DNA of 64,000 nt, taken from assembly GCA_023511995.1 (NCBI GenBank), contig JAIMAL010000014.1, forward strand, positions 1 to 64,000, written 5' to 3'. Positions 1-64,000 of this stretch are shown here, one piece after another. The stretch is from Burkholderiales bacterium (GTDB lineage: Bacteria; Pseudomonadota; Gammaproteobacteria; Burkholderiales; Thiobacteraceae). Position 1 is the first letter of the stretch; every line of letters starts with the position of its first letter. Made by a program: the position numbers and the translations under genes. The notes below the pieces were generated by a model. It searched no databases. It worked only from the letters and a program-made list of their open reading frames with translations, and was not told where the DNA came from.

Positions 1-1974
<1,974 letters not shown>

Positions 1975-1982
1975 GCGGAACA

Positions 1983-2002
1983 CCCCGGCCCTCGGGCCGG
2001 GG
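1983..2002. repeat. Perfect 8-bp inverted repeat after the RND pump gene
   Basis: CCCCGGCC at 1983-1990 and GGCCGGGG at 1995-2002 flank a 4-base loop, 9 bases after the pump's stop codon. No U-run follows, so it may act as a processing or stability hairpin or a weak terminator rather than a canonical intrinsic terminator. Confidence 0.6.
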
Positions 2003-2033
2003 ATCACTTACTGAAATCGCAAAGGAGCACATC

Positions 2034-2322
2034 ATGGGATTCTTCAAACACATGCTGGGCAATCTGATGGGCGGCCACCACGGCAGCTATCGAGGCGGCC
2101 ATCACGGCGGTCACGGCTACGGCGGCTATCCAGGCTATCCGCAAGGCGGCGGCCCCGGTGGCGGCAATCCCTGCCCCCCAATGCGGCAGCGCCAACACGG
2201 CCGAAGCGCGCTTCTGCCAGCAGTGCGGCGCGTCCCTGCTACCCGCCAAATGCGCCGGCTGCGGCGCGGAACTCGCGGCGGGCGCCAAGTTTTGCGGCCA
2301 GTGCGGCAAGCCTAGGCAATGA
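2034..2322 (+). CDS. Small His/Gly-rich double zinc-ribbon protein with an apparent +1 frameshift
   Basis: A good ribosome site (AAAGGAG, 2021-2027) precedes ATG 2034. The first ~48 residues read MGFFKHMLGNLMGG, then His/Gly/Tyr-rich repeats, then NPCP. At 2174-2179 there is a run of six C. Removing one C restores a frame reading CPQCGS, then four CxxC knuckles (CQQCG, CAGCG, CGQCG), stopping at TGA 2320-2322. The unedited frame gives an Arg-rich tail ending at 2315. The restored product, about 95 residues, is a typical two-ribbon protein and may bind metal next to efflux genes. I infer a homopolymer sequencing error or a recent frameshift mutation. The function is not established. Confidence 0.7.
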
Positions 2323-2368
2323 CTGGTCATATGCCGCTTTGATCACTTGATTCCCGAAGAGCGTCATC

Positions 2369-2710
2369 ATGGCCGAAAAATGCACCCTGGATTTGCCCCT
2401 GCTCCTGCCCGGCATCCCCGACGAGCGGGATGCCTGCGTGGGGCGACTGACCGCACTGCTGCAGGCCGAGGGCCTGGAACGGGTGCACGTCGTGCGGGAA
2501 GACGGGGGTACGCGCCTCTGCTTGCACTACGACCCGCAGGGCTTCAGCGTGAGCCGGGTGCACGAACTGGCACGGGCGGCCGGCGCGAAGATCGCCAACC
2601 GCTTCCACCACGAAAGCCTGCGCATCGACGGCATGGACTGCGCCACCTGCGCCACCGTGATCGAGCACGCCTACCGAGAAAATTTAGGGGTAGATTTGGG
2701 GGTAGATTGA
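2369..2710 (+). pseudogene. Truncated heavy-metal P-type ATPase, N-terminal fragment only
   Basis: 113 residues. Two HMA-like metal-binding segments are visible: residues ~1-80 without a CxxC, and the start of a second with GMDCATCATVIEHA (residues ~88-101), the CxxC motif of copper/zinc/cadmium-transporting P1B ATPases. Such pumps run to 700-900 residues with TGE, DKTG and CPx membrane motifs, none of which follow. The frame runs into YRENLGVDLGVD and stops. That tail is encoded by a short tandem repeat (2685-2710), so the gene was cut by recombination or insertion. The product is unlikely to transport metal, although the metal-binding stub could still be translated. Confidence 0.75.
2685..2710 (+). 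repeat. Tandem repeat at the truncation point of the P-type ATPase
   Basis: Two near-identical 13-14 base units, TTTAGGGGTAGATT and TTTGGGGGTAGATT, lie head to tail exactly where homology to P-type ATPases ends. The local AT content is higher than on either side. This looks like the edge or attachment region of a lost or partly deleted mobile element. No integrase gene is present nearby, so the assignment is inference. Confidence 0.5.
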
Positions 2711-3011
2711 AAATCCAAGGCCCACGACAGCGCCCAAATCAATGCCTTGGCGAATTTGTTTGAGGGAGCCCTTGCCAAAGCCCGAAGCCCCTTCGGGCTT
2801 TTTTACGCCCGCCGGAACGCCAGAACTGGCGGGGCCTCGCGCGATCCCGGAGACAGTTGATGGCGCGGGGGCCGGCTTTGTTCGCCGAAGCCAACCACCC
2901 GTAGGACCGACAAGCTCTGTCTCGGGCTCAACATCAATCCATCACGCCGGCGTCATCACCCGCGCCACGGAAATTTGCAGGACGCGGGGTTGCACCATCC
3001 TGCGGTCATGC
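2711..3011. other. Gene-poor junction stretch
   Basis: About 300 bases between the ATPase stub and the dioxygenase gene. It holds one strong terminator hairpin (2778-2804). I see no convincing protein gene: the long rightward frame crossing it runs antisense through the dioxygenase gene and has no recognisable composition. It is probably residual DNA of the recombination event that truncated the ATPase. Confidence 0.5.
2778..2804 (+). terminator. Rho-independent terminator
   Basis: AAGCCCGAAG (2778-2787), a 3-base loop CCC, and CTTCGGGCTT (2791-2800) run into six U in total (2799-2804). This is a canonical intrinsic terminator on the plus strand. It would stop readthrough from the metal-efflux block toward the convergent dioxygenase gene. 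Confidence 0.85.
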
Positions 3012-3821
3012 TCAGCCGAAACGGAAAGCGCTTTCCACCGCGCCCATGACGCGATCCTCGAAGCACTTCACCCCCTTGTCGGCACCCGCAGCACCGGCGG
3101 CAACCAAAAGCGGGATCAAATGCTCCTCGCGCGGGGCCGCATCACGCGCACCGGGTGCGCGGAACCACTCCGACAATCGCCGCGCGCGCTCGGCTGCATC
3201 CGGATGGGTCACCGTCTCGGTGAGCCAGGCGTCGAATTCGCGTCCGTGAATGTTGGTCACGTCCCCCCGCAGCGCGTGCATCATCACGCCCATGTTGTGG
3301 TAAGTGTTGCCGGAGCCCATGATCAGCACGCCTTCGTCGCGCAACGGCGCCAGCGCGCGGCCGGCGGCAAGATGCGCAGCCGGATCGAGGTCGGCGCGCA
3401 ACGACAGTTGCACGCAGGGGATGTCCGCTGCCGGGAAGGCCACTTTCAGCGGCACGAACACCCCGTGGTCGAAACCCCTTTGGGTATCGAAGGTGCAGGG
3501 CAAACCCGCCGCCGACAACAGCGCTACCACCCGCTCTGCCAGCTGCGGTGAACCGGCCGCAGGCCAGGCGAGCTGGTAGGTGTGGGGCGGAAAGCCGTAG
3601 TAGTCGTAGAGGAGCGGCGGCGCGGCATTCTTCTGCACGGTGAACTGCGGCGCTTCCCAGTGAGCCGAGATCACCAGCAGTGCGCGTGGCCGCTCCGGCA
3701 GGGTGGCGGGAAGGCGTTCCAGAAACGCGCGGTGGCGGTCCCACGCATCGGGCGGGTCCCACGCCATGAAGAAGCATGGCCCGCCCCCGTGGGGGATGAA
3801 GAGCGTGGGCTGGCGCCTCAC
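3012..3821 (-). CDS. LigB-family extradiol dioxygenase (4,5-DOPA dioxygenase-like, YgiD type)
   Basis: 269 residues from a GTG start at 3821 whose GTGA overlaps the stop of the upstream oxidoreductase gene. This start restores the conserved N-terminus PTLFIPHGGGPCFF, which the internal ATG at 3767 would cut off. Family metal ligands are visible as His in IPHGGG, ISAHWE, GFDHGVF and TYHNMG. Members open aromatic catechol rings using Fe or Zn, and the natural substrate is often unknown. It is last in a three-gene unit with an old yellow enzyme and a glutathione S-transferase, which suggests joint handling of electrophilic or aromatic compounds. Confidence 0.88.
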   Translation of the reverse strand: MRRQPTLFIPHGGGPCFFMAWDPPDAWDRHRAFLERLPATLPERPRALLVISAHWEAPQFTVQKNAAPPLLYDYYGFPPHTYQLAWPAAGSPQLAERVVALLSAAGLPCTFDTQRGFDHGVFVPLKVAFPAADIPCVQLSLRADLDPAAHLAAGRALAPLRDEGVLIMGSGNTYHNMGVMMHALRGDVTNIHGREFDAWLTETVTHPDAAERARRLSEWFRAPGARDAAPREEHLIPLLVAAGAAGADKGVKCFEDRVMGAVESAFRFG

Positions 3822-4885
3822 AGTTCGGTGTAACCCTTTGCGTCCGGCGTATAGAAGGTAGCCGGATCGGCGGGCCTGATCTCGCCACCGGTCTTGAGCT
3901 TTTGCACCAGATCCGGGTTGGCGATGAAGGGGCGGCCGAAGGCCACCAGATCGCCCTTGCCCGCTTCCAGATCGGCGTTCGCACGCGCGGCATCGTAGCC
4001 GCCGGAAAGGATGAATCTGCCCTTGAACGCGGCCCGCAGGCGCGCCTTGTATTCGTCGCTGGGGCCGGTCGCGCCCATGGCGCGATGATCCACCACATGG
4101 AGGTAGACCAGGCCGATGTCGTTGAGCGCTTCGACCAGGCGGATATAGAGGGCGTCCATGTCCGGGTCGGGCTGCATGCCGTTGAAGTTGTTGTAGGGCG
4201 AGATGCGCATGCCGACCCGTTCCGGCCCGATGGCCTGGGCTGCGGCGCGGGCCACCTCCACCGCGAAACGGATGCGGTTGTCGATCGAGCCGCCCCAGCG
4301 ATCGCTGCGCTGATTGGCTGCGGTGTTGAGGAACTGGTCGATGAGATAGCCGTTCGCGCCATGCAGCTCGACACCGTCGAAACCGGCCTCGATGGCGCGT
4401 TTGCAGGCCGTGGCGTATTCCGCGATGGCAGCGAGGATGTCGTCCTCGCTCATCATGACGGGCACGGGATGGGGCTGCATGCCTTGCGTGTCCGTCCACA
4501 TCTCGCCCGGCGCGGCGATGGCCGACGGCGCCAGTATCCGCGCCCCCGGCGGCAGGTTGGCCGGATGTGCCACGCGCCCGGTGTGCATGAGCTGCACGAA
4601 GATGCGGCCCCCGGCGCCATGCACGGCATCGGTCACCTTGCGCCAGGCGGCCACCTGCTGATCGGAATAGATGCCGGGGATGCGCGCATAGCCCAGACCG
4701 TTGGGCGAAGGCGAGGTGCCCTCGGTGATGATCAACCCCGCCTCGGCGCGCAGGCTGTAGTACTTCGCCATCAAATCATTGGGCACATTGTTAAGCGCCC
4801 GCGAGCGGGTCATGGGCGCCATGACGATGCGGTTGGGCAGAAACAGCGGGCCGAGCTGAATCGGCGTGAACAGGTTGACCATCAT
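3818..4885 (-). CDS. Alkene reductase of the old yellow enzyme family (NemA-like)
   Basis: 355 residues, the normal length for the FMN-dependent NAD(P)H:flavin oxidoreductase/old yellow enzyme family that reduces activated C=C bonds, N-ethylmaleimide or nitro-esters. The TIM-barrel starts with FTPIQLGPLFLPNRIVMAPMTRSRA. The His/Asn substrate-binding pair is in ELHGANGYLIDQFLN, and FMN-binding strands near the end include GGYDA and VAFGRPFIANPDLV. Two consecutive ATGs (4885 and 4882) follow AGAAGGAGAACG; either could serve. It overlaps the glutathione S-transferase stop by 4 bases and the dioxygenase start by 4 bases, so the three are translationally coupled. Confidence 0.93.
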   Translation of the reverse strand: MMVNLFTPIQLGPLFLPNRIVMAPMTRSRALNNVPNDLMAKYYSLRAEAGLIITEGTSPSPNGLGYARIPGIYSDQQVAAWRKVTDAVHGAGGRIFVQLMHTGRVAHPANLPPGARILAPSAIAAPGEMWTDTQGMQPHPVPVMMSEDDILAAIAEYATACKRAIEAGFDGVELHGANGYLIDQFLNTAANQRSDRWGGSIDNRIRFAVEVARAAAQAIGPERVGMRISPYNNFNGMQPDPDMDALYIRLVEALNDIGLVYLHVVDHRAMGATGPSDEYKARLRAAFKGRFILSGGYDAARANADLEAGKGDLVAFGRPFIANPDLVQKLKTGGEIRPADPATFYTPDAKGYTEL

Positions 4886-5511
4886 CGTTCTCCTTCTTCT
4901 TTCGCAGGGATCAGCCCTTCGGCAGCAAGCGCGGCCTGGACTGCCGGGCGGGCGCCCACCCGCCCAAGATAGGCGGTGAGCGCCGGCCAGGGCGAAAGGT
5001 CAATGCCGACATATTTGCCCCAGCCGAGCACGGTGAAGAGATAGGCATCCGCCACCGTGAAGGTGTCGCCCATGGCGTAGGGCTTGCCCGTCAACCGCCG
5101 GTTGGCATGCTCGATGCGGCTCACAAGCTGCGACTTGATGATGGATTTCGCCTCATCCGGCAGTTTCGGGTTGAACAGCGCGCCAAAGCCCTTGTGCAAC
5201 TCCGTGGAAATGAAATTGAGCCATTCCATCAGACGGTAGCGTTCCATCGTGCCCGTCGGCGGCGCCAGGCGTTTTTCCGGCACTCGATCGGCCAGGTACT
5301 GCACGATGGCCGGGCCTTCGGTGAGCACCTGCCCATCGTCGAGCTGCAAGGCCGGGACATAGCCATTGGGGTTGATGGCCTTGTAATCGGCGCCGGTTTC
5401 AGTGACCGAGCTCTTGAGATCGACCCGCTCGAGGCTGAAATCAAACCCGCCCTCGCGCAGGACGATGTGGGGTGAGAGGGAACAGGCACCGGGACTGTAG
5501 TAGAGCTTCAT
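4882..5511 (-). CDS. Glutathione S-transferase (beta-class-like)
   Basis: 209 residues from ATG 5511 ([20 protein letters not shown]), chosen over the upstream ATG at 5523 because GAGG lies 6 bases before it and homologues begin [10 protein letters not shown]. The N-terminal thioredoxin fold carries Cys10, matching the catalytic or mixed-disulfide Cys of bacterial beta-class enzymes, and [23 protein letters not shown], the glutathione-binding loop. The C-terminal half is the all-helical GST domain. It conjugates or reduces electrophiles with glutathione. It is first in the GST-reductase-dioxygenase unit and divergent from an HxlR regulator. Confidence 0.93.
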
Positions 5512-5549
5512 GGTTCGCCTCACGGTTTATTTGCGGGAGCAGGTCTTAT

Positions 5550-5603
5550 AAAGTAACCTTCATGCGCAAACAAGAGGGCACGCGTACCGCCCATGGTTAC
5601 TTT
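5550..5603. promoter_or_regulatory. Predicted HxlR operator: 9-bp inverted repeat in the divergent promoter
   Basis: AAAGTAACC at 5550-5558 and its exact reverse complement GGTTACTTT at 5595-5603 lie between the divergent GST (start 5511) and HxlR (start 5616) genes. Two identical half-sites 45 bases apart could bind two regulator dimers and control both transcription units. HxlR proteins often repress a neighbouring divergent detoxification gene. The binding itself is inferred. Confidence 0.6.
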
Positions 5604-5615
5604 GAGGGAACCAGC

Positions 5616-6029
5616 ATGATTCCAGATGACACGCTTGCCGAAGCCGCTTCACCCCTTGATCCGCCGCCGCCGTCGAACGGACACCGGAACTGTCCGGTGC
5701 GCGACGTGCTCGACCGCCTGGGCGACAAGTGGTCGACGCTGATTCTCGTGACCCTGGCCCAGGGTCCGCAACGATTCAATGCCCTGGCCCGCGCCGTGCC
5801 CGACATTTCGCGCCGGATGCTCACCGAAACGCTGCGCCACCTCGAACGCGACGGACTCATCTGGCGCGAGGTGACCCCCTCGACACCACCGTCGGTGGCC
5901 TACGGGCTCACGTCCCTGGGAATTTCGCTGATGCCACCGCTCAAGGCCCTCATCGCCTGGGCGGAGCGTCACCAGCCCGAGATCGCCGCCGCCCGTAAAC
6001 GCTTCGATGGCCGCATGGTCAAGGGCTGA
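5616..6029 (+). CDS. HxlR-family winged-helix transcriptional regulator
   Basis: 137 residues from ATG 5616 (GAGGG 8 bases upstream). The in-frame ATG at 5562 lies inside the predicted operator and lacks a ribosome site. The core [58 protein letters not shown] is the HxlR winged helix. Cys34 (NCPV), just before the DNA-binding domain, matches the redox- or electrophile-sensing Cys of YodB/HypR-type members. Divergent placement from GST, old yellow enzyme and dioxygenase suggests it represses them until an electrophile or quinone is sensed. Confidence 0.92.
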
Positions 6030-6034
6030 AAGGA

Positions 6035-6304
6035 TCACGACCAGGGATTCGGCGGCGTACCGTTCTGCTGCACCCACTCAAGCGCAGTCCGCGTGCCCAA
6101 CAGGCGGAGCAAGGTGGCGCATCCCCTGTGCTGATCAAACTGGCGGCCACGATCTCGGGTCCCGGCGTGCCAGTCGGACGCGTCAGCCGACCGAGCCGGA
6201 TCGCGTCCCTCTGCTGCGATCTCTCCGACCGAGGCGCATCGCCCCGCGTTGAGCAAGCGCTGCCAGTGGTTCCGGCCAAGCGGCCGGCGAGGCTCCCTAT
6301 GCAA
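6035..6304 (-). pseudogene. Decayed C-terminal remnant of a recombinase-associated DNA-binding protein
   Basis: Read leftward, fragments in alternating frames line up with the conserved C-terminal tail I recall from resolvase/recombinase-type genes. In order they are GRNHWQRLLNAGRCASVGEIAA, then after a frameshift GRLTRPTGTPGPEIVAASLISTG, then back in the first frame ATLLRLLGTRTALEWVQQNG. The usual pattern is W-x-LL-x-SG-x-YASI-x-ELA, then RLLRLTLLAP-x-IVEAILDG, then LPLEW. At least two frameshifts and many substitutions mark it as dead. It supports past mobile-element activity between the HxlR and kinase genes. The assignment rests on remembered family patterns. Confidence 0.5.
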
Positions 6305-6333
6305 AGGCCGCCCGCGTTTCCTATCATGACGCC

Positions 6334-9300
6334 ATGACGCACCCCCGATCCTTCAATCACCGCCTTTTCCTCTGGCCGCTCATCGCGCTGATGGTCGGCC
6401 TCGTCCTCACCGCCATGCTGGTGCAGCAGACGCGGCGGTGGGTGGACGAGCAGCTGACGGCCCGGCTGGCGTTCGATGCCCAGCAGCTCCCGCGCGCATG
6501 CAGCAGCAGTTCGCGTTGCAGGAGGAGGCGCTGCGCGGGCTGGTAGGCCTGTTTGCGGCTTCGGAGGAAGTGAGCCGGCGGGATTTCGATGCCCATATCG
6601 CAACGCTCCGGCTGCGCGAGCGTTTCCCGGCCGCGCTCGAATTCCGTTTCGCGCGCCGGCTGACGCCGGCGGAACTCCCCGCCTGGCAGCGGCAGGTGGC
6701 GCGCTCGCTGGCGGAGCTCGGCGAACCCGTGCCGGATCTGTCGCCCAAGCCGCCCGGCCCGCGCGGGGAATACTTCCTCGTCGAATGCGTCGCGCCGTTT
6801 TCCGCGGCCAGCCTCGGCCTCGATCTCCTGGCTTCTTCGCCCCGGCGCGCGGCGATCGGGCGGCTGCGCGCCGGGCAGGGCTTCGCGCTGAGCGAGCGGC
6901 TCGGCGCCGAATATCCGGATTTCCCCGCCTATGCGTTGCTGGCCGCGCTGCCGCCGAAAGGGCATACGCCGCCGCCGGGCGTCGTCGCCTTGATCTTCCG
7001 GCCCGACCGTCTGGTGGGTGAGATGGCGAGGGCAGCCAAGGATTACGACATCGAGCTCTACGATGCGCCGCCGACGGCCGCCCTCGGCACGAGCGTGCTG
7101 CCCATTTTCAATACCCATGCCGAAAATGAAGCGCCCTACGCCGGGCGCAGCGGCTTTCATCAGGCGCGGCTGCCGCTCACCGTGGGCGACCGGCAATGGA
7201 CGCTGGTCGTCACCGCCCTGGCCGCCTGGCCGCTGGCGCGGCAATACGGCTGGTTTCCCTGGGCGATCGGCGCGGGCGGCGGTTTCTTGAGTCTGTTCGG
7301 CGCCGCGCTGCTCGCCTTCCTGCTCCAGCGGCAATGGCAGGCCGAGCGGCAATTGCGGCTCACCGAGGCCGACCTGGAGCGCGCGCAGGCCGTCGCCGAG
7401 ATCGGCAGCTGGCATCTCGACGGCGACGGGCGTTTGCTCTGGTCGCGCGAGACCTACCGGATGTTCGGCATCCCGGCAGGCGAGCCGGTGAGTTACGAGC
7501 GCTTTCTCGCCTGCGTCCATCCTGAGGATCGCGAGAGGGTCGACGCCGCCTGGCAGGCGGCGCTCAAAGGCGCGCCCTACCGCATCCAGCATCGCATCAT
7601 CGTCGCTGGCGAGCCGCGCTGGGTGGAGGAGCGCGCCGAGCTGCACTTCGCGCCGAACGGTGCGCTCGCCCACGCCGACGGCACGGTGCGCGACATCACG
7701 CGCGAGAAGGCCGCCGAGGAGGAACTCCGGCAGCTCAACGCGGAGCTCGAGACGCGGGTCGCCGAGCGCACCGCCCGCCTTTCTGCCGTGCTCGACAACC
7801 TGCTCGATGCCGTCATCGTCATCGACGAACACGGCCTCATCCAGTCGGCCAACCCGGCGCTCGAGCGGCTGTTGGGCTACGCCCCCGAGGAAGTGCTCGG
7901 GCAGAACGTCTCCCTGCTCATGCCCGAGCCGCACCGCAGCGCCCATGACGGGTATATCGCCCGCTATCTCGCCACCGGCGAGGCGCACATCATCGGCATC
8001 GGCCGAGAGGTGGAGGCGCTGCGCAAGTCGGGCGAGCGGGTTGCCGTGGAGCTTGCGGTGAGCGAATACCGCCTCGGCGACCAACGCTATTTCGTCGGCG
8101 TGCTGCACGACATCCGTGAGCACAAACGCCTTCTGGCCGAGAAGGAACGCCTGCTCGCCGAGCGGCAGGAGTTCCTCGCCACGATGAGCCACGAGATCCG
8201 TACGCCGCTCACCGGCATGCTGGGGATGCTGGAATTGCTCTCGTTGACCGAGCTCGATGCCGATCAGCGCCATGAGCTGGCGATCGCGCGCGAATCGGGC
8301 AAGGCGCTCGCGCGCATCGTCGACGACATCCTCGACTATTCGAAGATCGAGGCGGGCCGGCTCACCCTGTCGCCCGAGCCGGAAAACCTGAAGGCGCTGA
8401 TCGAGTCGGTGCGCGATGCCTATCTCGCCACCGCCAGCGCGAAGGGCCTGTCATTGATGAGCTTCGTCGATCCGAGGCTACCGGCCGCCGTGCTCGTGGA
8501 CGGGATGCGTCTGCGGCAGATCCTTTCCAACTTCGTTTCCAACGCGCTGAAATTCACCGCCGAGGGCTATGTCGAGCTGCGCGCCGACTGGCTGGCGGGC
8601 GATGAAAGCCAGGTGACGGTGAAGTTCTCGGTGCATGATACCGGCGTCGGCATCGCTCCCGACGTGCAGGCGAAGCTGTTCGAACGCTACACCCAGGCCG
8701 ATGCGACCACCGCGCGCCGCTATGGCGGCACCGGGCTGGGGCTGGCGATCTGCAAGCATTTGACCGAGATGATGGGCGGCGCGATCGGCGTCGAATCCCA
8801 GCCGGCGCGCGGCAGCACCTTCTTCGTCACGCTGACGCTGCCGGTCGCCGAGGCCGCCGCCGCGCCGCCGCCGGCCGCCACGCCCGCGCTGCGCCAGCTC
8901 GATTCCGGCGGCCGGCCGGTCCTGGTGGCCGACGATCACCCGACCAACCGCGCACTGATCGCGCGCCAGATGCAGCTCCTCGGCCTGCCGGTGGAGCTGG
9001 CGGAAAACGGCAACCAGGCGCTGGCCAAATGGAAACACGGCGACTACGCGCTGATCCTCACCGACGTGCACATGCCGGTGATGGACGGTTTCGAGCTCGC
9101 CCAGGCGGTGCGCGAGATCGAAGCGAAGGAGGGCCGCAAGCACACGCCGATCCTCGCCTGGACCGCGGCGGCGATGGACGAGGAAGTGGCACGCGCCCGC
9201 GCCGCCGGCATGGACGACGTGCTGGTCAAGCCCACCGAACTCGCTGAACTGCGACGTACGCTCTCGCGCTGGCTGCCGTTCGCCGCGGCCAATGGTCTCG

Positions 9301-10010
9301 CGCCGCTGCCGGCGCTCGACGCGGTGCTCGATCGCAACGTGCTCGGCCAACTGGCCGAAGGCGCCGAGGAAGAGCGGCTGATCCTCGCCGATTTCCTGCA
9401 CCAGACCCGGGGCGACCTCGCCGCGCTGGCCGCCGCGCTGGCCGCGGCCGATGGCGCCGCCGCGGCGCGGCAGGCGCACCGCATCAAAGGCGCTTCCCGC
9501 ATGGTGGGCGCGAGCCGTCTCGCCGCGCGCGCCGCGCGGGTGGAAGATGCCGCGCGGCGGCAGGATTTCGCCGAGGCCCGTGCGCGCCTGGCCGAGATGG
9601 AGGCCGACCTGGCCGAACTGGCGGCGATGAATGGCCTGCACCCCGAAGCCGCCGCGCCTGCATTGCCTGATGCGCCGCCGGTCTGGGATCCTGCGGTGCT
9701 GGCCGACATGGTCGGCGAGTCGGTGCAACTGCAGCGCGAGATGATCGAGAGCTTCTTCAGCCATGCCGCCGACACCTTGAGCGAGCTGCGCAGCGCGTAC
9801 GAAAAGCGCGAGGCGCGGCCGCTCGCGCGCGCCGCGCACAAGCTCAAGTCCGCCGCGCGCGCGATCGGCGCGCTGGAAGTCGCCGAGCTCGCCGCCCGGC
9901 TCGAGGCGGCCGGCAACAATGCCGACTGGCCGGCCGCCGAGACCGCGCATCAGGCGCTCGATGCCGCCTGGGCGCGATTGGAACGACGGTTTGAAGGAGG
10001 CGCGAGATGA
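6334..10010 (+). CDS. CHASE-PAS-PAS hybrid histidine kinase with receiver and two HPt domains; apparent frameshift near 6490
   Basis: The N-terminus (ATG 6334, MTHPRSFNHRLFLWPLIA, one TM helix) is in one frame and everything from ~6498 (MQQQFALQEEALRG) in another. Adding one base at about 6487-6496 joins them into a ~1225-residue sensor. Order: TM1; periplasmic CHASE-like domain; TM2 (~7249-7324); two PAS domains; HisKA with SHEIRTPL (His codon 8190); HATPase with NALKFT, DTGVGI and GGTGLGLAI; receiver with phospho-Asp in LTDVHMPVMDG (~9062); two HPt domains, AHRIKG (His codon 9477) and AHKLKS (His codon 9837). The layout allows His-Asp-His phosphorelay. ATGA overlap couples it to the next regulator. 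If the frameshift is real, the kinase would be cytosolic or silent. Confidence 0.87.
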
Positions 10011-11077
10011 GTACGACGCCGCTTGCCTGGCTGTTCGCCGACCCGGACGCGGTCGAAGAGGTGCGCACGCTGGCCGCCGATGCGGGTCTGCGCATCGAGC
10101 ATTTCAAGGAGGTGGCCGAAGCCGTCCGGCGTTACGCGCAGGCACAGCCGGCGCTGCTGCTCTTCGCCTACCTTGATCTCGGTCAGGCAGAGCGGGCCTT
10201 TCTCGAGCTCTACCGCACCGCGCCCGGGTTCGCCGGCGGCGATCATCCGTCGATCCTGCTCTGCAAGGGGCAGGATGCCGATACCGCCTATGCGCTGGTG
10301 AAGCGTCGCGTGTTCGATGACTATGTGGTGTTCCGCCCCCTTTACGATCCGCACCGGCTGGCGATCAGCATCCGTCACCAGCTCGGCGAGCGGCAACGCG
10401 ACGAGCGGGTGGCGGTGGGCCGCAAGCTGCTCGATGGCACGCAACGGAGCGCCGCGATGTTGCACGACGCGCTGATGCGCCATGCCGAAGTCGCCGCAAC
10501 GACGGCGGCGGAGCTGGCCGCGGCGCGTCGCCGCCTGGCCGCCGAGGCGCCGGAACTGCACCCGCAGCTCGAAGCCGCCTGCGCGCCGGTCGAACGCCGG
10601 CTCGCCACCAGCAGCGCCGCGGCGCAGGAAACCGCGGCGACGGTCGCGCCGAAGCTTGCCGAAGCGGGCGACTGGCTGGCCCGGCAGCCGCAGCGCTTGG
10701 CGGTGGTGGATGACGACCCAGTCTATCTGCAGGTGCTCACGCGCATGCTGGAGCAGGCCGGCTACGAGGTCGCCGCCTTCAGTGACCCGATCGGCGCACT
10801 GGTGGCGCTGCCTCGGCTGAAGCCCGACGCGCTGCTGGCGGATGTCGAGATGCCCGGGATGTCCGGCCTCGAGCTGATCGAGCAGGTGCACCAGGTGCCC
10901 GCGCTGCGCGAATTGCCCTGCCTGCTCATCAGCGGCCATGCCGATGCCCAGACAGTGAGGGAGGCGGCGCGGCACGGCATCGCCGGCTTCATCGTCAAAC
11001 CCGGTAACCGCGCGACCGTGCTGGAAAAGCTGCGCGCCGTCCTGCCTCCGCCCCCGCCCCCATGGAGCCTGCCATGA
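10007..11077 (+). CDS. Two-receiver response regulator with a degenerate N-terminal receiver
   Basis: 356 residues. Residues ~1-125 fold like a receiver, but the phospho-Asp position falls in ALLLFAYLDLG and the C-terminal Lys-Pro is Arg-Pro (FRPLYD), so it is probably a pseudo-receiver. An Ala-rich helical linker (~130-220) follows. Residues ~228-345 form a normal receiver: AVVDDDP, LLADVEMPGMSG with acceptor Asp, LISGHAD and FIVKPGN. There is no DNA-binding or enzymatic output domain, so it likely works by protein contact or as a phosphate sink for the upstream kinase. It overlaps both neighbours by 4 bases. Confidence 0.88.
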   Translation: MSTTPLAWLFADPDAVEEVRTLAADAGLRIEHFKEVAEAVRRYAQAQPALLLFAYLDLGQAERAFLELYRTAPGFAGGDHPSILLCKGQDADTAYALVKRRVFDDYVVFRPLYDPHRLAISIRHQLGERQRDERVAVGRKLLDGTQRSAAMLHDALMRHAEVAATTAAELAAARRRLAAEAPELHPQLEAACAPVERRLATSSAAAQETAATVAPKLAEAGDWLARQPQRLAVVDDDPVYLQVLTRMLEQAGYEVAAFSDPIGALVALPRLKPDALLADVEMPGMSGLELIEQVHQVPALRELPCLLISGHADAQTVREAARHGIAGFIVKPGNRATVLEKLRAVLPPPPPPWSLP

Positions 11078-12273
11078 ATGTCACCGCCCCCATCCTGATC
11101 GTCGAGGATCACGACTTCCAGCGCCGCATCCTCGCGCGCATGCTCGGCGCGCTGGGCGCGCCAAGCGTGCTCGAGGCGGCCAACGGCCGCGAGGCGCTGG
11201 CCTTGCTCGATGCCGACGCACAGCCCGCGCTGGTGATCTGCGATCTCGACATGCCGGAGATGGATGGCATGGCCTTCATCCGTCATCTGGGCGAAAGACT
11301 GCCCGAGACATCGGTGATCATCGCCAGCGCGCTCGACCCGGCGCTGCTCGGCTCGGTGGCGAAGATGGCCGACGCCTATGGCGTGCGCCTGCTCGGCGTG
11401 CTGGAAAAGCCGGTCACGCGCGTGCATCTGGCGCAGTTGCTGGCCGCCAAGGACACGACGCCGCGCCCGCCACGTCCCGTTCAGGTTGCGCCAAGCTTCA
11501 GTCTCGCCGAGATCGAGGCGGCGATCGCGAACCATGAATTCATCCCCTTCTTCCAGCCCAAGGTGGACATGAAGAGCGGCGCCGTGGTCGGGGCCGAGGC
11601 GCTGGCGCGCTGGAAGCACCCGACGCAGGGCATCGTTGGGCCTTATGCCTTCATCCTGACGCTGGAAAAGGCCAACCGGATCGATGCGCTCACTTTCCTG
11701 ATGTTGGAGCAGGCGGCGCATGCCACACGCCGGCTGCACGAGGCGGGGCTGGACATCAGCGTATCGGTGAACCTCTCGACGACCTCGCTCGCCGACGTCA
11801 CGCTGGCCGACCGGGTGACCGGGATCGTCACCGACTGCGGCGTCGATCCCAAGCACATGGTGCTGGAGGTCACCGAGACCGCGGCGATGACCGCGCTGGC
11901 CCCCGCCCTGGAAAACCTCACCCGCCTGCGCATGAAGGGCTTTGGCCTCTCCATCGACGATTACGGCACCGGCTTTGCCAGTCTCGCGCAACTGGCGCGC
12001 GTGCCCTTCACCGAGCTGAAGATCGACCAGGGCTTTGTCACCGGCTGCAGCGACAATCCGAACGCGCAGGTGATCATCGAGGCGAGCATCGGCCTGGCCC
12101 ATGGGCTGAAGCTCAAGACGGTGGCCGAAGGCATCGAGACCCAGGCCGACTGGGAGGCGTTGAAGGGAATGGGCTGCGATCTCGCCCAGGGCTATTTCAT
12201 TGCGCAACCGATGGACGAGGCCGGATTCCTTCAGTTCTGTCAATCCCGGGCCCAGCCTGCGCCGGCTGCCTGA
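11074..12273 (+). CDS. REC-EAL cyclic-di-GMP phosphodiesterase response regulator
   Basis: 399 residues from ATG 11074, preferred over ATG 11062 because GGAG lies 6 bases upstream and it overlaps the previous stop as ATGA. The receiver (residues ~6-125) carries ILIVEDHD, acceptor Asp in VICDLDMPEMDG and LEKP. The EAL domain (~145-395) keeps the catalytic set: GAEALAR, SVNLS, LEVTETA, SIDDYGTG, LKIDQGF, VAEGIET and AQGYFIA. It should hydrolyse c-di-GMP to pGpG under control of phosphorylation. It closes the kinase-regulator-phosphodiesterase operon and implies control of biofilm or motility decisions. Confidence 0.93.
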   Translation: MNVTAPILIVEDHDFQRRILARMLGALGAPSVLEAANGREALALLDADAQPALVICDLDMPEMDGMAFIRHLGERLPETSVIIASALDPALLGSVAKMADAYGVRLLGVLEKPVTRVHLAQLLAAKDTTPRPPRPVQVAPSFSLAEIEAAIANHEFIPFFQPKVDMKSGAVVGAEALARWKHPTQGIVGPYAFILTLEKANRIDALTFLMLEQAAHATRRLHEAGLDISVSVNLSTTSLADVTLADRVTGIVTDCGVDPKHMVLEVTETAAMTALAPALENLTRLRMKGFGLSIDDYGTGFASLAQLARVPFTELKIDQGFVTGCSDNPNAQVIIEASIGLAHGLKLKTVAEGIETQADWEALKGMGCDLAQGYFIAQPMDEAGFLQFCQSRAQPAPAA

Positions 12274-12351
12274 GGGACGGCGGCTCGACAGTCACAAAGC
12301 ACCCAAGCACCTTTGCCCAGCCCGAACCGCCCGCCGCCCCGGCTCAAATGC

Positions 12352-12391
12352 GGCCCGGCGCCCCCACCGTTCGATGATCCCGCGCCGGGCC
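12352..12391. terminator. 10-bp GC inverted repeat between convergent genes
   Basis: GGCCCGGCGC (12352-12361) and GCGCCGGGCC (12382-12391) pair perfectly around a 20-base loop, between the ends of the REC-EAL gene and the convergent cytochrome gene. There is no U-run on either side. It is a likely bidirectional transcription barrier or 3'-end stabiliser. Confidence 0.5.
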
Positions 12392-12398
12392 GTGCGCT

Positions 12399-12872
12399 TC
12401 AGTCACGCAGCCGGCTGAAGACGAAGTCGTGGTCTTTCTGCTGGGCGTGGCAGTCGAAACAGGCGCTCTTGGCGTTCGCCCCCACCGCCCGCTTGCCCGG
12501 CTCACCCCCGGCGAAACCCTCGAAGCCCCAGCCACCGGTGGCAGCATAACGCTTGGCGTCCTTGTGCATGACCCCCAGCACCTTGCGGCTGCCTTCGGTC
12601 ACGGCATTGTCCTTGCGCTGGGCTTCCAGGAGATCGAAGACGATGACCGAGCCATCGGGGAAGCGGCCCGCCTTGTACCCCTGCATGGCCTTGGCATTGG
12701 CATAGAGATGGTGGATGCCGCCGAAGGACCCATACAGGGGATGCCCCTCCTCGATCACCATGCTCTTGACGTGGTGCCAGTCACGATAGCCCGTGGGATA
12801 GGGCACGTCCGCCGCCATCGCCGGCGCGGCGAGCCCCGCCAGGAGCAGAAAAAGCAGAGATGGCTTGTTCAT
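12399..12872 (-). CDS. Cytochrome P460 family protein (periplasmic c-type haem protein)
   Basis: 157 residues from ATG 12872 (AAGGAGGTCATC upstream, a strong site). Residues 1-20 are a cleavable signal peptide ending AMAAD. The body has the P460 fold pattern (YPTGYRDWHHVKSMVIEE, GSFGGIHHLYAN, FPDGSVIVFDL). A single haem-attachment motif CFDCH lies at 138-142. Family members oxidise hydroxylamine or NO, or act as NO-binding cytochromes. The Lys cross-link residue of true P460 cannot be confirmed by eye. Divergent from a MarR regulator with a shared operator-rich gap, so it is probably controlled by it. Confidence 0.88.
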   Translation of the reverse strand: MNKPSLLFLLLAGLAAPAMAADVPYPTGYRDWHHVKSMVIEEGHPLYGSFGGIHHLYANAKAMQGYKAGRFPDGSVIVFDLLEAQRKDNAVTEGSRKVLGVMHKDAKRYAATGGWGFEGFAGGEPGKRAVGANAKSACFDCHAQQKDHDFVFSRLRD

Positions 12873-12899
12873 GATGACCTCCTTGACGTTGGTTGATGA

Positions 12900-12974
12900 T
12901 GCATCGACTCGATGCACGATTAAGCGTAGACTCGATACATCAGGCTTGTCAAGCCGTGCTTCGAGGCGATACAT
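12900..12974. promoter_or_regulatory. Operator cluster between the cytochrome P460 and marR genes
   Basis: A perfect 17-base palindrome, TGCATCGA-C-TCGATGCA (12900-12916), is followed by two more copies of one arm: CTCGATACAT at 12931-12940 and GGCGATACAT at 12965-12974. The third copy lies just before the MarR start codon at 12982. A candidate -35 TTGTCA (12945-12950) sits between copies. The arrangement fits MarR-dimer binding controlling both divergent genes, with autorepression. Confidence 0.65.
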
Positions 12975-12981
12975 TAGCCCC

Positions 12982-13545
12982 ATGAGCCAGGTTCCCCTTC
13001 TCCTCGAACGGCTGGGCGCGCTGCTCGCGCAGTCGGTGCGCGAAGAGGCCGCGCGCCACGGTCTCCTGCCCATTCATCTGCAGGTGCTGCACTACCTGTC
13101 GCGCGCCAATCGCTACAGCGATATGCCCATCGCCATCGCCGAATATTTCGGCATCACCCGCGGCACGGTCTCGCAAACCCTCGCCGTGCTGGAACGCAAG
13201 GGCCTGCTCGCCAAAAAAGCCGACCCGCAGCACGGCAGGCGGGTGCATTTGCGCCTGACGGCGGCGGGCAGGGCCGCGCTCAAAGGGAGCTGGCCCGAGC
13301 GCATCGAACAGGCCCTCACGCATCTATCCGGGGAGGCCACCCACCTGGAAGCCACCCTGCGCGCGCTGCTCACGACCCTACAGACCCTCAACGGCCAGCG
13401 CGCCTTCGGCCTGTGCCGGGAATGTGCCCACTTCCTCCGGGAAAAGGATGGCGCCCGCTGCGGCCTGACCGGCGAACCCCTGGCGGCGGAGCAGACGGTG
13501 CGCATCTGCCGTGACTGGACCGCCCCGGCGGAAGGCCGCCTTTGA
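12982..13545 (+). CDS. MarR-family regulator with a four-cysteine C-terminal extension
   Basis: 187 residues from ATG 12982 (MSQVPLLLERLGALL). The winged helix spans residues ~30-100 (LQVLHYLSRANRYSDMPIAIAEYFGITRGTVSQTLAVLERKGLL, and a wing at DPQHGRRVHLRLT). Beyond the usual ~140-residue MarR length it adds a tail with Cys145, Cys148, Cys160 and Cys176 (C-x2-C-x11-C-x15-C), a plausible Zn or Fe-S ligand set. Divergent from cytochrome P460, it may sense NO, hydroxylamine or redox state and repress that gene. The sensing role is inference; the fold is clear. Confidence 0.9.
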   Translation: MSQVPLLLERLGALLAQSVREEAARHGLLPIHLQVLHYLSRANRYSDMPIAIAEYFGITRGTVSQTLAVLERKGLLAKKADPQHGRRVHLRLTAAGRAALKGSWPERIEQALTHLSGEATHLEATLRALLTTLQTLNGQRAFGLCRECAHFLREKDGARCGLTGEPLAAEQTVRICRDWTAPAEGRL

Positions 13546-13570
13546 GAAAGCGGCTAGGCTGGCTACCGCG

Positions 13571-13587
13571 AGCCGGAAATTCCGGCT
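13571..13587. repeat. Palindrome AGCCGGAA-A-TTCCGGCT
   Basis: A perfect 8-bp-arm inverted repeat between marR and the PhoD-like gene, 32 bases before the ATG at 13619. It could be a short hairpin limiting readthrough from marR, or an operator for the phosphatase gene. Confidence 0.45.
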
Positions 13588-13618
13588 AATCTTTCCCGTC
13601 CGGACCGGAATTCCGTCT

Positions 13619-15076
13619 ATGCGTGTGTTGGGCCTGCTCATTCTTTTGGCTGTCGCGCCCGTGTGGGCGGCCCAGCTCACCGCCGGGCCCATGCTGGGCC
13701 CGGTGACAAGCCGCACGGCGGTCATCTGGATACAGGGGGACGCCGCCGCGGAAGCGGACGTGGAATACTGGCCCGCCACCCGGCCGCAGGAGCGGCAGCG
13801 CAGCGCCCGGGTGCGCCTCGAGGCGGCGGAGGATTTCACCGCCCGCCTGACATTGGTGGGACTGGACGCCGACACCCGTTACCACTACCAGGTCTTCCTC
13901 GATGGTGAACCGGCGCGGTCGGGGGCGGTGCTCACCTTCCGCACCCTGCCCCTGCCCCGGCGGGGTCCGGCTCCCGAAATCAGCGTCTATCTGGGTTCCT
14001 GCGCCTATGTGAACGATCCGGCGGTGGACCGACCGGGCCCACCCTATGGCGGGGACTATGCCATCTTCGAGACCCTCGCCCGGCAGGCCGAGAACAATCC
14101 CCGCCACGGCCTCATGCTCTGGCTGGGGGACAACGTCTATCTGCGGGAGGCCGACTACGCCACCCCCTGGGGCATGAACGCCCGCTACCGCCACACCCGC
14201 AGCCTGCGCGAGCTGCAACCTCTGCTTTCCACGCTGCCCCATTACGCCATCTGGGATGACCACGATTACGGTCCCAACGATGCCAACCGCAGTTTCGTCT
14301 TCAAGGAGGAAAGCCTGCGTCTGTTCCGCCGCTACTGGGCCAATCCCAGTCACGGTCTGCCCGGGCTGCCCGGGATTTTCACCACTTTTTCCGTGATTGA
14401 TGCGGATTTCTTCCTCCTCGACGACCGTTTCCACCGCGCAGCGGACAGGACGGAGGTGAGCCGGGAGGAACTGGATCTGATGAAGGAGGCACGGGAGTGG
14501 GTGTTGAGCCAGAATGCCCTGTTGCGGCTCATTGGACGGCGCTATTTCGGCTCGACGCCGGCGGTGGAGACCCACAAGGTGCTGTTCGGCTTCGAGCAGC
14601 TCGACTGGCTCAAACAGGCCCTCATCCAGTCACGCGCCACCTTCAAGTTCATTGTCAGCGGCAGCCAGCTCCTGAATGACAACCATCCCTTCGAAGGCTG
14701 GCACAACTTCCCCCAGGAGCGGGAGGGCTTCCTCGCCTGGCTCAAGCGGCAGAACATTCCCGGCGTGGTCTTCCTTTCCGGCGACCGCCACCACACCGAA
14801 CTTCTGCGGCGCACCAGCAAGGATTTCTATCCCCTGTACGAGCTGACCTGCTCGCCGCTGACCGCCGGGCCGCGCACGCCGCGGGAGAAGGAAGCCGACA
14901 ATCCCCTGCGCCTTGCCGGTACCCTGGTCACCCAGCGCAATTTCTGCCGCATCGACATCGTCGGCGGTGGGGAGGATCGCCGGCTGGTGCTGCAAAGCTA
15001 CGACAGCCAGGGCAGACTCCTGTGGGAGCGCACCATCGCCGCCGATGAACTGCGCTGGTCGCCGCCGCAGCCCTGA
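13619..15076 (+). CDS. PhoD-like alkaline phosphatase/phosphodiesterase family protein (exported)
   Basis: 485 residues from ATG 13619. Residues 1-18 are a Sec-type signal (MRVLGLLILLAVAPVWAAQ); no twin-arginine motif is seen. An N-terminal fibronectin-like domain (GPMLGPVTSRTAVIWIQG, residues ~20-115) precedes the metallophosphatase domain with LGSCAYV, MLWLGDNVY, AIWDDHDYGPND, FIVSGSQLL and FLSGDRHHTEL, the metal-ligand motifs of PhoD enzymes. It should cleave phosphate mono- or diesters in the periplasm. The long upstream frame (from 13511) lacks a signal and overlaps marR, so it was not used. No phosphate-regulon box is obvious. Confidence 0.9.
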   Translation: MRVLGLLILLAVAPVWAAQLTAGPMLGPVTSRTAVIWIQGDAAAEADVEYWPATRPQERQRSARVRLEAAEDFTARLTLVGLDADTRYHYQVFLDGEPARSGAVLTFRTLPLPRRGPAPEISVYLGSCAYVNDPAVDRPGPPYGGDYAIFETLARQAENNPRHGLMLWLGDNVYLREADYATPWGMNARYRHTRSLRELQPLLSTLPHYAIWDDHDYGPNDANRSFVFKEESLRLFRRYWANPSHGLPGLPGIFTTFSVIDADFFLLDDRFHRAADRTEVSREELDLMKEAREWVLSQNALLRLIGRRYFGSTPAVETHKVLFGFEQLDWLKQALIQSRATFKFIVSGSQLLNDNHPFEGWHNFPQEREGFLAWLKRQNIPGVVFLSGDRHHTELLRRTSKDFYPLYELTCSPLTAGPRTPREKEADNPLRLAGTLVTQRNFCRIDIVGGGEDRRLVLQSYDSQGRLLWERTIAADELRWSPPQP

Positions 15077-15095
15077 TCGCCGGGGCCTGCCAGGC

Positions 15096-16577
15096 TCAGG
15101 TGCCGCAGAAGGTGCGAAAACCCGCCATGAACTCGGCGGGCGCCGGCTCGGCGAAGGACGCGCGTGCGGGGTCCTCGCGGTAGGGGTCCCGCACCGCGGC
15201 CAGGAGCCTTTCGAAGGGCGCAAGATCCCCCGCCTCGGCGGCGGCAAGCGCCTCCTCCACCCGGTGGTTGCGGGGGATGATCCAGGGATTGACCCGCCGC
15301 ATGCGCCCCGCGCGGGCGCGACCCGGGTTTTCCTCGCCCTCATCTTCGCTGCGGCAGCGTTCCCGCCAGCGCGCAAGCCACCGTTCGAGACCCGGTCGCC
15401 CCGGGAAGAGGGCAGAAAGTCGCGCCTCGTTGCCTTCCGCCGCATCGGCGAGATAGCGGAAAGCCAGGGTGTAATCCACCCGTTGAGCGTGGAGGAGGTC
15501 GAGCCACGCCTCCCCCAGCGCACGATCCGAGGCTGCCGCCGTGCGCAAACCCAGTTTCGCCCGCAGGCCGGAAAGCCATCGGGCTTCGTAGAGACCGACG
15601 AAGTCGTCGATCACCCGGGTGGCAGCCGTGACGGCACCGCCCTCGTCGTCACTGATCAGGGGCAGCAGTGTTTCCGCGAAGCGGGCGAGATTCCAGCGGG
15701 CAATCACGGGCTGTTGCTGATAGGCATAGCGGCCCATGTGGTCGATGGAACTGAACACCGCCTGGGGATCATAGGCCTCCATGAAGGCACAAGGACCGAA
15801 GTCGATGGTCTCGCCCGAGATGGCCATGTTGTCCGTGTTCATCACGCCGTGGATGAAACCCACGTGCATCCACTGGGCGATGAGGGCCGCCTGCCGCTCC
15901 GCCACGGCACGCAGCAGGGCCAGATAGCGGTCGCTGCGGCCGGCCAGCTCGGGATAATGGCGGGCGATGGTGTAATCGGCGAGCCGCCGCACCTGGTCCA
16001 CGGTGCCGTGCGCCCAGAAATACTGGAAGGTCCCCACGCGGATATGGCTAGCCGCCACCCGGGTGAGCACCGCCCCGGGCAGGATGCGCTCCCGGTAAAC
16101 GGGCTCGCCCGTCGTCACCACCGCCAGGGCGCGGGTGGTGGGCACGCCCAGCGCATGCATCGCCTCGCCGATGATGGCTTCGCGCAGCATGGGCCCCAGT
16201 GCCGCCTTGCCATCGCCGCGGCGGGAGAAGGGTGTGGCGCCCGAGCCCTTGAAGGCGATGTCCCGCCGGCGGCCGGCGCGGTCCACCACCTCGCCGATCA
16301 GAAGCGCCCGGCCATCGCCCAGTTGGGGCGCGAACTGGCCGAACTGATGGCCGGCATAGGCTTGGGCGATGGGCTGCGCACCGGCGGGCAGGGCATTGCC
16401 AGAGAAAAGTTCCGCCAGCGCGGCCGCATCAAGACCCGCAAGATCAAGGCCCAGCTCCGCGGCCAGCGCATCGTTGAGGAAAACCAGCCGGGGCTGGGGC
16501 ACCCGTTCAGGCTGCCAATCGACGTAGAAGCCAGGTAACTCGCGGGCGTAGGAGTTGTCGAAAACAAACGCGGCCAT
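15096..16577 (-). CDS. selO: Protein adenylyltransferase SelO (YdiU/UPF0061)
   Basis: 493 residues from ATG 16577 (MAAFVFDNSYARELPGFYVDW), the usual family start and length. The frame continues upstream but overlaps the divergent transporter region and has no homology there. This is a pseudokinase fold that transfers AMP from ATP to Ser/Thr/Tyr of target proteins under oxidative stress. Visible landmarks: AYAGHQFGQFAPQLGDGRALLIGE, the nucleotide-binding Lys in DIAFKGSGATPFSRRGDGKAAL, HGVMNTDNMAISGETIDFGPC with catalytic Asn and Asp, and MRRVNPWIIPRNH near the end. The extreme C-terminus reads FCGT; in many homologues it is a Cys or Sec near the end that gives the family its name. Confidence 0.95.
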   Translation of the reverse strand: MAAFVFDNSYARELPGFYVDWQPERVPQPRLVFLNDALAAELGLDLAGLDAAALAELFSGNALPAGAQPIAQAYAGHQFGQFAPQLGDGRALLIGEVVDRAGRRRDIAFKGSGATPFSRRGDGKAALGPMLREAIIGEAMHALGVPTTRALAVVTTGEPVYRERILPGAVLTRVAASHIRVGTFQYFWAHGTVDQVRRLADYTIARHYPELAGRSDRYLALLRAVAERQAALIAQWMHVGFIHGVMNTDNMAISGETIDFGPCAFMEAYDPQAVFSSIDHMGRYAYQQQPVIARWNLARFAETLLPLISDDEGGAVTAATRVIDDFVGLYEARWLSGLRAKLGLRTAAASDRALGEAWLDLLHAQRVDYTLAFRYLADAAEGNEARLSALFPGRPGLERWLARWRERCRSEDEGEENPGRARAGRMRRVNPWIIPRNHRVEEALAAAEAGDLAPFERLLAAVRDPYREDPARASFAEPAPAEFMAGFRTFCGT

Positions 16578-16731
16578 GCAAAATTCCCAAAAGGTCCGGG
16601 CAAGGCAGAGTAAGGCCGCTTTCTGCGAATTTCCACCCTGCCGCCGCCAGGGAGACTCGCCTGTCCCGTAAACCATCAGCCGGGACGGCGATCTTTGGCC
16701 CCCCACCATGGGTGAGGATGAGGAATCGATC

Positions 16732-17361
16732 GTGACGGAAAGCTGTTGCGGTGCCAACCCCTGCCGGGGCGAAAGCTTCGACCCGCGCTTTCGCCGCGCC
16801 CTGTGGATTGCCCTCGGCATCAACGCCGCCATGTTCGTAGTGGAGGTGCTGGCGGGGCTGGATGCGGGCTCCGCGTCGCTCCTTGCCGATGCCGCGGATT
16901 TTCTCGGCGATGCGGGCAATTACGCCCTCTCCCTGGCCGTCCTGTCCATGGGGCTTTTGTGGCGCGCCCGCGCCGCCCTGGTCAAGGGACTCACCATGGC
17001 GGGCTTCGGTGTCTTCGTCCTCGGCAAGGCCGGCTGGAATGCCTGGCTCGGTGCGCCGCCGGAAGCCCTCACCATGGGCGTGATTGCCTTCCTCGCCCTC
17101 CTCGCCAATGTGGCGGTGGCCTTGCTGCTTTATGCCTTCCGCACGGGCGATGCCAACATGCGTTCCGTTTGGCTGTGCAGCCGGAACGACGCCATCGGCA
17201 ATGGCGCGGTCATGCTGGCCGCTGCCGGCGTCTTCGGCACCGGTCACGCCTGGCCAGATCTGCTGGTCGCCGCCGCGATGGGAACCCTCGGGCTCACCTC
17301 GGCCTTGACCGTGATCCGCCACGCCCGCGCCGAACTGGCGACAAGCCGCCCGACCCTGTGA
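16732..17361 (+). CDS. CDF-like cation transporter
   Basis: 209 residues from GTG 16732, preferred over ATG 16708: GAGGA lies 7 bases before the GTG, while the ATG has no ribosome site. About six hydrophobic helices are visible. SLLADAADFLGDAGNYALSL in helix 2 resembles the cation-diffusion-facilitator metal site, with Asp replacing the usual His. LCSRNDAIGNGAVMLAA in helix 5 carries the second Asp/Asn pair. The N-terminus has a Cys cluster (CCGANPC). It lacks the cytoplasmic C-terminal domain of full CDF proteins (about 300 residues). It probably exports a divalent cation such as Zn or Co; the metal is unknown. Confidence 0.8.
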   Translation: MTESCCGANPCRGESFDPRFRRALWIALGINAAMFVVEVLAGLDAGSASLLADAADFLGDAGNYALSLAVLSMGLLWRARAALVKGLTMAGFGVFVLGKAGWNAWLGAPPEALTMGVIAFLALLANVAVALLLYAFRTGDANMRSVWLCSRNDAIGNGAVMLAAAGVFGTGHAWPDLLVAAAMGTLGLTSALTVIRHARAELATSRPTL

Positions 17362-17386
17362 CCTGGCCCCCCGGGGCCGGGGCAGG

Positions 17387-18589
17387 CTACCAGCTCGCTT
17401 CCTTCTCCGGTGTCGCGGAAATGTGGTGCAGGGAAAGATCAGCGCCGTTGAATTCCTGCTCCTGATCGAGGCGGATACCCACCGTGACCTTGAGCAGGCC
17501 ATAGACCAGAAATCCGCCCAGCAGGGCAATCGCCACCCCCAGCAGCGTGCCCAGCAGCTGGGCGGGGAAACTCACCCCACCCAGGCCGCCCAAGGCGGGC
17601 TGGCCGAAGATGCCGGCGGCGATGCCACCCCAGGCCCCACACAGGCCGTGCAGGGGCCACACCCCCAGCACGTCGTCGATTTTCCATTTGTTCTGGGTGA
17701 GGGTGAACAGCCAGACAAACAGACCGCCCGCCACGCCGCCGGTGATGAGGGCGCCGACGGGATGCATGAGGTCGGAACCGGCGCACACCGCCACCAGCCC
17801 CGCCAGCGGGCCGTTGTGCACAAACCCCGGGTCGTTGCGGCCAACAAACAATGCCACCAGCGTGCCCCCCACCATGGCCATCAGGGAATTGACCGCCACC
17901 AGGCCGCTGATTTTGTCGACGCTCTGCGCCGACATCACGTTGAAGCCAAACCAGCCGACGGTGAGGATCCACGCCCCCAGCGCGAGAAACGGAATACTGG
18001 AGGGCGGATGCGCCGTCATCGCCCCATCCTTGCGGTAGCGTCCTTGCCGCGCCCCCAAAAGCAGCACCGCAGCAAGCCCGATCCAGCCGCCCACCGCGTG
18101 CACCACCACCGAGCCGGCAAAGTCATGGAAGGGCGCATTTAGGCTGGCGGTGAGCCACTGCTGAAAACCAAAGTTGCCATTCCAGACGATCCCCTCGAAA
18201 AAGGGATAGACGAAGCCAACCAGGAGGAAGGTTGCGGCAAGCTGGGGATGGAATTTGGCGCGCTCAGCAATGCCCCCGGACACGATGGCGGGAATGGCCG
18301 CGGCAAAGGTGAGCAGGAAGAAAAACTTCACCAGTTCGTAGCCATTCTTTTGCGCGAGCACCGCGGCCCCGGCGAGGAAATGCACGCCGTAGGCGATGCC
18401 ATAGCCGATGAAGAAATAGGCGAGCGTCGAAACACAGAAATCGGCAAGAATCTTCACCAGCGCATTGACCTGGTTTTTCTGCCGCACCGTCCCGAGCTCC
18501 AGAAAGGCAAACCCCGCGTGCATGGCCAGCACCATCACCGCCCCCATGAGCACGAAAAAGGCATCCGTTGCGGCTTTCCCGGCATCCAT
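17387..18589 (-). CDS. amt: Ammonium transporter (Amt/MEP/Rh family)
   Basis: 400 residues from ATG 18589 (GGGAGG upstream), with about eleven membrane helices. Family motifs: the first pore His in HDFAGSVVVHAVGG and the second in WPLHGLCGAWGGIAAG, plus DDVLGVWPLHG. The short cytoplasmic tail ends FNGADLSLHHISATPEKEASW. It moves ammonium across the inner membrane. No glnK/PII gene is adjacent, although amt and glnK are commonly linked. The upstream region has a strong sigma-54 promoter and an NtrC dyad, so expression should rise under nitrogen limitation. Confidence 0.95.
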   Translation of the reverse strand: MDAGKAATDAFFVLMGAVMVLAMHAGFAFLELGTVRQKNQVNALVKILADFCVSTLAYFFIGYGIAYGVHFLAGAAVLAQKNGYELVKFFFLLTFAAAIPAIVSGGIAERAKFHPQLAATFLLVGFVYPFFEGIVWNGNFGFQQWLTASLNAPFHDFAGSVVVHAVGGWIGLAAVLLLGARQGRYRKDGAMTAHPPSSIPFLALGAWILTVGWFGFNVMSAQSVDKISGLVAVNSLMAMVGGTLVALFVGRNDPGFVHNGPLAGLVAVCAGSDLMHPVGALITGGVAGGLFVWLFTLTQNKWKIDDVLGVWPLHGLCGAWGGIAAGIFGQPALGGLGGVSFPAQLLGTLLGVAIALLGGFLVYGLLKVTVGIRLDQEQEFNGADLSLHHISATPEKEASW

Positions 18590-18622
18590 GGCTCCCTCCC
18601 GATAAAAAAGTACGCACTCGAA

Positions 18623-18640
18623 TAGCAAACGCCGTGCCAA
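18623..18640 (-). promoter_or_regulatory. Sigma-54 (RpoN) promoter of amt
   Basis: On the minus strand TTGGCACG-GCGT-TTGCTA matches the -24/-12 consensus TGGCACG-N4-TTGCW exactly. Predicted transcription start is near 18612, about 24 bases before the amt ATG at 18589. This implies activation by an enhancer-binding protein. Confidence 0.88.
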
Positions 18641-18727
18641 TGAAGCAAAAGAACCGCCCACACGCGGGTTAGCGCCTCGATCTGGGGCGCAGCGCGTGCG
18701 CGATCTCGCCAGACTGGTGCACGGCGC

Positions 18728-18742
18728 GCACCATCCCGGTGC
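18728..18742. promoter_or_regulatory. NtrC-type enhancer dyad upstream of amt
   Basis: GCACC-ATCCC-GGTGC, a perfect match to the NtrC consensus half-sites (GCACC-N5-GGTGC), is centred about 120 bases upstream of the predicted sigma-54 start. An extra GGTGC half-site at 18716-18720 makes a second, overlapping dyad (18716-18732). Together with the sigma-54 promoter this indicates nitrogen control of amt. Confidence 0.78.
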
Positions 18743-18793
18743 GGAAGCCAGGGCGGACGCCCCGATATGGTGCCGGAAAAGAGAGGACGCCCC

Positions 18794-19333
18794 TCAACGG
18801 GGAACGGGTTTCTTGGCGAGTTTGCGCTGCAGCGTGCGGCGGTGCATCTTCAGGGCGCGGGCGGTGGCGGAGATGTTGCCCTGATGTTCGGCGAGCACTT
18901 TCTGGATGTGCTCCCATTCGAGCCGGTCCACGCTCAGCGGTTCGGCGCTCACGGGCAGCGACGGATCGCCGGCTTCGCGACCAAGGGCGGCGACGATCTC
19001 ATCCGGGGCGGCGGGCTTGGCGAGGTAGTGGGTGGCACCCAGTTTGATGGCTTCCACCGCGGTGGCGATGCTCCCATAGCCGGTGAGCACCACGATGCGC
19101 ATGTCCCGGCGCAGGCGGGTGAGTTCCCGCACCAGGGCGAGGCCGGACATACCCTCCATCTTGAGGTCCACGACGGCAAAGGCGGGCGGCCGCCTGCGCG
19201 CGGCCAAGAGCGCCTCCTCACCGCTCGCTGCGGCGTGGACGCGAAAGCCCCGGCGCTCTAGGGCGCGCCCGAGCACCCCCCGCAGCGTGGCATCGTCATC
19301 CACCAACAACAAATCCCGGTCGGCTTCAACCAT
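18794..19333 (-). CDS. regA: Redox response regulator of the RegA/PrrA/ActR/RoxR family
   Basis: 179 residues. The receiver (residues ~6-120) has LLVDDD, acceptor Asp in FAVVDLKMEGMSG, VVLTGYGS and YLAKP. The C-terminal Fis-type helix-turn-helix reads GNISATARALKMHRRTLQRKLAKKP, the near-invariant DNA-recognition sequence of this family. It is phosphorylated by RegB under reduced quinone or low oxygen and regulates respiratory, carbon- and nitrogen-assimilation genes in known hosts. It overlaps the regB stop by 8 bases. The ammonium transporter lies just downstream but has its own promoter. Confidence 0.94.
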   Translation of the reverse strand: MVEADRDLLLVDDDATLRGVLGRALERRGFRVHAAASGEEALLAARRRPPAFAVVDLKMEGMSGLALVRELTRLRRDMRIVVLTGYGSIATAVEAIKLGATHYLAKPAAPDEIVAALGREAGDPSLPVSAEPLSVDRLEWEHIQKVLAEHQGNISATARALKMHRRTLQRKLAKKPVPR

Positions 19334-20627
19334 GCCCCTCCCCCCTCACCAGGGGCAGACGCACCTCGGTGACCGCCCCACCCCCCAAGCGGTTATGTAT
19401 CGCCACCCTTCCCTTAAACCGCTCAATGGTGGCATTGGCGAGGTAAAGACCAATGCCCAGGCCCTCCCCCGAGGGGGGCGTGAGGAAACGTTTGCCCGCT
19501 GCTTCGATGATCTCCCGCGCAAGCCCTGGGCCGCGGTCGAGGATGCGCAACACCGCCTCCTCCCCTTCGACGACGGCCGCCAGTTCCACGCCCGCCGCTG
19601 ACACCCGCGCCGCATTGTTGAGGAGATTGAGGAGGGCCTGCTCCAGGGTGTCGTCGGTGCGGATGCGGACCTCCGGCCCCACAGCGGAGGAGAGGGTGAG
19701 CGCCATGGCCGGCCACAAAAGCCGCCAGCGCTCCGCCACCTGCTTAAGGAAAGCAGGAAGGCTCACCTCCTGCGCCACCTGCTGGGGAAGCTGCTCCACC
19801 GACTCCACCAGGCGCTGCAGCACCGCCTTGCACTGTCCCACCTGGGTGCGGATGAGCGCGAGCTGCGGGGCAAGGTCAGGGTCCCCGGCAAACTCCTCCT
19901 CCAATTCGGCGGCCACCACCGCCACCGTGGCCAAGGGCGTGCCCAGCTCATGGGCGGTGCCCGCCGCCAGCGTGCCCAGGGCAACGATGCGTTCGTTGCG
20001 CAGGGCCTCCTCCCGCGCGCGGGAAAGCTCCCGCTCCCGCGCCCGCAGCGTCTGCGCGAAACGCTGCACGAAAAAGGTGATGAGGGCCGCGCTGATGACG
20101 AAATTGAGCCACATGCCCAGCACATGCAGTCCGAACTGGCCACCTCCATGCATGTGCAGGGCGTGCCGTCCGCCACTCACCAAGGTGGTGAGGGGCGTTT
20201 CCTGCTCCATCCCCGGCAGGGGCACGTAGTACTCCAATAGCAGGGTGTAGCAGGCCACCGTCACGAAAGCCATGGCCCAGGCCCGGGGTGCCGACAGGAG
20301 CGCTGCCGCCACCGACAGCGGCAGCAGGAATAGGGAAACGAAGGGATTGGTGGCGCCGCCGGTGAAATAGATGAGCAGCGCCAGGGCGGCGACATCCACC
20401 AGCAACTGGGCAAACAGCTCCGCTTCCCGCACCGGCCCGCCCCAGCGCAACCGCACCCAGGTGAGGAGCAAAAGGACAAGCAGCGCTCCCACCACGCTGA
20501 GCATGGGGCCCAGGGGAAGCGCAAGCCCCAGCCAGAAGACGGCAACGCCAATGGTGGCGAGCTGGCCGGCAATCTCGATGGAACGCAGCACCTGCAGATA
20601 GCGCAGGCTTTGGCTTTCGCTGTGCAT
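19326..20627 (-). CDS. regB: Redox sensor histidine kinase of the RegB/PrrB/ActS/RoxS family
   Basis: 433 residues from ATG 20627 (MHSESQSLRYLQVLRSIEI). The upstream extension to 20684 lies in promoter and hairpin DNA. Six membrane helices occupy residues ~15-190, with the quinone-binding loop GGATNPF at 90-96. The H-box AAGTAHELGTPL holds the phospho-acceptor His226. Cys266 in GQCKAVLQRL appears to match the redox-active Cys265 of Rhodobacter RegB. The ATPase domain ends GEGLGIGLYLANATIERFKG. It senses quinone redox state and phosphorylates RegA, encoded directly downstream. Confidence 0.94.
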   Translation of the reverse strand: MHSESQSLRYLQVLRSIEIAGQLATIGVAVFWLGLALPLGPMLSVVGALLVLLLLTWVRLRWGGPVREAELFAQLLVDVAALALLIYFTGGATNPFVSLFLLPLSVAAALLSAPRAWAMAFVTVACYTLLLEYYVPLPGMEQETPLTTLVSGGRHALHMHGGGQFGLHVLGMWLNFVISAALITFFVQRFAQTLRARERELSRAREEALRNERIVALGTLAAGTAHELGTPLATVAVVAAELEEEFAGDPDLAPQLALIRTQVGQCKAVLQRLVESVEQLPQQVAQEVSLPAFLKQVAERWRLLWPAMALTLSSAVGPEVRIRTDDTLEQALLNLLNNAARVSAAGVELAAVVEGEEAVLRILDRGPGLAREIIEAAGKRFLTPPSGEGLGIGLYLANATIERFKGRVAIHNRLGGGAVTEVRLPLVRGEGHG

Positions 20628-20649
20628 GGAAACTTGGGCGAAGGTCGTG

Positions 20650-20655
20650 ATTATA
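20650..20655 (-). promoter_or_regulatory. Candidate -10 element for regBA
   Basis: A perfect TATAAT on the minus strand (plus-strand ATTATA, 20650-20655), 22 bases before the regB ATG. The -35 region falls in the hairpin of the upstream terminator and is weak (CAGGGC), so an activator may be needed. Confidence 0.5.
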
Positions 20656-20669
20656 GCGCCGCCGCACGC

Positions 20670-20700
20670 CCCGCCCTGCGACACGATGTCGCAGGGCGGG
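20670..20700. terminator. 14-bp perfect hairpin between the aminopeptidase gene and regB
   Basis: CCCGCCCTGCGACA (20670-20683) pairs fully with TGTCGCAGGGCGGG (20687-20700) around a CGA loop, 6 bases after the aminopeptidase stop. No U-run follows on the minus strand. It likely ends or stabilises the herA-aminopeptidase transcript and insulates regBA. Confidence 0.7.
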
Positions 20701-20706
20701 ACAGAG

Positions 20707-21873
20707 TCAGCCGCGCCGCAGCCAGGCGTCGTAATGCTTGGCGTTCACGAGGAGACGCTCGCGGGTTTTGCGCCAGGGATCGGCCCAGGGCAGGCGGGGC
20801 TCGAGGAGGCCGCGACAGAGCGTAAGCAGTCCCGCCACATCGTCGAGATGCACGAACTCCGGTGCCGGGCCAAGCCGGCCGCGGCAGCCGGGCCCGCCCT
20901 CGAGCCCCTGGTTGTGGTAATTGCCCAGGGGCACGGCAAGCGCCGCGGTGGCAAAGCCAAAGGCCACCGCCGCCGAACCTTCGCAACTGCCGCCATCCAT
21001 GAGCCGCCGCTGGTGCCGGCCGGGCAGCAGCGCCTGTGCGACCTCGCTCAACACCTGGGTGGGACCGGGGGAAAAGGGCGTGCGGCGGTCGCCCAGGCGC
21101 ACGATGGGGCCTTTGCCCACCTCCGCCCCGGGCAGGGTGCGCGAGGCTTCCAGACTCACGCACACCACCGGGCGGCTTGCCCCCTTCAACCAGTTGAGGC
21201 GGAAATGGGCCACGGCGCCAGTGAGCCCCACTTCCTCGCCACGGGTGAGCAGGCCGAGAAACGGCGGCCGTCTCCTTTGGGCGAAGCACGCTTCGGCCAA
21301 AACCAGGATGGCAAAGACACCGATGAGATCATCCGCGGCGCGGGTATAAAGCCGCCCGCCCTTGAGCCAGACGGGGCTGCCAAAGGTCAAGCCGCCGTAG
21401 AGGCTGCCGGCCGCGGGGCGAGGTTTGGGTGGCGGGTCCACATGCACCTCGGCGGTGTCAATGGCAAGCCCGTCACGCCGCAGTCGCACCCCGCGCAGCA
21501 CCCCTTCGCCGTCGAAGCCGGCTTGGTCGGCAAGCCACACCCGGCTGCCTTCCAGGTGGCGCGTCGGGGAGCCGCCCAGCCAGCGCACCCTGAGCACCCC
21601 TGCACGCTGCCAGCGCACGCCGTGAAAGCCCGGATGATCCATGTGGGCGATGAAGACCCGCACCGGCTCGCGGCTTCCTTGAAGAAGGCGCAGATAATCG
21701 GCCCGGGAGCCCGCCCCCACCACGAGATTGCCGAAGGGGTCCTGGAAATGGGGCACGCTTGATGCCTGCAGCACCTCCTCGGCAAAGCGACGCACCCGGC
21801 CCTCGCGGAAGGGCGCCGTCGGCTGGCCAAGCAAGGCCTTCAGGAGCTGCAGATGCTGGGGCGCGAGACTCAC
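20707..21873 (-). CDS. M42/M28-like zinc aminopeptidase
   Basis: 388 residues. The di-metal ligand pattern of co-catalytic aminopeptidases is visible in order: HMDHPG (first His/Asp), RAADDLIGV (bridging Asp), [11 protein letters not shown] (catalytic Glu pair), SLEASRT, and the last His in [11 protein letters not shown] domain insert lies between the first and second ligands, as in M42 enzymes. It probably removes N-terminal residues from peptides in the cytoplasm; no signal peptide is present. It overlaps the upstream HerA-like gene by 4 bases (ATGA). The exact family (M42 versus M20/M28) is uncertain. Confidence 0.75.
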
Positions 21874-23333
21874 CGGCGACGCCCCAGCAGGGAACCGAGC
21901 ACGCCGCGCACGATCTGCCGGCCCAACTGGCTGCCGATGGCGCGCACGGCACTCTTCGCCAGCGTTTCCACGAGCCCCTGGCGGCGGCCGTCGCCCATCA
22001 GCACTTCGCCCAGCACACCCTTAACCCCGCCCGCCGCGGTGGTCTCGGGGGCCTGCTGGAGGGCGCGGGCGGTCAGCACCTCGTAGGCGGATTCCCGATC
22101 CACGGTCTTTTCATAGACGCCGGCAACCAGGGAGTCGGCCATCAGGCGCCGCCGCGTGGCCTCATCGATGGGGCCGATGCGGCTTCGCGGCGGCACGATG
22201 AAGGCCCGCTCGGTGACCTGGGGCCGGCCTTTTTCGTCGAGGGTGGAGATCAAGGCTTCACCCACCGCGAGCTCGCTGATCGCCGCCTGAAGGTTAAGGC
22301 GCGGATTGGGGCGCATGGTGGTGGCGGCCGCCCTGACCGCTTTCTGGTCCCGGGGGGTGAAGGCACGCAGGGCGTGCTGGATGCGGTTGCCCAACTGGGC
22401 AAGCACCGCATCCGGGATGTCGAGGGGATTCTGGGTGACGAAGAACACGCCCACCCCCTTGGAGCGGATGAGGCGCACCACCTGTTCGATCTTGTCCAGA
22501 AGCGCCTTCGGCGCATCGTCGAACAGCAGGTGCGCCTCGTCGAAAAAGAACACCAGCTTGGGTTTTTCCACATCGCCCACCTCCGGCAGGCGCTCGAAGA
22601 GCTCGGCAAGGAGCCACAACAGGAAGCTCGCATAGACCTTGGGCGAGTCCATGAGTCGCTCCGCGGCGAGAATGTTCACCACACCGCGTCCCCGCGCATC
22701 GGTCTGCATGAGATCGGCGAGATCGAGGGCGGGTTCGCCAAAGAAACGCTCCCCGCCCTGGGTTTCCAGCGCCAGCAGGGCGCGCTGGATGGCGCCGATG
22801 GAAGCGGCGGAGACATTGCCGTAGCGGGTGGTGAACTCCCGCGCATGCTCCCCCACATACTGCACCATGGCCCGCAGATCCTTGAGGTCGAGGAGCAGCA
22901 GGCCGTTGTCGTCGGCGATCCTGAACACCAGGGCAAGCACGCCTTCCTGGGTCTCGTTGAGATTGAGCAGGCGGGCGAGGATAAGGGGCCCCATTTCCGA
23001 CACGGTGGCCCGCACCGGATGCCCCAGCTCGCCGAAGACATCCCAGAAGGTGACCGGGCAGCCTTCGAAGGTCCACTCGCCGAGTCCCAACTTTTCGATG
23101 CGCTCGCGGATTTTGGGCGAGGGCTCGCCGGGCTGGCTGATGCCCGACAGATCCCCCTTGATGTCGGCGAGGAAAACCGGCACGCCAATGCGACTGAAGT
23201 TCTCCGCCAGCACCTGCAGGGTGACGGTCTTGCCGGTACCGGTGGCACCACTGATGAGGCCATGCCGGTTGGCCATCTTCGGCAAAAGCCAGACGTCGTT
23301 TTCGCCCCTGGCGATGAGCAGCGCCTCCGCCAT
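21870..23333 (-). CDS. HerA-like/DUF853 P-loop ATPase (YjgR family)
   Basis: 487 residues. Walker [17 protein letters not shown] (residues ~29-44), then [11 protein letters not shown]; Walker [29 protein letters not shown]; sensor-like [31 protein letters not shown]. This is the DUF853 family of HerA/FtsK-type hexameric ATPases, whose physiological role is undefined. The C-terminal ~90 residues form a Gly/Arg tail ([11 protein letters not shown]). No NurA-type nuclease or other partner typical of HerA systems is adjacent, so a defence role is not supported. First gene of a two-gene unit with the aminopeptidase, divergent from yebC. Confidence 0.9.
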
Positions 23334-23410
23334 GTCGCCCTCCGCGAATCTCGATAAAAGCAGGGCCCGATGGTACCATGTCGCTCTCTTTCCTGAGGAA
23401 TCCGAGCACC

Positions 23411-24136
23411 ATGGCAGGTCATTCCAAGTGGGCGAACATCCAGCACCGCAAGGAGCGTCAGGACGCCCGGCGGGGCAAAATCTTCACCAAGCTGATCCGG
23501 GAAATCACCGTCGCCGCGCGGCTGGGCGGTGGCGACCCCAATTTCAATCCGCGCCTGCGCCTGGCCATCGAAAAAGCCAAGGCGGAAAACATGCCCAGCG
23601 AGAACATCGAGCGCGCCATCAAGCGCGGTACCGGTGAGCTGGAGGGCGTGCATTACGAGGAAGTGCGCTACGAAGGATACGGGCCGGGGGGAGCGGCGGT
23701 GATGGTGGATTGTCTCACCGACAACCGCACGCGTACCGTCGCCGATGTGCGCCATGCCTTCAGCAAACATGGCGGGAATCTGGGCACCGATGGCTCGGTG
23801 GCCTTCCTCTTCAAGCATTGCGGCCAGATCGTGCTCGCTCCCGGCACGCCGGAAGACAAGGTGATGGAGGCGGCCATCGAGGCGGGCGCGGAAGACGTGC
23901 TCACCAACGACGATGGCAGCATCGAGGTCATCACCGCGCCCCAGGATTTCGCTGCCGTCAAGGCCGCCCTGGAGAAGGCGGGACTGAAACCGGCCTTCGC
24001 CGAAGTGACCTTCAAGCCCACCACGGAAACGGAACTCAAGGGCGAGGACGCAGCGAAGATGCAAAAACTCCTGGACGCCCTGGAGAATCTCGACGACGTG
24101 CAGGAAGTCTATACGACGGCGGTGCTGAACCCGTGA
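23411..24136 (+). CDS. yebC: YebC/PmpR-family protein
   Basis: 241 residues from ATG 23411 ([37 protein letters not shown]), the standard family start; the ATG at 23378 is upstream of the conserved region. Three-domain YebC fold with [43 protein letters not shown] and [15 protein letters not shown] all present. Members act as transcriptional regulators and, more recently, have been linked to ribosome rescue at proline stretches. It precedes ruvC with a ~100-base gap, the common proteobacterial order. Confidence 0.95.
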
Positions 24137-24238
24137 GACAAGCGCGCAGGTCGCAGAAAAAGGCCAATGCCGGGGGGAGAGCCTTCGGCGGGCCAAGCGG
24201 GTGCCGCCGGCTCATCCCAGCAGGCGGGAAGCGGGGCG

Positions 24239-24760
24239 ATGCGCATCCTGGGGATTGATCCGGGGCTCATCGTCACCGGCTTTGGCGTCATCGACCGCAG
24301 GGGCGGACGGCTCACCTATGTCACCAGCGGTTGCATCCGCACGCCGGCCGGCGAGCTGCCCGGGCGCCTGAAATGCATTTTCGATTCCATCACCCGCATC
24401 ATCCTCGACCACCGGCCGGAGCAGGTGGCGGTGGAAGAGGTGTTCGTCAACGTCAATCCCAAGTCCACCCTCCTTTTGGGCCAGGCGCGGGGCGCGGCCA
24501 TCTGCGCCGCGGTGGCGCAGGATCTCCCCCTTTCCGAATACACCGCCCTGCAGGTCAAGCAGGCGGTGGTGGGCAATGGTCACGCGCAGAAGGAGCAGGT
24601 ACAGGAGATGGTCAGACGTCTTTTGCAACTGCCGGGACTGCCCAGTGCCGACGCCGCCGATGCCCTCGCCTGTGCCATCTGCCACGCCCATGGCGGGGGT
24701 AAACTGGGGGCGCTGCCCCTCGAGGGCCTGCGCATGCGCAACGGACGCCTCATCAGATGA
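24239..24760 (+). CDS. ruvC: Crossover junction endodeoxyribonuclease RuvC
   Basis: 173 residues from ATG 24239, with GGGAAGCGGGGCG before it. Acidic catalytic residues are seen in [15 protein letters not shown] (Asp7), [12 protein letters not shown] (Glu) and [16 protein letters not shown] (two Asp). The basic loop [14 protein letters not shown] is also present. It cuts Holliday junctions symmetrically in concert with RuvAB. Its stop overlaps the prenyltransferase start as ATGA. Confidence 0.96.
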
Positions 24761-25704
24761 GCCTGCGTGAGCCCAGCCTCGCGGCCCTGCCCAACCCCGT
24801 CACGCGTTATTTCCTCGCCACGCGGCCGGGCTTCCTCACCATCACCGTGGTGGGTTGTCTCATCGGCCTGGCCTCAAGCCTGCATACGGGGCTGCGCCTC
24901 GAGACCACGCGCGCCCTGTTCACCCTCCTCGGCGCCCTGATCGCCCACGCCGCGGTGAATGTGCTCAACGACTATTACGATGCCCGCAATGGCACCGATG
25001 CACGCAACGAGGATCGGCTCTATCCCTACACCGGCGGCAGCCGCTTCATCCAAAACGGCGTGCTCACATTGCACGCCACAGGGGTGTTTGGCTTTTCGCT
25101 GCTGCTTTGCGTGATCCTCCTCGGTGGAATGCTCGCCGCGGAGGTGGGACCGGGGCTTGTCGTCATCGGTGCCGCGGGACTTTTCATCGGCTGGGCCTAC
25201 TCCGGCGAGCCTTTGCGCCTCAACAGCCGGGGACTGGGTGAGCTTGCCGTCGCCGTGGGCTTCCTCCTCGTCGTGGTGGGAACGGATTTCGTTCAACGGG
25301 GGGCCTTCGCCCCGCTGCCCTGGCTTGCCGGTCTACCCTACGCGCTCTGGGTGACCGCCATCCTCTACGTCAACCAGTTCCCGGACCGGCGGGCGGATGC
25401 CGAAAGCGGCAAGCGCCATTGGGTGGTGCGCCTGGCTCCCCGGCAGGCGGCGTGGGGTTATGGTCTCATCCTCATCGTCGCGTATGGCGTATTGCTTCTC
25501 GGCGTGGCCCTGCGATACCTGCCCATGGCCGCGGCTGCCGCCTTCGCTGCCCTGCCCATGAGTCTTGCCGCCTTCCGTCATCTGCTGCGCCATAGCGACA
25601 CGCCGCAAGCCCTGCGGCCCGCCATCCGCATGATCCTTGGCGCCGCCCATCTGGGCGGGCTTTTCATTGCCGCCGCCCTGTGGCTCACGAAAGGGACCCC
25701 ATGA
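24757..25704 (+). CDS. UbiA-family membrane prenyltransferase (MenA-like)
   Basis: 315 residues with 8-9 membrane helices. Aspartate-rich motif one is [15 protein letters not shown] (residues ~69-83) and motif two is [16 protein letters not shown], both needed for Mg-diphosphate binding. The pattern NDYYDxxNGTD resembles 1,4-dihydroxynaphthoate prenyltransferases more than UbiA (4-hydroxybenzoate). It attaches an isoprenoid chain to an aromatic or quinone precursor. It overlaps ruvC and ruvA by 4 bases each, so it is embedded in the ruv operon. No other men or futalosine genes are in the window, so the substrate is unknown. Confidence 0.85.
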
Positions 25705-26273
25705 TTGGTCGCATCACCGGCATCCTTTTGGACAAACGCCCGCCCCAGATCGTGGTGGATGTCAACGGCGTGGGTTATGAGCTAGATGTGCCCATGAGCA
25801 CCTTCTACACGCTTCCGCCCACAGGGGAGCGGGTGAGCCTGCACACCCACCTGGTGGTGCGCGAGGATGCGCATCTTTTGTATGGGTTTGCTAGCGAGGA
25901 GGAGCGGCAGACTTTCCGCCTTCTTCTCAAGGTGAGCGGCATCGGCGCCAAGACCGCGCTCGCGGTGCTGTCAGGGCTGACGGTGGCCGATCTGCGCGAG
26001 GCGGTGATGCGCCAGGAGACGGCGCGTCTTATCAAGGTGCCGGGCATCGGCAAGAAGACCGCCGAGCGCCTGCTTCTGGAACTCAAGGACAAACTGGCAC
26101 CCGTGGCCACCACCCAGCCCGCGCCAGCCGGTGTGGCATCCGACATCCGCAATGCGCTCCTGGCCCTTGGGTATAATGACAAGGAAGCCAGTTGGGCCGT
26201 GAGTCAACTGCCCCCTGATCTTTCCGTCTCTGACGGTATCCGCCAGGCTCTACGGCTCCTTTCCAAATCATGA
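25701..26273 (+). CDS. ruvA: Holliday junction DNA helicase subunit RuvA
   Basis: 190 residues from ATG 25701 ([31 protein letters not shown]). An N-terminal OB fold is followed by two helix-hairpin-helix motifs ([18 protein letters not shown] and [23 protein letters not shown]), a flexible linker rich in Pro/Ala and the RuvB-binding C-terminal domain ([19 protein letters not shown]). It binds four-way junctions and loads RuvB. It overlaps both neighbours by 4 bases. Confidence 0.97.
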
Positions 26274-27304
26274 TCGAAACCGACCGCCTGATCGCCGCCG
26301 CGCCCCTCTCGCCCCAGGAGGAAGCGTGGGAACGCGCCCTGCGCCCCCGCGCCCTGACGGAATACGTGGGACAGCAGAAGGCCCGGGAACAGCTTTCCAT
26401 CTTCATCGAGGCGGCGCGGCGGCGGGGCGAGGCGCTCGATCACGTGCTGCTCTTCGGCCCGCCGGGGCTGGGCAAAACCACCCTCGCCCACATCATCGCC
26501 CGCGAGATGGGCGTCAACCTACGCCAGACTTCCGGCCCGGTCCTGGAGCGGGCGGGCGATCTGGCGGCGCTGCTGACCAATCTGGAACCCAACGACGTCC
26601 TTTTCATCGACGAGATTCACCGCCTGTCACCGGTGGTGGAGGAAATCCTCTATCCGGCGCTGGAGGATTTCCAGATCGACATCATGATCGGTGAAGGACC
26701 CGCGGCGCGCTCGGTGAAACTCGATCTGCCGCCCTTCACCCTGGTGGGGGCCACCACGCGCGCCGGCATGCTCACCAATCCCCTGCGCGACCGCTTCGGC
26801 ATCGTCGCCCGGCTGGAGTTCTACAGCGCCGAAGAGCTCAAGCAGATCGTCACCCGCGCCGCCAGACTACTCAACATTGAGCTCTCGCCGGAAGGGGCGC
26901 TGGAAATCGCCCGCCGTTCCCGCGGCACGCCCCGCATTGCCAACCGGCTGCTACGCCGGGTGCGGGACTATGCCGAAGTACGCGCCGGCGGCACGGTCAC
27001 CCCGGAGGTGGCGGACGCCGCCCTGTCCATGCTGGACGTGGACACGGTGGGGCTGGATACCATGGACCGCAAGCTGCTGGCCGCGGTGGTGGAAAAATTC
27101 GGCGGCGGACCGGTGGGCCTGGAAAATCTCGCCGCCGCCATCGGCGAGGCACCGGATACCATCGAGGACGTGCTGGAACCCTTCCTCATCCAGCAGGGTT
27201 ACCTGATGCGCACCCCGCGGGGCCGGGTGGCCACACGCCTCGCCTACCAACACCTGGGCCTTCCCACCCTGGGCACGACGGGCGATCTCTGGAAGGAACA
27301 GTGA
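26270..27304 (+). CDS. ruvB: Holliday junction branch migration ATPase RuvB
   Basis: 344 residues. Walker [16 protein letters not shown], Walker [17 protein letters not shown], sensor GATTRAGML, Arg finger region PLRDRFGI and the winged C-terminal domain ([33 protein letters not shown]). The hexameric motor pumps DNA through the RuvA-bound junction. The start ATG overlaps the ruvA stop; its own stop overlaps the ybgC GTG. Confidence 0.98.
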
Positions 27305-27720
27305 ACCACCCCCCTTCCCCGCCTGCCTTCACCTGGCCCGTGCGCGTCTATTACGAGGACACCGACGCCGGTGGGGTGGTCTATTACGCCAACTACCTCA
27401 AGTTCCTCGAGCGCGCGCGCACCGAGTGGCTGCGGGCCGCGGGTTTCGAACAACCGCAACTTTTGCGTGACTTCGATGTCATCTTCGTCGTGCGCACCCT
27501 GACGATAGAATACCTGCGCCCCGCCCGCTTCAACGATCTGCTCACCGTCACCGTGCAGCCCGAACGCATTGGCCGCAGTCTTCTGCAACTGGGACAGACC
27601 ATTGAGCGCGAGGCCCTCCTCGCCCGCGCGCGGGTGGAGATCGTCTGCGTGCAGGGCACGACCTTCAAACCGGTCAGCATTCCCGCACCCCTGCGTCATT
27701 GTCTGGGAAGCCTGTCGTGA
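27301..27720 (+). CDS. ybgC: Acyl-CoA thioesterase YbgC
   Basis: 139 residues from GTG 27301, overlapping the ruvB stop (GTGA). Hot-dog fold with the 4-hydroxybenzoyl-CoA thioesterase signature [30 protein letters not shown] including the catalytic Asp. It hydrolyses short-chain or phospholipid-linked acyl-CoA and associates with Tol-Pal function at the inner membrane. First gene of the classic ybgC-tolQRAB-pal-cpoB cluster. Confidence 0.94.
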
Positions 27721-28400
27721 AACTGGAAACGAGCACCGATCTGTCCTTCCTCAGCCTGGTGGCGAATGCAAGTCTCGTCGTACAGCTCGTCATGCTGCTT
27801 CTGCTTCTCGCCTCCTTCATGTCTTGGCTTTTCATCTTCCAGAAATATTTCGCCCTGCGCGAGGCGGCGCGTCAGGCCGATGATTTCGAGCGGGAGTTCT
27901 GGGGCGGCGTCGATCTCAATCTGCTCTTCCAGTCCCTCACCTCCGGCCCCATCGTGCCCCGCGGCATGGCCAAGATTTTCGAGGCGGGCTTTCGCGAATT
28001 CGCCAAACTCAAACGCCAGGGGGGCATGGACATCAGCGCCGTCATGGATGGCACGCGCCGTGCCATGCGCGCCGCCTACCAGCGGGAGATGGACCGGCTG
28101 GAACGCCAGCTTTCCTTTCTCGCCACGGTGGGTTCGGTGAGCCCCTACGTGGGCCTGTTCGGCACCGTGTGGGGGATCATGAATGCCTTCCGAGGCCTTT
28201 CCAACGTGAGTCAGGCCACCCTCGCCCACGTCGCCCCCGGCATCGCCGAAGCCCTGGTCGCCACCGCCATGGGGCTTTTCGCCGCCATTCCCGCGGTCGT
28301 CGCCTACAACCGCTACACCCATGACATCGACCGCCTGGCCACCCGCTACGAAAGCTTCATGGAGGAGCTCTCCAACATCCTGCAACGTCAGGCACGCTGA
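27717..28400 (+). CDS. tolQ: Tol-Pal system proton channel protein TolQ
   Basis: 227 residues from GTG 27717, with GGGAAG 6 bases upstream and overlap with the ybgC stop; a TTG at 27699 is the alternative. Three membrane helices: one near the N-terminus (~20-42) and a pair near 135-200 containing SPYVGLFGTVWGIMNAF and ATAMGLFAAIPAVVAYNRY, the conserved ExbB/TolQ channel segments. With TolR it harvests proton motive force for outer-membrane constriction at division. Confidence 0.96.
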   Translation: MKLETSTDLSFLSLVANASLVVQLVMLLLLLASFMSWLFIFQKYFALREAARQADDFEREFWGGVDLNLLFQSLTSGPIVPRGMAKIFEAGFREFAKLKRQGGMDISAVMDGTRRAMRAAYQREMDRLERQLSFLATVGSVSPYVGLFGTVWGIMNAFRGLSNVSQATLAHVAPGIAEALVATAMGLFAAIPAVVAYNRYTHDIDRLATRYESFMEELSNILQRQAR

Positions 28401-28405
28401 ACGCC

Positions 28406-28822
28406 ATGTCCCGTCGCCCCCGCCGCCAGATCAACCAAATCAACGTCGTGCCCTTCATTGACGTGATGCTGGTTTTGCTCATCATCTTCATGGTGGCCGC
28501 ACCCCTCATCAATCCCGGCGAGATCGAACTGCCACGGGTGGGCAGCGAACTCAAACCGCCGGTAGCCCCGCTGGAAGTCATCATCCAGGCGGACAATCGC
28601 CTGAAGCTGCGCGACCGCGCCGGCAGGGGCACGGAAATCACCGTAAGCCGCCCGGAGCTTTTGCGCCTGATCCGGGAAAAACAGGCAAGCCAGCCCGAGC
28701 AGCCGGTGGTGATCGCCGCCGACCGCAGCGTGCGCTACGAAAAAGTCCTCGAGGTCATGGACCTGCTGCAGCAAAACCAGGTGAAAAGAGTGGGCCTGCT
28801 GGCCAAGCCCGCAGGAAGCTGA
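28406..28822 (+). CDS. tolR: Tol-Pal system protein TolR
   Basis: 138 residues. One membrane helix near residues 14-36 (INVVPFIDVMLVLLIIFMVAAPL) holds the proton-carrying Asp. The rest is the periplasmic ExbD/TolR domain ending in VMDLLQQNQVKRVGLLAKPAGS. It couples TolQ proton flow to TolA. The stop TGA shares its last base with the tolA ATG. Confidence 0.96.
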   Translation: MSRRPRRQINQINVVPFIDVMLVLLIIFMVAAPLINPGEIELPRVGSELKPPVAPLEVIIQADNRLKLRDRAGRGTEITVSRPELLRLIREKQASQPEQPVVIAADRSVRYEKVLEVMDLLQQNQVKRVGLLAKPAGS

Positions 28823-29586
28823 TGGATACCCGACTCGATCCCCCCTCCGACACCCTGCGCGCGGCGCTGCTCGCCCTCGCCGTGCACCTCGTCTTCTTCC
28901 TGCTTTTGGCCATTGGTGTGCGCTGGCAGCAGCGGGAACCGGAAGCGGTGACCGCCGAGCTGTGGGCGGAACTGCCCGCCGCGCCCCGACCCGTGCCACC
29001 GCCGCCTGCTGCCGAAATGCCGCGCCCGGCCGAACCCCGGGTGGAACCGCGGGCGGCGCCGAAAGTGGAAACCGCCAAGCCCGACATCGCCCTCAAGGCG
29101 CGCAACGAAACGCACAAGCCGGAGCCCCTGAAACCGGAACCGCCCCGGCCGCAAAAACCGGAGCCGCGCAAGGCGGAGCCGACCCCACCGCCGCCGACGC
29201 CGTCGGCACACGATCCCCTGCAGCAACAGTTGGAGCTCATCCAGCGCCAGCAGGCCATGGCCGAGGCCGCCCGCGCCGCCGCGGCTCAGCAGTCGGTGAT
29301 CGACGACTACAAGGGCCGCATCCGGCGCAAGGTGCGCGGCTTCCTCAACCGCCAGCCCTGCGGCGAAGCCAATGTGCAACTGGAATTCGACATCGCGTTG
29401 CTGCCCACCGGGCAACTGCGCAGCCCGCCGGTGCTTCGCCGCGCTAGTGGCCTGCCGGCCTGCGACCGTGCGGTAGAATATGCCATCGTCCAGGCCGATC
29501 CGCTGCCGGTGCCGCCGCAGCCGGAAATCTTTCAGGCCTTCCGTAACCTGCACCTGGTCATCCGTCCCAATGATCCGAGCGACTGA
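28822..29586 (+). CDS. tolA: Tol-Pal energy transducer TolA
   Basis: 254 residues, shorter than the E. coli protein (421). One N-terminal membrane helix (~12-33), a Pro/Glu/Lys-rich periplasmic span (~50-130) instead of the long Ala-rich helix of enteric TolA, then the C-terminal TonB-like domain III (YKGRIRRKVRGFLNRQPCGEANVQLEFDIALLPTGQL). It links inner-membrane TolQR with TolB and Pal. Its 3' end overlaps the tolB start by 17 bases. Confidence 0.94.
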   Translation: MDTRLDPPSDTLRAALLALAVHLVFFLLLAIGVRWQQREPEAVTAELWAELPAAPRPVPPPPAAEMPRPAEPRVEPRAAPKVETAKPDIALKARNETHKPEPLKPEPPRPQKPEPRKAEPTPPPPTPSAHDPLQQQLELIQRQQAMAEAARAAAAQQSVIDDYKGRIRRKVRGFLNRQPCGEANVQLEFDIALLPTGQLRSPPVLRRASGLPACDRAVEYAIVQADPLPVPPQPEIFQAFRNLHLVIRPNDPSD

Positions 29587-30901
29587 TTCCGCGAAACCGC
29601 TTCGCTTGGCCCTCCTGCTTGTTCTGTGGCTTGTGGCGGCGATCCCTGCGCGCGCCACCCTCACCATCGAGATCAGCGGCGGGGCCGCATTGCAGATTCC
29701 CATCGCCATCGCCCCCTTCCAGGGCGAGGAGGCATTCGATGAGCGCGTCTCCGCCATCATCGCCGCCGATCTCGCCCGCAGCGGCCAATTCAAAATCGTG
29801 AGCACGGCGGGCATCAATCCTCTGCCGCAGACACCGGCGGAAGTGAGAATCAGCGAATGGAAGGCACGAGGCGCATCCAGCCTCGTCATCGGCAACATCG
29901 TGCGTCAGCCCGGCGGGCGACTGGATGTCCAGTTCCGCCTGCTGGACACGGTCAAGGCGGATCCCCAGGCACCGGGCGGGGTGATCCAGCTTGCCGGCTT
30001 CAGCCTGCCCACCCAACCGTCACAGTTGCGCCTCACCGCGCACCAGATCGCCGACATCATCTACGAAAAACTCACCGGTGAGCCGGGGGTCTTTGCCACC
30101 CGCATCGCCTACGTCACCAAGCGGGGCAACCTGCACGAATTGCAGGTGGCGGATGCGGACGGCGCCAATGCCCAGACCGTCTTCCGCTCGCGGGAACCCA
30201 TCATGTCCCCGGCCTGGTCACCGGATGGCAGCCGCCTTGCCTATGTCGCCTTTGAAGCGAAGAAGCCGGTGATCTACATCCAGGAACTGGCCACCGCGCG
30301 GCGCACCGTGCTCGCCAACTTCAAGGGCAGCAACAGCGCCCCGGCCTGGTCCCCGGACGGCAGCCAACTCGCCATCGTCCTCACCAAGGATGGCAGTTCG
30401 CAGATCTATGCCATCAACGCCGATGGCAGTGGCTTGAAGCGCCTCACCCGCAGCGACGCCATCGATACCGAACCCAGCTGGTCACCGGATGGCCGCTACA
30501 TCCTCTTCACCTCCGACCGCGGCGGCAGCCCGCAGATTTACCGCATGCCGGCCTATGGTGGAGAAGCCGTGCGCCTCACCTTCCAGGGCAGCTACAACGT
30601 CACGCCCCGTTACAGCCCGGACGGCAAAAGCTTCGTCTTCATCCAGCGGGAAGGGGGCCGCTTCCGGCTGGCAATCCAGGACATCGCCTCCGGCCAGGTC
30701 CAGGTGCTGACCGATGGCGGATTGGACGAATCCCCGAGCTTCGCGCCCAATGGCAGGTTGATCCTCTACGCGACGGAACAGCGGGGACGCGGGCAGCTCG
30801 CCGCCGTCTCCAGCGATGGCCGGGTGAAACAGAAACTCAGCACGGAAGCCGGTGACGTGCGCGAGCCGGCGTGGGGACCCCTGTTGAAATCGCGCCCCTA
30901 G
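29570..30901 (+). CDS. tolB: Periplasmic Tol-Pal beta-propeller protein TolB
   Basis: 443 residues from ATG 29570 (MIRATDSAKPLRLALLLVLWLVAAIPARATL), which supplies a cleavable signal peptide; frames further upstream lie within tolA. An N-terminal TolB domain (~30-170) is followed by a six-bladed propeller with repeated SPAWSPDGSRLAYV, APAWSPDGSQLAIV, EPSWSPDGRYILFT and TPRYSPDGKSFVF blades. It binds Pal and TolA to control outer-membrane integrity. Confidence 0.97.
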   Translation: MIRATDSAKPLRLALLLVLWLVAAIPARATLTIEISGGAALQIPIAIAPFQGEEAFDERVSAIIAADLARSGQFKIVSTAGINPLPQTPAEVRISEWKARGASSLVIGNIVRQPGGRLDVQFRLLDTVKADPQAPGGVIQLAGFSLPTQPSQLRLTAHQIADIIYEKLTGEPGVFATRIAYVTKRGNLHELQVADADGANAQTVFRSREPIMSPAWSPDGSRLAYVAFEAKKPVIYIQELATARRTVLANFKGSNSAPAWSPDGSQLAIVLTKDGSSQIYAINADGSGLKRLTRSDAIDTEPSWSPDGRYILFTSDRGGSPQIYRMPAYGGEAVRLTFQGSYNVTPRYSPDGKSFVFIQREGGRFRLAIQDIASGQVQVLTDGGLDESPSFAPNGRLILYATEQRGRGQLAAVSSDGRVKQKLSTEAGDVREPAWGPLLKSRP

Positions 30902-30934
30902 TTTTTGTCAACTGCTCAGCAAAAGGAGAATGCA

Positions 30935-31465
30935 ATGAAACGACTCACCCTGGGTGTCTTCCTCGTGGCTTTGCTGGCCGGCTGCGCCAGCACGGAACCG
31001 GCCAAGGAACAGGCGCGGGCACCGGTGGAGGACCGCGCCGCCCAGCCCGCCGCCAAGGCCGAAGGCAGTGCCACACCGCTGGCGCCTGCCGCAAGCCAAG
31101 TGAATCCCCTGCGCGATCCCAACAACATCCTCTCCAAGCGCAGCATCTATTTCGATTACGACAGTGACGCCATCAAACCCGAATACAAGCCCCTCATCGA
31201 AGCCCACGCCAAATACCTGACGGAGCACAGGTCGGCGAAAGTGTTCCTGCAGGGGAATGCGGACGAGCGGGGCAGCCGCGAATACAACCTGGCCCTCGGC
31301 CAGCGTCGGGCCGACGCGGTGCGCAAGATGATGAGCGTGCTGGGTGTGGACGAAAAACAGATGGAGTCGGTGAGCTTCGGCGAGGAAAAACCCCGCGCCA
31401 CCTGCCATGACGAGTCCTGCTGGTCGCAGAACCGCCGCGTGGACATCGTCTACGAGGGCGAATGA
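30935..31465 (+). CDS. pal: Peptidoglycan-associated lipoprotein Pal
   Basis: 176 residues from ATG 30935 with AAAAGGAG upstream. The lipobox LLAGCAS gives a lipidated Cys near residue 17. A linker of ~45 residues leads to an OmpA-like peptidoglycan-binding domain (SIYFDYDSDAIKPEYKPLIEAHAKYL, GNADERGSREYNLALGQRRADAV). It anchors the outer membrane to peptidoglycan and is recruited by TolB. Confidence 0.97.
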   Translation: MKRLTLGVFLVALLAGCASTEPAKEQARAPVEDRAAQPAAKAEGSATPLAPAASQVNPLRDPNNILSKRSIYFDYDSDAIKPEYKPLIEAHAKYLTEHRSAKVFLQGNADERGSREYNLALGQRRADAVRKMMSVLGVDEKQMESVSFGEEKPRATCHDESCWSQNRRVDIVYEGE

Positions 31466-32259
31466 GCATGGCGCATAAGCGCTGGCTACTCGCGCTGCTG
31501 CTCGCGGCCGTGAGCCTTCCGGCGGCCGCGGGCCTTTTTTCCGACGACGAGGCACGCGCCGGTGTCACGCGGCTGGGCCAGGAAACCCAGAAACTGCGCG
31601 AGGACCTCACGGCCTTGGAGCAGCGCATCGGCCGTCTCGATGCCCAGTTGCGCGCCCAGGGCCTCATCGATCTCGTGCAGCAGGTGGAGGCGCTGAAAAC
31701 GGAGCTTGCCCGCCTGCGCGGCCAGATCGAGGTCAACACCCATGCCCTGGAAACCCTGGAAAAGCGGCAGCGGGACCTCTACGTCGATCTGGATGAGCGC
31801 CTGCGCAAGCTGGAAAAAAGCGGCGAGCCCGCCCCTGCTGCTGCGCCGGCGTCCCCCACCGCGGCCGCACCACCCGCCGCCGGCGCGGATGAAAACCGCG
31901 CCTACGAGGCCGCCTTCAATCTGTTCAAGATGGGCAACTATCAGGCGGCCATCGCGGCCTTCGAAAATTTCCTGAAGAACTATCCGGCCAGTCCCCTGGC
32001 GGCCAACGCCCAGTACTGGATCGGCAATTCCTACACCGCGCTCAAAGACTACAAGGCCGCCATCGCCGCCCAGCAGAAGCTTTTGAGCCAGTATCCGGCA
32101 AGTCCCAAGGTGCCGGATGCGCTGCTCAACATGGCAAGCGCCCAGGCGGAGCTGGGTGACCGCAACGCCGCGCGGCGAACCCTGGAGGACCTGATCGCCC
32201 GCTATCCCACCAGTGCTGCGGCGGAGCTTGCGCGCAAGCGGCTGGCCAGTCTCAGATAA
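31462..32259 (+). CDS. cpoB: Cell division coordinator CpoB (YbgF)
   Basis: 265 residues. A signal peptide (LLALLLAAVSLPAAAG), an N-terminal trimerising coiled coil (~25-115: TRLGQETQKLREDLTALEQRIGRLDAQL and more), a Pro/Ala linker, then three TPR units (YEAAFNLFKMGNYQAAIAAFENFLKNYPAS and following). It coordinates peptidoglycan synthesis and Tol-driven constriction in the periplasm. The ATG at 31462 overlaps the pal stop; ATG 31468 is an alternative. Confidence 0.94.
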   Translation: MSMAHKRWLLALLLAAVSLPAAAGLFSDDEARAGVTRLGQETQKLREDLTALEQRIGRLDAQLRAQGLIDLVQQVEALKTELARLRGQIEVNTHALETLEKRQRDLYVDLDERLRKLEKSGEPAPAAAPASPTAAAPPAAGADENRAYEAAFNLFKMGNYQAAIAAFENFLKNYPASPLAANAQYWIGNSYTALKDYKAAIAAQQKLLSQYPASPKVPDALLNMASAQAELGDRNAARRTLEDLIARYPTSAAAELARKRLASLR

Positions 32260-32270
32260 AGGGCCGGGTC

Positions 32271-33197
32271 ATGGCCACCGGCTGGTTCAGCCATGCCGAC
32301 TGCGCCCGCCACGACATGGGGCCCTGGCATCCGGAGCAGCCCGCACGGCTTGCCGCCATCGAGGCGGCGCTCAAGGCAGGGCCCTTTTCGCAGCTCATCC
32401 GCTTCGAAGCGCCCCTGGTCGATGAGACGGCGCTTGGCCGCGTCCATCTGCCGGCCTACGTCGAGGCCATCAAACGCGCCGCCCCTTCCGCGGGGCAGGT
32501 GGTACTTGACCCGGACACCCGCATGAATCCCCATTCCCTCGCCGCCGCCCGGCGTGCCGCCGGCGCCGTGGTGGCAGCCGTGGACCGGGTCATGGCGGGC
32601 GACATCGACAACGCCTTCTGCGCCGTCCGACCTCCCGGCCATCACGCCTGCCGCGACCGGGCCATGGGTTTTTGCCTCTTCAACAACGTGGCGGTGGGTG
32701 CAGCCCACGCCCTGGCGGTCCATGGCTTGGCGCGGGTGGCCATCGTGGATTTCGACGTCCACCACGGCAATGGCACGGAAGACATCTTCCACGACGACGA
32801 GCGGGTGCTCCTCGCCTCCAGTTTCCAGCACCCTTTCTATCCCTTCTCCGGTGCCGATTCCGGCAACGAACACATCATTCCCATGCCCCTTCCCGCAGGT
32901 TCCGGCAGCCGCGAATTCCGCCATGCCTGGGAGCACATCGGTCTGCCGGCGCTGGCGCGTTTCGCCCCCGAGTTCATTTTCTTCTCCGCCGGCTTTGATG
33001 CCCACCGCAACGATCCGCTGGCGGGACTCAATCTCGAAGAAGAGGATTTTGCCTGGCTGACCCGGGAGGTGGCGGCGATCGCAGGACGCTTCGCCCGCGG
33101 CCGCATGGTCTCCACCCTGGAGGGCGGCTATGACCTCACGGCCCTGGCCGCCAGCGTCACCGCCCACGTTCAGGTGCTGCTCAACGCCGCTTCATAG
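32271..33197 (+). CDS. Histone deacetylase-family (class II-like) amidohydrolase
   Basis: 308 residues. Catalytic and zinc-binding motifs: [26 protein letters not shown] (His-His charge relay), [15 protein letters not shown] (Asp and His ligands), [15 protein letters not shown] (Asp ligand) and LEGGYDL. Bacterial members remove acetyl groups from polyamines, acetoin-related compounds or protein lysines; which one cannot be told here. It starts 11 bases after cpoB, so it may share Tol-operon readthrough. Its 3' end overlaps the convergent macrodomain gene by 28 bases. Confidence 0.92.
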
Positions 33198-33682
33198 GCC
33201 CGGCGGGCGGCGTCGCTGAAGCAGACGAGATAAACCTTCTCGATTTCCGGATAACGGACCAACGCCGCCTCCACCTCGCGCACGGCGATGCGGGCGGCCC
33301 GCTCCAGGGGGAAGCGGTAGGCACCGGTGGAAATGGCGGGAAAGGCAATGGTGTGGAGACCCTGTTCGTGGGCAAGCCGCAGGCTCTCCCGGTAGCAGCT
33401 TGCAAGGAGCGCGTCTTCGTTGTGACCCCCGCCCTGCCAGACCGGCCCCACGGTGTGGATGACATACCGCGCCGGCAGCCGGTAACCCTTGGTGATGCGC
33501 GCCTGCCCGGTGGGGCAACCGCCGAGGCCACGGCACTCGGCAAGGAGCTCGGGCCCCGCGGCACGATGGATGGCGCCGTCCACACCACCGCCCCCCAGCA
33601 GCGTTTCGTTGGCGGCATTGACGATGGCATCCACCGCCAGCCTGGTGATGTCGCCCTGGATGACCTCGATGCGGGAATTCAT
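33170..33682 (-). CDS. Macrodomain O-acetyl-ADP-ribose deacetylase (MacroD/YmdB type)
   Basis: 170 residues, a single macrodomain. [46 protein letters not shown] and [23 protein letters not shown] give the ADP-ribose pocket with the catalytic Asn/Asp and the GGGGVDGAI loop of MacroD-type hydrolases. It likely hydrolyses O-acetyl-ADP-ribose or mono-ADP-ribosyl-Asp/Glu. It overlaps the proB start by 4 bases, so it ends the rplU-rpmA-obgE-proB transcript, and it converges on the deacetylase gene. Confidence 0.93.
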
Positions 33683-34806
33683 GGCGCCATGAGCACGAGA
33701 TTGTCGCGGTGAATGAGCTCCGGCTCGTCCACGTAGCCGAGGATGGCCTCGATGCGCGAGGAGGGCTGCCGCAGGATTCGCCGTGTCTCGCTGGAATCGT
33801 AGTTGACGAGCCCGCGGGCGATCTCGCGGCCGGCGCCATCGACGCAGGCGACCACCTCGCCGCGTCCGAAATCGCCGCTGGCCTCCACCACGCCGATGGG
33901 CAGAAGGCTCTTGCCCTCCTCCACCAGGGCGCGCACGGCGCCATCATCCAGCACCAGCCGCCCGCGCACCTGCAGGTGATCGGCGAGCCATTTCTTGCGC
34001 GCCGCGATCTTGTTCGCCTCGTCCGCCAAAAGCTGGGTGCCGATGAGCTCCCCTTTGGCCAGACGCACCAGCACGTCGGGTTCCCGTCCCCAGGCAATCA
34101 GGGTATGGGCGCCGCTGCGCGCCGCCCGCTTGGCCGCCAACACCTTGGTGAGCATGCCGCCGCGGCCGATGCCGGTGCCGGCACCCCCCGCCATCTTTTC
34201 CAGCTCGGGATCACCGGCGCGCGCTTCCTGAATGAGCCGCGCATGGGGGTCTTGGCGCGGATCGGCGGAATACAGCCCCTTCTGGTCGGTGAGGATGACC
34301 AGCGCATCCGCCTCGATGAGATTGGTCACCAGGGCCCCCAGGGTGTCGTTGTCACCAAACTTGATCTCTTCGGTGACCACGGTGTCGTTTTCGTTGATGA
34401 TGGGAATGACATTGAGGGCAAGCAGGGTGCGCAATGTGGAGCGGGCGTTGAGATAGCGGGCACGGTCGGCCAGGTCGTCGTGGGTGAGCAGCACTTGGGC
34501 GGTATGCAGCCCATGCTTGCGGAAACAGGTTTCATAGACCTGCACCAGACCCATCTGCCCCACCGCCGCCGCCGCCTGCAATTCATGCAGGGCATGGGGA
34601 CGTCTCTTCCAGCCGAGGCGCTGCATGCCTTCGGCGATGGCCCCGCTGGACACCAGCAGGACCTGTCTGCCCATTTCCTTGAGCCGCGCCACCTGATCGG
34701 CCCAGTGGGCGATGGCGGCGCTGTCGAGGCCCCGACCCTCGTTGGTGACGAGACTGGAGCCCACCTTGACCACCAGGCGTTTGCATTTGGCAAGGATGGA
34801 TTGCAT
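33679..34806 (-). CDS. proB: Glutamate 5-kinase ProB
   Basis: 375 residues. An amino-acid kinase domain ([84 protein letters not shown]) followed by a C-terminal PUA domain (~280-375, [10 protein letters not shown] then [26 protein letters not shown]). It makes glutamyl-5-phosphate for proline synthesis and is feedback-inhibited by proline in relatives. It follows obgE by ~100 bases in the same direction; proA is not in the window. Confidence 0.97.
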
Positions 34807-34907
34807 GGAAGCCTATTATCCCAGATTCGTCAGGAGGCCGGCCTGTGCCTTCGAGTGGCGTTTTGGGTGAGTCAAATCGCCTCTGCCTCGCGATACATCC
34901 CGCCTGC

Positions 34908-35975
34908 TCAGCCGGTTTCCGGCCGTCCGGCTCCGTCCATGATCGAGGCGGGCGCCGGCGCCTCATCCTTCTTGGCAAGATGCGCCGCGATGGCCTCAAT
35001 CACCCGCGCGCAGCCCTCGCCGCGGATGGCGGAGACGGCAAACCACGGTCCGTGCCAGTCGAAATCCCGCAGGAATTTTTCGATGCGGGCTTCCCGTTCC
35101 GCCTCGGGCAGCAGATCGATCTTGTTGAGCACGAGCCACCGGGGCTTGGCGTAGAGACCGGGATCATACTTGCGCAGCTCCTCCAGGATGGCCCGCGCAT
35201 CCCGCACCGGATCGACCGCCGGATCGAAAGGCGCGATATCCACGATGTGGAGCAAAAGACGGGTGCGCGACAGATGGCGCAGGAATTGGTGGCCCAGACC
35301 ATGCCCTTCGGCGGCCCCCTCGATCAGGCCGGGAATGTCGGCGATGACGAAACTGCGCGCCACGTCCAGCCGCACCACCCCCAGATTGGGGTGCAGCGTG
35401 GTGAAGGGATAATCCGCCACCTTGGGACGCGCGGCCGAGACGGCGCGGATGAAGGTGGACTTGCCCGCATTGGGCAGCCCCAGCAGCCCCACATCGGCGA
35501 GCACCTTGAGCTCCAGCTTGAGTTCCCGTTCCTCCCCCGGTTCGCCGCGCGTAAATTGACGCGGGGCCCGGTTGGTGCTCGACTTGAAATGCAGATTGCC
35601 AAGACCGCCGCGCCCACCGCGAGCCAGCATGACCCGCTGGCCGTCGTGGGTGAGGTCGGCGAGAACCTCGCCGGTGCGAACATCGGTGATCACCGTGCCC
35701 ACCGGCATGCGCAGCTCGATGTCCGGGGCGGAGGCGCCGTACTGATCGGAGCCGCGGCCCGGCTCCCCATCCCGCGCCCGGTGCAGACGCTGGTAACGGT
35801 AGTCCACCAGGGTGTTGATGTTGCGGTCGGCGACGGCGTAGATGCTGCCCCCCCGTCCGCCGTCGCCGCCATCCGGCCCACCGCGGGGCACGTATTTTTC
35901 CCGTCGGAAGGAGGCACAGCCGTCCCCACCCTTGCCCGCATGAACGCGGATGATGGCTTCGTCGATGAATTTCAT
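34908..35975 (-). CDS. obgE: Obg-family GTPase ObgE/CgtA
   Basis: 355 residues from ATG 35975 ([37 protein letters not shown]), the invariant family start. A Gly-rich Obg domain (~1-158), then a GTPase domain with [11 protein letters not shown] (G1), [19 protein letters not shown] (G3) and NKIDLL (G4), and a short acidic/Pro tail. An essential ribosome-assembly and stress GTPase. Separated from rpmA by an intrinsic terminator, so its level is probably set by partial readthrough. Confidence 0.97.
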
Positions 35976-35995
35976 GGCTGGCTCACGGGGGTGCC

Positions 35996-36032
35996 AAAAA
36001 ACAACAGGCCCTATTCGCGGGAATAGGGCCTG
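35996..36032 (-). terminator. Intrinsic terminator between rpmA and obgE
   Basis: On the minus strand a 12-bp perfect stem (CAGGCCCTATTC at 36005-36016 with GAATAGGGCCTG at 36021-36032) and 4-base loop are followed by TTG and a six-U run (complement of 35996-36001). It lies 22 bases after the L27 stop and 20 bases before obgE and likely attenuates obgE-proB expression relative to the ribosomal proteins. Confidence 0.88.
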
Positions 36033-36053
36033 CCAGTGGGAAAACAAGCGCCG

Positions 36054-36317
36054 TCAGGCGTTCAGGGGCTCGATGCTCACCACGTGGCGCTTCAGCGGAC
36101 CCTTGATGGCGAACTGCACCTTGCCGGCGACTTTGGCAAACAGGGTGTGGTCTTTGCCCATGCCCACGTTCACGCCCGGATGGAAGCGGGTGCCCCGCTG
36201 ACGCACGATGATCTCGCCGGCGTTCACCACCTGGCCGCCGTAACGCTTGACCCCCAGACGTTTCGCTTCCGAATCGCGGCCATTGCGGGAACTGCCGCCT
36301 GCTTTCTTGTGTGCCAT
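36054..36317 (-). CDS. rpmA: 50S ribosomal protein bL27
   Basis: 87 residues, [48 protein letters not shown], full length. The N-terminus reaches toward the peptidyl transferase centre. It is 10 bases downstream of rplU. Confidence 0.99.
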
Positions 36318-36327
36318 GGCTTACCCC

Positions 36328-36639
36328 TTACTTGGCGATGCTCTCGATCTTGAGCTCGGTGTAGTGCTGCCGATGCCCCTGGTGTTTCTGGTAGTGCTTG
36401 CGCCGGCGCAGCTTGAAAATCTTCACCTTCGGATGCCGCCCCTGCGCCACGACCTTCGCCGTGACACTGGCTCCCGCCACCAGGGGGCTGCCCACGGTGA
36501 CGTTTTCGCCGTCCACGAGCATGAGCACCTGGTCGAGGACGACCTCTGCGCCCACCTCCGCGGGGATGCGCTCCACTTTCAGTTTTTCTCCGGGGGCAAC
36601 GCGATACTGCTTGCCACCGGTTTTGACGACCGCATACAT
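36328..36639 (-). CDS. rplU: 50S ribosomal protein bL21
   Basis: 103 residues, [30 protein letters not shown], with the C-terminal RNA-binding signature [31 protein letters not shown]. First gene of the rplU-rpmA-obgE-proB-macrodomain transcript. It is preceded by a ~170-base leader with a terminator-like hairpin. Confidence 0.99.
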
Positions 36640-36714
36640 GGGATTCTCCGGATGTGCCTTTCGGAAAACGGCGAATTGTACGCAAAAAGCGGCACCCGGT
36701 CAAAGCCGGTGGGC

Positions 36715-36746
36715 AAAAAAATCCCCGGGCGGATGGCGACCCGGGG
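36715..36746 (-). terminator. Terminator-like hairpin inside the rplU leader (possible attenuator)
   Basis: On the minus strand CCCCGGG (36746-36740), a 10-base loop and CCCGGGG (36729-36723) are followed by AT-rich sequence with a seven-U run (complement of 36715-36721). It lies ~75 bases before the rplU ATG and downstream of the predicted promoter, so it is positioned to attenuate the whole operon. Confidence 0.7.
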
Positions 36747-36815
36747 CAAAGCGGAGCAGAACCTGGACAACGCCCCTTGAGGAGGCGTGCGGGCGGTGCC
36801 GCAACAACGGTCCGT

Positions 36816-36844
36816 ACTATAGAACAGACCCCGGCTTATGTCAA
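36816..36844 (-). promoter_or_regulatory. Sigma-70 promoter of the rplU operon
   Basis: On the minus strand -35 TTGACA (complement of 36839-36844), a 17-base spacer and -10 TATAGT (complement of 36816-36821). This is a near-consensus promoter. Predicted start is near 36809, giving a leader of about 170 bases before rplU. Confidence 0.88.
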
Positions 36845-36883
36845 AGACATATCAGCGGGTGCATGCCGGCGGGATGGCAGAGG

Positions 36884-36918
36884 TTTTCCACAAAGCCTGT
36901 GGATAACCCTGTTGAAAA
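36884..36918. other. Cluster of DnaA-box-like 9-mers
   Basis: TTTTCCACA (36884-36892), TGTGGATAA (36898-36906, reverse complement of the perfect box TTATCCACA) and TGTTGAAAA (36910-36918, one mismatch) sit within 35 bases. A weaker match, GTTGATAA, lies near 36998. They flank the rplU promoter on its upstream side. The function is inferred: DnaA-dependent regulation of rplU or xseA, or a DnaA-titrating site. Confidence 0.55.
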
Positions 36919-36944
36919 GCCGTGGGAAGATGCCCTAAGTCGCG

Positions 36945-36979
36945 CCGGAAGGCGGCAATTTGGCCGCTGCCGGTTTTTT
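36945..36979 (+). terminator. Plus-strand intrinsic terminator with no upstream plus-strand gene
   Basis: CCGG and GCGGC (36945-36956) pair with GCCGC and CCGG (36963-36973) around AATTTG, followed by six U (36974-36979). It is about 110 bases before xseA. Either a short leader or small RNA ends here, or it attenuates an xseA leader. Confidence 0.65.
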
Positions 36980-37089
36980 GTGCGGAACCTAACCCGTTGA
37001 TAAATCATGAAAACCGGAAAAACCCCGCGTCGCGGGCGCAAGCTTCCGGCGGCAAGGCACCGCATGTGGACAGGTGTTAAACTGGGGCC

Positions 37090-38445
37090 ATGTCCTTCGC
37101 CGACCTCGGCCAGCAGGCCATCCCCGTCTCCGAGCTCAACCGCCGTGCCCGCGCGCTCCTGGAAAACCAGTTCCCCCCCTTGTGGGTGAGCGGGGAAATT
37201 TCCAATCTGACCCGGCATGACTCCGGCCACTGGTATTTCTCCCTCAAGGACGAGAAGGCCCAGGTGCGCTGCGTGATGTTCCGCCATCGCAACCGCTATG
37301 TGGATTTCGAGGTGCGGGACGGCATGCAGGTGGAGGCGCGCGCCGTTGTCACCCTCTATGAGCCGCGGGGGGACTTCCAGCTCAACGTGGAAAGCCTGCG
37401 CCCCGGGGGGCTCGGCGCCCTTTACGAGGCGTTTGCCCGCCTCAAGGCCAAGCTGGAAGCGGAAGGCCTGTTCTTGGCCGAGCGCAAACGGCCGCTGCCC
37501 GCCTATCCCCGCGTCATCGGCATCGTCACCTCGCCCCAGGCCGCCGCCCTGCGGGACGTGCTCACCACCCTGCGCCGCCGCATGCCCACCCTCCCCGTGA
37601 TCATCTATCCCACGCCCGTGCAGGGACGGGGCGCCAGCCTCGCCATCGCCGCGGCCATCCGCACCGCCAACCGCCGGCGGGAATGCGACGTGCTGATCCT
37701 CTGCCGCGGCGGGGGCAGCCTCGAGGACCTCTGGGAATTCAACGAGGAGGTGGTGGCGCGGGCGGTGGCGGAAAGCGACATCCCCATCGTGACCGGCATC
37801 GGGCACGAAACCGATTTCACCATCGCCGATTTCGCCGCCGACGTGCGCGCGCCCACCCCCACCGCCGCGGCGGAGCTCGCCAGCCCCAACCGCGTGGAGC
37901 TCGCCCGCCGCCTGGAACGGCTGGTCGTGCGCCTGGCCCGGGACATGCAGCGCGCCCTGGAGACGCGCATGCAGCATCTCGATCACCTGTCCAAACGCCT
38001 GCAGCATCCCGGCGCGCGGATCGCACAACACCGCATGCAGCTTGATCATCTCGCGAGCCGGCTTTTGCAGGCGGCGGCAAAGGGCCTTGAGGGGCGCCGC
38101 TGGCGGCTTTTGCATCTGGCCGGCCGGCTTGCTGCCGCCCGTTTCGATCCCGCCCGGCACCGGCAGACCCTCTCCCACCTCGCCGGCCGCCTGGTGCGCG
38201 CCGCCGCGGCGAGGATGGCCCGGGAACGGGAGACCCTGGCGCGCCTCACCGCCCATCTCGTCCATCTCAACCCGCGGGCGGTGCTGGAACGGGGCTACAG
38301 CATCGTGCAAAACAAGGAAGGGAAGATCATCACCGACAGCCGCCAGATCACGGTGGGGGAAGCCCTCAAGCTCACCTTTGCCGTCGGCGGGGCGGAGAGC
38401 CGCGTGCTGGCCACGCGGCCGCCTACGCCTCCAGAAACCGACTGA
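37090..38445 (+). CDS. xseA: Exodeoxyribonuclease VII large subunit
   Basis: 451 residues from ATG 37090. An N-terminal OB fold ([43 protein letters not shown]), then the catalytic domain with [31 protein letters not shown] and [29 protein letters not shown], and a long coiled coil (~270-390) that binds XseB subunits. It degrades single-stranded DNA from both ends. xseB is not adjacent. The gene converges on miaA with a 23-base overlap of the 3' ends. Confidence 0.97.
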
Positions 38446-39364
38446 CGTGCTCCATGAGCTGCGGGAAAAGCCGCGCATCGAGGCAGTCCAGCACCACCGC
38501 ATCCCGCATCGCCCTAAGCCACGTCATCTGTCGCTTGGCAAGCTGACGGGTGGCGACGATCCCCTGCTCGCCGAGCGCCGCGCGGGGGATTTCTCCCTCC
38601 AGGTATTGCCAGACCTGACGGTAGCCGACACAGCGCATGGAAGGCATTCGTGGGCTCAAGGCGTAGTGGGCGCGCAGCCACTCCACCTCCTCGATCAGGC
38701 CTTGCTCCAGCATGCGCTGGAAGCGCTCGGCGATGCGCCGGTGCAGCACTGTGCGCTCCCCCGGCATGAGGACGATGGGCAGCACGCGATAGGGAAACGC
38801 CTCGCCAAGGGCCGGGCCGGAAAGCAGCCGGGACAGGGGCTTACCGGTGAGGTGAACCACTTCCAGGGCGCGCTGGATGCGCTGCGCGTCGGTGGGTTTG
38901 AGGCGCGCCGCCGTTTCCGGGTCGAGGCGGGCGAGTTCCCCGTGCAGTTGCGGCCAGCCGACGGCCCGGGCGCGCGCCTCGATCTCCGCCCGCAGGGTCC
39001 AGTCCGCCTCCGGCAACTCACTCAACCCTTCCCGCAGCGCCTTGAAGTAGAGCAGGGTGCCCCCGACCAGCAGTGGCACGCGGCCGCGGGCGGTGATTTC
39101 CGCCATGCAGCGCATCGCATCCTCGCGGAAACGGGCGGCGGAATAGCTTTCCGTGGGTTCGATGAGGTCGATGAGATGGTGGGGGGCGATGCGCAAGGTT
39201 TGCGCATCCGGCTTGGCGGTGCCGATGTCCATGTGCCGGTAGACCTGGGCGGAGTCCACGCTGATGATTTCCAGCGGCAGCCGGCTGGCCAGCATCACCG
39301 CCGCCGCGGTCTTGCCGCTCGCTGTGGGCCCCATGAGAAACACCGCCGGCGGACGTTTGCTCAT
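38423..39364 (-). CDS. miaA: tRNA dimethylallyltransferase MiaA
   Basis: 313 residues from ATG 39364 ([26 protein letters not shown]); ATG 39376 adds four residues and is possible. P-loop [46 protein letters not shown] and [11 protein letters not shown] are all present. It transfers a dimethylallyl group to A37 of tRNAs reading UNN codons, and the tRNA-Leu(CAA) in this window would be a substrate. It follows mutL by about 25 bases, the common mutL-miaA arrangement. Confidence 0.97.
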
Positions 39365-39388
39365 CGTTTCCGCCACGCCTGCCCCGCT

Positions 39389-41161
39389 TCAAGCCCCCCG
39401 CAGAAAGCGCTTGTCGAGCTCCGCAAGGGAAATCTGGAACCAGGTGGGTCGGCCGTGGTTGCACTGGCCGGAGCGCTCGGTGGCTTCCATCTCCCGCAGC
39501 AGCGCGTTCATTTCCGTCACCGACAGGCGGCGATGGGCACGCACCGCCCCATGGCAGGCCAGCGTGGCGAGGAGCTCGTTGCGCCGTTCGGTGAGCACGC
39601 GGGATGCGCCCAGTTCGCGGATGTCGCGCAACACGTCGCGGGCGAGGGCTACCGGTTCGGCATCAAGGAGCGCCGCAGGGACGGCCCGCACCGCCACCGA
39701 GGTGGGCGACAACACGGCCATGTCGAACCCCAGCTCCGCAAGGAGCGCCCTGTGCTCCTCTACGGTGGCGACCTCGAGGGCGGAAGCCTCCAGGGCCACC
39801 GGCACCAGCAGGGGCTGGCTTGCCACCTGCCGCCGGTCCAGGGCCTCTTTGAGCTTTTCGTAAACGATGCGCTCGTGGGCCGCGTGCATGTCCACCACCA
39901 CTAGCCCCTGGGCGTTTTGCGCGAGGATATAGATGCCGTGCAACTGGGCGAGGGCATAGCCCAGGGGCGGAATCTCCGCCTCGGAAGAGGTGGCGGCCTC
40001 GGCCGGTTGCGCAGTGTGGAACAAGGCGTCGTAGAAAGCCAAAGGCTCGGCGGCGGCAAGTCTGAGGTTTGCCTGCTGCGCAAACGTCACGGCGGGCCGC
40101 GGCTGGGGCTCCCTGTTCCGGCTTTCGGCAACGGGGGCCATGCCCCTGCCGGCGGGAAGCGACAGTGCCCGCTCTAGGGCATGGAAGACGAACTGATGCA
40201 CAGCGCGGGCGTCGCGGAAGCGGACCTCGATCTTCATGGGATGGACGTTGACATCCACCGCCTCCGCCGGCAACTGCAGGAACAATACATAGGCCGGGTG
40301 ACGCTCCAGGTGCAGGATGTCCCGGTAGGCCTCGCGAATGGCATGGGCGAGGAGTTTGTCCCGCACGAAGCGGCCGTTGACGAAAACATACTGCCAATCC
40401 CGGCTGCTGCGGGCGTAAGCCGGCAGTGCTGCCAGCCCTTCCAGTTTCAGCTCGCCCGCGCTCGCCTCAATGGGAACACTGGCGCGGGCGAAGTCCTCGC
40501 CCGCCAGCGCCGTGATGCGCGCCTCGCGACTGCCGGCACGCAGGTAGAACTGGGCGCGGCCGTTGTGGTGCAGGGTGAAGGCGATGTCGGGGCGGGAAAG
40601 GGCGGCGCGGCGGAACATCTCCTCGCAATGGCCGTATTCCGTGGCCTCGCTGCGCAGGAACTTGCGCCGCGCCGGCGTGTTGAAATAGAGATCACGCACC
40701 CGCACCACCGTCCCCGGCGCAATGGCCTCGGGACGTGGCGCCGAACGCCACTCCCCTGCCGCTTCCATGAGCCAGCCGTGGCGGTCCTCCCCCCGCCGGC
40801 TGGCCACGGACAGCCGCGACACGGCGGCAATGGAGGCCAACGCTTCGCCGCGGAATCCCAGGCTTCTCACCCCTTCCAGATCGGCGAGGGTGGCAATCTT
40901 GCTGGTGGCATGACGCGCCAGGGCCAGCGGCAGGTCCTCCACGCCCATGCCCACACCGTCATCGGTCACCTGGATTTCCTTGACGCCTCCCTGGGCAAGG
41001 CGCACCTCGATGCTGCCCGCACCGGCATCGATGCTGTTTTCCAGCAGTTCCTTGAGGGCGGAGGCGGGACGCTCCACCACCTCGCCGGCGGCGATCTGGT
41101 TGATGAGGAGCTCAGGCAGAAGATGGATGACGGGCATGTCGGCTGGCGCCAAAGCCGACAT
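39389..41161 (-). CDS. mutL: DNA mismatch repair protein MutL
   Basis: 590 residues. N-terminal GHKL ATPase: LLPELLINQIAAGEVVERPASALKELLENSIDAG, DDGVGM, SLGFRGEALASIAAVS. The C-terminal dimerisation/endonuclease domain has DMHAAHERIVYE, a variant of the DQHA-x2-E-x4-E metal site, ATLACHGAVRAH and CNHGRPTW, so it appears to be the latent-endonuclease type found in bacteria without MutH. The first ATG is 41161, overlapping the amidase stop; ATG 41137 (MPVIHLLPE) is closer to the usual start. Confidence 0.97.
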   Translation of the reverse strand: MSALAPADMPVIHLLPELLINQIAAGEVVERPASALKELLENSIDAGAGSIEVRLAQGGVKEIQVTDDGVGMGVEDLPLALARHATSKIATLADLEGVRSLGFRGEALASIAAVSRLSVASRRGEDRHGWLMEAAGEWRSAPRPEAIAPGTVVRVRDLYFNTPARRKFLRSEATEYGHCEEMFRRAALSRPDIAFTLHHNGRAQFYLRAGSREARITALAGEDFARASVPIEASAGELKLEGLAALPAYARSSRDWQYVFVNGRFVRDKLLAHAIREAYRDILHLERHPAYVLFLQLPAEAVDVNVHPMKIEVRFRDARAVHQFVFHALERALSLPAGRGMAPVAESRNREPQPRPAVTFAQQANLRLAAAEPLAFYDALFHTAQPAEAATSSEAEIPPLGYALAQLHGIYILAQNAQGLVVVDMHAAHERIVYEKLKEALDRRQVASQPLLVPVALEASALEVATVEEHRALLAELGFDMAVLSPTSVAVRAVPAALLDAEPVALARDVLRDIRELGASRVLTERRNELLATLACHGAVRAHRRLSVTEMNALLREMEATERSGQCNHGRPTWFQISLAELDKRFLRGA

Positions 41162-42462
41162 TATCGCTCGTTTGCTGCCAGCTTGCTGCGCGCCAGGGGT
41201 GGGTTGCGGGCGAAATAACGCTTGATGCCGGAGACGATGGCGGCGGCCAGGCGCTCCTGATAGTCCTCGTCGGCAAGGCGGGCTTCCTCGTGGGGATTGG
41301 TGATGAAGGCGGTCTCGACGAGGATGGAGGGAATGTCCGGCGCCTTGAGCACGGCGAAGCCCGCCTGCTCCACCTCCGCCTTGTGCAGGCGGTTGATGCC
41401 GCCCAGCTCCTGCAGCACGTCCTTGCCCAGCTTGAGGCTTTCGTTGATGGTGGCGGTCTGCGACAGATCGAGCAGGGTGCGTTTGAGATAGGTGTCCTTG
41501 ACATCCAGATTCACGCCGCCGATCAGGTCCGCCTCGTTTTCCCGCTTGGCAAGCCAGCGGGCCGCGGCACTGGTGGCGCCGTGCTCGGAGAGGGCGAAGA
41601 CGGAGGAACCCCGCGCTTCGGGATTGATCCAGGCATCGGCGTGAATGGAAACGAAAAGGTCGGCCTGCACGCGGCGCGCCTTGGTCACCCGCTGACCCAG
41701 GGGAATGAAATAATCGCCATCGCGGATGAGCACCCCGCGCATGTTGGGGTCCTCATCGATGCGCGCCTTCACCCGGCGGGCGATGGCCAGGGTCACGTCC
41801 TTTTCCAGGGTGCCCGCGGCACCGCGCGCGCCCGGATCCTCACCGCCGTGACCGGCATCGATGGCGATGAGGAGAAGCTGGCCCATGTCGTTGCGGCCGG
41901 CCGCCTTCTTCCGCGCCTCATGCCGTGCCGGGGCTTCGCCCTGGCGCGGCGGGGCCGGCGCGCGCTCCATCCCCGCGGCCGCCTCGCCGGGGGTGGCCGT
42001 CTCCAGCAGGGCAAGCAGCGGGTCCACCGGCTCCCGGGGATAGACATCCACCACCAGCCGGTGGCCATACCCCCCCACCGGTTTGAGGGGGAAGACGGCC
42101 GGCCGGGCGGCCACCTTTAGGTCGAACACCACCCGCACCACGCCCGGCTTGAAGCGGCCGATGCGGATGGCCTTCACATAGGGGTCATCGGCGCCAAGGC
42201 GGGAGGCCAGGCCCTTGAGGGTCCCATCCAGCGCCACATCCTCCAGATCCAGCACCAGCCGTTCCGGGTCGGGAACGGTGAAGTGGGTATATTTGAGGGG
42301 CGCGGCCGATTCCAGGGTGATGCGGGTGTATTCCGCCGCCGGCCAGATACGGGCGGAAACGATGGGGGTGGCGGCAAGGGCATTCCCCCCAAGGGCCGAG
42401 AGGCAAAGCGCAGCCAGGCACGCTAGCCATCCTGCTTTCCGCCCTCCAGCTGGTCCAGACAT
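41161..42462 (-). CDS. N-acetylmuramoyl-L-alanine amidase (AmiC/AmiB type)
   Basis: 433 residues from ATG 42462, with GGGGGAAGC before it, giving a signal peptide (AGWLACLAALCLSALGGNALAA). An AMIN domain (~35-145) targets it to septal peptidoglycan; a variable linker follows; then the zinc Amidase_3 domain with IAIDAGHGGEDPGARG, RDGDYFIPLGQRV, FVSIHADAW and ILVETAFITNPHEE. It splits daughter cells by cutting the peptide from MurNAc. The start lies 40 bases inside tsaE; the tsaE-amiC-mutL-miaA order is conserved in many proteobacteria. Confidence 0.95.
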   Translation of the reverse strand: MSGPAGGRKAGWLACLAALCLSALGGNALAATPIVSARIWPAAEYTRITLESAAPLKYTHFTVPDPERLVLDLEDVALDGTLKGLASRLGADDPYVKAIRIGRFKPGVVRVVFDLKVAARPAVFPLKPVGGYGHRLVVDVYPREPVDPLLALLETATPGEAAAGMERAPAPPRQGEAPARHEARKKAAGRNDMGQLLLIAIDAGHGGEDPGARGAAGTLEKDVTLAIARRVKARIDEDPNMRGVLIRDGDYFIPLGQRVTKARRVQADLFVSIHADAWINPEARGSSVFALSEHGATSAAARWLAKRENEADLIGGVNLDVKDTYLKRTLLDLSQTATINESLKLGKDVLQELGGINRLHKAEVEQAGFAVLKAPDIPSILVETAFITNPHEEARLADEDYQERLAAAIVSGIKRYFARNPPLARSKLAANER

Positions 42463-42902
42463 GCTTCCCCCGCTTGCGTATGCGCCACCAACCGCGCCGT
42501 GCGCCCCGTGCCGGTTACCGCGAGGTGGATGTGGAGATCCGGCGGGGGCAGCCACGCCCCGGCCTTTTCCGGCCACTCCACCAGGCACACCGCCTCACCG
42601 CCGAAGGCTTCCCGGAAACCTGCATCGAGCCATTCCCGCGGATCGGTGAAACGATAGAAATCAAAGTGATACAAGGATAACTTAGAAAAAGGATAAAGTT
42701 CAACCAAGGTGTAGGTGGGACTTTTCACCCGGCCGGTGTAGCCAAGCCCCCTCAACGCGCCCCGCACCAGGGTAGTCTTGCCCGCCCCGAGGTCTCCCGA
42801 CAGGTACACCACCAGCCCCGGAGCAAACCCCTGCGCCAGCGCCGCCCCCAGGGCCAGGGTGGCCGCCTCGTCCGGCAGGGGGCGAATGATTTCCCGCGTC
42901 AT
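42423..42902 (-). CDS. tsaE: tRNA threonylcarbamoyladenosine biosynthesis ATPase TsaE
   Basis: 159 residues. P-loop YLSGDLGAGKTTLVRGALRGLG, then VKSPTYTLVELYPF, LYHFDFYRFTDPREW and CLVEWPEKAG. It works with TsaB and TsaD to make t6A37 in tRNAs. Its start is 30 bases from the divergent queG ATG, so the two promoters must overlap. Confidence 0.96.
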   Translation of the reverse strand: MTREIIRPLPDEAATLALGAALAQGFAPGLVVYLSGDLGAGKTTLVRGALRGLGYTGRVKSPTYTLVELYPFSKLSLYHFDFYRFTDPREWLDAGFREAFGGEAVCLVEWPEKAGAWLPPPDLHIHLAVTGTGRTARLVAHTQAGEACLDQLEGGKQDG

Positions 42903-42932
42903 GGGTCGAAGGGGGTTTTATGATGAGGGACC

Positions 42933-44015
42933 ATGGAAGGGACTTTATCTCCTGCCGCCGGCCTGGGGCCGGAAGAACTTCGCGCGCTGGTGACGCACAT
43001 CCGCGCCTGGGCCGGGGAATTGGGTTTCTCCGCAGTGGGGATCGCCGACACCGACCTTTCCGCCGCGGAACCGAGACTCGCCGCCTGGCTTGCCGCGGGG
43101 TTCTTTGGTGACATGGATTATATGGCAAGGCACGGCCTCAAACGGGCGCGCCCGCAGGAGCTGGTGCCGGGCACGCTGCGGGTGATCAGCGTGCGCATGG
43201 ACTATCTGCCAAAGGCGAGGGATGCCCGGGCGGTTCTGGCCAACCCCGAGCGCGCCTATGTTTCCCGCTATGCCCTGGGCCGGGACTACCACAAGGTCCT
43301 GCGCCAGCGCCTGGAACACCTCGCGCGCCGCATCGCCGCCCACGTGGGGCCCTTCCGTTACCGGGTCTTCACGGACAGTGCCCCGGTGATGGAGGTGGAG
43401 CTTGCGCGCAAGGCGGGCCTCGGCTGGCGGGGTAAACACAGCCTGCTTTTGTCCCGCGAAGGCGGTTCCTGGTTTTTTCTCGGCGAAATCTACACCGACC
43501 TGCCGCTGCCGGTGGATGCGCCCCTTCCGGATCACTGCGGCACCTGTCAGGCGTGCATGGACGTCTGTCCCACTGGCGCCATCGTCTCGCCCTATGTGGT
43601 GGATGCGCGCCGCTGTATTTCCTATCTCACCATCGAACACAAGGGCAGCATTCCCCTGCCCCTGCGCCCGCTGATGGGCAACCGCATCTATGGCTGTGAC
43701 GACTGCCAGCTTTTCTGTCCCTGGAACCGCTTCGCCCGCCAATCCGCGGTGGCCGATTTCCAGGTGCGCCATGACCTCGATGACGGGGCCCTCACCGAAC
43801 TTTTCGCCTGGAGTGAAGCGGAATTCGAGATGCGCCTTGCCGGCAGTGCCATTCGCCGCATCGGCCATGAGCGCTGGCTGCGCAACATCGCCGTGGCTTT
43901 GGGCAATGCGCCCACTTCGCCGGCGGTGATCGCCGCCCTTGACGCGCGCCGGGATCACCCCTCGGCCCTGGTGCGGGAACACGTGGCCTGGGCGCTTTCC
44001 CGCCACGGGCTATAA
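42933..44015 (+). CDS. queG: Epoxyqueuosine reductase QueG
   Basis: 360 residues. The cobalamin-dependent reductase domain begins IRAWAGELGFSAVGIADTDLSAAEPRL. Two 4Fe-4S clusters are supplied by CGTCQACMDVCPTGAI and by CDDCQLFCPW. A C-terminal HEAT-like segment (SAIRRIGHERWLRNIAVALGNAPTSPAVIAAL) follows. It performs the last step of queuosine synthesis. It complements tgt and queA found 8-10 kb away in the window, and its cobalamin need fits with a BtuCD-like importer at the right end. Confidence 0.96.
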   Translation: MEGTLSPAAGLGPEELRALVTHIRAWAGELGFSAVGIADTDLSAAEPRLAAWLAAGFFGDMDYMARHGLKRARPQELVPGTLRVISVRMDYLPKARDARAVLANPERAYVSRYALGRDYHKVLRQRLEHLARRIAAHVGPFRYRVFTDSAPVMEVELARKAGLGWRGKHSLLLSREGGSWFFLGEIYTDLPLPVDAPLPDHCGTCQACMDVCPTGAIVSPYVVDARRCISYLTIEHKGSIPLPLRPLMGNRIYGCDDCQLFCPWNRFARQSAVADFQVRHDLDDGALTELFAWSEAEFEMRLAGSAIRRIGHERWLRNIAVALGNAPTSPAVIAALDARRDHPSALVREHVAWALSRHGL

Positions 44016-44029
44016 TTCTGTCCTCTCCC

Positions 44030-44836
44030 ATGCATCCCGATCCGCGTTCCCCCATCGGCGTCTTCGATTCCGGCGTCGGCGGTCTCACCGTCGTGCGGGC
44101 CCTGATGGAGCGCCTGCCCTTCGAGCACATCGTCTATTTCGGCGACACCGCCCGTGTGCCCTACGGTGTGAAATCGGTGGAGACCATCGCCCACTACACC
44201 ACCCAGATCGCGGAATTCCTGCTGGAAAAACGGGTAAAGCTGCTCATCATCGCCTGCAACACCATGGCGGCGGTGGCCTCGGGTGTGGTCCGGGACCTGG
44301 CACCGGTGCCGGTACTGGATGTGATCGACGCCGGCGCGCTCGCCGCCGCCCGCACCACCCGCAACGGCCGCATCGGCATCATCGGCACGCCCACCACCAT
44401 CAACAGCAATGCCTATGCCCTGGCCATCCACCGCCATCATCCGGACGTGCGCCTCTATTCCCAGGCCTGTGCCCTCTTCGTGCCCCTGGTGGAGGAAGGC
44501 TGGCTCGACCACCCCGTCACACGGCTTGCGGCGCAGGAATATCTGAAGCCGGTGTTGAGCGAGGACATCGACACCCTGGTGCTGGGCTGCACCCACTATC
44601 CTTTGCTCAAACCGCTGCTGCAGGAAGTGGCCGGACCGGGGGTGACCCTCATCGATTCCGCCCAGGCCATGGCGGAGCGCACGGCGCTCCTGCTCAAGGA
44701 ACGCAACCTCGCCAATCCGGAAACCCAGGCGCCCCGTTACGAGTATTACGTCACCGACGTGCCGCTGCGTTTCCAGACCATCGGCGAACGTTTCCTCGGC
44801 CGCAGTCTGTCCCCTGTCCACGTGGTGAAATGGTGA
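44030..44836 (+). CDS. murI: Glutamate racemase MurI
   Basis: 268 residues. IGVFDSGVGGLTVVRALMERLPFEHIVYFGDTARVPYG, catalytic Cys in IIACNTMAAVA and catalytic Cys in LGCTHYPLLKPLL. It makes D-glutamate for peptidoglycan. It starts 15 bases after queG and probably shares its transcript. Its stop overlaps an ATG at 44830 of the next frame. Confidence 0.97.
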   Translation: MHPDPRSPIGVFDSGVGGLTVVRALMERLPFEHIVYFGDTARVPYGVKSVETIAHYTTQIAEFLLEKRVKLLIIACNTMAAVASGVVRDLAPVPVLDVIDAGALAAARTTRNGRIGIIGTPTTINSNAYALAIHRHHPDVRLYSQACALFVPLVEEGWLDHPVTRLAAQEYLKPVLSEDIDTLVLGCTHYPLLKPLLQEVAGPGVTLIDSAQAMAERTALLLKERNLANPETQAPRYEYYVTDVPLRFQTIGERFLGRSLSPVHVVKW

Positions 44837-44847
44837 GAAGCTCTGCC

Positions 44848-45663
44848 ATGCGTGTATTACTCATCGGCTTCGTCTGTCTGCTTGGCCTTGTTGGCTGTGC
44901 CAGCACCACCCAGCCCGGTGCCGTGGGGGTGGAACGCAGCCAATTGCTCCTCATCTCCCGCCAGGATGCCGAGCGCAGCGCCGCCGCCTTCTATGCCCGG
45001 GAGAAACAAAAATACGCAGCGAAAAACGCCCTCAACCCGGACCCGGCGCAAACCGCCCGAGTGCGCCGCATCGCCCATGATCTCATTGCGCAGGTGGGGG
45101 TGTTCCGGCCGGACGCGGTGAACTGGAAATGGGAGGTCAATGTGCTCAAAAGCGACGAGCTCAACGCCTACTGCGCCGCCGGCGGCAAGATCGCCGTTTA
45201 CAGTGGTCTCATCGAGCGCCTCAATCTCACCGACGATGAGCTGGCTGCCGTCATGGGCCATGAAATCGCCCATGCGCTGCGGGAACACAGCCGCGAGGCC
45301 ATGTCCCAGGTGCTGGCGCAGCAGTTGGGAGTAGCGGTGTTGGCCGCGGCCCTGAAGCTGAACAATGTCGGTCAGGACTTGATGGACAAGGCGGCCACCC
45401 TCGCCATTGGGCTCCCCAATTCGCGGGAAAAGGAAACGGAAGCGGATCGCATCGGCCTTGAACTCACCGCTCGCGCGGGCTACGATCCCCGTGCCGCCAT
45501 CAGTGTGTGGAAGAAAATGATGGCCCAGGGGGGCGGGCAGCCGCCGGAATTTCTCAGCACCCACCCCAATCCCGCTTCCCGCCTCCAGGACATCGAGGCG
45601 CACCTGCCCCGTGTCCTGCCCCTCTATGAAGAGGCGCAACACAGGGCCAGGAGAGGTGGATAA
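44848..45663 (+). CDS. M48-family zinc metalloprotease lipoprotein
   Basis: 271 residues from ATG 44848, chosen because it begins a lipoprotein signal (MRVLLIGFVCLLGLVGCAS, lipobox LVGC). The ATG at 44830 would add six polar residues before it. The peptidase domain holds HEIAH with the HExxH zinc motif (AVMGHEIAHALREHSREAMSQ) and the third ligand Glu in REKETEADRIGLELTARAGYDP. It resembles the YcaL/LoiP periplasmic quality-control proteases. It follows murI directly. Confidence 0.93.
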   Translation: MRVLLIGFVCLLGLVGCASTTQPGAVGVERSQLLLISRQDAERSAAAFYAREKQKYAAKNALNPDPAQTARVRRIAHDLIAQVGVFRPDAVNWKWEVNVLKSDELNAYCAAGGKIAVYSGLIERLNLTDDELAAVMGHEIAHALREHSREAMSQVLAQQLGVAVLAAALKLNNVGQDLMDKAATLAIGLPNSREKETEADRIGLELTARAGYDPRAAISVWKKMMAQGGGQPPEFLSTHPNPASRLQDIEAHLPRVLPLYEEAQHRARRGG

Positions 45664-45694
45664 AAAAAACCGGACGATGCGACCACCGTCCGGT
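45662..45694 (-). terminator. Strong minus-strand intrinsic terminator
   Basis: ACCGGACG (45669-45676) and CGTCCGGT (45687-45694) form an 8-bp stem. On the minus strand it is followed by a run of about eight U (complement of 45662-45669). It ends either the DUF3025 transcript, with a ~280-base 3' UTR, or an independent small RNA, and it protects the convergent M48 gene. Confidence 0.85.
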
Positions 45695-45943
45695 CAGGCT
45701 CCCGGATCAAGGAGAGTGCTTCCCGCTGGCAGGTGCAATGTCCCGCACTGCCACTCCCTGTCGATGCAAAGCCCATGCCGAAGGCATGCTGAGCCGGGTG
45801 ACAGGGCTGTCATGGGCGCAGGGCCCTGAAGGGAAAAGCAAAACTGCCGCCGTGGCGGGCGCCTTGCGCGATCCCGGTCGAGACTGTCCGGGGAAGCCAG
45901 CGCAAAATCCTGCCGCAGAGGGTCAATCCCCTGCCGTCTACCG
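45664..45943. other. Structured non-coding region between the M48 gene and the DUF3025 gene
   Basis: 280 bases without a credible gene. It contains a minus-strand intrinsic terminator (45662-45694) and a strongly folded segment (45756-45817). CCCTGTC (45756-45762) pairs with GACAGGG (45800-45806), enclosing CATGCC-GAA-GGCATG (45774-45788). In an alternative fold GCCCATG (45771-45777) pairs with CATGGGC (45811-45817). The plus-strand text GATGCAAAGCC and AGCCGGGT loosely recalls c-di-GMP-I riboswitches, but key elements are missing. A small RNA or 3'-UTR element is possible. Confidence 0.45.
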
Positions 45944-46768
45944 TCAACCCGGAGGGCGCCGACGCCCGGGGCGGAAATAGCTCACATCGTCGTAATATCC
46001 GGGCCGCTCGTTGTCGGGCGTCATGCCCGGGAAGCCGAGGACCGGCACCGGCTGCAGATCGGCCGGCCGCGCCAAACACGCCACCGCCTGCGCCACCCCC
46101 CCATCGAGCCATGAAAGCTGCGCGGCCGGTTCCCAGCCGAAGAAATCCGGCGCCACCGGAACCAGGATGCCTTTGCCGGTCATGCCCACATAGGGGGCGA
46201 GGGCCTTTTCCAAAAGGCCGTGGCCGAAAAGGTAGCAGGCCATGTGGGTGACCACCCGGCTGCGGTGGGTCACAAAGAGGGCCTTCCAGCGGAAAGCCCG
46301 CATCATGGCCAACAGCGTCTCATCGGCGCAGACCACGACCACCCCGCTTTCGTCGAATTGGGTGAGGGCATCCTCCACCGGCGAGCGTCCTTTGATTCCG
46401 GCCTCAGCCCTTTGCCGTTGCGCCAGACAGTGCCTGCGGTTGAGGGCCGCCTTGCTGCGGGGGAAAGCCGCCCAGACCAGCAGGTTGAAAAGGTCGTGCC
46501 AGTTGGCGCCGCGGGTCTGCAACAACCCCTCATGGCCGAGACGGCCTTCGTAGCTTTGCTGCCAGCCTGGCGCCGGCGGCAGGGGCGGTACCACCCGCAG
46601 CAAATCCCCCAGGCCACTCACCGGCGGCACGGCAAGGCTTGTCAGAAGCGCCTGGTAATCGGCGTGGTCAGGCCAGCGCCCCGCCGGCCAGTGGATTCCC
46701 TCAAGCAGGGGATGGAGTGAGGCAAACAGCGGCCCCCGAAGCAGGGCTGGATTCCATACTGGCGCCAT
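45944..46768 (-). CDS. DUF3025 domain-containing protein
   Basis: 274 residues. Recognisable DUF3025 features: GANWHDLFNLLVWAAFPRSKAALNRRH near residues 88-114, a central ESGVVVVCADETLLAMMRAFRWKALF segment, GHGLLEKAL and a C-terminal VLGFPGMTPDNERPGYYDDVSYFRPGRR. No signal peptide or membrane helix is seen. The family is common in beta- and gammaproteobacteria and has no assigned function. It is divergent from transaldolase with an ~88-base gap. Confidence 0.88.
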   Translation of the reverse strand: MAPVWNPALLRGPLFASLHPLLEGIHWPAGRWPDHADYQALLTSLAVPPVSGLGDLLRVVPPLPPAPGWQQSYEGRLGHEGLLQTRGANWHDLFNLLVWAAFPRSKAALNRRHCLAQRQRAEAGIKGRSPVEDALTQFDESGVVVVCADETLLAMMRAFRWKALFVTHRSRVVTHMACYLFGHGLLEKALAPYVGMTGKGILVPVAPDFFGWEPAAQLSWLDGGVAQAVACLARPADLQPVPVLGFPGMTPDNERPGYYDDVSYFRPGRRRPPG

Positions 46769-46856
46769 GGTTGAGAATTGTATCCCGCGGCCCTATAAAG
46801 AACTTCGTCCTGCGGCCGATTTTTTGAGGCCAGGCAACCCACCCACGGGAGGTCTT

Positions 46857-47966
46857 ATGCAGCGCGATGCCGTCTTCCCCGCCGCAACCCATGGCCTGCT
46901 CGCAATCCGCCGCTATGGCCAGAGCATCTGGCTTGACAACCTTTCCCGCACCCTGCTGCGGGAAGGGGGCCTTGCGCGATACATCGAGGCGGATGGGGTG
47001 ACCGGCGTCACCTCCAACCCCGCCATTTTCCAGAAAGCCATCAGCGACAGTCCCTATTACCGCGACGACATCGCGCGCCTCAAGCAAAGCGGCTTGAGCC
47101 CGGAGGAACGCTTCGAGGCCCTAGCCATTCCGGATGTGCGGGAAGCCTGCGACCTCCTGCGCCCAGTGTGGGAGCAAAGGGGTGGCGATGACGGCTACGT
47201 GAGTCTCGAGGTCTCGCCCGCCCTCGCCTATGACGAGACGGGAACGGTCGCCGCCGCCGAACGCCTCCACGCCCAGGTGGACCGGCCCAATGTCCTCATC
47301 AAGGTACCGGCCACACCCCAGGGGGTGCTTGCCTTCGAGGCCCTCACCGCCCGCGGGATCAGCGTCAACGTCACCCTGATCTTTTCCCTGCTGCAGCACA
47401 TGGAGGTCATGCGCGCCTATGTGCGGGGCATCGCCCGCTGGATCGAAGCCGGGGGTGACCCGCGCCGTGTCAAATCCGTGGCGAGCATCTTCCTGTCGCG
47501 GGTGGACACCTATGTGGACAAGCGGCTCGAAGCCCTCAACACACCGGAAGCCCTCGCCCTGCGGGGCAAGTCTGCCGTCGCCATGGCCAAGGTGGCCTAC
47601 GGCCGCTACAAGGAACTCTTCCACGGACCGGAATTCGCGCCGCTGAAAGCAGCCGGTGCCCGTCCCCAGTATCCTCTGTGGGCCAGCACGGGCACCAAAA
47701 ACCCGGCCTACAGCGATGTGCTCTACGTGGAACCCCTGATCGGGCCGGAAACCATCAACACCCTGCCGGATGCCACCCTTGCCGCCTTCCGAGACCACGG
47801 CCGCGCCGGGCCCACTCTGGAGGAAAACGCCGAACAGGCCCTCAACGACTACCTCACGCTGGAACGGCTGGGCATCAACATGCGGGATGTGGGCAGCGAA
47901 CTGCAGGTCCAGGGCGTCAAACTCTTCCAGGATGCCTTCGACCAGTTGATCGCGTTGCTGCGCTGA
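46857..47966 (+). CDS. tal: Transaldolase
   Basis: 369 residues from ATG 46857 with GGGAGG upstream; the frame extends left to 46767 but without a ribosome site. TIM-barrel transaldolase of the longer type: SIWLDNLSRTLLREGGL, GVTGVTSNPAIFQKAI, the Schiff-base Lys in RPNVLIKVPATPQGV, NVTLIFSLLQ, SVASIFLSRVD and WASTGTKNPAYSDVLYV. It moves dihydroxyacetone units in the non-oxidative pentose phosphate pathway. It is a monocistronic unit here. Confidence 0.97.
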   Translation: MQRDAVFPAATHGLLAIRRYGQSIWLDNLSRTLLREGGLARYIEADGVTGVTSNPAIFQKAISDSPYYRDDIARLKQSGLSPEERFEALAIPDVREACDLLRPVWEQRGGDDGYVSLEVSPALAYDETGTVAAAERLHAQVDRPNVLIKVPATPQGVLAFEALTARGISVNVTLIFSLLQHMEVMRAYVRGIARWIEAGGDPRRVKSVASIFLSRVDTYVDKRLEALNTPEALALRGKSAVAMAKVAYGRYKELFHGPEFAPLKAAGARPQYPLWASTGTKNPAYSDVLYVEPLIGPETINTLPDATLAAFRDHGRAGPTLEENAEQALNDYLTLERLGINMRDVGSELQVQGVKLFQDAFDQLIALLR

Positions 47967-48166
47967 AAAACACCGGCGGCACCGGGAAGGCTTTCTGCAA
48001 AAGCGCCGCCGCGTCCCTTCCAACTTCCTCCCCCGCGAACGGCGGCTCACCCCTCTTTCGGCGATGCAGACGGCAAGGCAATCCCGGGGGAGGCGCTGAA
48101 GCTCCGGGCAGCCCTGTTCTCCAGCAATGATGGGCAAAACCCCAATGGCGATCTCGCTGGGGCCTT

Positions 48167-48814
48167 CTACGCGCCCGCCCGGCCGCGGGCGCGGCCGCGC
48201 AGGAAATGGAAAAAGCCCGGCATGAGGGACACCGCGACGATGCCCAGGATGACCAGGGTGAGGTGGTCTTTGATGACGGGGACGTTGCCGAAAAAGAAAC
48301 CCGCCCACACCAGGGAATTGATCCAGAGGATGGCGCCGGCGGCGCTGAAGGCGACGAAGCGCCCATAGGACATGCGGCCGATGCCGGCGACGAAGGGGGC
48401 GAAGGTGCGCAGGATAGGGAAGAAGCGGGCAAGGAGAATGGTCTTGCCGCCGTGGCGCCGGTAGAAGGCTTCGGTTTTTTCCAGGTGGGCGCGGTTGAGC
48501 CAGCGCGCCCCGCCACGAAACACCCGCGGTCCCAGGAAGCGCCCGATCCAGTAATTCGTGTTGTCGCCCAGAAACGCGGCCGCCATGAGCACCACCACGA
48601 GTGTCACTACGTCGATGCCATTGGCCACCGCCAGGGCGCCAGCGACGAAGAGCAGCGAATCACCGGGCAGAAAAGGGGTCACCACCAGGCCTGTTTCGCA
48701 AAAGATGATGAGAAACAGCACCAGGTAGAACCAGCTGCCGTAGTTCTCCAGCAGCCAGACCAGATGCTGGTCCAGATGCAGCAAGATGTCGATGAACTGG
48801 GTGATGAGTTCCAC
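48167..48814 (-). CDS. DedA-family membrane protein
   Basis: 215 residues from GTG 48814 (VELITQFIDILLHLDQHLVWLLENYG), close to the usual DedA start and length. A TTG at 48847 would add 11 residues. Conserved features: FCETGLVVTPFLPGDSLLFVAGAL, GDNTNYWIGRFLGPR, RHGGKTILLARFFPILRTFAPFVAGIGRMSYGRF. Four or five membrane segments plus re-entrant loops. The family includes undecaprenyl-phosphate and phospholipid flippases needed for envelope integrity. It is divergent from nothing nearby and follows secF by ~130 bases. Confidence 0.9.
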   Translation of the reverse strand: MELITQFIDILLHLDQHLVWLLENYGSWFYLVLFLIIFCETGLVVTPFLPGDSLLFVAGALAVANGIDVVTLVVVLMAAAFLGDNTNYWIGRFLGPRVFRGGARWLNRAHLEKTEAFYRRHGGKTILLARFFPILRTFAPFVAGIGRMSYGRFVAFSAAGAILWINSLVWAGFFFGNVPVIKDHLTLVILGIVAVSLMPGFFHFLRGRARGRAGA

Positions 48815-48946
48815 GGTGTTGCCAGCCTGATCGAATTTGGGTGCCAATCCTGCCCCGGCGCACCCCTAGGGCAGACGGAAAGACAAAGCCCTGGCCCCGC
48901 GTCCCCTGCCAAAGCCCTGGTGAAGCTACGCCTCGAAACGTCCCGT

Positions 48947-49879
48947 CTAGGGGAGCAACTCCGCTTCCTGCTTCTTCTCCGGCTTGATGAAGGCTTCGCG
49001 GGAGATACCGAGCCAGAGGACGATGGGGCTGGCCACCAAAATGGAGGAATAGGTGCCGACGACGATGCCGATGGTCAGCGCCAGCGCGAAGTAGAAGAGG
49101 ATTTCGCCCCCCAGGAAGAGCACGGAGAACACCATCATCTGCGTGGTGACATGGGTCATGATGGTGCGCGACAGGGTTGCCGTGATGGCGTTGTCGATGA
49201 TTTCGGCCAGCGTGCCCTTGCGCATCTTGCGGAAGTTTTCCCGGATGCGGTCGAACACCACCACGGTGTCGTTCACGGAATAGCCAAGGATGGCCAGCAC
49301 CGCCGCCAGCACGGTGAGGGAGAATTCCCATTGGAAGGCGGCGAACATGCCGATGATGATCACCACGTCGTGCAGGGTGGCGGCAATGGCGGCGATGGCG
49401 AACTGCCACTCGAAGCGTACCCACAGGTAGATGACGATGCCGATGGAGACCAGCAGCAACGCCAGCGAGCCGTCGTAGAGCAGCTCCTGCCCCACCTGCG
49501 GGCCGACGAATTCCACCCGCTGCAGGGTGACGTCGGGACTTTGCGCACGCAGCACCTGCATGACCGCTTCGGAAACCTGCGCCGTGGTCAGCCCGGGCTT
49601 CACCGGCAGCCGCACCAGCACATCGCGCGCGGTGCCGAAGTTCTGCACACTCGCTTCGCCATAACCGTGTGCGGCAAGCTGGGCGCGGATTTTCTGCAGC
49701 TCCGCCGGCGCCGCATAACGCACCTCGAGCACGGTGCCACCGGTGAAATCCACGCCAAGGTTGAGCCCCTTCCAGACGAGGAAAAAGACGGCAAGCAGGA
49801 AGGTGGCCAGGGAGACGAAGGAGGTCACCTTCGCATATTTCATGAAGGGGATGTCGCGCTGGATCCGGAAGAATTCCAT
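48947..49879 (-). CDS. secF: Protein translocase subunit SecF
   Basis: 310 residues with six membrane helices. An N-terminal helix (VTSFVSLATFLLAVFFLVWKG), then GVDFTGGTVLEVRY, a periplasmic domain, and the C-terminal block with YDGSLALLLVSIGIVIYLWVRFEWQFA, GYSVNDTVVVFDRIREN and a final GTYSSILVASPIVLWLG. It works with SecD to pull exported proteins using proton motive force. It is 21 bases downstream of secD. Confidence 0.98.
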   Translation of the reverse strand: MEFFRIQRDIPFMKYAKVTSFVSLATFLLAVFFLVWKGLNLGVDFTGGTVLEVRYAAPAELQKIRAQLAAHGYGEASVQNFGTARDVLVRLPVKPGLTTAQVSEAVMQVLRAQSPDVTLQRVEFVGPQVGQELLYDGSLALLLVSIGIVIYLWVRFEWQFAIAAIAATLHDVVIIIGMFAAFQWEFSLTVLAAVLAILGYSVNDTVVVFDRIRENFRKMRKGTLAEIIDNAITATLSRTIMTHVTTQMMVFSVLFLGGEILFYFALALTIGIVVGTYSSILVASPIVLWLGISREAFIKPEKKQEAELLP

Positions 49880-49900
49880 GACTGCCTTTCCGCCTGTGCC

Positions 49901-51718
49901 TTAGCCGATGGCAAGTTTCGCGATGCGCTTCATGCGGCCGTAGGTGAGGTTGACCACCGCCCGCGACACCGTCACCGCGCTGAACATGGAGGTGAGGATC
50001 CCCAGGCAGAGGGTCACGGCAAAGCCGCGCACCGGCCCTGACCCCAGCCAGAAAAGGAAGAAGCCGGCGATGAGGGTGGTGATGTTGGAATCGAAAATGG
50101 TGTCCCAGGCGCGGTCGTAGCCGGCGTTGATGGCGGCCTGGGGGCTCACGCCGTTGCGCAGCTCCTCACGGATGCGCTCGAAGATGAGCACGTTGGCATC
50201 AATGGCCATGCCCACCGTCAGGGCGATGCCGGCAATGCCGGGCAGGGTGAGGGTGGCCTGCAGCATGGAAAGCAGGGCGACGAGGAGCATGACGTTGACC
50301 GCCAGGGCGAAGCTGGCGATGGCGCCGAAGACCTGGTAGTAGAAGATCATGAAAACGACGATGGCGACGAAGCCGACCAGGGTGGAATAGAAGCCGCGGC
50401 GGATGTTGTCGGCACCGAGGCTCGGCCCCACCGTGCGCTCCTCGATGATCTCCATGGGTGCGGCCAGCGCCCCGGCACGCAGCAGCAGCGCGATGTCGTT
50501 CGCCTCCTGGGTGCTGCGCATGCCCGTGATCTGCACCCGGCCGCCCGGAATTTCCGTCTGGATGACGGGGGCGGTGACCACTTCCGCCTGTCCTTTTTCG
50601 ATGAGCAGGATGGCCATGCGCTTGCCCACGTTCTCGCGGGTGAGGTGCTGGAAGATGCGCGCCCCCCGCCCGTCGAGGGTCATGTGCACCGCCGGCCGGC
50701 CATGCTCGTCGAAGCCGGCGCTGGCATCGGTGATGTACTCGCCGGTGAGCACCACGTTTTTGCGCACCAGCACCGGCTGGCCGTTGCGTTCCCGCAGAAG
50801 CTCCGCGCCCAGGGGGATCTGGCCGGCGAGGGCGGCGGCAATCTCCGCATCGGTGAAATCCGCCATGCGCAGCTCCAGGGTCGCGGTGCGCCCGAGGATC
50901 TGCTTGGCCCGCGCCGTATCCTGCACGCCGGGCAACTGGACGACGATGCGATCCTCACCCTGCTGCTGGATGATGGGCTCGGCGACCCCCAGCTCGTTGA
51001 CCCGGTTGCGCAGGGTGGTGAGGTTCTGCTTGAGGTTGAGCTCCTGCCGCCGTTTGAGGGCCTCGGGCTTCAGGGTGGCCACGAGATAGGGCTCGCCCGC
51101 CCGCTCCTCCTCCCGCAGGAGCAGATCGTCCACCTTGCCGGCAATGAGCTCCCGGGCTTTCGCCCTTTCCGCGGCGGTGGAAAATTTCACCTCCACCGCC
51201 TGCCCCTGACGGCTCACGCCGAGATACTGCACCCGGTTTTCCCGCAGCAGACTGCGCACATCCGAAGCATAACGGTCGATGACCCGGTCGAGGGCGGTCT
51301 TCATGTCCATCTGCAGCAGGAAGTGCACGCCACCGCGCAAATCCAGGCCGAGGTACATGGGTTGGGCGTGGATCGCGGCAAGCCAGGCCGGTGAGCGGGA
51401 AAGCAGGTTCAGCGCCACCACGTAATCGGGACCCAGCTTCTCCTCGAGGACCGTCTTCGCCTTGAGCTGGGTCTCGGTGTCGGCGAAGCGCACCTTGACG
51501 GTGTTGACGTCGAGCTGGGCCGCCTCAAAGGGGAGGCCGGCGGTCTTAAGCACCGTCTCCACCTGGCCGAGGGTGGTGGCATCCACCTTGAGCACGGGGT
51601 TGGCCACGGAGACCTGCACCGCCGGCGATTCTCCATAGAAATTGGGCAGGGTGTAGAGCACGCCCACCACCAGGATGACGGCGACGAGCACATATTTCCA
51701 GACCGGGTAGCGGTTCAT
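49901..51718 (-). CDS. secD: Protein translocase subunit SecD
   Basis: 605 residues. Helix one near 8-27; the large periplasmic P1 domain starts GLDLRGGVHFLLQMD; five C-terminal helices include GMAIDANVLIFERIREEL and GSGPVRGFAVTLCLGILTSMFSAV, the SecD signature. It partners with SecF and YajC, encoded next to it. The gap to yajC is 28 bases. Confidence 0.98.
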   Translation of the reverse strand: MNRYPVWKYVLVAVILVVGVLYTLPNFYGESPAVQVSVANPVLKVDATTLGQVETVLKTAGLPFEAAQLDVNTVKVRFADTETQLKAKTVLEEKLGPDYVVALNLLSRSPAWLAAIHAQPMYLGLDLRGGVHFLLQMDMKTALDRVIDRYASDVRSLLRENRVQYLGVSRQGQAVEVKFSTAAERAKARELIAGKVDDLLLREEERAGEPYLVATLKPEALKRRQELNLKQNLTTLRNRVNELGVAEPIIQQQGEDRIVVQLPGVQDTARAKQILGRTATLELRMADFTDAEIAAALAGQIPLGAELLRERNGQPVLVRKNVVLTGEYITDASAGFDEHGRPAVHMTLDGRGARIFQHLTRENVGKRMAILLIEKGQAEVVTAPVIQTEIPGGRVQITGMRSTQEANDIALLLRAGALAAPMEIIEERTVGPSLGADNIRRGFYSTLVGFVAIVVFMIFYYQVFGAIASFALAVNVMLLVALLSMLQATLTLPGIAGIALTVGMAIDANVLIFERIREELRNGVSPQAAINAGYDRAWDTIFDSNITTLIAGFFLFWLGSGPVRGFAVTLCLGILTSMFSAVTVSRAVVNLTYGRMKRIAKLAIG

Positions 51719-51746
51719 GGCGCGCGGTGAAGGAGGGACAAACCCA

Positions 51747-52070
51747 TCAGGCGGCGCTCTTCAGCGTGCCCTTGGGCAGCACCGCCTGGATGGTGGGTTT
51801 TTGCACCTGCACCACCACTCCGTCGGCGATCTCCAGGGAGACATATTGGTCGCCCACCTTGGTCACCTTGCCCAGCAGGCCGCCCGCGGTCACCACCTCG
51901 TCGCCTTTCTGCAGGGCGTCGAGCATTTTTTTCTGTTCCTTGGCGCGTTTCATCTGCGGCCGGATGAGCATGAACCAGAAGAGCACAAAGATGACGATGA
52001 AGGGCAGCAGACTCATGAACGGGTCTGGCTGCTGGGCAGCAGGTGCGGCGTAGGCAGGCGCGATGATCAC
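51747..52070 (-). CDS. yajC: Preprotein translocase accessory subunit YajC
   Basis: 107 residues. One membrane helix (~15-37: PFMSLLPFIVIFVLFWFMLIRPQMKRAKEQKKML) followed by the YajC soluble domain (GDEVVTAGGLLGKVTKVGDQYVSLEIADGVVVQVQKPTIQAVLPKGTLKS). It binds SecDF. It lies between tgt and secD in the standard queA-tgt-yajC-secD-secF order. Confidence 0.97.
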   Translation of the reverse strand: MIIAPAYAAPAAQQPDPFMSLLPFIVIFVLFWFMLIRPQMKRAKEQKKMLDALQKGDEVVTAGGLLGKVTKVGDQYVSLEIADGVVVQVQKPTIQAVLPKGTLKSAA

Positions 52071-52150
52071 GGCAGTCTCCGGAAAACTGGGTTGGCCGTC
52101 CCGTGCGCGTCACGCAATCGGGACACCTCGGGTTTGATAAAGCGCGCATT

Positions 52151-54288
<2,138 letters not shown>

Positions 54289-54315
54289 GGAAGGCCGCGG
54301 CGACAAGGAGCGGGC

Positions 54316-54321
54316 ATTATA
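54316..54321 (-). promoter_or_regulatory. Candidate -10 element for queA-tgt-yajC-secDF
   Basis: A perfect TATAAT on the minus strand (plus-strand ATTATA), 27 bases before the queA ATG. The -35 at optimal spacing (GCAAGC) is weak. Confidence 0.5.
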
Positions 54322-54447
54322 GCGGAGGACGCCATGCGGCTTGCCCCAGCCCCCCTTTCCCCGGATAATCTGCGCCTCCATCGCCTGCGGGCGCAAAGGC
54401 AAGGGAAACGCTTCCCCAGCTCTTCTCTCCGGCGCGCATGCCACCCG

Positions 54448-54534
54448 GCCGGGATGGCGGAATCGGTAGACGCAGCGGACTCAAAATCCGCCGGTAGCGA
54501 TACCATGAGGGTTCGAGTCCCTCTCCCGGCACCA
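54448..54534 (+). tRNA. tRNA-Leu, anticodon CAA
   Basis: 87 bases including an encoded CCA. Acceptor GCCGGGA (54448-54454) pairs with TCCCGGC (54524-54530); discriminator A at 54531; CCA 54532-54534. The D-arm contains AATCGGTAGAC. The anticodon arm GCGGA-CTCAAAA-TCCGC gives CAA. A long class II variable arm and GGTTCGAGTCC T-loop follow. It reads UUG codons. Confidence 0.97.
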
Positions 54535-54671
54535 GTTCACACCGCGCTCCCTGGTCCCGGCCGCCCCCATTGCAGCGTTTTATCCCGTACCCCGCCGCAC
54601 ATTGGGAGGCAGCGCCACGGTTGGCGCGCAAAGATCTACAAGATCGGGAGGTCTTCCCGCAAGGGTGGCGC

Positions 54672-55052
54672 TTACGCCATCTGCACAGGGATGCGGTCGC
54701 GCCGGTCGATGATGCGGTTGTGTTCGTCCACGTAGATGAGCTGCGGGGCGTATTTCAAAAGCTCCAGCTCGTTGTAGAGGGCATAGGCGGCGATGATGAT
54801 GATGTCGCCGGGTTTTGCCTTGTGGGCGGCGGCGCCGTTCACCGAGATGATGCCGGAGTCCCGCTCGGCACGGATGGCATAGGTAGTGAAACGCTCACCA
54901 TTGGTGACGTTGTAGATTTCGATCTGTTGGTATTCGCGGATGTCCGCGGCTTCCAGCAGGGCCTCGTCGATGGCGCAGGAACCCTCGTAGTGCAGCTCGG
55001 CATGCGTCACCCGCACGCGGTGCAGCTTCGATTTCAGCATGGTCCTTTGCAT
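54672..55052 (-). CDS. panD: Aspartate 1-decarboxylase PanD (proenzyme)
   Basis: 126 residues, [38 protein letters not shown]. Gly24-Ser25 is the self-cleavage site that makes the pyruvoyl cofactor; YNVTNGERF and [10 protein letters not shown] are conserved. It makes beta-alanine for pantothenate. Last gene of the long leftward operon, ~50 bases after panC. Confidence 0.98.
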
Positions 55053-55105
55053 GATCGCCCCCGTCTCAGAGGTGGAAAGGGAGGCGGATTATACCCTCTC
55101 GCCCC

Positions 55106-55951
55106 TCAGGCCGGAAGCGCAGGGCCAGGCACCTCGACGTTGTCGATGAGGCGGGTGTCCCCCAGCCAGGCGGCCGCCAGCACGACGAACTGCCGGGTCT
55201 GCGCGCCAGGCACGGCAAGGGTGGCTCCATCGCGCACAGAGACATAATCCACGCGCCAGCCGTGGGCCTCCAGTTCGCTACGGGCGTTGGCTTCGATGAG
55301 GGGGAAATCCCGATCGCCCCTGCCGATTGCCTCCGCCGCGGCACAGAGGGTGCGGTAGAGGCGTGGTGCCTCGGCCCGTTCGGCGGCCGAGAGATAGGCA
55401 TTGCGGGAAGACAGCGCCAGCCCGTCTTCGGCGCGCACCGTCTCCCCCGCCACGATCTGGATGGGGAAGTTGAGCTCCCGCACCATGGTGCGGATGATGA
55501 AAAGCTGCTGGTAATCCTTCTTGCCGAAGACGGCCACGGTGGGCTGCACGATGTTGAACAGCTTGGCCACCACCGTGGCCACACCGCGGAAATGTCCCGG
55601 GCGGAAGGCGCCGCACAACTCGTCGGCCACCGGCGGCGGCAGGATTTCCGTCTGTTGCGGGGTGGGATACATTTCGGCCACCGTGGGCGCAAACACCACG
55701 TCGCAGCCGATGACTTCCAGCTTCGCGCAATCCTCGGCCAGAGTGCGTGGATACCGGTGGTAATCCTCGTTGGGGCCGAACTGCAGGGGATTGACGAAGA
55801 TGCTGACCACCACTGTGTCGCCATGGGCACGCGCCAGCCGCACCAGTTCCAGGTGACCTTCGTGCAGATTGCCCATGGTGGGCACGAAGGCGATGCGGCC
55901 GGCCTCGCTCAAGCGTTCGTCCAGGGCGTGGATGCTGGCGATGACGTCCAT
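55106..55951 (-). CDS. panC: Pantothenate synthetase PanC
   Basis: 281 residues. FVPTMGNLHEGHLELVRLARAHGDTVVVSIFVNPLQFGPNEDYHRYPRTL carries the HIGH-like nucleotide site; FGKKDYQQLFIIRTMVREL and GLALSSRNAYLSAAER follow. It joins pantoate and beta-alanine using ATP. Start codon 4 bases after the panB stop. Confidence 0.98.
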   Translation of the reverse strand: MDVIASIHALDERLSEAGRIAFVPTMGNLHEGHLELVRLARAHGDTVVVSIFVNPLQFGPNEDYHRYPRTLAEDCAKLEVIGCDVVFAPTVAEMYPTPQQTEILPPPVADELCGAFRPGHFRGVATVVAKLFNIVQPTVAVFGKKDYQQLFIIRTMVRELNFPIQIVAGETVRAEDGLALSSRNAYLSAAERAEAPRLYRTLCAAAEAIGRGDRDFPLIEANARSELEAHGWRVDYVSVRDGATLAVPGAQTRQFVVLAAAWLGDTRLIDNVEVPGPALPA

Positions 55952-55954
55952 GAT

Positions 55955-56752
55955 TCAGTCGAAACCGTGCTCGGCAGCGGGAAAGCTGCCGTCCTTCACC
56001 GCCCGCACATATGCGGCGACGGCGGCCTCGATGCTATCCGCCCCCGGCATGAAGTTGCGCACGAAGCGGGGTACCCTGCCGCCATAGATGCCCAGCATGT
56101 CGTAGAGCACCAGGACCTGGCCACTGCAATCCGGTCCGGCACCGATGCCGATGGTGGGCGCGCTGATGGAGGCAGTGATGCTCCGTGCCAGTGCGCGCGT
56201 GGTCATCTCCAGCACCATCAGCCCCACCCCCGCCTGATCCAGGATGCGCGCATCGGCCAGCAGTTGCGCCGCTTCCGCCTCCTCCCGCCCCTGCACGCGC
56301 CAACCGCCCACCTGGTGCACGGATTGGGGCAGCAGCCCCAGATGGCCGCAGACGGGAATACCCCGTTCCACCAGAAAGCGCACGGTCTCCTCCATCACCC
56401 GGCCGCCCTCCAGCTTGACCATGTGGGCGCCGGCACGCATGAGCCGCGCGGCGCTGGCAAAGGCCTCCTGCGGCGAGCCCTGGTAGCTGCCGAAGGGCAG
56501 ATCGGCGATGATGAACGCCCGGTTCGATCCCCGCGCCACACAGCGGGTGTGATACTCCATCTCCTCAAGGCTCACCGCCAGGGTGGAATCCCGCCCCTGC
56601 AGCACCATCCCCAGGGAGTCCCCCACCAGGAGCACATCCACGCCCGCCGCCTCCAGTAGCCTGGCAAAGCTTGCGTCATAGCAGGTCAGACAAGCGATGC
56701 GCTCGCCGGCGCGCGCCATCTGCCTGAGTGTGCTGAGGGTGTGGCGTGCCAT
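55955..56752 (-). CDS. panB: Ketopantoate hydroxymethyltransferase PanB
   Basis: 265 residues. [83 protein letters not shown] and [22 protein letters not shown] are all typical. It makes ketopantoate from ketoisovalerate with methylene-THF. It follows the deoxynucleoside kinase gene by 2 bases. Confidence 0.98.
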
Positions 56753-56754
56753 GT

Positions 56755-57393
56755 TCAGCCGCGGTTGACGAACTCGCGCCCGCGCACATGGGGGAGGCGG
56801 GCGAGCAGCCAGTCGAAGTCCCCCGTGTCGTCCACGAAATTGAGATGTTCGCTGTTGACGATCATCAGCGGGGAGGCCTCGTAGTGGTAGAAATACCGGG
56901 CATAGGCGTCGGACAGGCGGGCGAGATACTCCCGGTCGATGCCCTGCTCGTAGCCGATGCCCCGTGCCCGCACGCGCTCCACGAGCACTTCCACCGGCGC
57001 CTGGAGATAGATTACCAGATCGGGCAGCGGACTTTGTGGCGCCAATGTGGCGTGGATTTTCTGATAGAGGCGGTATTCGTCCTCGGAAAGCGTGAGCCGG
57101 GCGAAAAGCGGGTCCTTGTCCAGCATGAAATCCGTCACCACGGGACCGGCGAAGAGATCCCGCTGGAGAAGCTCGCGCATCTGTTCCACCCGCTGGAAGA
57201 GGAAAAACAACTGCGTCGGCAGGGCGTGCCGTGCGCGATCCTCGTAGAAGCGGGGCAGGAAGGGATTGGACTCTGCCGCCTCGAGCACGAGTCTTGCCCC
57301 CAGGTGTTCGGCCAGCCGGCGCGCGAGGCTGGTCTTGCCAGCGCCGATGGGGCCTTCCACTGCGATATAGCCGGGCAAGGCGGGCCGGTCCAC
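56755..57393 (-). CDS. Deoxynucleoside kinase-family protein
   Basis: 212 residues from GTG 57393 ([35 protein letters not shown]), 4 bases past the folK stop. The frame extends upstream within folK antiphase but without homology. P-loop [27 protein letters not shown] and [45 protein letters not shown] match bacterial dNK/Dgk-type kinases that phosphorylate deoxynucleosides. The position between folK and panB is common in proteobacteria. Specificity cannot be read from sequence. Confidence 0.9.
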
Positions 57394-57397
57394 GGTG

Positions 57398-57907
57398 TCA
57401 GGCGGCAATGCGCTGGACCCCTTGGTGGAGGCAGCCCTTAAGAAGATTTCGCGCCGGCCCCCGGCCGGGGATGATGCAATCGGGGGCGATCTCCACCAAC
57501 GGGGCGAGGACGAAGGCGCGTTCATGCATGCGCGGATGGGGCAGCGTGAGTCCCGGCTCGTGATGGATGAGCTCGCCATAGAGGAGCAGATCGAGGTCGA
57601 GCACGCGGGGCGCGTTGCGGAATGCCCGCTTCCGGCCGAAGGACGCTTCCAGTTCCAGAAGCGCCGCCAGCAAAGCGGCGGGCGTAAGCGTCGTCTTAAG
57701 CAGCACCACGGCGTTGATGAAGTCGGGTTGATGGGCGTAGCCCACCGGCGCCGTGCGATAGAGGGAGGAACGGGCAAGCAGCCGGGTCTGCGGCAGGGTG
57801 GCAAGCCGCTCGATTGCACGCGTGACCTGCGCCGCGGGATTGGCGAGATTGCTGCCCAGCGCGACGAAGGCGCGCTCGCTGACGGGGGCAATGGCGGGGT
57901 CAGTCAT
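57398..57907 (-). CDS. folK: 2-amino-4-hydroxy-6-hydroxymethyldihydropteridine pyrophosphokinase FolK
   Basis: 169 residues from ATG 57907, overlapping the pcnB stop as ATGA. AFVALGSNLANPAAQVTRAIERLATLPQTRLLARSSLYRTAPVGYAHQPDFINAVV and NAPRVLDLDLLLYGE plus LTLPHPRMHERAFVLAPLVEIAP are diagnostic. It activates the pterin for folate synthesis. The pcnB-folK pairing is classic. Confidence 0.98.
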   Translation of the reverse strand: MTDPAIAPVSERAFVALGSNLANPAAQVTRAIERLATLPQTRLLARSSLYRTAPVGYAHQPDFINAVVLLKTTLTPAALLAALLELEASFGRKRAFRNAPRVLDLDLLLYGELIHHEPGLTLPHPRMHERAFVLAPLVEIAPDCIIPGRGPARNLLKGCLHQGVQRIAA

Positions 57908-59271
57908 GGAGATTCGGCCGGGGCGGCGGCGGTGGGCTTGCGCCGGCGCCGGCGCCGCCGGCGCGGCGTAGCTTCGCTTCTCACCAGCATGCGCGCCCGC
58001 TCCTCGGGGGAGGCATGTTGGAAGGTCTCCCACCACTGACAGATGGCGGGGTCGAGCTCCCCGCTTTCACAGCGGAGCAGGAGGAAATCATAGGCGGCGC
58101 GGAAACGCGGCTGCTCCAGCAGGCGGAAGGGACGCTGCCCGGCGCGCTGGAGGAAACGGGGCTGCATATACCAGATCTCCCGCATGACGGCGGTATAGCG
58201 GCGGGGAATGGCCAGGGTCTCCACCTGCACCTCGATCACCTCCTCGACGGCCTGCTGCAGGGCGGCCACGGGGGACTGGCCCGCCTCCTGGAATTTCTGC
58301 TGTTTGGCCAGCACCTCGTGCCACAGCAGCGCGGCGAAGAGGAAGGCCGGGGAGACGGGCTTGTCCGCGGCGATGCGCTCATCGGTGTTCTTCAGCGCCG
58401 CGGTGACGAAGCGCTCGCCCAGGGGTTGTTCCAGCACCACGTCGAGAAGCGGCAGGATGCCGTGATGCAGGCCTTCCTGCCGCAGCCGCCGTGCACTGGC
58501 CAGGGCGTGGCCGGAGAGGAAGAGCTTGAGCATCTCATCGAAAATTCGCGCCTTGGGCACGTCGAGCAGCAGTGGCGCCAGGGCGCGAATGGGCTTGCGG
58601 GTGGCCGCATCCAGCCGGAAATCCAGCTTGGCGGCCAGGCGCACCGCGCGCAGCATGCGCACCGGGTCCTCGCGGTAACGGGTCTCGGGATCGCCGATGA
58701 TGCGTAGCACACCCCGCCGCAGGTCCGCCACGCCGTTCTGGTAATCCCAGATTTCCCCCTTGGCGGGATCGTAATAGAGGGCATTGATGGTGAAATCCCG
58801 CCGCGCCGCATCATCGGCCTGGGTGCCGAAGACATTGTCGCGCAGAAGCCGGCCGTTCTCCGCGACCAAACGTTCCTCAACGGAGGTTTCCTCCTCGTCG
58901 AGCTCTCCCCTTTCCTCGGGGGGCGGTGCGCCCTGACCGCGGAAGGTGGTGACCTCCACCGTCTCCCGGCCACACGTCACGTGCACGATACGGAAGCGGC
59001 GGCCGATGATGCGGGAACGGCGGAAGAGGCGGCGCACCTCCTCCGGCCGCGCGTCGGTGGCCACGTCGAAATCCTTGGGCGTTTTCCCCATCAGCAGATC
59101 CCGCACCGCTCCGCCCACCACGAAGGCCTTGTAGCCGGCCCGCTGCAGGGTCTCACACACCATCAGGGCGCAGGGGCTGATGCGATCCGGCGTGATGCCG
59201 TGCTTGGCCAGGGGCAGGATGACGGGACGGTCGGCGCGCCGCAAAAGTCGCCGGATGAGTCTTTGGATCAT
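57904..59271 (-). CDS. pcnB: Poly(A) polymerase I PcnB
   Basis: 455 residues from ATG 59271 (MIQRLIRRLLRRADRPVILPLAKHGITPDRISPCAL). The ATG at 59310 and TTG at 59322 also lie in frame but have no ribosome site. Nucleotidyltransferase domain: AFVVGGAVRDLLMGKTPKDFDVATDARPEEVRRLFRRSRIIGRRFRIVHV; RNA-binding neck: RDFTINALYYD and DPVRMLRAVRLAAKL. It ends in a nearly pure Arg tail (residues ~435-446), likely RNA-binding. It adds 3' poly(A) to promote RNA decay. A 3'-extended frame is not present. Confidence 0.95.
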   Translation of the reverse strand: MIQRLIRRLLRRADRPVILPLAKHGITPDRISPCALMVCETLQRAGYKAFVVGGAVRDLLMGKTPKDFDVATDARPEEVRRLFRRSRIIGRRFRIVHVTCGRETVEVTTFRGQGAPPPEERGELDEEETSVEERLVAENGRLLRDNVFGTQADDAARRDFTINALYYDPAKGEIWDYQNGVADLRRGVLRIIGDPETRYREDPVRMLRAVRLAAKLDFRLDAATRKPIRALAPLLLDVPKARIFDEMLKLFLSGHALASARRLRQEGLHHGILPLLDVVLEQPLGERFVTAALKNTDERIAADKPVSPAFLFAALLWHEVLAKQQKFQEAGQSPVAALQQAVEEVIEVQVETLAIPRRYTAVMREIWYMQPRFLQRAGQRPFRLLEQPRFRAAYDFLLLRCESGELDPAICQWWETFQHASPEERARMLVRSEATPRRRRRRRRKPTAAAPAESP

Positions 59272-59325
59272 AGGATGGTCGGGAAAGGCGGGAATTGTCG
59301 CCGAGGCCATGGCAAAGGGCAAGCT

Positions 59326-61698
59326 TCAGGCCACATCCACCCGCCCCAGGTATTCCTCCACCCGCTGCGGCCGGCCGAAGAGCCAGCCCTGACCATAATG
59401 GACGCCCATTCTCGCCAGGGCCTCCCGGGTCGCTTCGTCCTCCACGTGTTCGGCGATGGTGCGGGCGCCGAAACTGACGGCAAGCTCATGGATATGGGCG
59501 ACAATGCGCCGGTCCTGGGGATCGGTGAGGATCTTCTGCACGAAACTGCCGTCGATCTTGACGAAGTCGGGCTTGAGCGCCCGCAGGTAGGCATAGGTGG
59601 AATAGCCGGCGCCGAAATCGTCCAGGGCGATGGTCACACCCCGCGCCCGCAACTCCTGCACAAGACGCAGGAAATCGCCCCCCATGTCCGTCGTCTGCCT
59701 TTCCGTGAGCTCGATGGTGAGCGGCCGGCCCGCCGCCAGGGGGGACTGCAGCAGGGCGCGGAATTCCTCGAAAAATTCGGGTGACTGGAAGGAATTGAGG
59801 CTGATGTTGAGAAAGAGCGGGATGTCCCGGGGCACCGCCCGCAGCGCGCGGTCGATGACGAAGAGGTCCATGTCGCGGATGAGTCCCAGATCCTCGGCGA
59901 CCAGCACGAACTCATCCGCCGGCACGTATTCCTCACCCCGCTTGAGACGGGTGAGCACCTCATAGGCCGCGACACCTCCCGCCGAAAGTTCCCGGATGGG
60001 TTGCAGGAAGGGCGCGATGAGGCCCTCCTCCAGGGCCCGGCGCAGCTCGAAACCCTGGGAGAAGATTTCCATGATGGCCTCGCCGATGTCCGGGGAGAGC
60101 ACATCCACCCGGTTGCGGCCGTTTTTCTTCGCGTGATAGAGCGCCACATCCGCCGCACGCACCAGCTCCTGGGCAGTACTGCCGAAGGCAGGCGCGGAGG
60201 CGACGCCAATGGAAGTCTGAATGCGCAGATGCCCCACCGGCAGGTCGATGACGATCCTGCCCAGATGCTCGTGCAGCCGGCGCGCCGCCTCCCCCGCCAT
60301 CTCCGCCCCATGGCCGGGCAGGATGACGGCGAACTCGTCCCCCGCCAGCCGCGCCACCACGCCCTGTCCGGCGTGGGCACGCAATGCCTCGGCCACGCGC
60401 CGCAGCACTTCGTCCCCCACCGGATGGCCATAGGTGTCGTTGATGAACTTGAAGCCATCGATGTCGATGATGAGCAAGGCCAAGGGGCGCGCCCGCGCCA
60501 GGTTCATCTGCAGCAGATTGCGGATCACCTCGTCGAAGTGGCGCCGGTTGTAGACACCGGTGAGGGGATCGGTGATGGACAACTGCAGCAATTCCTGTTC
60601 GTGCTGGCGCTCCAGGGCCTTGAGGCGCATCTCCTCCGTCACGTCCTCCAGCGTGGCAACCAGCCCGGTCACGCGCCCCTCCGGGTCGCGCTGCAGACTG
60701 CCGTGCATGCGCATCCAGACGGTGTGGCCGTCCCGCGCCGCCACCTCCAGTTGCAGGTCTTCCAGCGGCAACGACTCCAGACGGCCGAAGACGAACATCG
60801 CCTGCTGCGGTGGTTGGCGCAGGAAGCGGGAAAACGGCCGGTTGAGACAATCCGCCAAGGGATGCTGGGTGAGTTTCTCCCAGGCTGGATTGAGGAAGCG
60901 GATGTTGCCGTGGGCATCCAGTTCCAGCAGCACTTCGCGCATGCTGTTCACCAGATTGCGCAGACGCAGTTCGTTCTCCGCCAGACGGGCGCGGGTGAGC
61001 TCCAGATCGCGGATTTGTTTTTGCAGCATGCGGGCGCTGGTCACCAAGGCAAGCCCTACCTGCTTCACCTCCTCCGAGGCGGTGGGCTCGGGCAGCACGG
61101 TACTGTCGAGCAGCCCCTGGCTCACGTTCATGGCCATTTCGGTGAGGGGTTTCAGGGGCGCGACGAAGAAGCGGATGATGAGCTGAGTGGCGATGAGGTC
61201 GAGGGCGAGCACGATGAAAAAGAACAGCAGCACCTCCTCCATCGCCGCCTCCACCCGCCGATTGACCGGCGCATTGGCGGGCATGAGACTCAACACGCCA
61301 AGGGGGGAGGCGGCGGGCCCCAACTGCCGGGTCAAGGGAAAAGCCGGTTGGGCCTCGAACCAGGCCGCCAGAGGATGCAGGGACGCATCCCGCAGGCGTC
61401 GTTCGAAACGCAGCCGCCCGCTGACATCGCGCAGGCTCAGGCCGGCGACCTGGGGGTCCAGCGCCACCCTTTCCAGATATTGGGCGAGGGCTGCCTCATC
61501 CCCCTGGGCAAGCGCCTCCTGCACCGCCGGGGTCACCAGGTTGAGGAGACGGTGGGCGGTAACACGCCGCGCATCCACGGCATTGCTCACCTCGCTGGCC
61601 AGCCAGTAGGCGGCAAAGGCCCCCACCGCCAGAAGCTGGATGAGGGCGATGGCCAGCACCAGCCGCATGTGGAGGGTGCGCGGCAGGCCGAATCTCAT
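59326..61698 (-). CDS. Membrane PAS-GGDEF-EAL cyclic-di-GMP protein with AGDEF and EVL motifs
   Basis: 790 residues. TM1 at ~10-32, a periplasmic domain of ~120 residues, TM2 at ~155-180, HAMP-like linker and coiled coil, a PAS domain (~245-360, VRNLVNSMREVLLELDAHGNIRFLNPAWEKL), GGDEF domain with RLAGDEFAVILPG, and EAL domain with AYEVLTRLKRG. The phosphodiesterase residues are otherwise present: LNISLNS, IELTERQ, ALDDFGAGYS, KIDGSFV, IAEHVED and YGQGWLFG. Ala for the first Gly (AGDEF) is tolerated in some active cyclases. Net activity cannot be predicted. It overlaps the ABC ATPase gene by 4 bases. Confidence 0.92.
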   Translation of the reverse strand: MRFGLPRTLHMRLVLAIALIQLLAVGAFAAYWLASEVSNAVDARRVTAHRLLNLVTPAVQEALAQGDEAALAQYLERVALDPQVAGLSLRDVSGRLRFERRLRDASLHPLAAWFEAQPAFPLTRQLGPAASPLGVLSLMPANAPVNRRVEAAMEEVLLFFFIVLALDLIATQLIIRFFVAPLKPLTEMAMNVSQGLLDSTVLPEPTASEEVKQVGLALVTSARMLQKQIRDLELTRARLAENELRLRNLVNSMREVLLELDAHGNIRFLNPAWEKLTQHPLADCLNRPFSRFLRQPPQQAMFVFGRLESLPLEDLQLEVAARDGHTVWMRMHGSLQRDPEGRVTGLVATLEDVTEEMRLKALERQHEQELLQLSITDPLTGVYNRRHFDEVIRNLLQMNLARARPLALLIIDIDGFKFINDTYGHPVGDEVLRRVAEALRAHAGQGVVARLAGDEFAVILPGHGAEMAGEAARRLHEHLGRIVIDLPVGHLRIQTSIGVASAPAFGSTAQELVRAADVALYHAKKNGRNRVDVLSPDIGEAIMEIFSQGFELRRALEEGLIAPFLQPIRELSAGGVAAYEVLTRLKRGEEYVPADEFVLVAEDLGLIRDMDLFVIDRALRAVPRDIPLFLNISLNSFQSPEFFEEFRALLQSPLAAGRPLTIELTERQTTDMGGDFLRLVQELRARGVTIALDDFGAGYSTYAYLRALKPDFVKIDGSFVQKILTDPQDRRIVAHIHELAVSFGARTIAEHVEDEATREALARMGVHYGQGWLFGRPQRVEEYLGRVDVA

Positions 61699-62462
61699 GG
61701 CGCCTCCCCCCGGGGCAGAAACAGGCGTCCTCCGGCGCCCTCCACCCCCTCAAGGGGGCAGCCGTAGAGGGCTTCCACGTTGTCCCGGTTTAGCACCGCC
61801 GTGCTTTCCCCCTGTTCGGTGCGGCCGTCGCCAAACAGAAGCAGCGTCTTGTCGCAGAAACGCGAGGCCCAATAGACATCATGCAGCACCATCAGCAAAA
61901 GTCGCCGCTCGCGCCGGGCGAGGGCGGAAAAGCGCGTCAGCAGGGCGAACTGGGCGCACAAATCCAGATGCCGCAGCGGCTCGTCGAGGAGCATCACCGG
62001 CGCCTCCTGGGCCAACACCATGGCCAGCCGCACCCGCTGCCGCTCGCCCCCCGACAGGGTGTCGAGCCGTCGCGCCGCAAACCCGGCCACCCCCACCTCC
62101 GCCAGTGCTGCCCGCACCCGCGCCTCCTCGCCGGCTCCCGGAAACGGCCCGGCGTGGGGATAGCGGGCAAGGCGCACCCATTCGAAGACGGTGCCGAAGA
62201 AGTTTTCCGGCTCCTCCTGCAGCAGGAGAGCCCGCCGCCGGGCGAGCTCCCGCCGGGAAAATCCTGCAAGAGACATGCCATCGAGCCACACCTCGCCCCC
62301 ATCGGGGGCACGCAAGCCGGCCAGGGTGTGAAGCAGGGTGGTCTTGCCGGCGCCATTTTTGCCCAGTATCGCCCAGATTTCGCCGGGCTTGAAACGCGCC
62401 GACAGCCCCGACACCAGCTTCCGCCCGGCCAGCGCCAGCTCAAGCCCCCGCACCTCCAGCAT
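61695..62462 (-). CDS. ABC importer ATPase, BtuD/FecE type
   Basis: 255 residues from ATG 62462, sharing one base with the permease stop (TGATG). Walker A AILGKNGAGKTTLLHTLAGL, Q-loop LLLQEEPENFFG, signature LDTLSGGERQRVRLAMVLAQ, Walker B PVMLLDEPLRHLD, H-loop MVLHD. It powers uptake of cobalamin or iron-siderophore through the neighbouring permease. No periplasmic binding protein is visible in the window. A cobalamin role is attractive because QueG needs it, but this is inference. Confidence 0.93.
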   Translation of the reverse strand: MLEVRGLELALAGRKLVSGLSARFKPGEIWAILGKNGAGKTTLLHTLAGLRAPDGGEVWLDGMSLAGFSRRELARRRALLLQEEPENFFGTVFEWVRLARYPHAGPFPGAGEEARVRAALAEVGVAGFAARRLDTLSGGERQRVRLAMVLAQEAPVMLLDEPLRHLDLCAQFALLTRFSALARRERRLLLMVLHDVYWASRFCDKTLLLFGDGRTEQGESTAVLNRDNVEALYGCPLEGVEGAGGRLFLPRGEAP

Positions 62463-63469
62463 CACCGCCCCCGATGCAAAAGCCACAGCAACACCGGCAC
62501 GCCGATGAGGGCGGTGAAGACGCCCACCGGCAGCTGCTGGGGGGCGTAGGCGCTGCGGGCGGCGAGATCGGCCAAGGTGAGGAAGGCGCCGCCGCTCACC
62601 GCCGCCGCCGGCAGCAGCCAGCGGTGAGCGGAAAGCCCCAGAAGCCGCAGCGCATGGGGGACGACAAGGCCGACGAAGCCCACCGGCCCCGCTTGCGCCA
62701 CCACCACGGCAGTGGCCAGGGAAGCGGTGACGAAGAGCCCCGTCTGCAGGGGGCGCACCGCCACCCCCAGCGCCCGGGCCTGCAATTCCCCGGCGGTGAA
62801 GACGTCCAGGGCCCGGGATTGGCCCATCATCGCAGCAAGACAGGCCCCCAATACGAGCCACAGGAGAAGCGGCCGCGTCGCCCCACTCAAGTCTCCCATG
62901 AGCCAGAAGAGCATGCCGCGGCTGTCCATTGCCGGCGCCAGCGCCAGCAGTAGGCTGACCGCCGCGCTGAACCCCGCCGACAGCACCACGCCGGTGAGCA
63001 GGAGGCGGAAAGGATTCCATGCGCCGCTTAAGGCAAACACCGCCACCGTGGCCACCACCGCCCCGGCAAAGGCCGCCGCCTGCACCCCCGCCACCGCCGC
63101 CCCCAGCAGCACCGCCGTCAGGGCCGCCAGCGTCGCCCCGCCGGAGACGCCGAGGATGTAGGGCTCGGCGAGAGGGTTGCGCACCAGGACCTGCAACAAC
63201 ACCCCCGCCACCGCCAGGAGCGCCCCACAGGCGAACGCAGCCAACACCCGCGGCAGCCGAAGCTCCCAGACGATGCGGGCAGCCAACCCCCCATCCGGCG
63301 TAAAGAGCCCATGGAGCACTTCCATGGGCGCCAGGGAAACGCTGCCGCCGGCAAGCCCGGCCCCCACCGCCAGCACGGCGAGGACGACAAGGAGAAAGAA
63401 GAGCAAGGCGGGGCGGGCCATGGGCAGGGTTTGCCGGCTGCTTTCCCTTTGCGCAACCCACGGGGCCAT
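62462..63469 (-). CDS. FecCD/BtuC-family ABC transporter permease
   Basis: 335 residues with about ten membrane helices. Conserved text: RIVWELRLPRVLAAFACGALLAVAGVLLQVLVRNPLAEPYILGVSGGATLAAL, LTGVVLSAGFSAAVSLL, MGDLSGATRPLLLWL and AQAGPVGFVGLVVPHALRLLGLSAHRWLLP, the FecCD signature. It forms the inner-membrane channel for cobalamin or ferric-siderophore uptake. ATG 63469 is 6 bases after the HAD gene stop; ATG 63421 (MARPALLFF) is an alternative. Confidence 0.93.
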   Translation of the reverse strand: MAPWVAQRESSRQTLPMARPALLFFLLVVLAVLAVGAGLAGGSVSLAPMEVLHGLFTPDGGLAARIVWELRLPRVLAAFACGALLAVAGVLLQVLVRNPLAEPYILGVSGGATLAALTAVLLGAAVAGVQAAAFAGAVVATVAVFALSGAWNPFRLLLTGVVLSAGFSAAVSLLLALAPAMDSRGMLFWLMGDLSGATRPLLLWLVLGACLAAMMGQSRALDVFTAGELQARALGVAVRPLQTGLFVTASLATAVVVAQAGPVGFVGLVVPHALRLLGLSAHRWLLPAAAVSGGAFLTLADLAARSAYAPQQLPVGVFTALIGVPVLLWLLHRGR

Positions 63470-63475
63470 GGGGCG

Positions 63476-64000
63476 CTAGCGCAGACTGATGAGCGGCCAG
63501 CCCCGCGCGCGGGCAACCCGCTTGAGCTCTTCGTCGGCATCCACGGCCACCGGATGGGTCACCCGTTCCAGGAGAAAAAGGTCATTGTGGCTGTCGCTGT
63601 AGAAATGGCTCGCCTCCATGTCGGCAAGCCGCAGGTGGCGCTGGTTGAGCCACTCCTCGAGCCGCTTGACCTTGCCTTCGCGGAAGCTGGGGATGCCCTG
63701 CACCCGGCCGGTGAATTCGCCGTCCACCTCCTCCGGTTCGGTGGCGATGAGATGGGTGATGCCGAATTCCCGGGCGATGGGACGGGTGACGAAACTGTTG
63801 GTGGCGGTGATGATGATGCACTCATCCCCCGCCTGCCGGTGCCGCTCCACCAGCTGCCGCGCCTTGGGCAGGATGAGCGGCCGGATACGCCGGTCCATGA
63901 ATTCCCGATGCCAGGCGTCCAGCTGGGCGCGGGGATGACGGGATAAGGGCTTGAGCTGGAAATCCAGGAAGGCGTGGATGTCCAGGGTGCCGGCCCGGTA
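63476..64000 (-). CDS. HAD-IB family phosphatase (SerB-like), 5' part beyond window
   Basis: The frame is open to the window edge; 174 C-terminal residues are visible, beginning YRAGTLDIHAFLDFQL. HAD motif II is in CIIITATNSFVTRPIAREFGI, the conserved Lys in FREGKVKRLEEWL and motif III in ASHFYSDSHNDLFLLERVTHPVAVDADEELKRVA. The motif I Asp lies outside. Such proteins hydrolyse phosphoserine, phosphoglycolate-like or lysophospholipid phosphates; the substrate is unknown. Most upstream visible gene of the leftward operon. Confidence 0.9.
   Translation of the reverse strand, partial: YRAGTLDIHAFLDFQLKPLSRHPRAQLDAWHREFMDRRIRPLILPKARQLVERHRQAGDECIIITATNSFVTRPIAREFGITHLIATEPEEVDGEFTGRVQGIPSFREGKVKRLEEWLNQRHLRLADMEASHFYSDSHNDLFLLERVTHPVAVDADEELKRVARARGWPLISLR

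Follow-up and report, generated by a model that had tools for sequence, protein, structure and literature searches.

According to Table 2 of a 2025 review (PMC11928373), the deciding residues of N. europaea cytochrome P460 are Lys70 and Glu96. The cytochrome c'-beta of Methylococcus capsulatus (PDB 6hih) is given there with Phe61, Gly82, and a Phe32 cap, and neither it nor any other c'-beta protein in that table oxidises hydroxylamine. The review also states that the precise role of any cytochrome c' is still to be determined, and by a word search, MarR occurs in it in the reference list only.

Among repressors, ArnR of Corynebacterium is described as a winged-helix [4Fe-4S] protein that represses hmp and whose binding to DNA is abolished by NO (PMC12343034). 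CioR of Chromobacterium violaceum is described as a MarR protein that represses its own operon, which also encodes an NO-protective cytochrome bd, and its inducer, among the compounds tested, was cyanide and not NO (PMC11837568). SlyA, for its part, senses aromatic carboxylates (PMC12506092). A literature search by title and abstract opening, with few subscription journals covered, gave no report of a cytochrome of this P460-fold kind paired with a MarR regulator or of this four-cysteine tail.

The divergent pair and the class of its cytochrome

The pair considered here lies within a window of 64,000 nucleotides (the whole stretch of DNA analysed) from a Burkholderiales bacterium. An initial annotation of the window had reported a cytochrome beside a MarR regulator with a cysteine-rich tail, the two sharing an intergenic region with three operator-like sites, and this observation is confirmed. 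Both genes are found where it placed them (Table 1), divergent and with their start codons 109 bp apart; the tail has exactly the spacing C-x2-C-x11-C-x15-C; and the 17-base palindrome is present as TGCATCGACTCGATGCA. The two half-sites said to accompany the palindrome do exist as repeats, but each proves to be an imperfect copy of the whole 17-bp site, in register with it.

Table 1. Positions of features in the window, with one site elsewhere in the same genome (contig named)
Feature	Positions	Strand	Description
Cytochrome c'-beta gene	12399..12872	-	157 aa, N-terminal signal-like stretch, CFDCH heme site
Operator-like site 1	12900..12916	.	perfect 17-bp palindrome, cytochrome side, 0 mismatches
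Operator-like site 2	12923..12939	.	3 mismatches, register as site 1
Candidate marR promoter TTGTCA-18-TACATT	12946..12975	+	promoter scan; ends 6 bp before ATG
Candidate cytochrome -35 (TTGACA)	12947..12952	-	tentative; overlaps marR -35, no good -10 after it; missed by scan
Operator-like site 3	12957..12973	.	2 mismatches; between marR -35 and -10, reaching into -10
Four-Cys MarR regulator gene	12982..13545	+	187 aa; PF12802 MarR_2 E 4.7e-14, above cut-off
C-terminal Cys4 tail of MarR	13405..13542	+	Cys145, 148, 160, 176
Ammonium-transporter-like gene	17387..18661	-	presumed
Response regulator	18794..19333	-	ORF reading
Sensor kinase	19326..20684	-	ORF reading
Operator-like site, frataxin branch	G000:C2:28490-28506		own genome; branch loci L144-L154, L156, L157, L161

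The cytochrome had been annotated as a P460. Its fold is indeed that of P460 (PF16694, E 1.2e-34) and its heme site is of the CXXCH type, but its class is c'-beta. A search of the PDB returns 6hih as the best match, with an E-value of 4.5e-58 across all 157 residues, and Phe32, Phe61, and Gly82 are all kept. At the position of the heme-Lys cross-link the window protein has Phe, where Lys is found in 8/8 P460 rows, and at the position of the distal carboxylate it has Gly, where seven of the eight P460 rows have Glu or Asp. The Phe/Phe/Gly pattern is present in 21 of the 22 c'-beta-type rows from the class survey described below, and the exception (G061, locus L071) reads L/V/V. Because the three c'-beta residues are kept and the cross-linking Lys is absent, the protein is predicted not to be a hydroxylamine oxidase of the P460 type and would be expected to bind NO or CO.

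The initial annotation had gone further, proposing a nitrosative-stress circuit in which a metal- or Fe-S-bearing MarR controls an NO/hydroxylamine cytochrome; in the fuller form of this reading, the cytochrome oxidises hydroxylamine. That fuller reading draws on the P460 fold, but the window protein has Phe in place of the cross-linking Lys and Gly in place of the distal carboxylate, and the c'-beta proteins in Table 2 of PMC11928373 lack hydroxylamine oxidation. We therefore consider it highly improbable.

Elsewhere in the window, at 17387-20684, a gene like those of ammonium transporters lies beside two-component genes. The latter (18794-20684) we take to resemble RegA/RegB.

The regulator, its cysteine tail, and its operator-like sites

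The regulator carries a MarR winged-helix domain, which scores 52.7 bits with MarR_2 (cut-off, 27), followed by the tail. In 33 aligned tails, a selection made up of 30 members of a 41-row alignment and three plasmid members, the only columns without any variation are those of the four Cys. The full-length rows tell the same story, with four Cys in 40 of 41; the exception, L139 (G311), is frame-shifted and has its tail in another frame. At that locus (G311:C1:516311-517231) the reading frames of MarR and cytochrome both appear frame-shifted, through sequencing error or decay. The 41 rows comprise the window protein, L003, and 39 of 40 longer regions drawn from the MarR matches, one of which is the paralogue from the window's own genome. 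L131, whose tail is intact, is missing because its reading frame runs off the contig. Seven regions were left out of the longer set (L022, L023, L026, L042, and L046-L048), and four of them (L022, L023, L042, and L046) carry the four-Cys tail by pattern.

A search across the phylum gave MarR matches at E 1e-12 in 34 of 299 genomes. All four Cys are present at the 18 loci with E-values of 3.1e-19 or lower, the window included (14 judged by pattern and four, with longer loops or extensions, by eye), and the pattern is absent from the 12 weaker loci examined. This E-value border of the family is not absolute, since L046, a weak match at the level of the class, has such a tail. On the whole, the alignments support the Cys set as the mark of a MarR family.

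Among known domains, no Pfam family matches the tail above cut-off; the weak matches below it are to zinc-ribbon, HiPIP, and ferredoxin-like models, each in at most 4 of the 33 members, and the PDB provides no convincing match. Descent from a HiPIP was considered, as the spacing of the Cys resembles that of the PF01355-type Cys4, but it was set aside: hhalign, with four sequences, gave a global E-value of 0.1 and, locally, an E-value of 0.0087 with a probability of 4.6%. A zinc MarR of the AdcR type was set aside as well, as NCBIfam NF038251 has no match above its cut-off in the window protein; the Thermus relative scores 37.4 bits against that family's cut-off of 175. An AlphaFold model of the regulator, made from a two-row alignment, has a mean pLDDT of 66.0, with blocks of the tail at 49-61, and carries no weight in what follows.

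We think it rather likely that the Cys4 tail is the sensing site of the regulator. It quite possibly holds zinc, possibly an Fe-S cluster, and, with lower probability, no metal at all. The tail might instead be structural, its Zn(Cys)4 site stabilising the dimer, with a small organic ligand in the MarR pocket serving as the signal, as in SlyA, whose response to aromatic carboxylates (PMC12506092) is a precedent. Some tails do weakly resemble zinc ribbons, although below cut-off (four of the 33 match DZR_2, with a lowest E-value of 0.0016), and because the four Cys are the sole invariant columns of the 33 tails, their conservation fits a structural or a sensing site alike. The partners of the family, however, are redox and gas-binding proteins (see below) and not proteins of aromatic metabolism, and we judge a structural tail with a ligand-filled pocket to be fairly unlikely.

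The three sites in the intergenic region start 23 and 34 bp apart, and measured against TGYATCGANTCGATRCA, the second and third have the mismatches given in Table 1. At three mismatches or fewer, the 17-bp site occurs at 20 places in the 2.5-Mb genome, three of them within the 109-bp gap; the chance that at least two of the other 19 places would fall there is about 3e-7 (Poisson), a figure that omits the site that suggested the pattern. The best place outside the gap (C1:274793, two mismatches) is found among ORFs that read as phage-like and looks like chance, and the idea of a regulon defined by the operator in this genome was rejected.

Many relatives have a common operator, TAGTATCGAnTCGATACTA, often with one of its copies within the marR promoter. 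It is found at 14/18 or better upstream of marR at 25 of 37 loci of subfamily A (11.8 kb searched) and not at the other 12, whereas the background over 493 kb of sequence from these loci is 18 matches, some of which may be real. The 37 loci are the 41 alignment rows minus L141 and L158-L160. Because the pattern was derived from the same loci, these counts describe conservation and are no independent test. The window's own sites match TAGTATCGAnTCGATACTA at 12/18 at best. At 17 of 39 loci a site begins 25-28 bp ahead of the ATG of marR, the motif TTGTCAA stands 34-37 bp before that ATG at 16 of 39, and a further operator site is often present on the cytochrome side. To judge by sequence, then, the locus has what is usual in the MarR family, a palindromic operator beside a divergent promoter or the regulator's own.

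A promoter scan of the gap recognises one promoter, that of marR alone (mean in shuffles, 0.1). It ends so close to the ATG that a nearly leaderless marR mRNA is predicted. TTGTCAA is TTGACAA on the opposite strand, and the two genes may therefore share overlapping -35 boxes, a tentative suggestion; the -10 of the cytochrome gene is weak in the window.

Recurrence of the pair and the other partners of the family

A survey of 369 genomes of the class found a MarR match (E 1e-10) in 26 and a P460-fold match in 35, of which 22, at E 3.3e-28 or better, are of the c'-beta kind. MarR matches occur in 18 of the 22 genomes with c'-beta versus 8 of the 347 without (Fisher p 6e-21, which overstates independence, as the genomes are related). 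One step of the comparison took 25 of the 26 MarR-match genomes (all but G342) and four more from the P460-fold survey. At the level of loci, a four-Cys MarR stands beside the c'-beta-type gene in 17 of the 22 genomes. In 13 it belongs to the close subfamily A and is adjacent or within 0.81 kb (12 divergent, one on the same strand); in the other four it belongs to the distant subfamily B and is adjacent. As for the rest, the c'-beta gene of G014 and G185 (L055 and L059) adjoins a divergent HxlR-like regulator with no MarR (by Pfam for G185 only), that of G154 and G033 is near a contig end with no adjacent MarR, and that of G249 has no MarR within 1.5 kb.

The pairing extends to Thermus plasmids. 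In the two records examined, of 22 with a cytochrome match, pTT27 of T. thermophilus HB27 and pTHEOS01 of T. oshimai carry the cytochrome gene followed on the same strand by a MarR gene, 9 and 7 bp further on, in an apparent operon, and both MarR tails have four Cys. The start of a Thermus c'-beta gene (L162, 7300-7480) is preceded by TTTAGGAATCCC, which resembles a sequence of the TTAGGATTCC type before the subfamily-B marR of L025; possibly, subfamily B uses a different operator. Against the pairing, no MarR of the four-Cys family lies within 6 kb of the c'-beta gene on a P. aeruginosa plasmid. None is present at any of the eight P460-proper loci examined, of 15 places, and this too argues against the hydroxylamine circuit of the initial annotation.

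One might suppose that the cytochrome is a neighbour with no regulatory tie and that the targets of the MarR are its own gene or distant ones. The scan, after all, recognises only the marR promoter, and other members of the family have other neighbours. But adjacency in 17 of 22 genomes, involving two distant MarR subfamilies, and again in Thermus, speaks against this, as does the position of site 1, towards the cytochrome gene. Independence of the two genes seems improbable, and the regulator very probably acts locally, repressing its own gene and controlling the cytochrome as well. In a tree, the window MarR groups with L142 and L003 with full support, the frataxin-linked MarRs form another well-supported group, and the cytochrome-linked MarRs are not a single clade, with 4 changes versus a shuffled mean of 11.9.

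The other neighbours of family members, sought within 4 kb (1.5 kb at short loci) and by Pfam on representatives, include a small thioredoxin-like protein with a CxxC motif, an AhpC/TSA redoxin, DUF2024, ROF, a protein of no known family (labelled cl43), a MOSC-domain protein, and the frataxin CyaY. Subfamilies A and B have in common c'-beta, the thioredoxin-like protein, the redoxin, DUF2024, cl43, and MOSC; several members have none of the sought partners within those distances. The cl43 protein looks secreted and matches nothing in Pfam or NCBIfam, with PDB matches that are weak (E 0.04 and worse). The MOSC partner has as its top NCBIfam match 6-hydroxyaminopurine reductase (E 4.8e-40; 137 bits, below the cut-off of 294), a neighbour that lends something to the hydroxylamine circuit discussed above. 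At L169, L167, L181, L183, and L184, alphaproteobacterial and related loci, a four-Cys MarR is followed by a MOSC-domain gene on the same strand.

The window's own genome has a second four-Cys MarR (L002, G000:C2:30424-30948), 44% identical to the first and directly after frataxin cyaY. An Fe-S assembly gene, cyaY adjoins a MarR at nine other loci at the level of the order. Each of the 14 frataxin-type loci (a raw count; Table 1) has a site resembling the operator at 13/18 or better on the far side of lysA, some 1.4-2.2 kb ahead of marR. At L161, the one locus read by eye, that distant site precedes a histone-H1-like frame (AAKKPAAKK repeat) on the other strand.

A possible sensor-repressor and its described relatives

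At the level of sequence, the analysis establishes the divergent pair of the window, its three in-register palindromes, one of them within the marR promoter, the conserved Cys4 tail, and the recurrence of the pairing in Pseudomonadota and in Thermus. The pair is probably a conserved two-gene module whose MarR repressor, bearing the Cys4 tail, controls an exported, gas-binding cytochrome c'-beta, and the regulator is best read as a Cys4 sensor-repressor that holds down its own gene and serves in redox or reactive-nitrogen defence. MarR dimers on the 17-bp sites would repress marR as well as the cytochrome gene. Once the Cys4 site, whether zinc, an Fe-S cluster, or bare thiols, is attacked by a redox or reactive-nitrogen signal, the regulator would lose its hold on DNA, and the cytochrome would be made and bind NO. 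The odds are about even that NO or some other reactive nitrogen species is part of the signal. Since c'-beta binds NO, NO is the best single guess; the thioredoxin-like, redoxin, MOSC, ROF, DUF2024, and frataxin partners of other members fit oxidative or reactive-nitrogen defence and suggest a signal wider than NO alone. The nitrosative-stress circuit seen in this locus by the initial annotation is thus supported in part.

Perhaps, although this is doubtful, the four-Cys MarRs make up a class not yet described, extending from Pseudomonadota to Deinococcota, that senses NO and related nitrogen oxides by an Fe-S (or Zn-thiolate) site and controls a shared defence set. Just as tentatively, that set might consist of cytochrome c'-beta, the CxxC thioredoxin-like protein, the AhpC/TSA redoxin, a MOSC N-hydroxyl reductase, ROF, and DUF2024, and the class might take in a branch, in Burkholderiales, that is linked to frataxin and to a histone-H1-like gene. 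If it were so, c'-beta would gain a dedicated regulator, which would point to its role.

A pair that recurs in distant bacteria offers a practical route to the role of a gas-binding heme protein. Thermus thermophilus can be genetically manipulated, and since the neighbouring repressor is conserved into that species, the role of c'-beta is open to direct experiment: find the inducer. The family, its P. aeruginosa member included, also ties several small, uncharacterised stress-type proteins (DUF2024 and the CxxC thioredoxin-like protein) to one likely kind of signal.

The cytochrome of the window is matched over its whole length by that of M. capsulatus, with Phe32, Phe61, and Gly82 alike. For the pair, the likeness is to HB27, where c'-beta likewise adjoins a MarR with a four-Cys tail (TT_RS10590/TT_RS10585). 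Unlike the window's, these genes share a strand, the cytochrome first and the gap 9 bp, and their MarR is one of the more distant ones, at about 37% when compared with the window protein in tblastn.

Closer to the window's regulator is a P. aeruginosa MarR of the same family, WP_003086060.1, with 47% identity over 87% of the window protein, the four-Cys tail, and the same type of operator before its gene as in the window's family. It differs in being divergent to a thioredoxin-DUF2024-ROF cluster with no cytochrome, in having an AAGGAGG-type site before its ATG, and in having been found on a megaplasmid. We take it to be PA0942. In the literature searched for an inducer of this locus, the portions available name PA0942 or PA0939 only in lists, one of which gives PA0942 as an oxidative-response gene lowered by a plant extract, and they point to no inducing condition.

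CioR resembles the window's regulator as a MarR that represses its own operon along with a cytochrome, but that cytochrome is of the bd type, and the account consulted (PMC11837568) names a single Cys (C52) and does not describe a four-Cys tail. ArnR, like the window MarR, joins a winged helix to C-terminal Cys, although it has three of them (179, 193, and 223) in a different spacing (PMC12343034), and any homology of the tails would be putative. Conserved Cys that could serve as ligands, as in regulators of the ArnR/NsrR kind, are present in the window's family as four invariant Cys.
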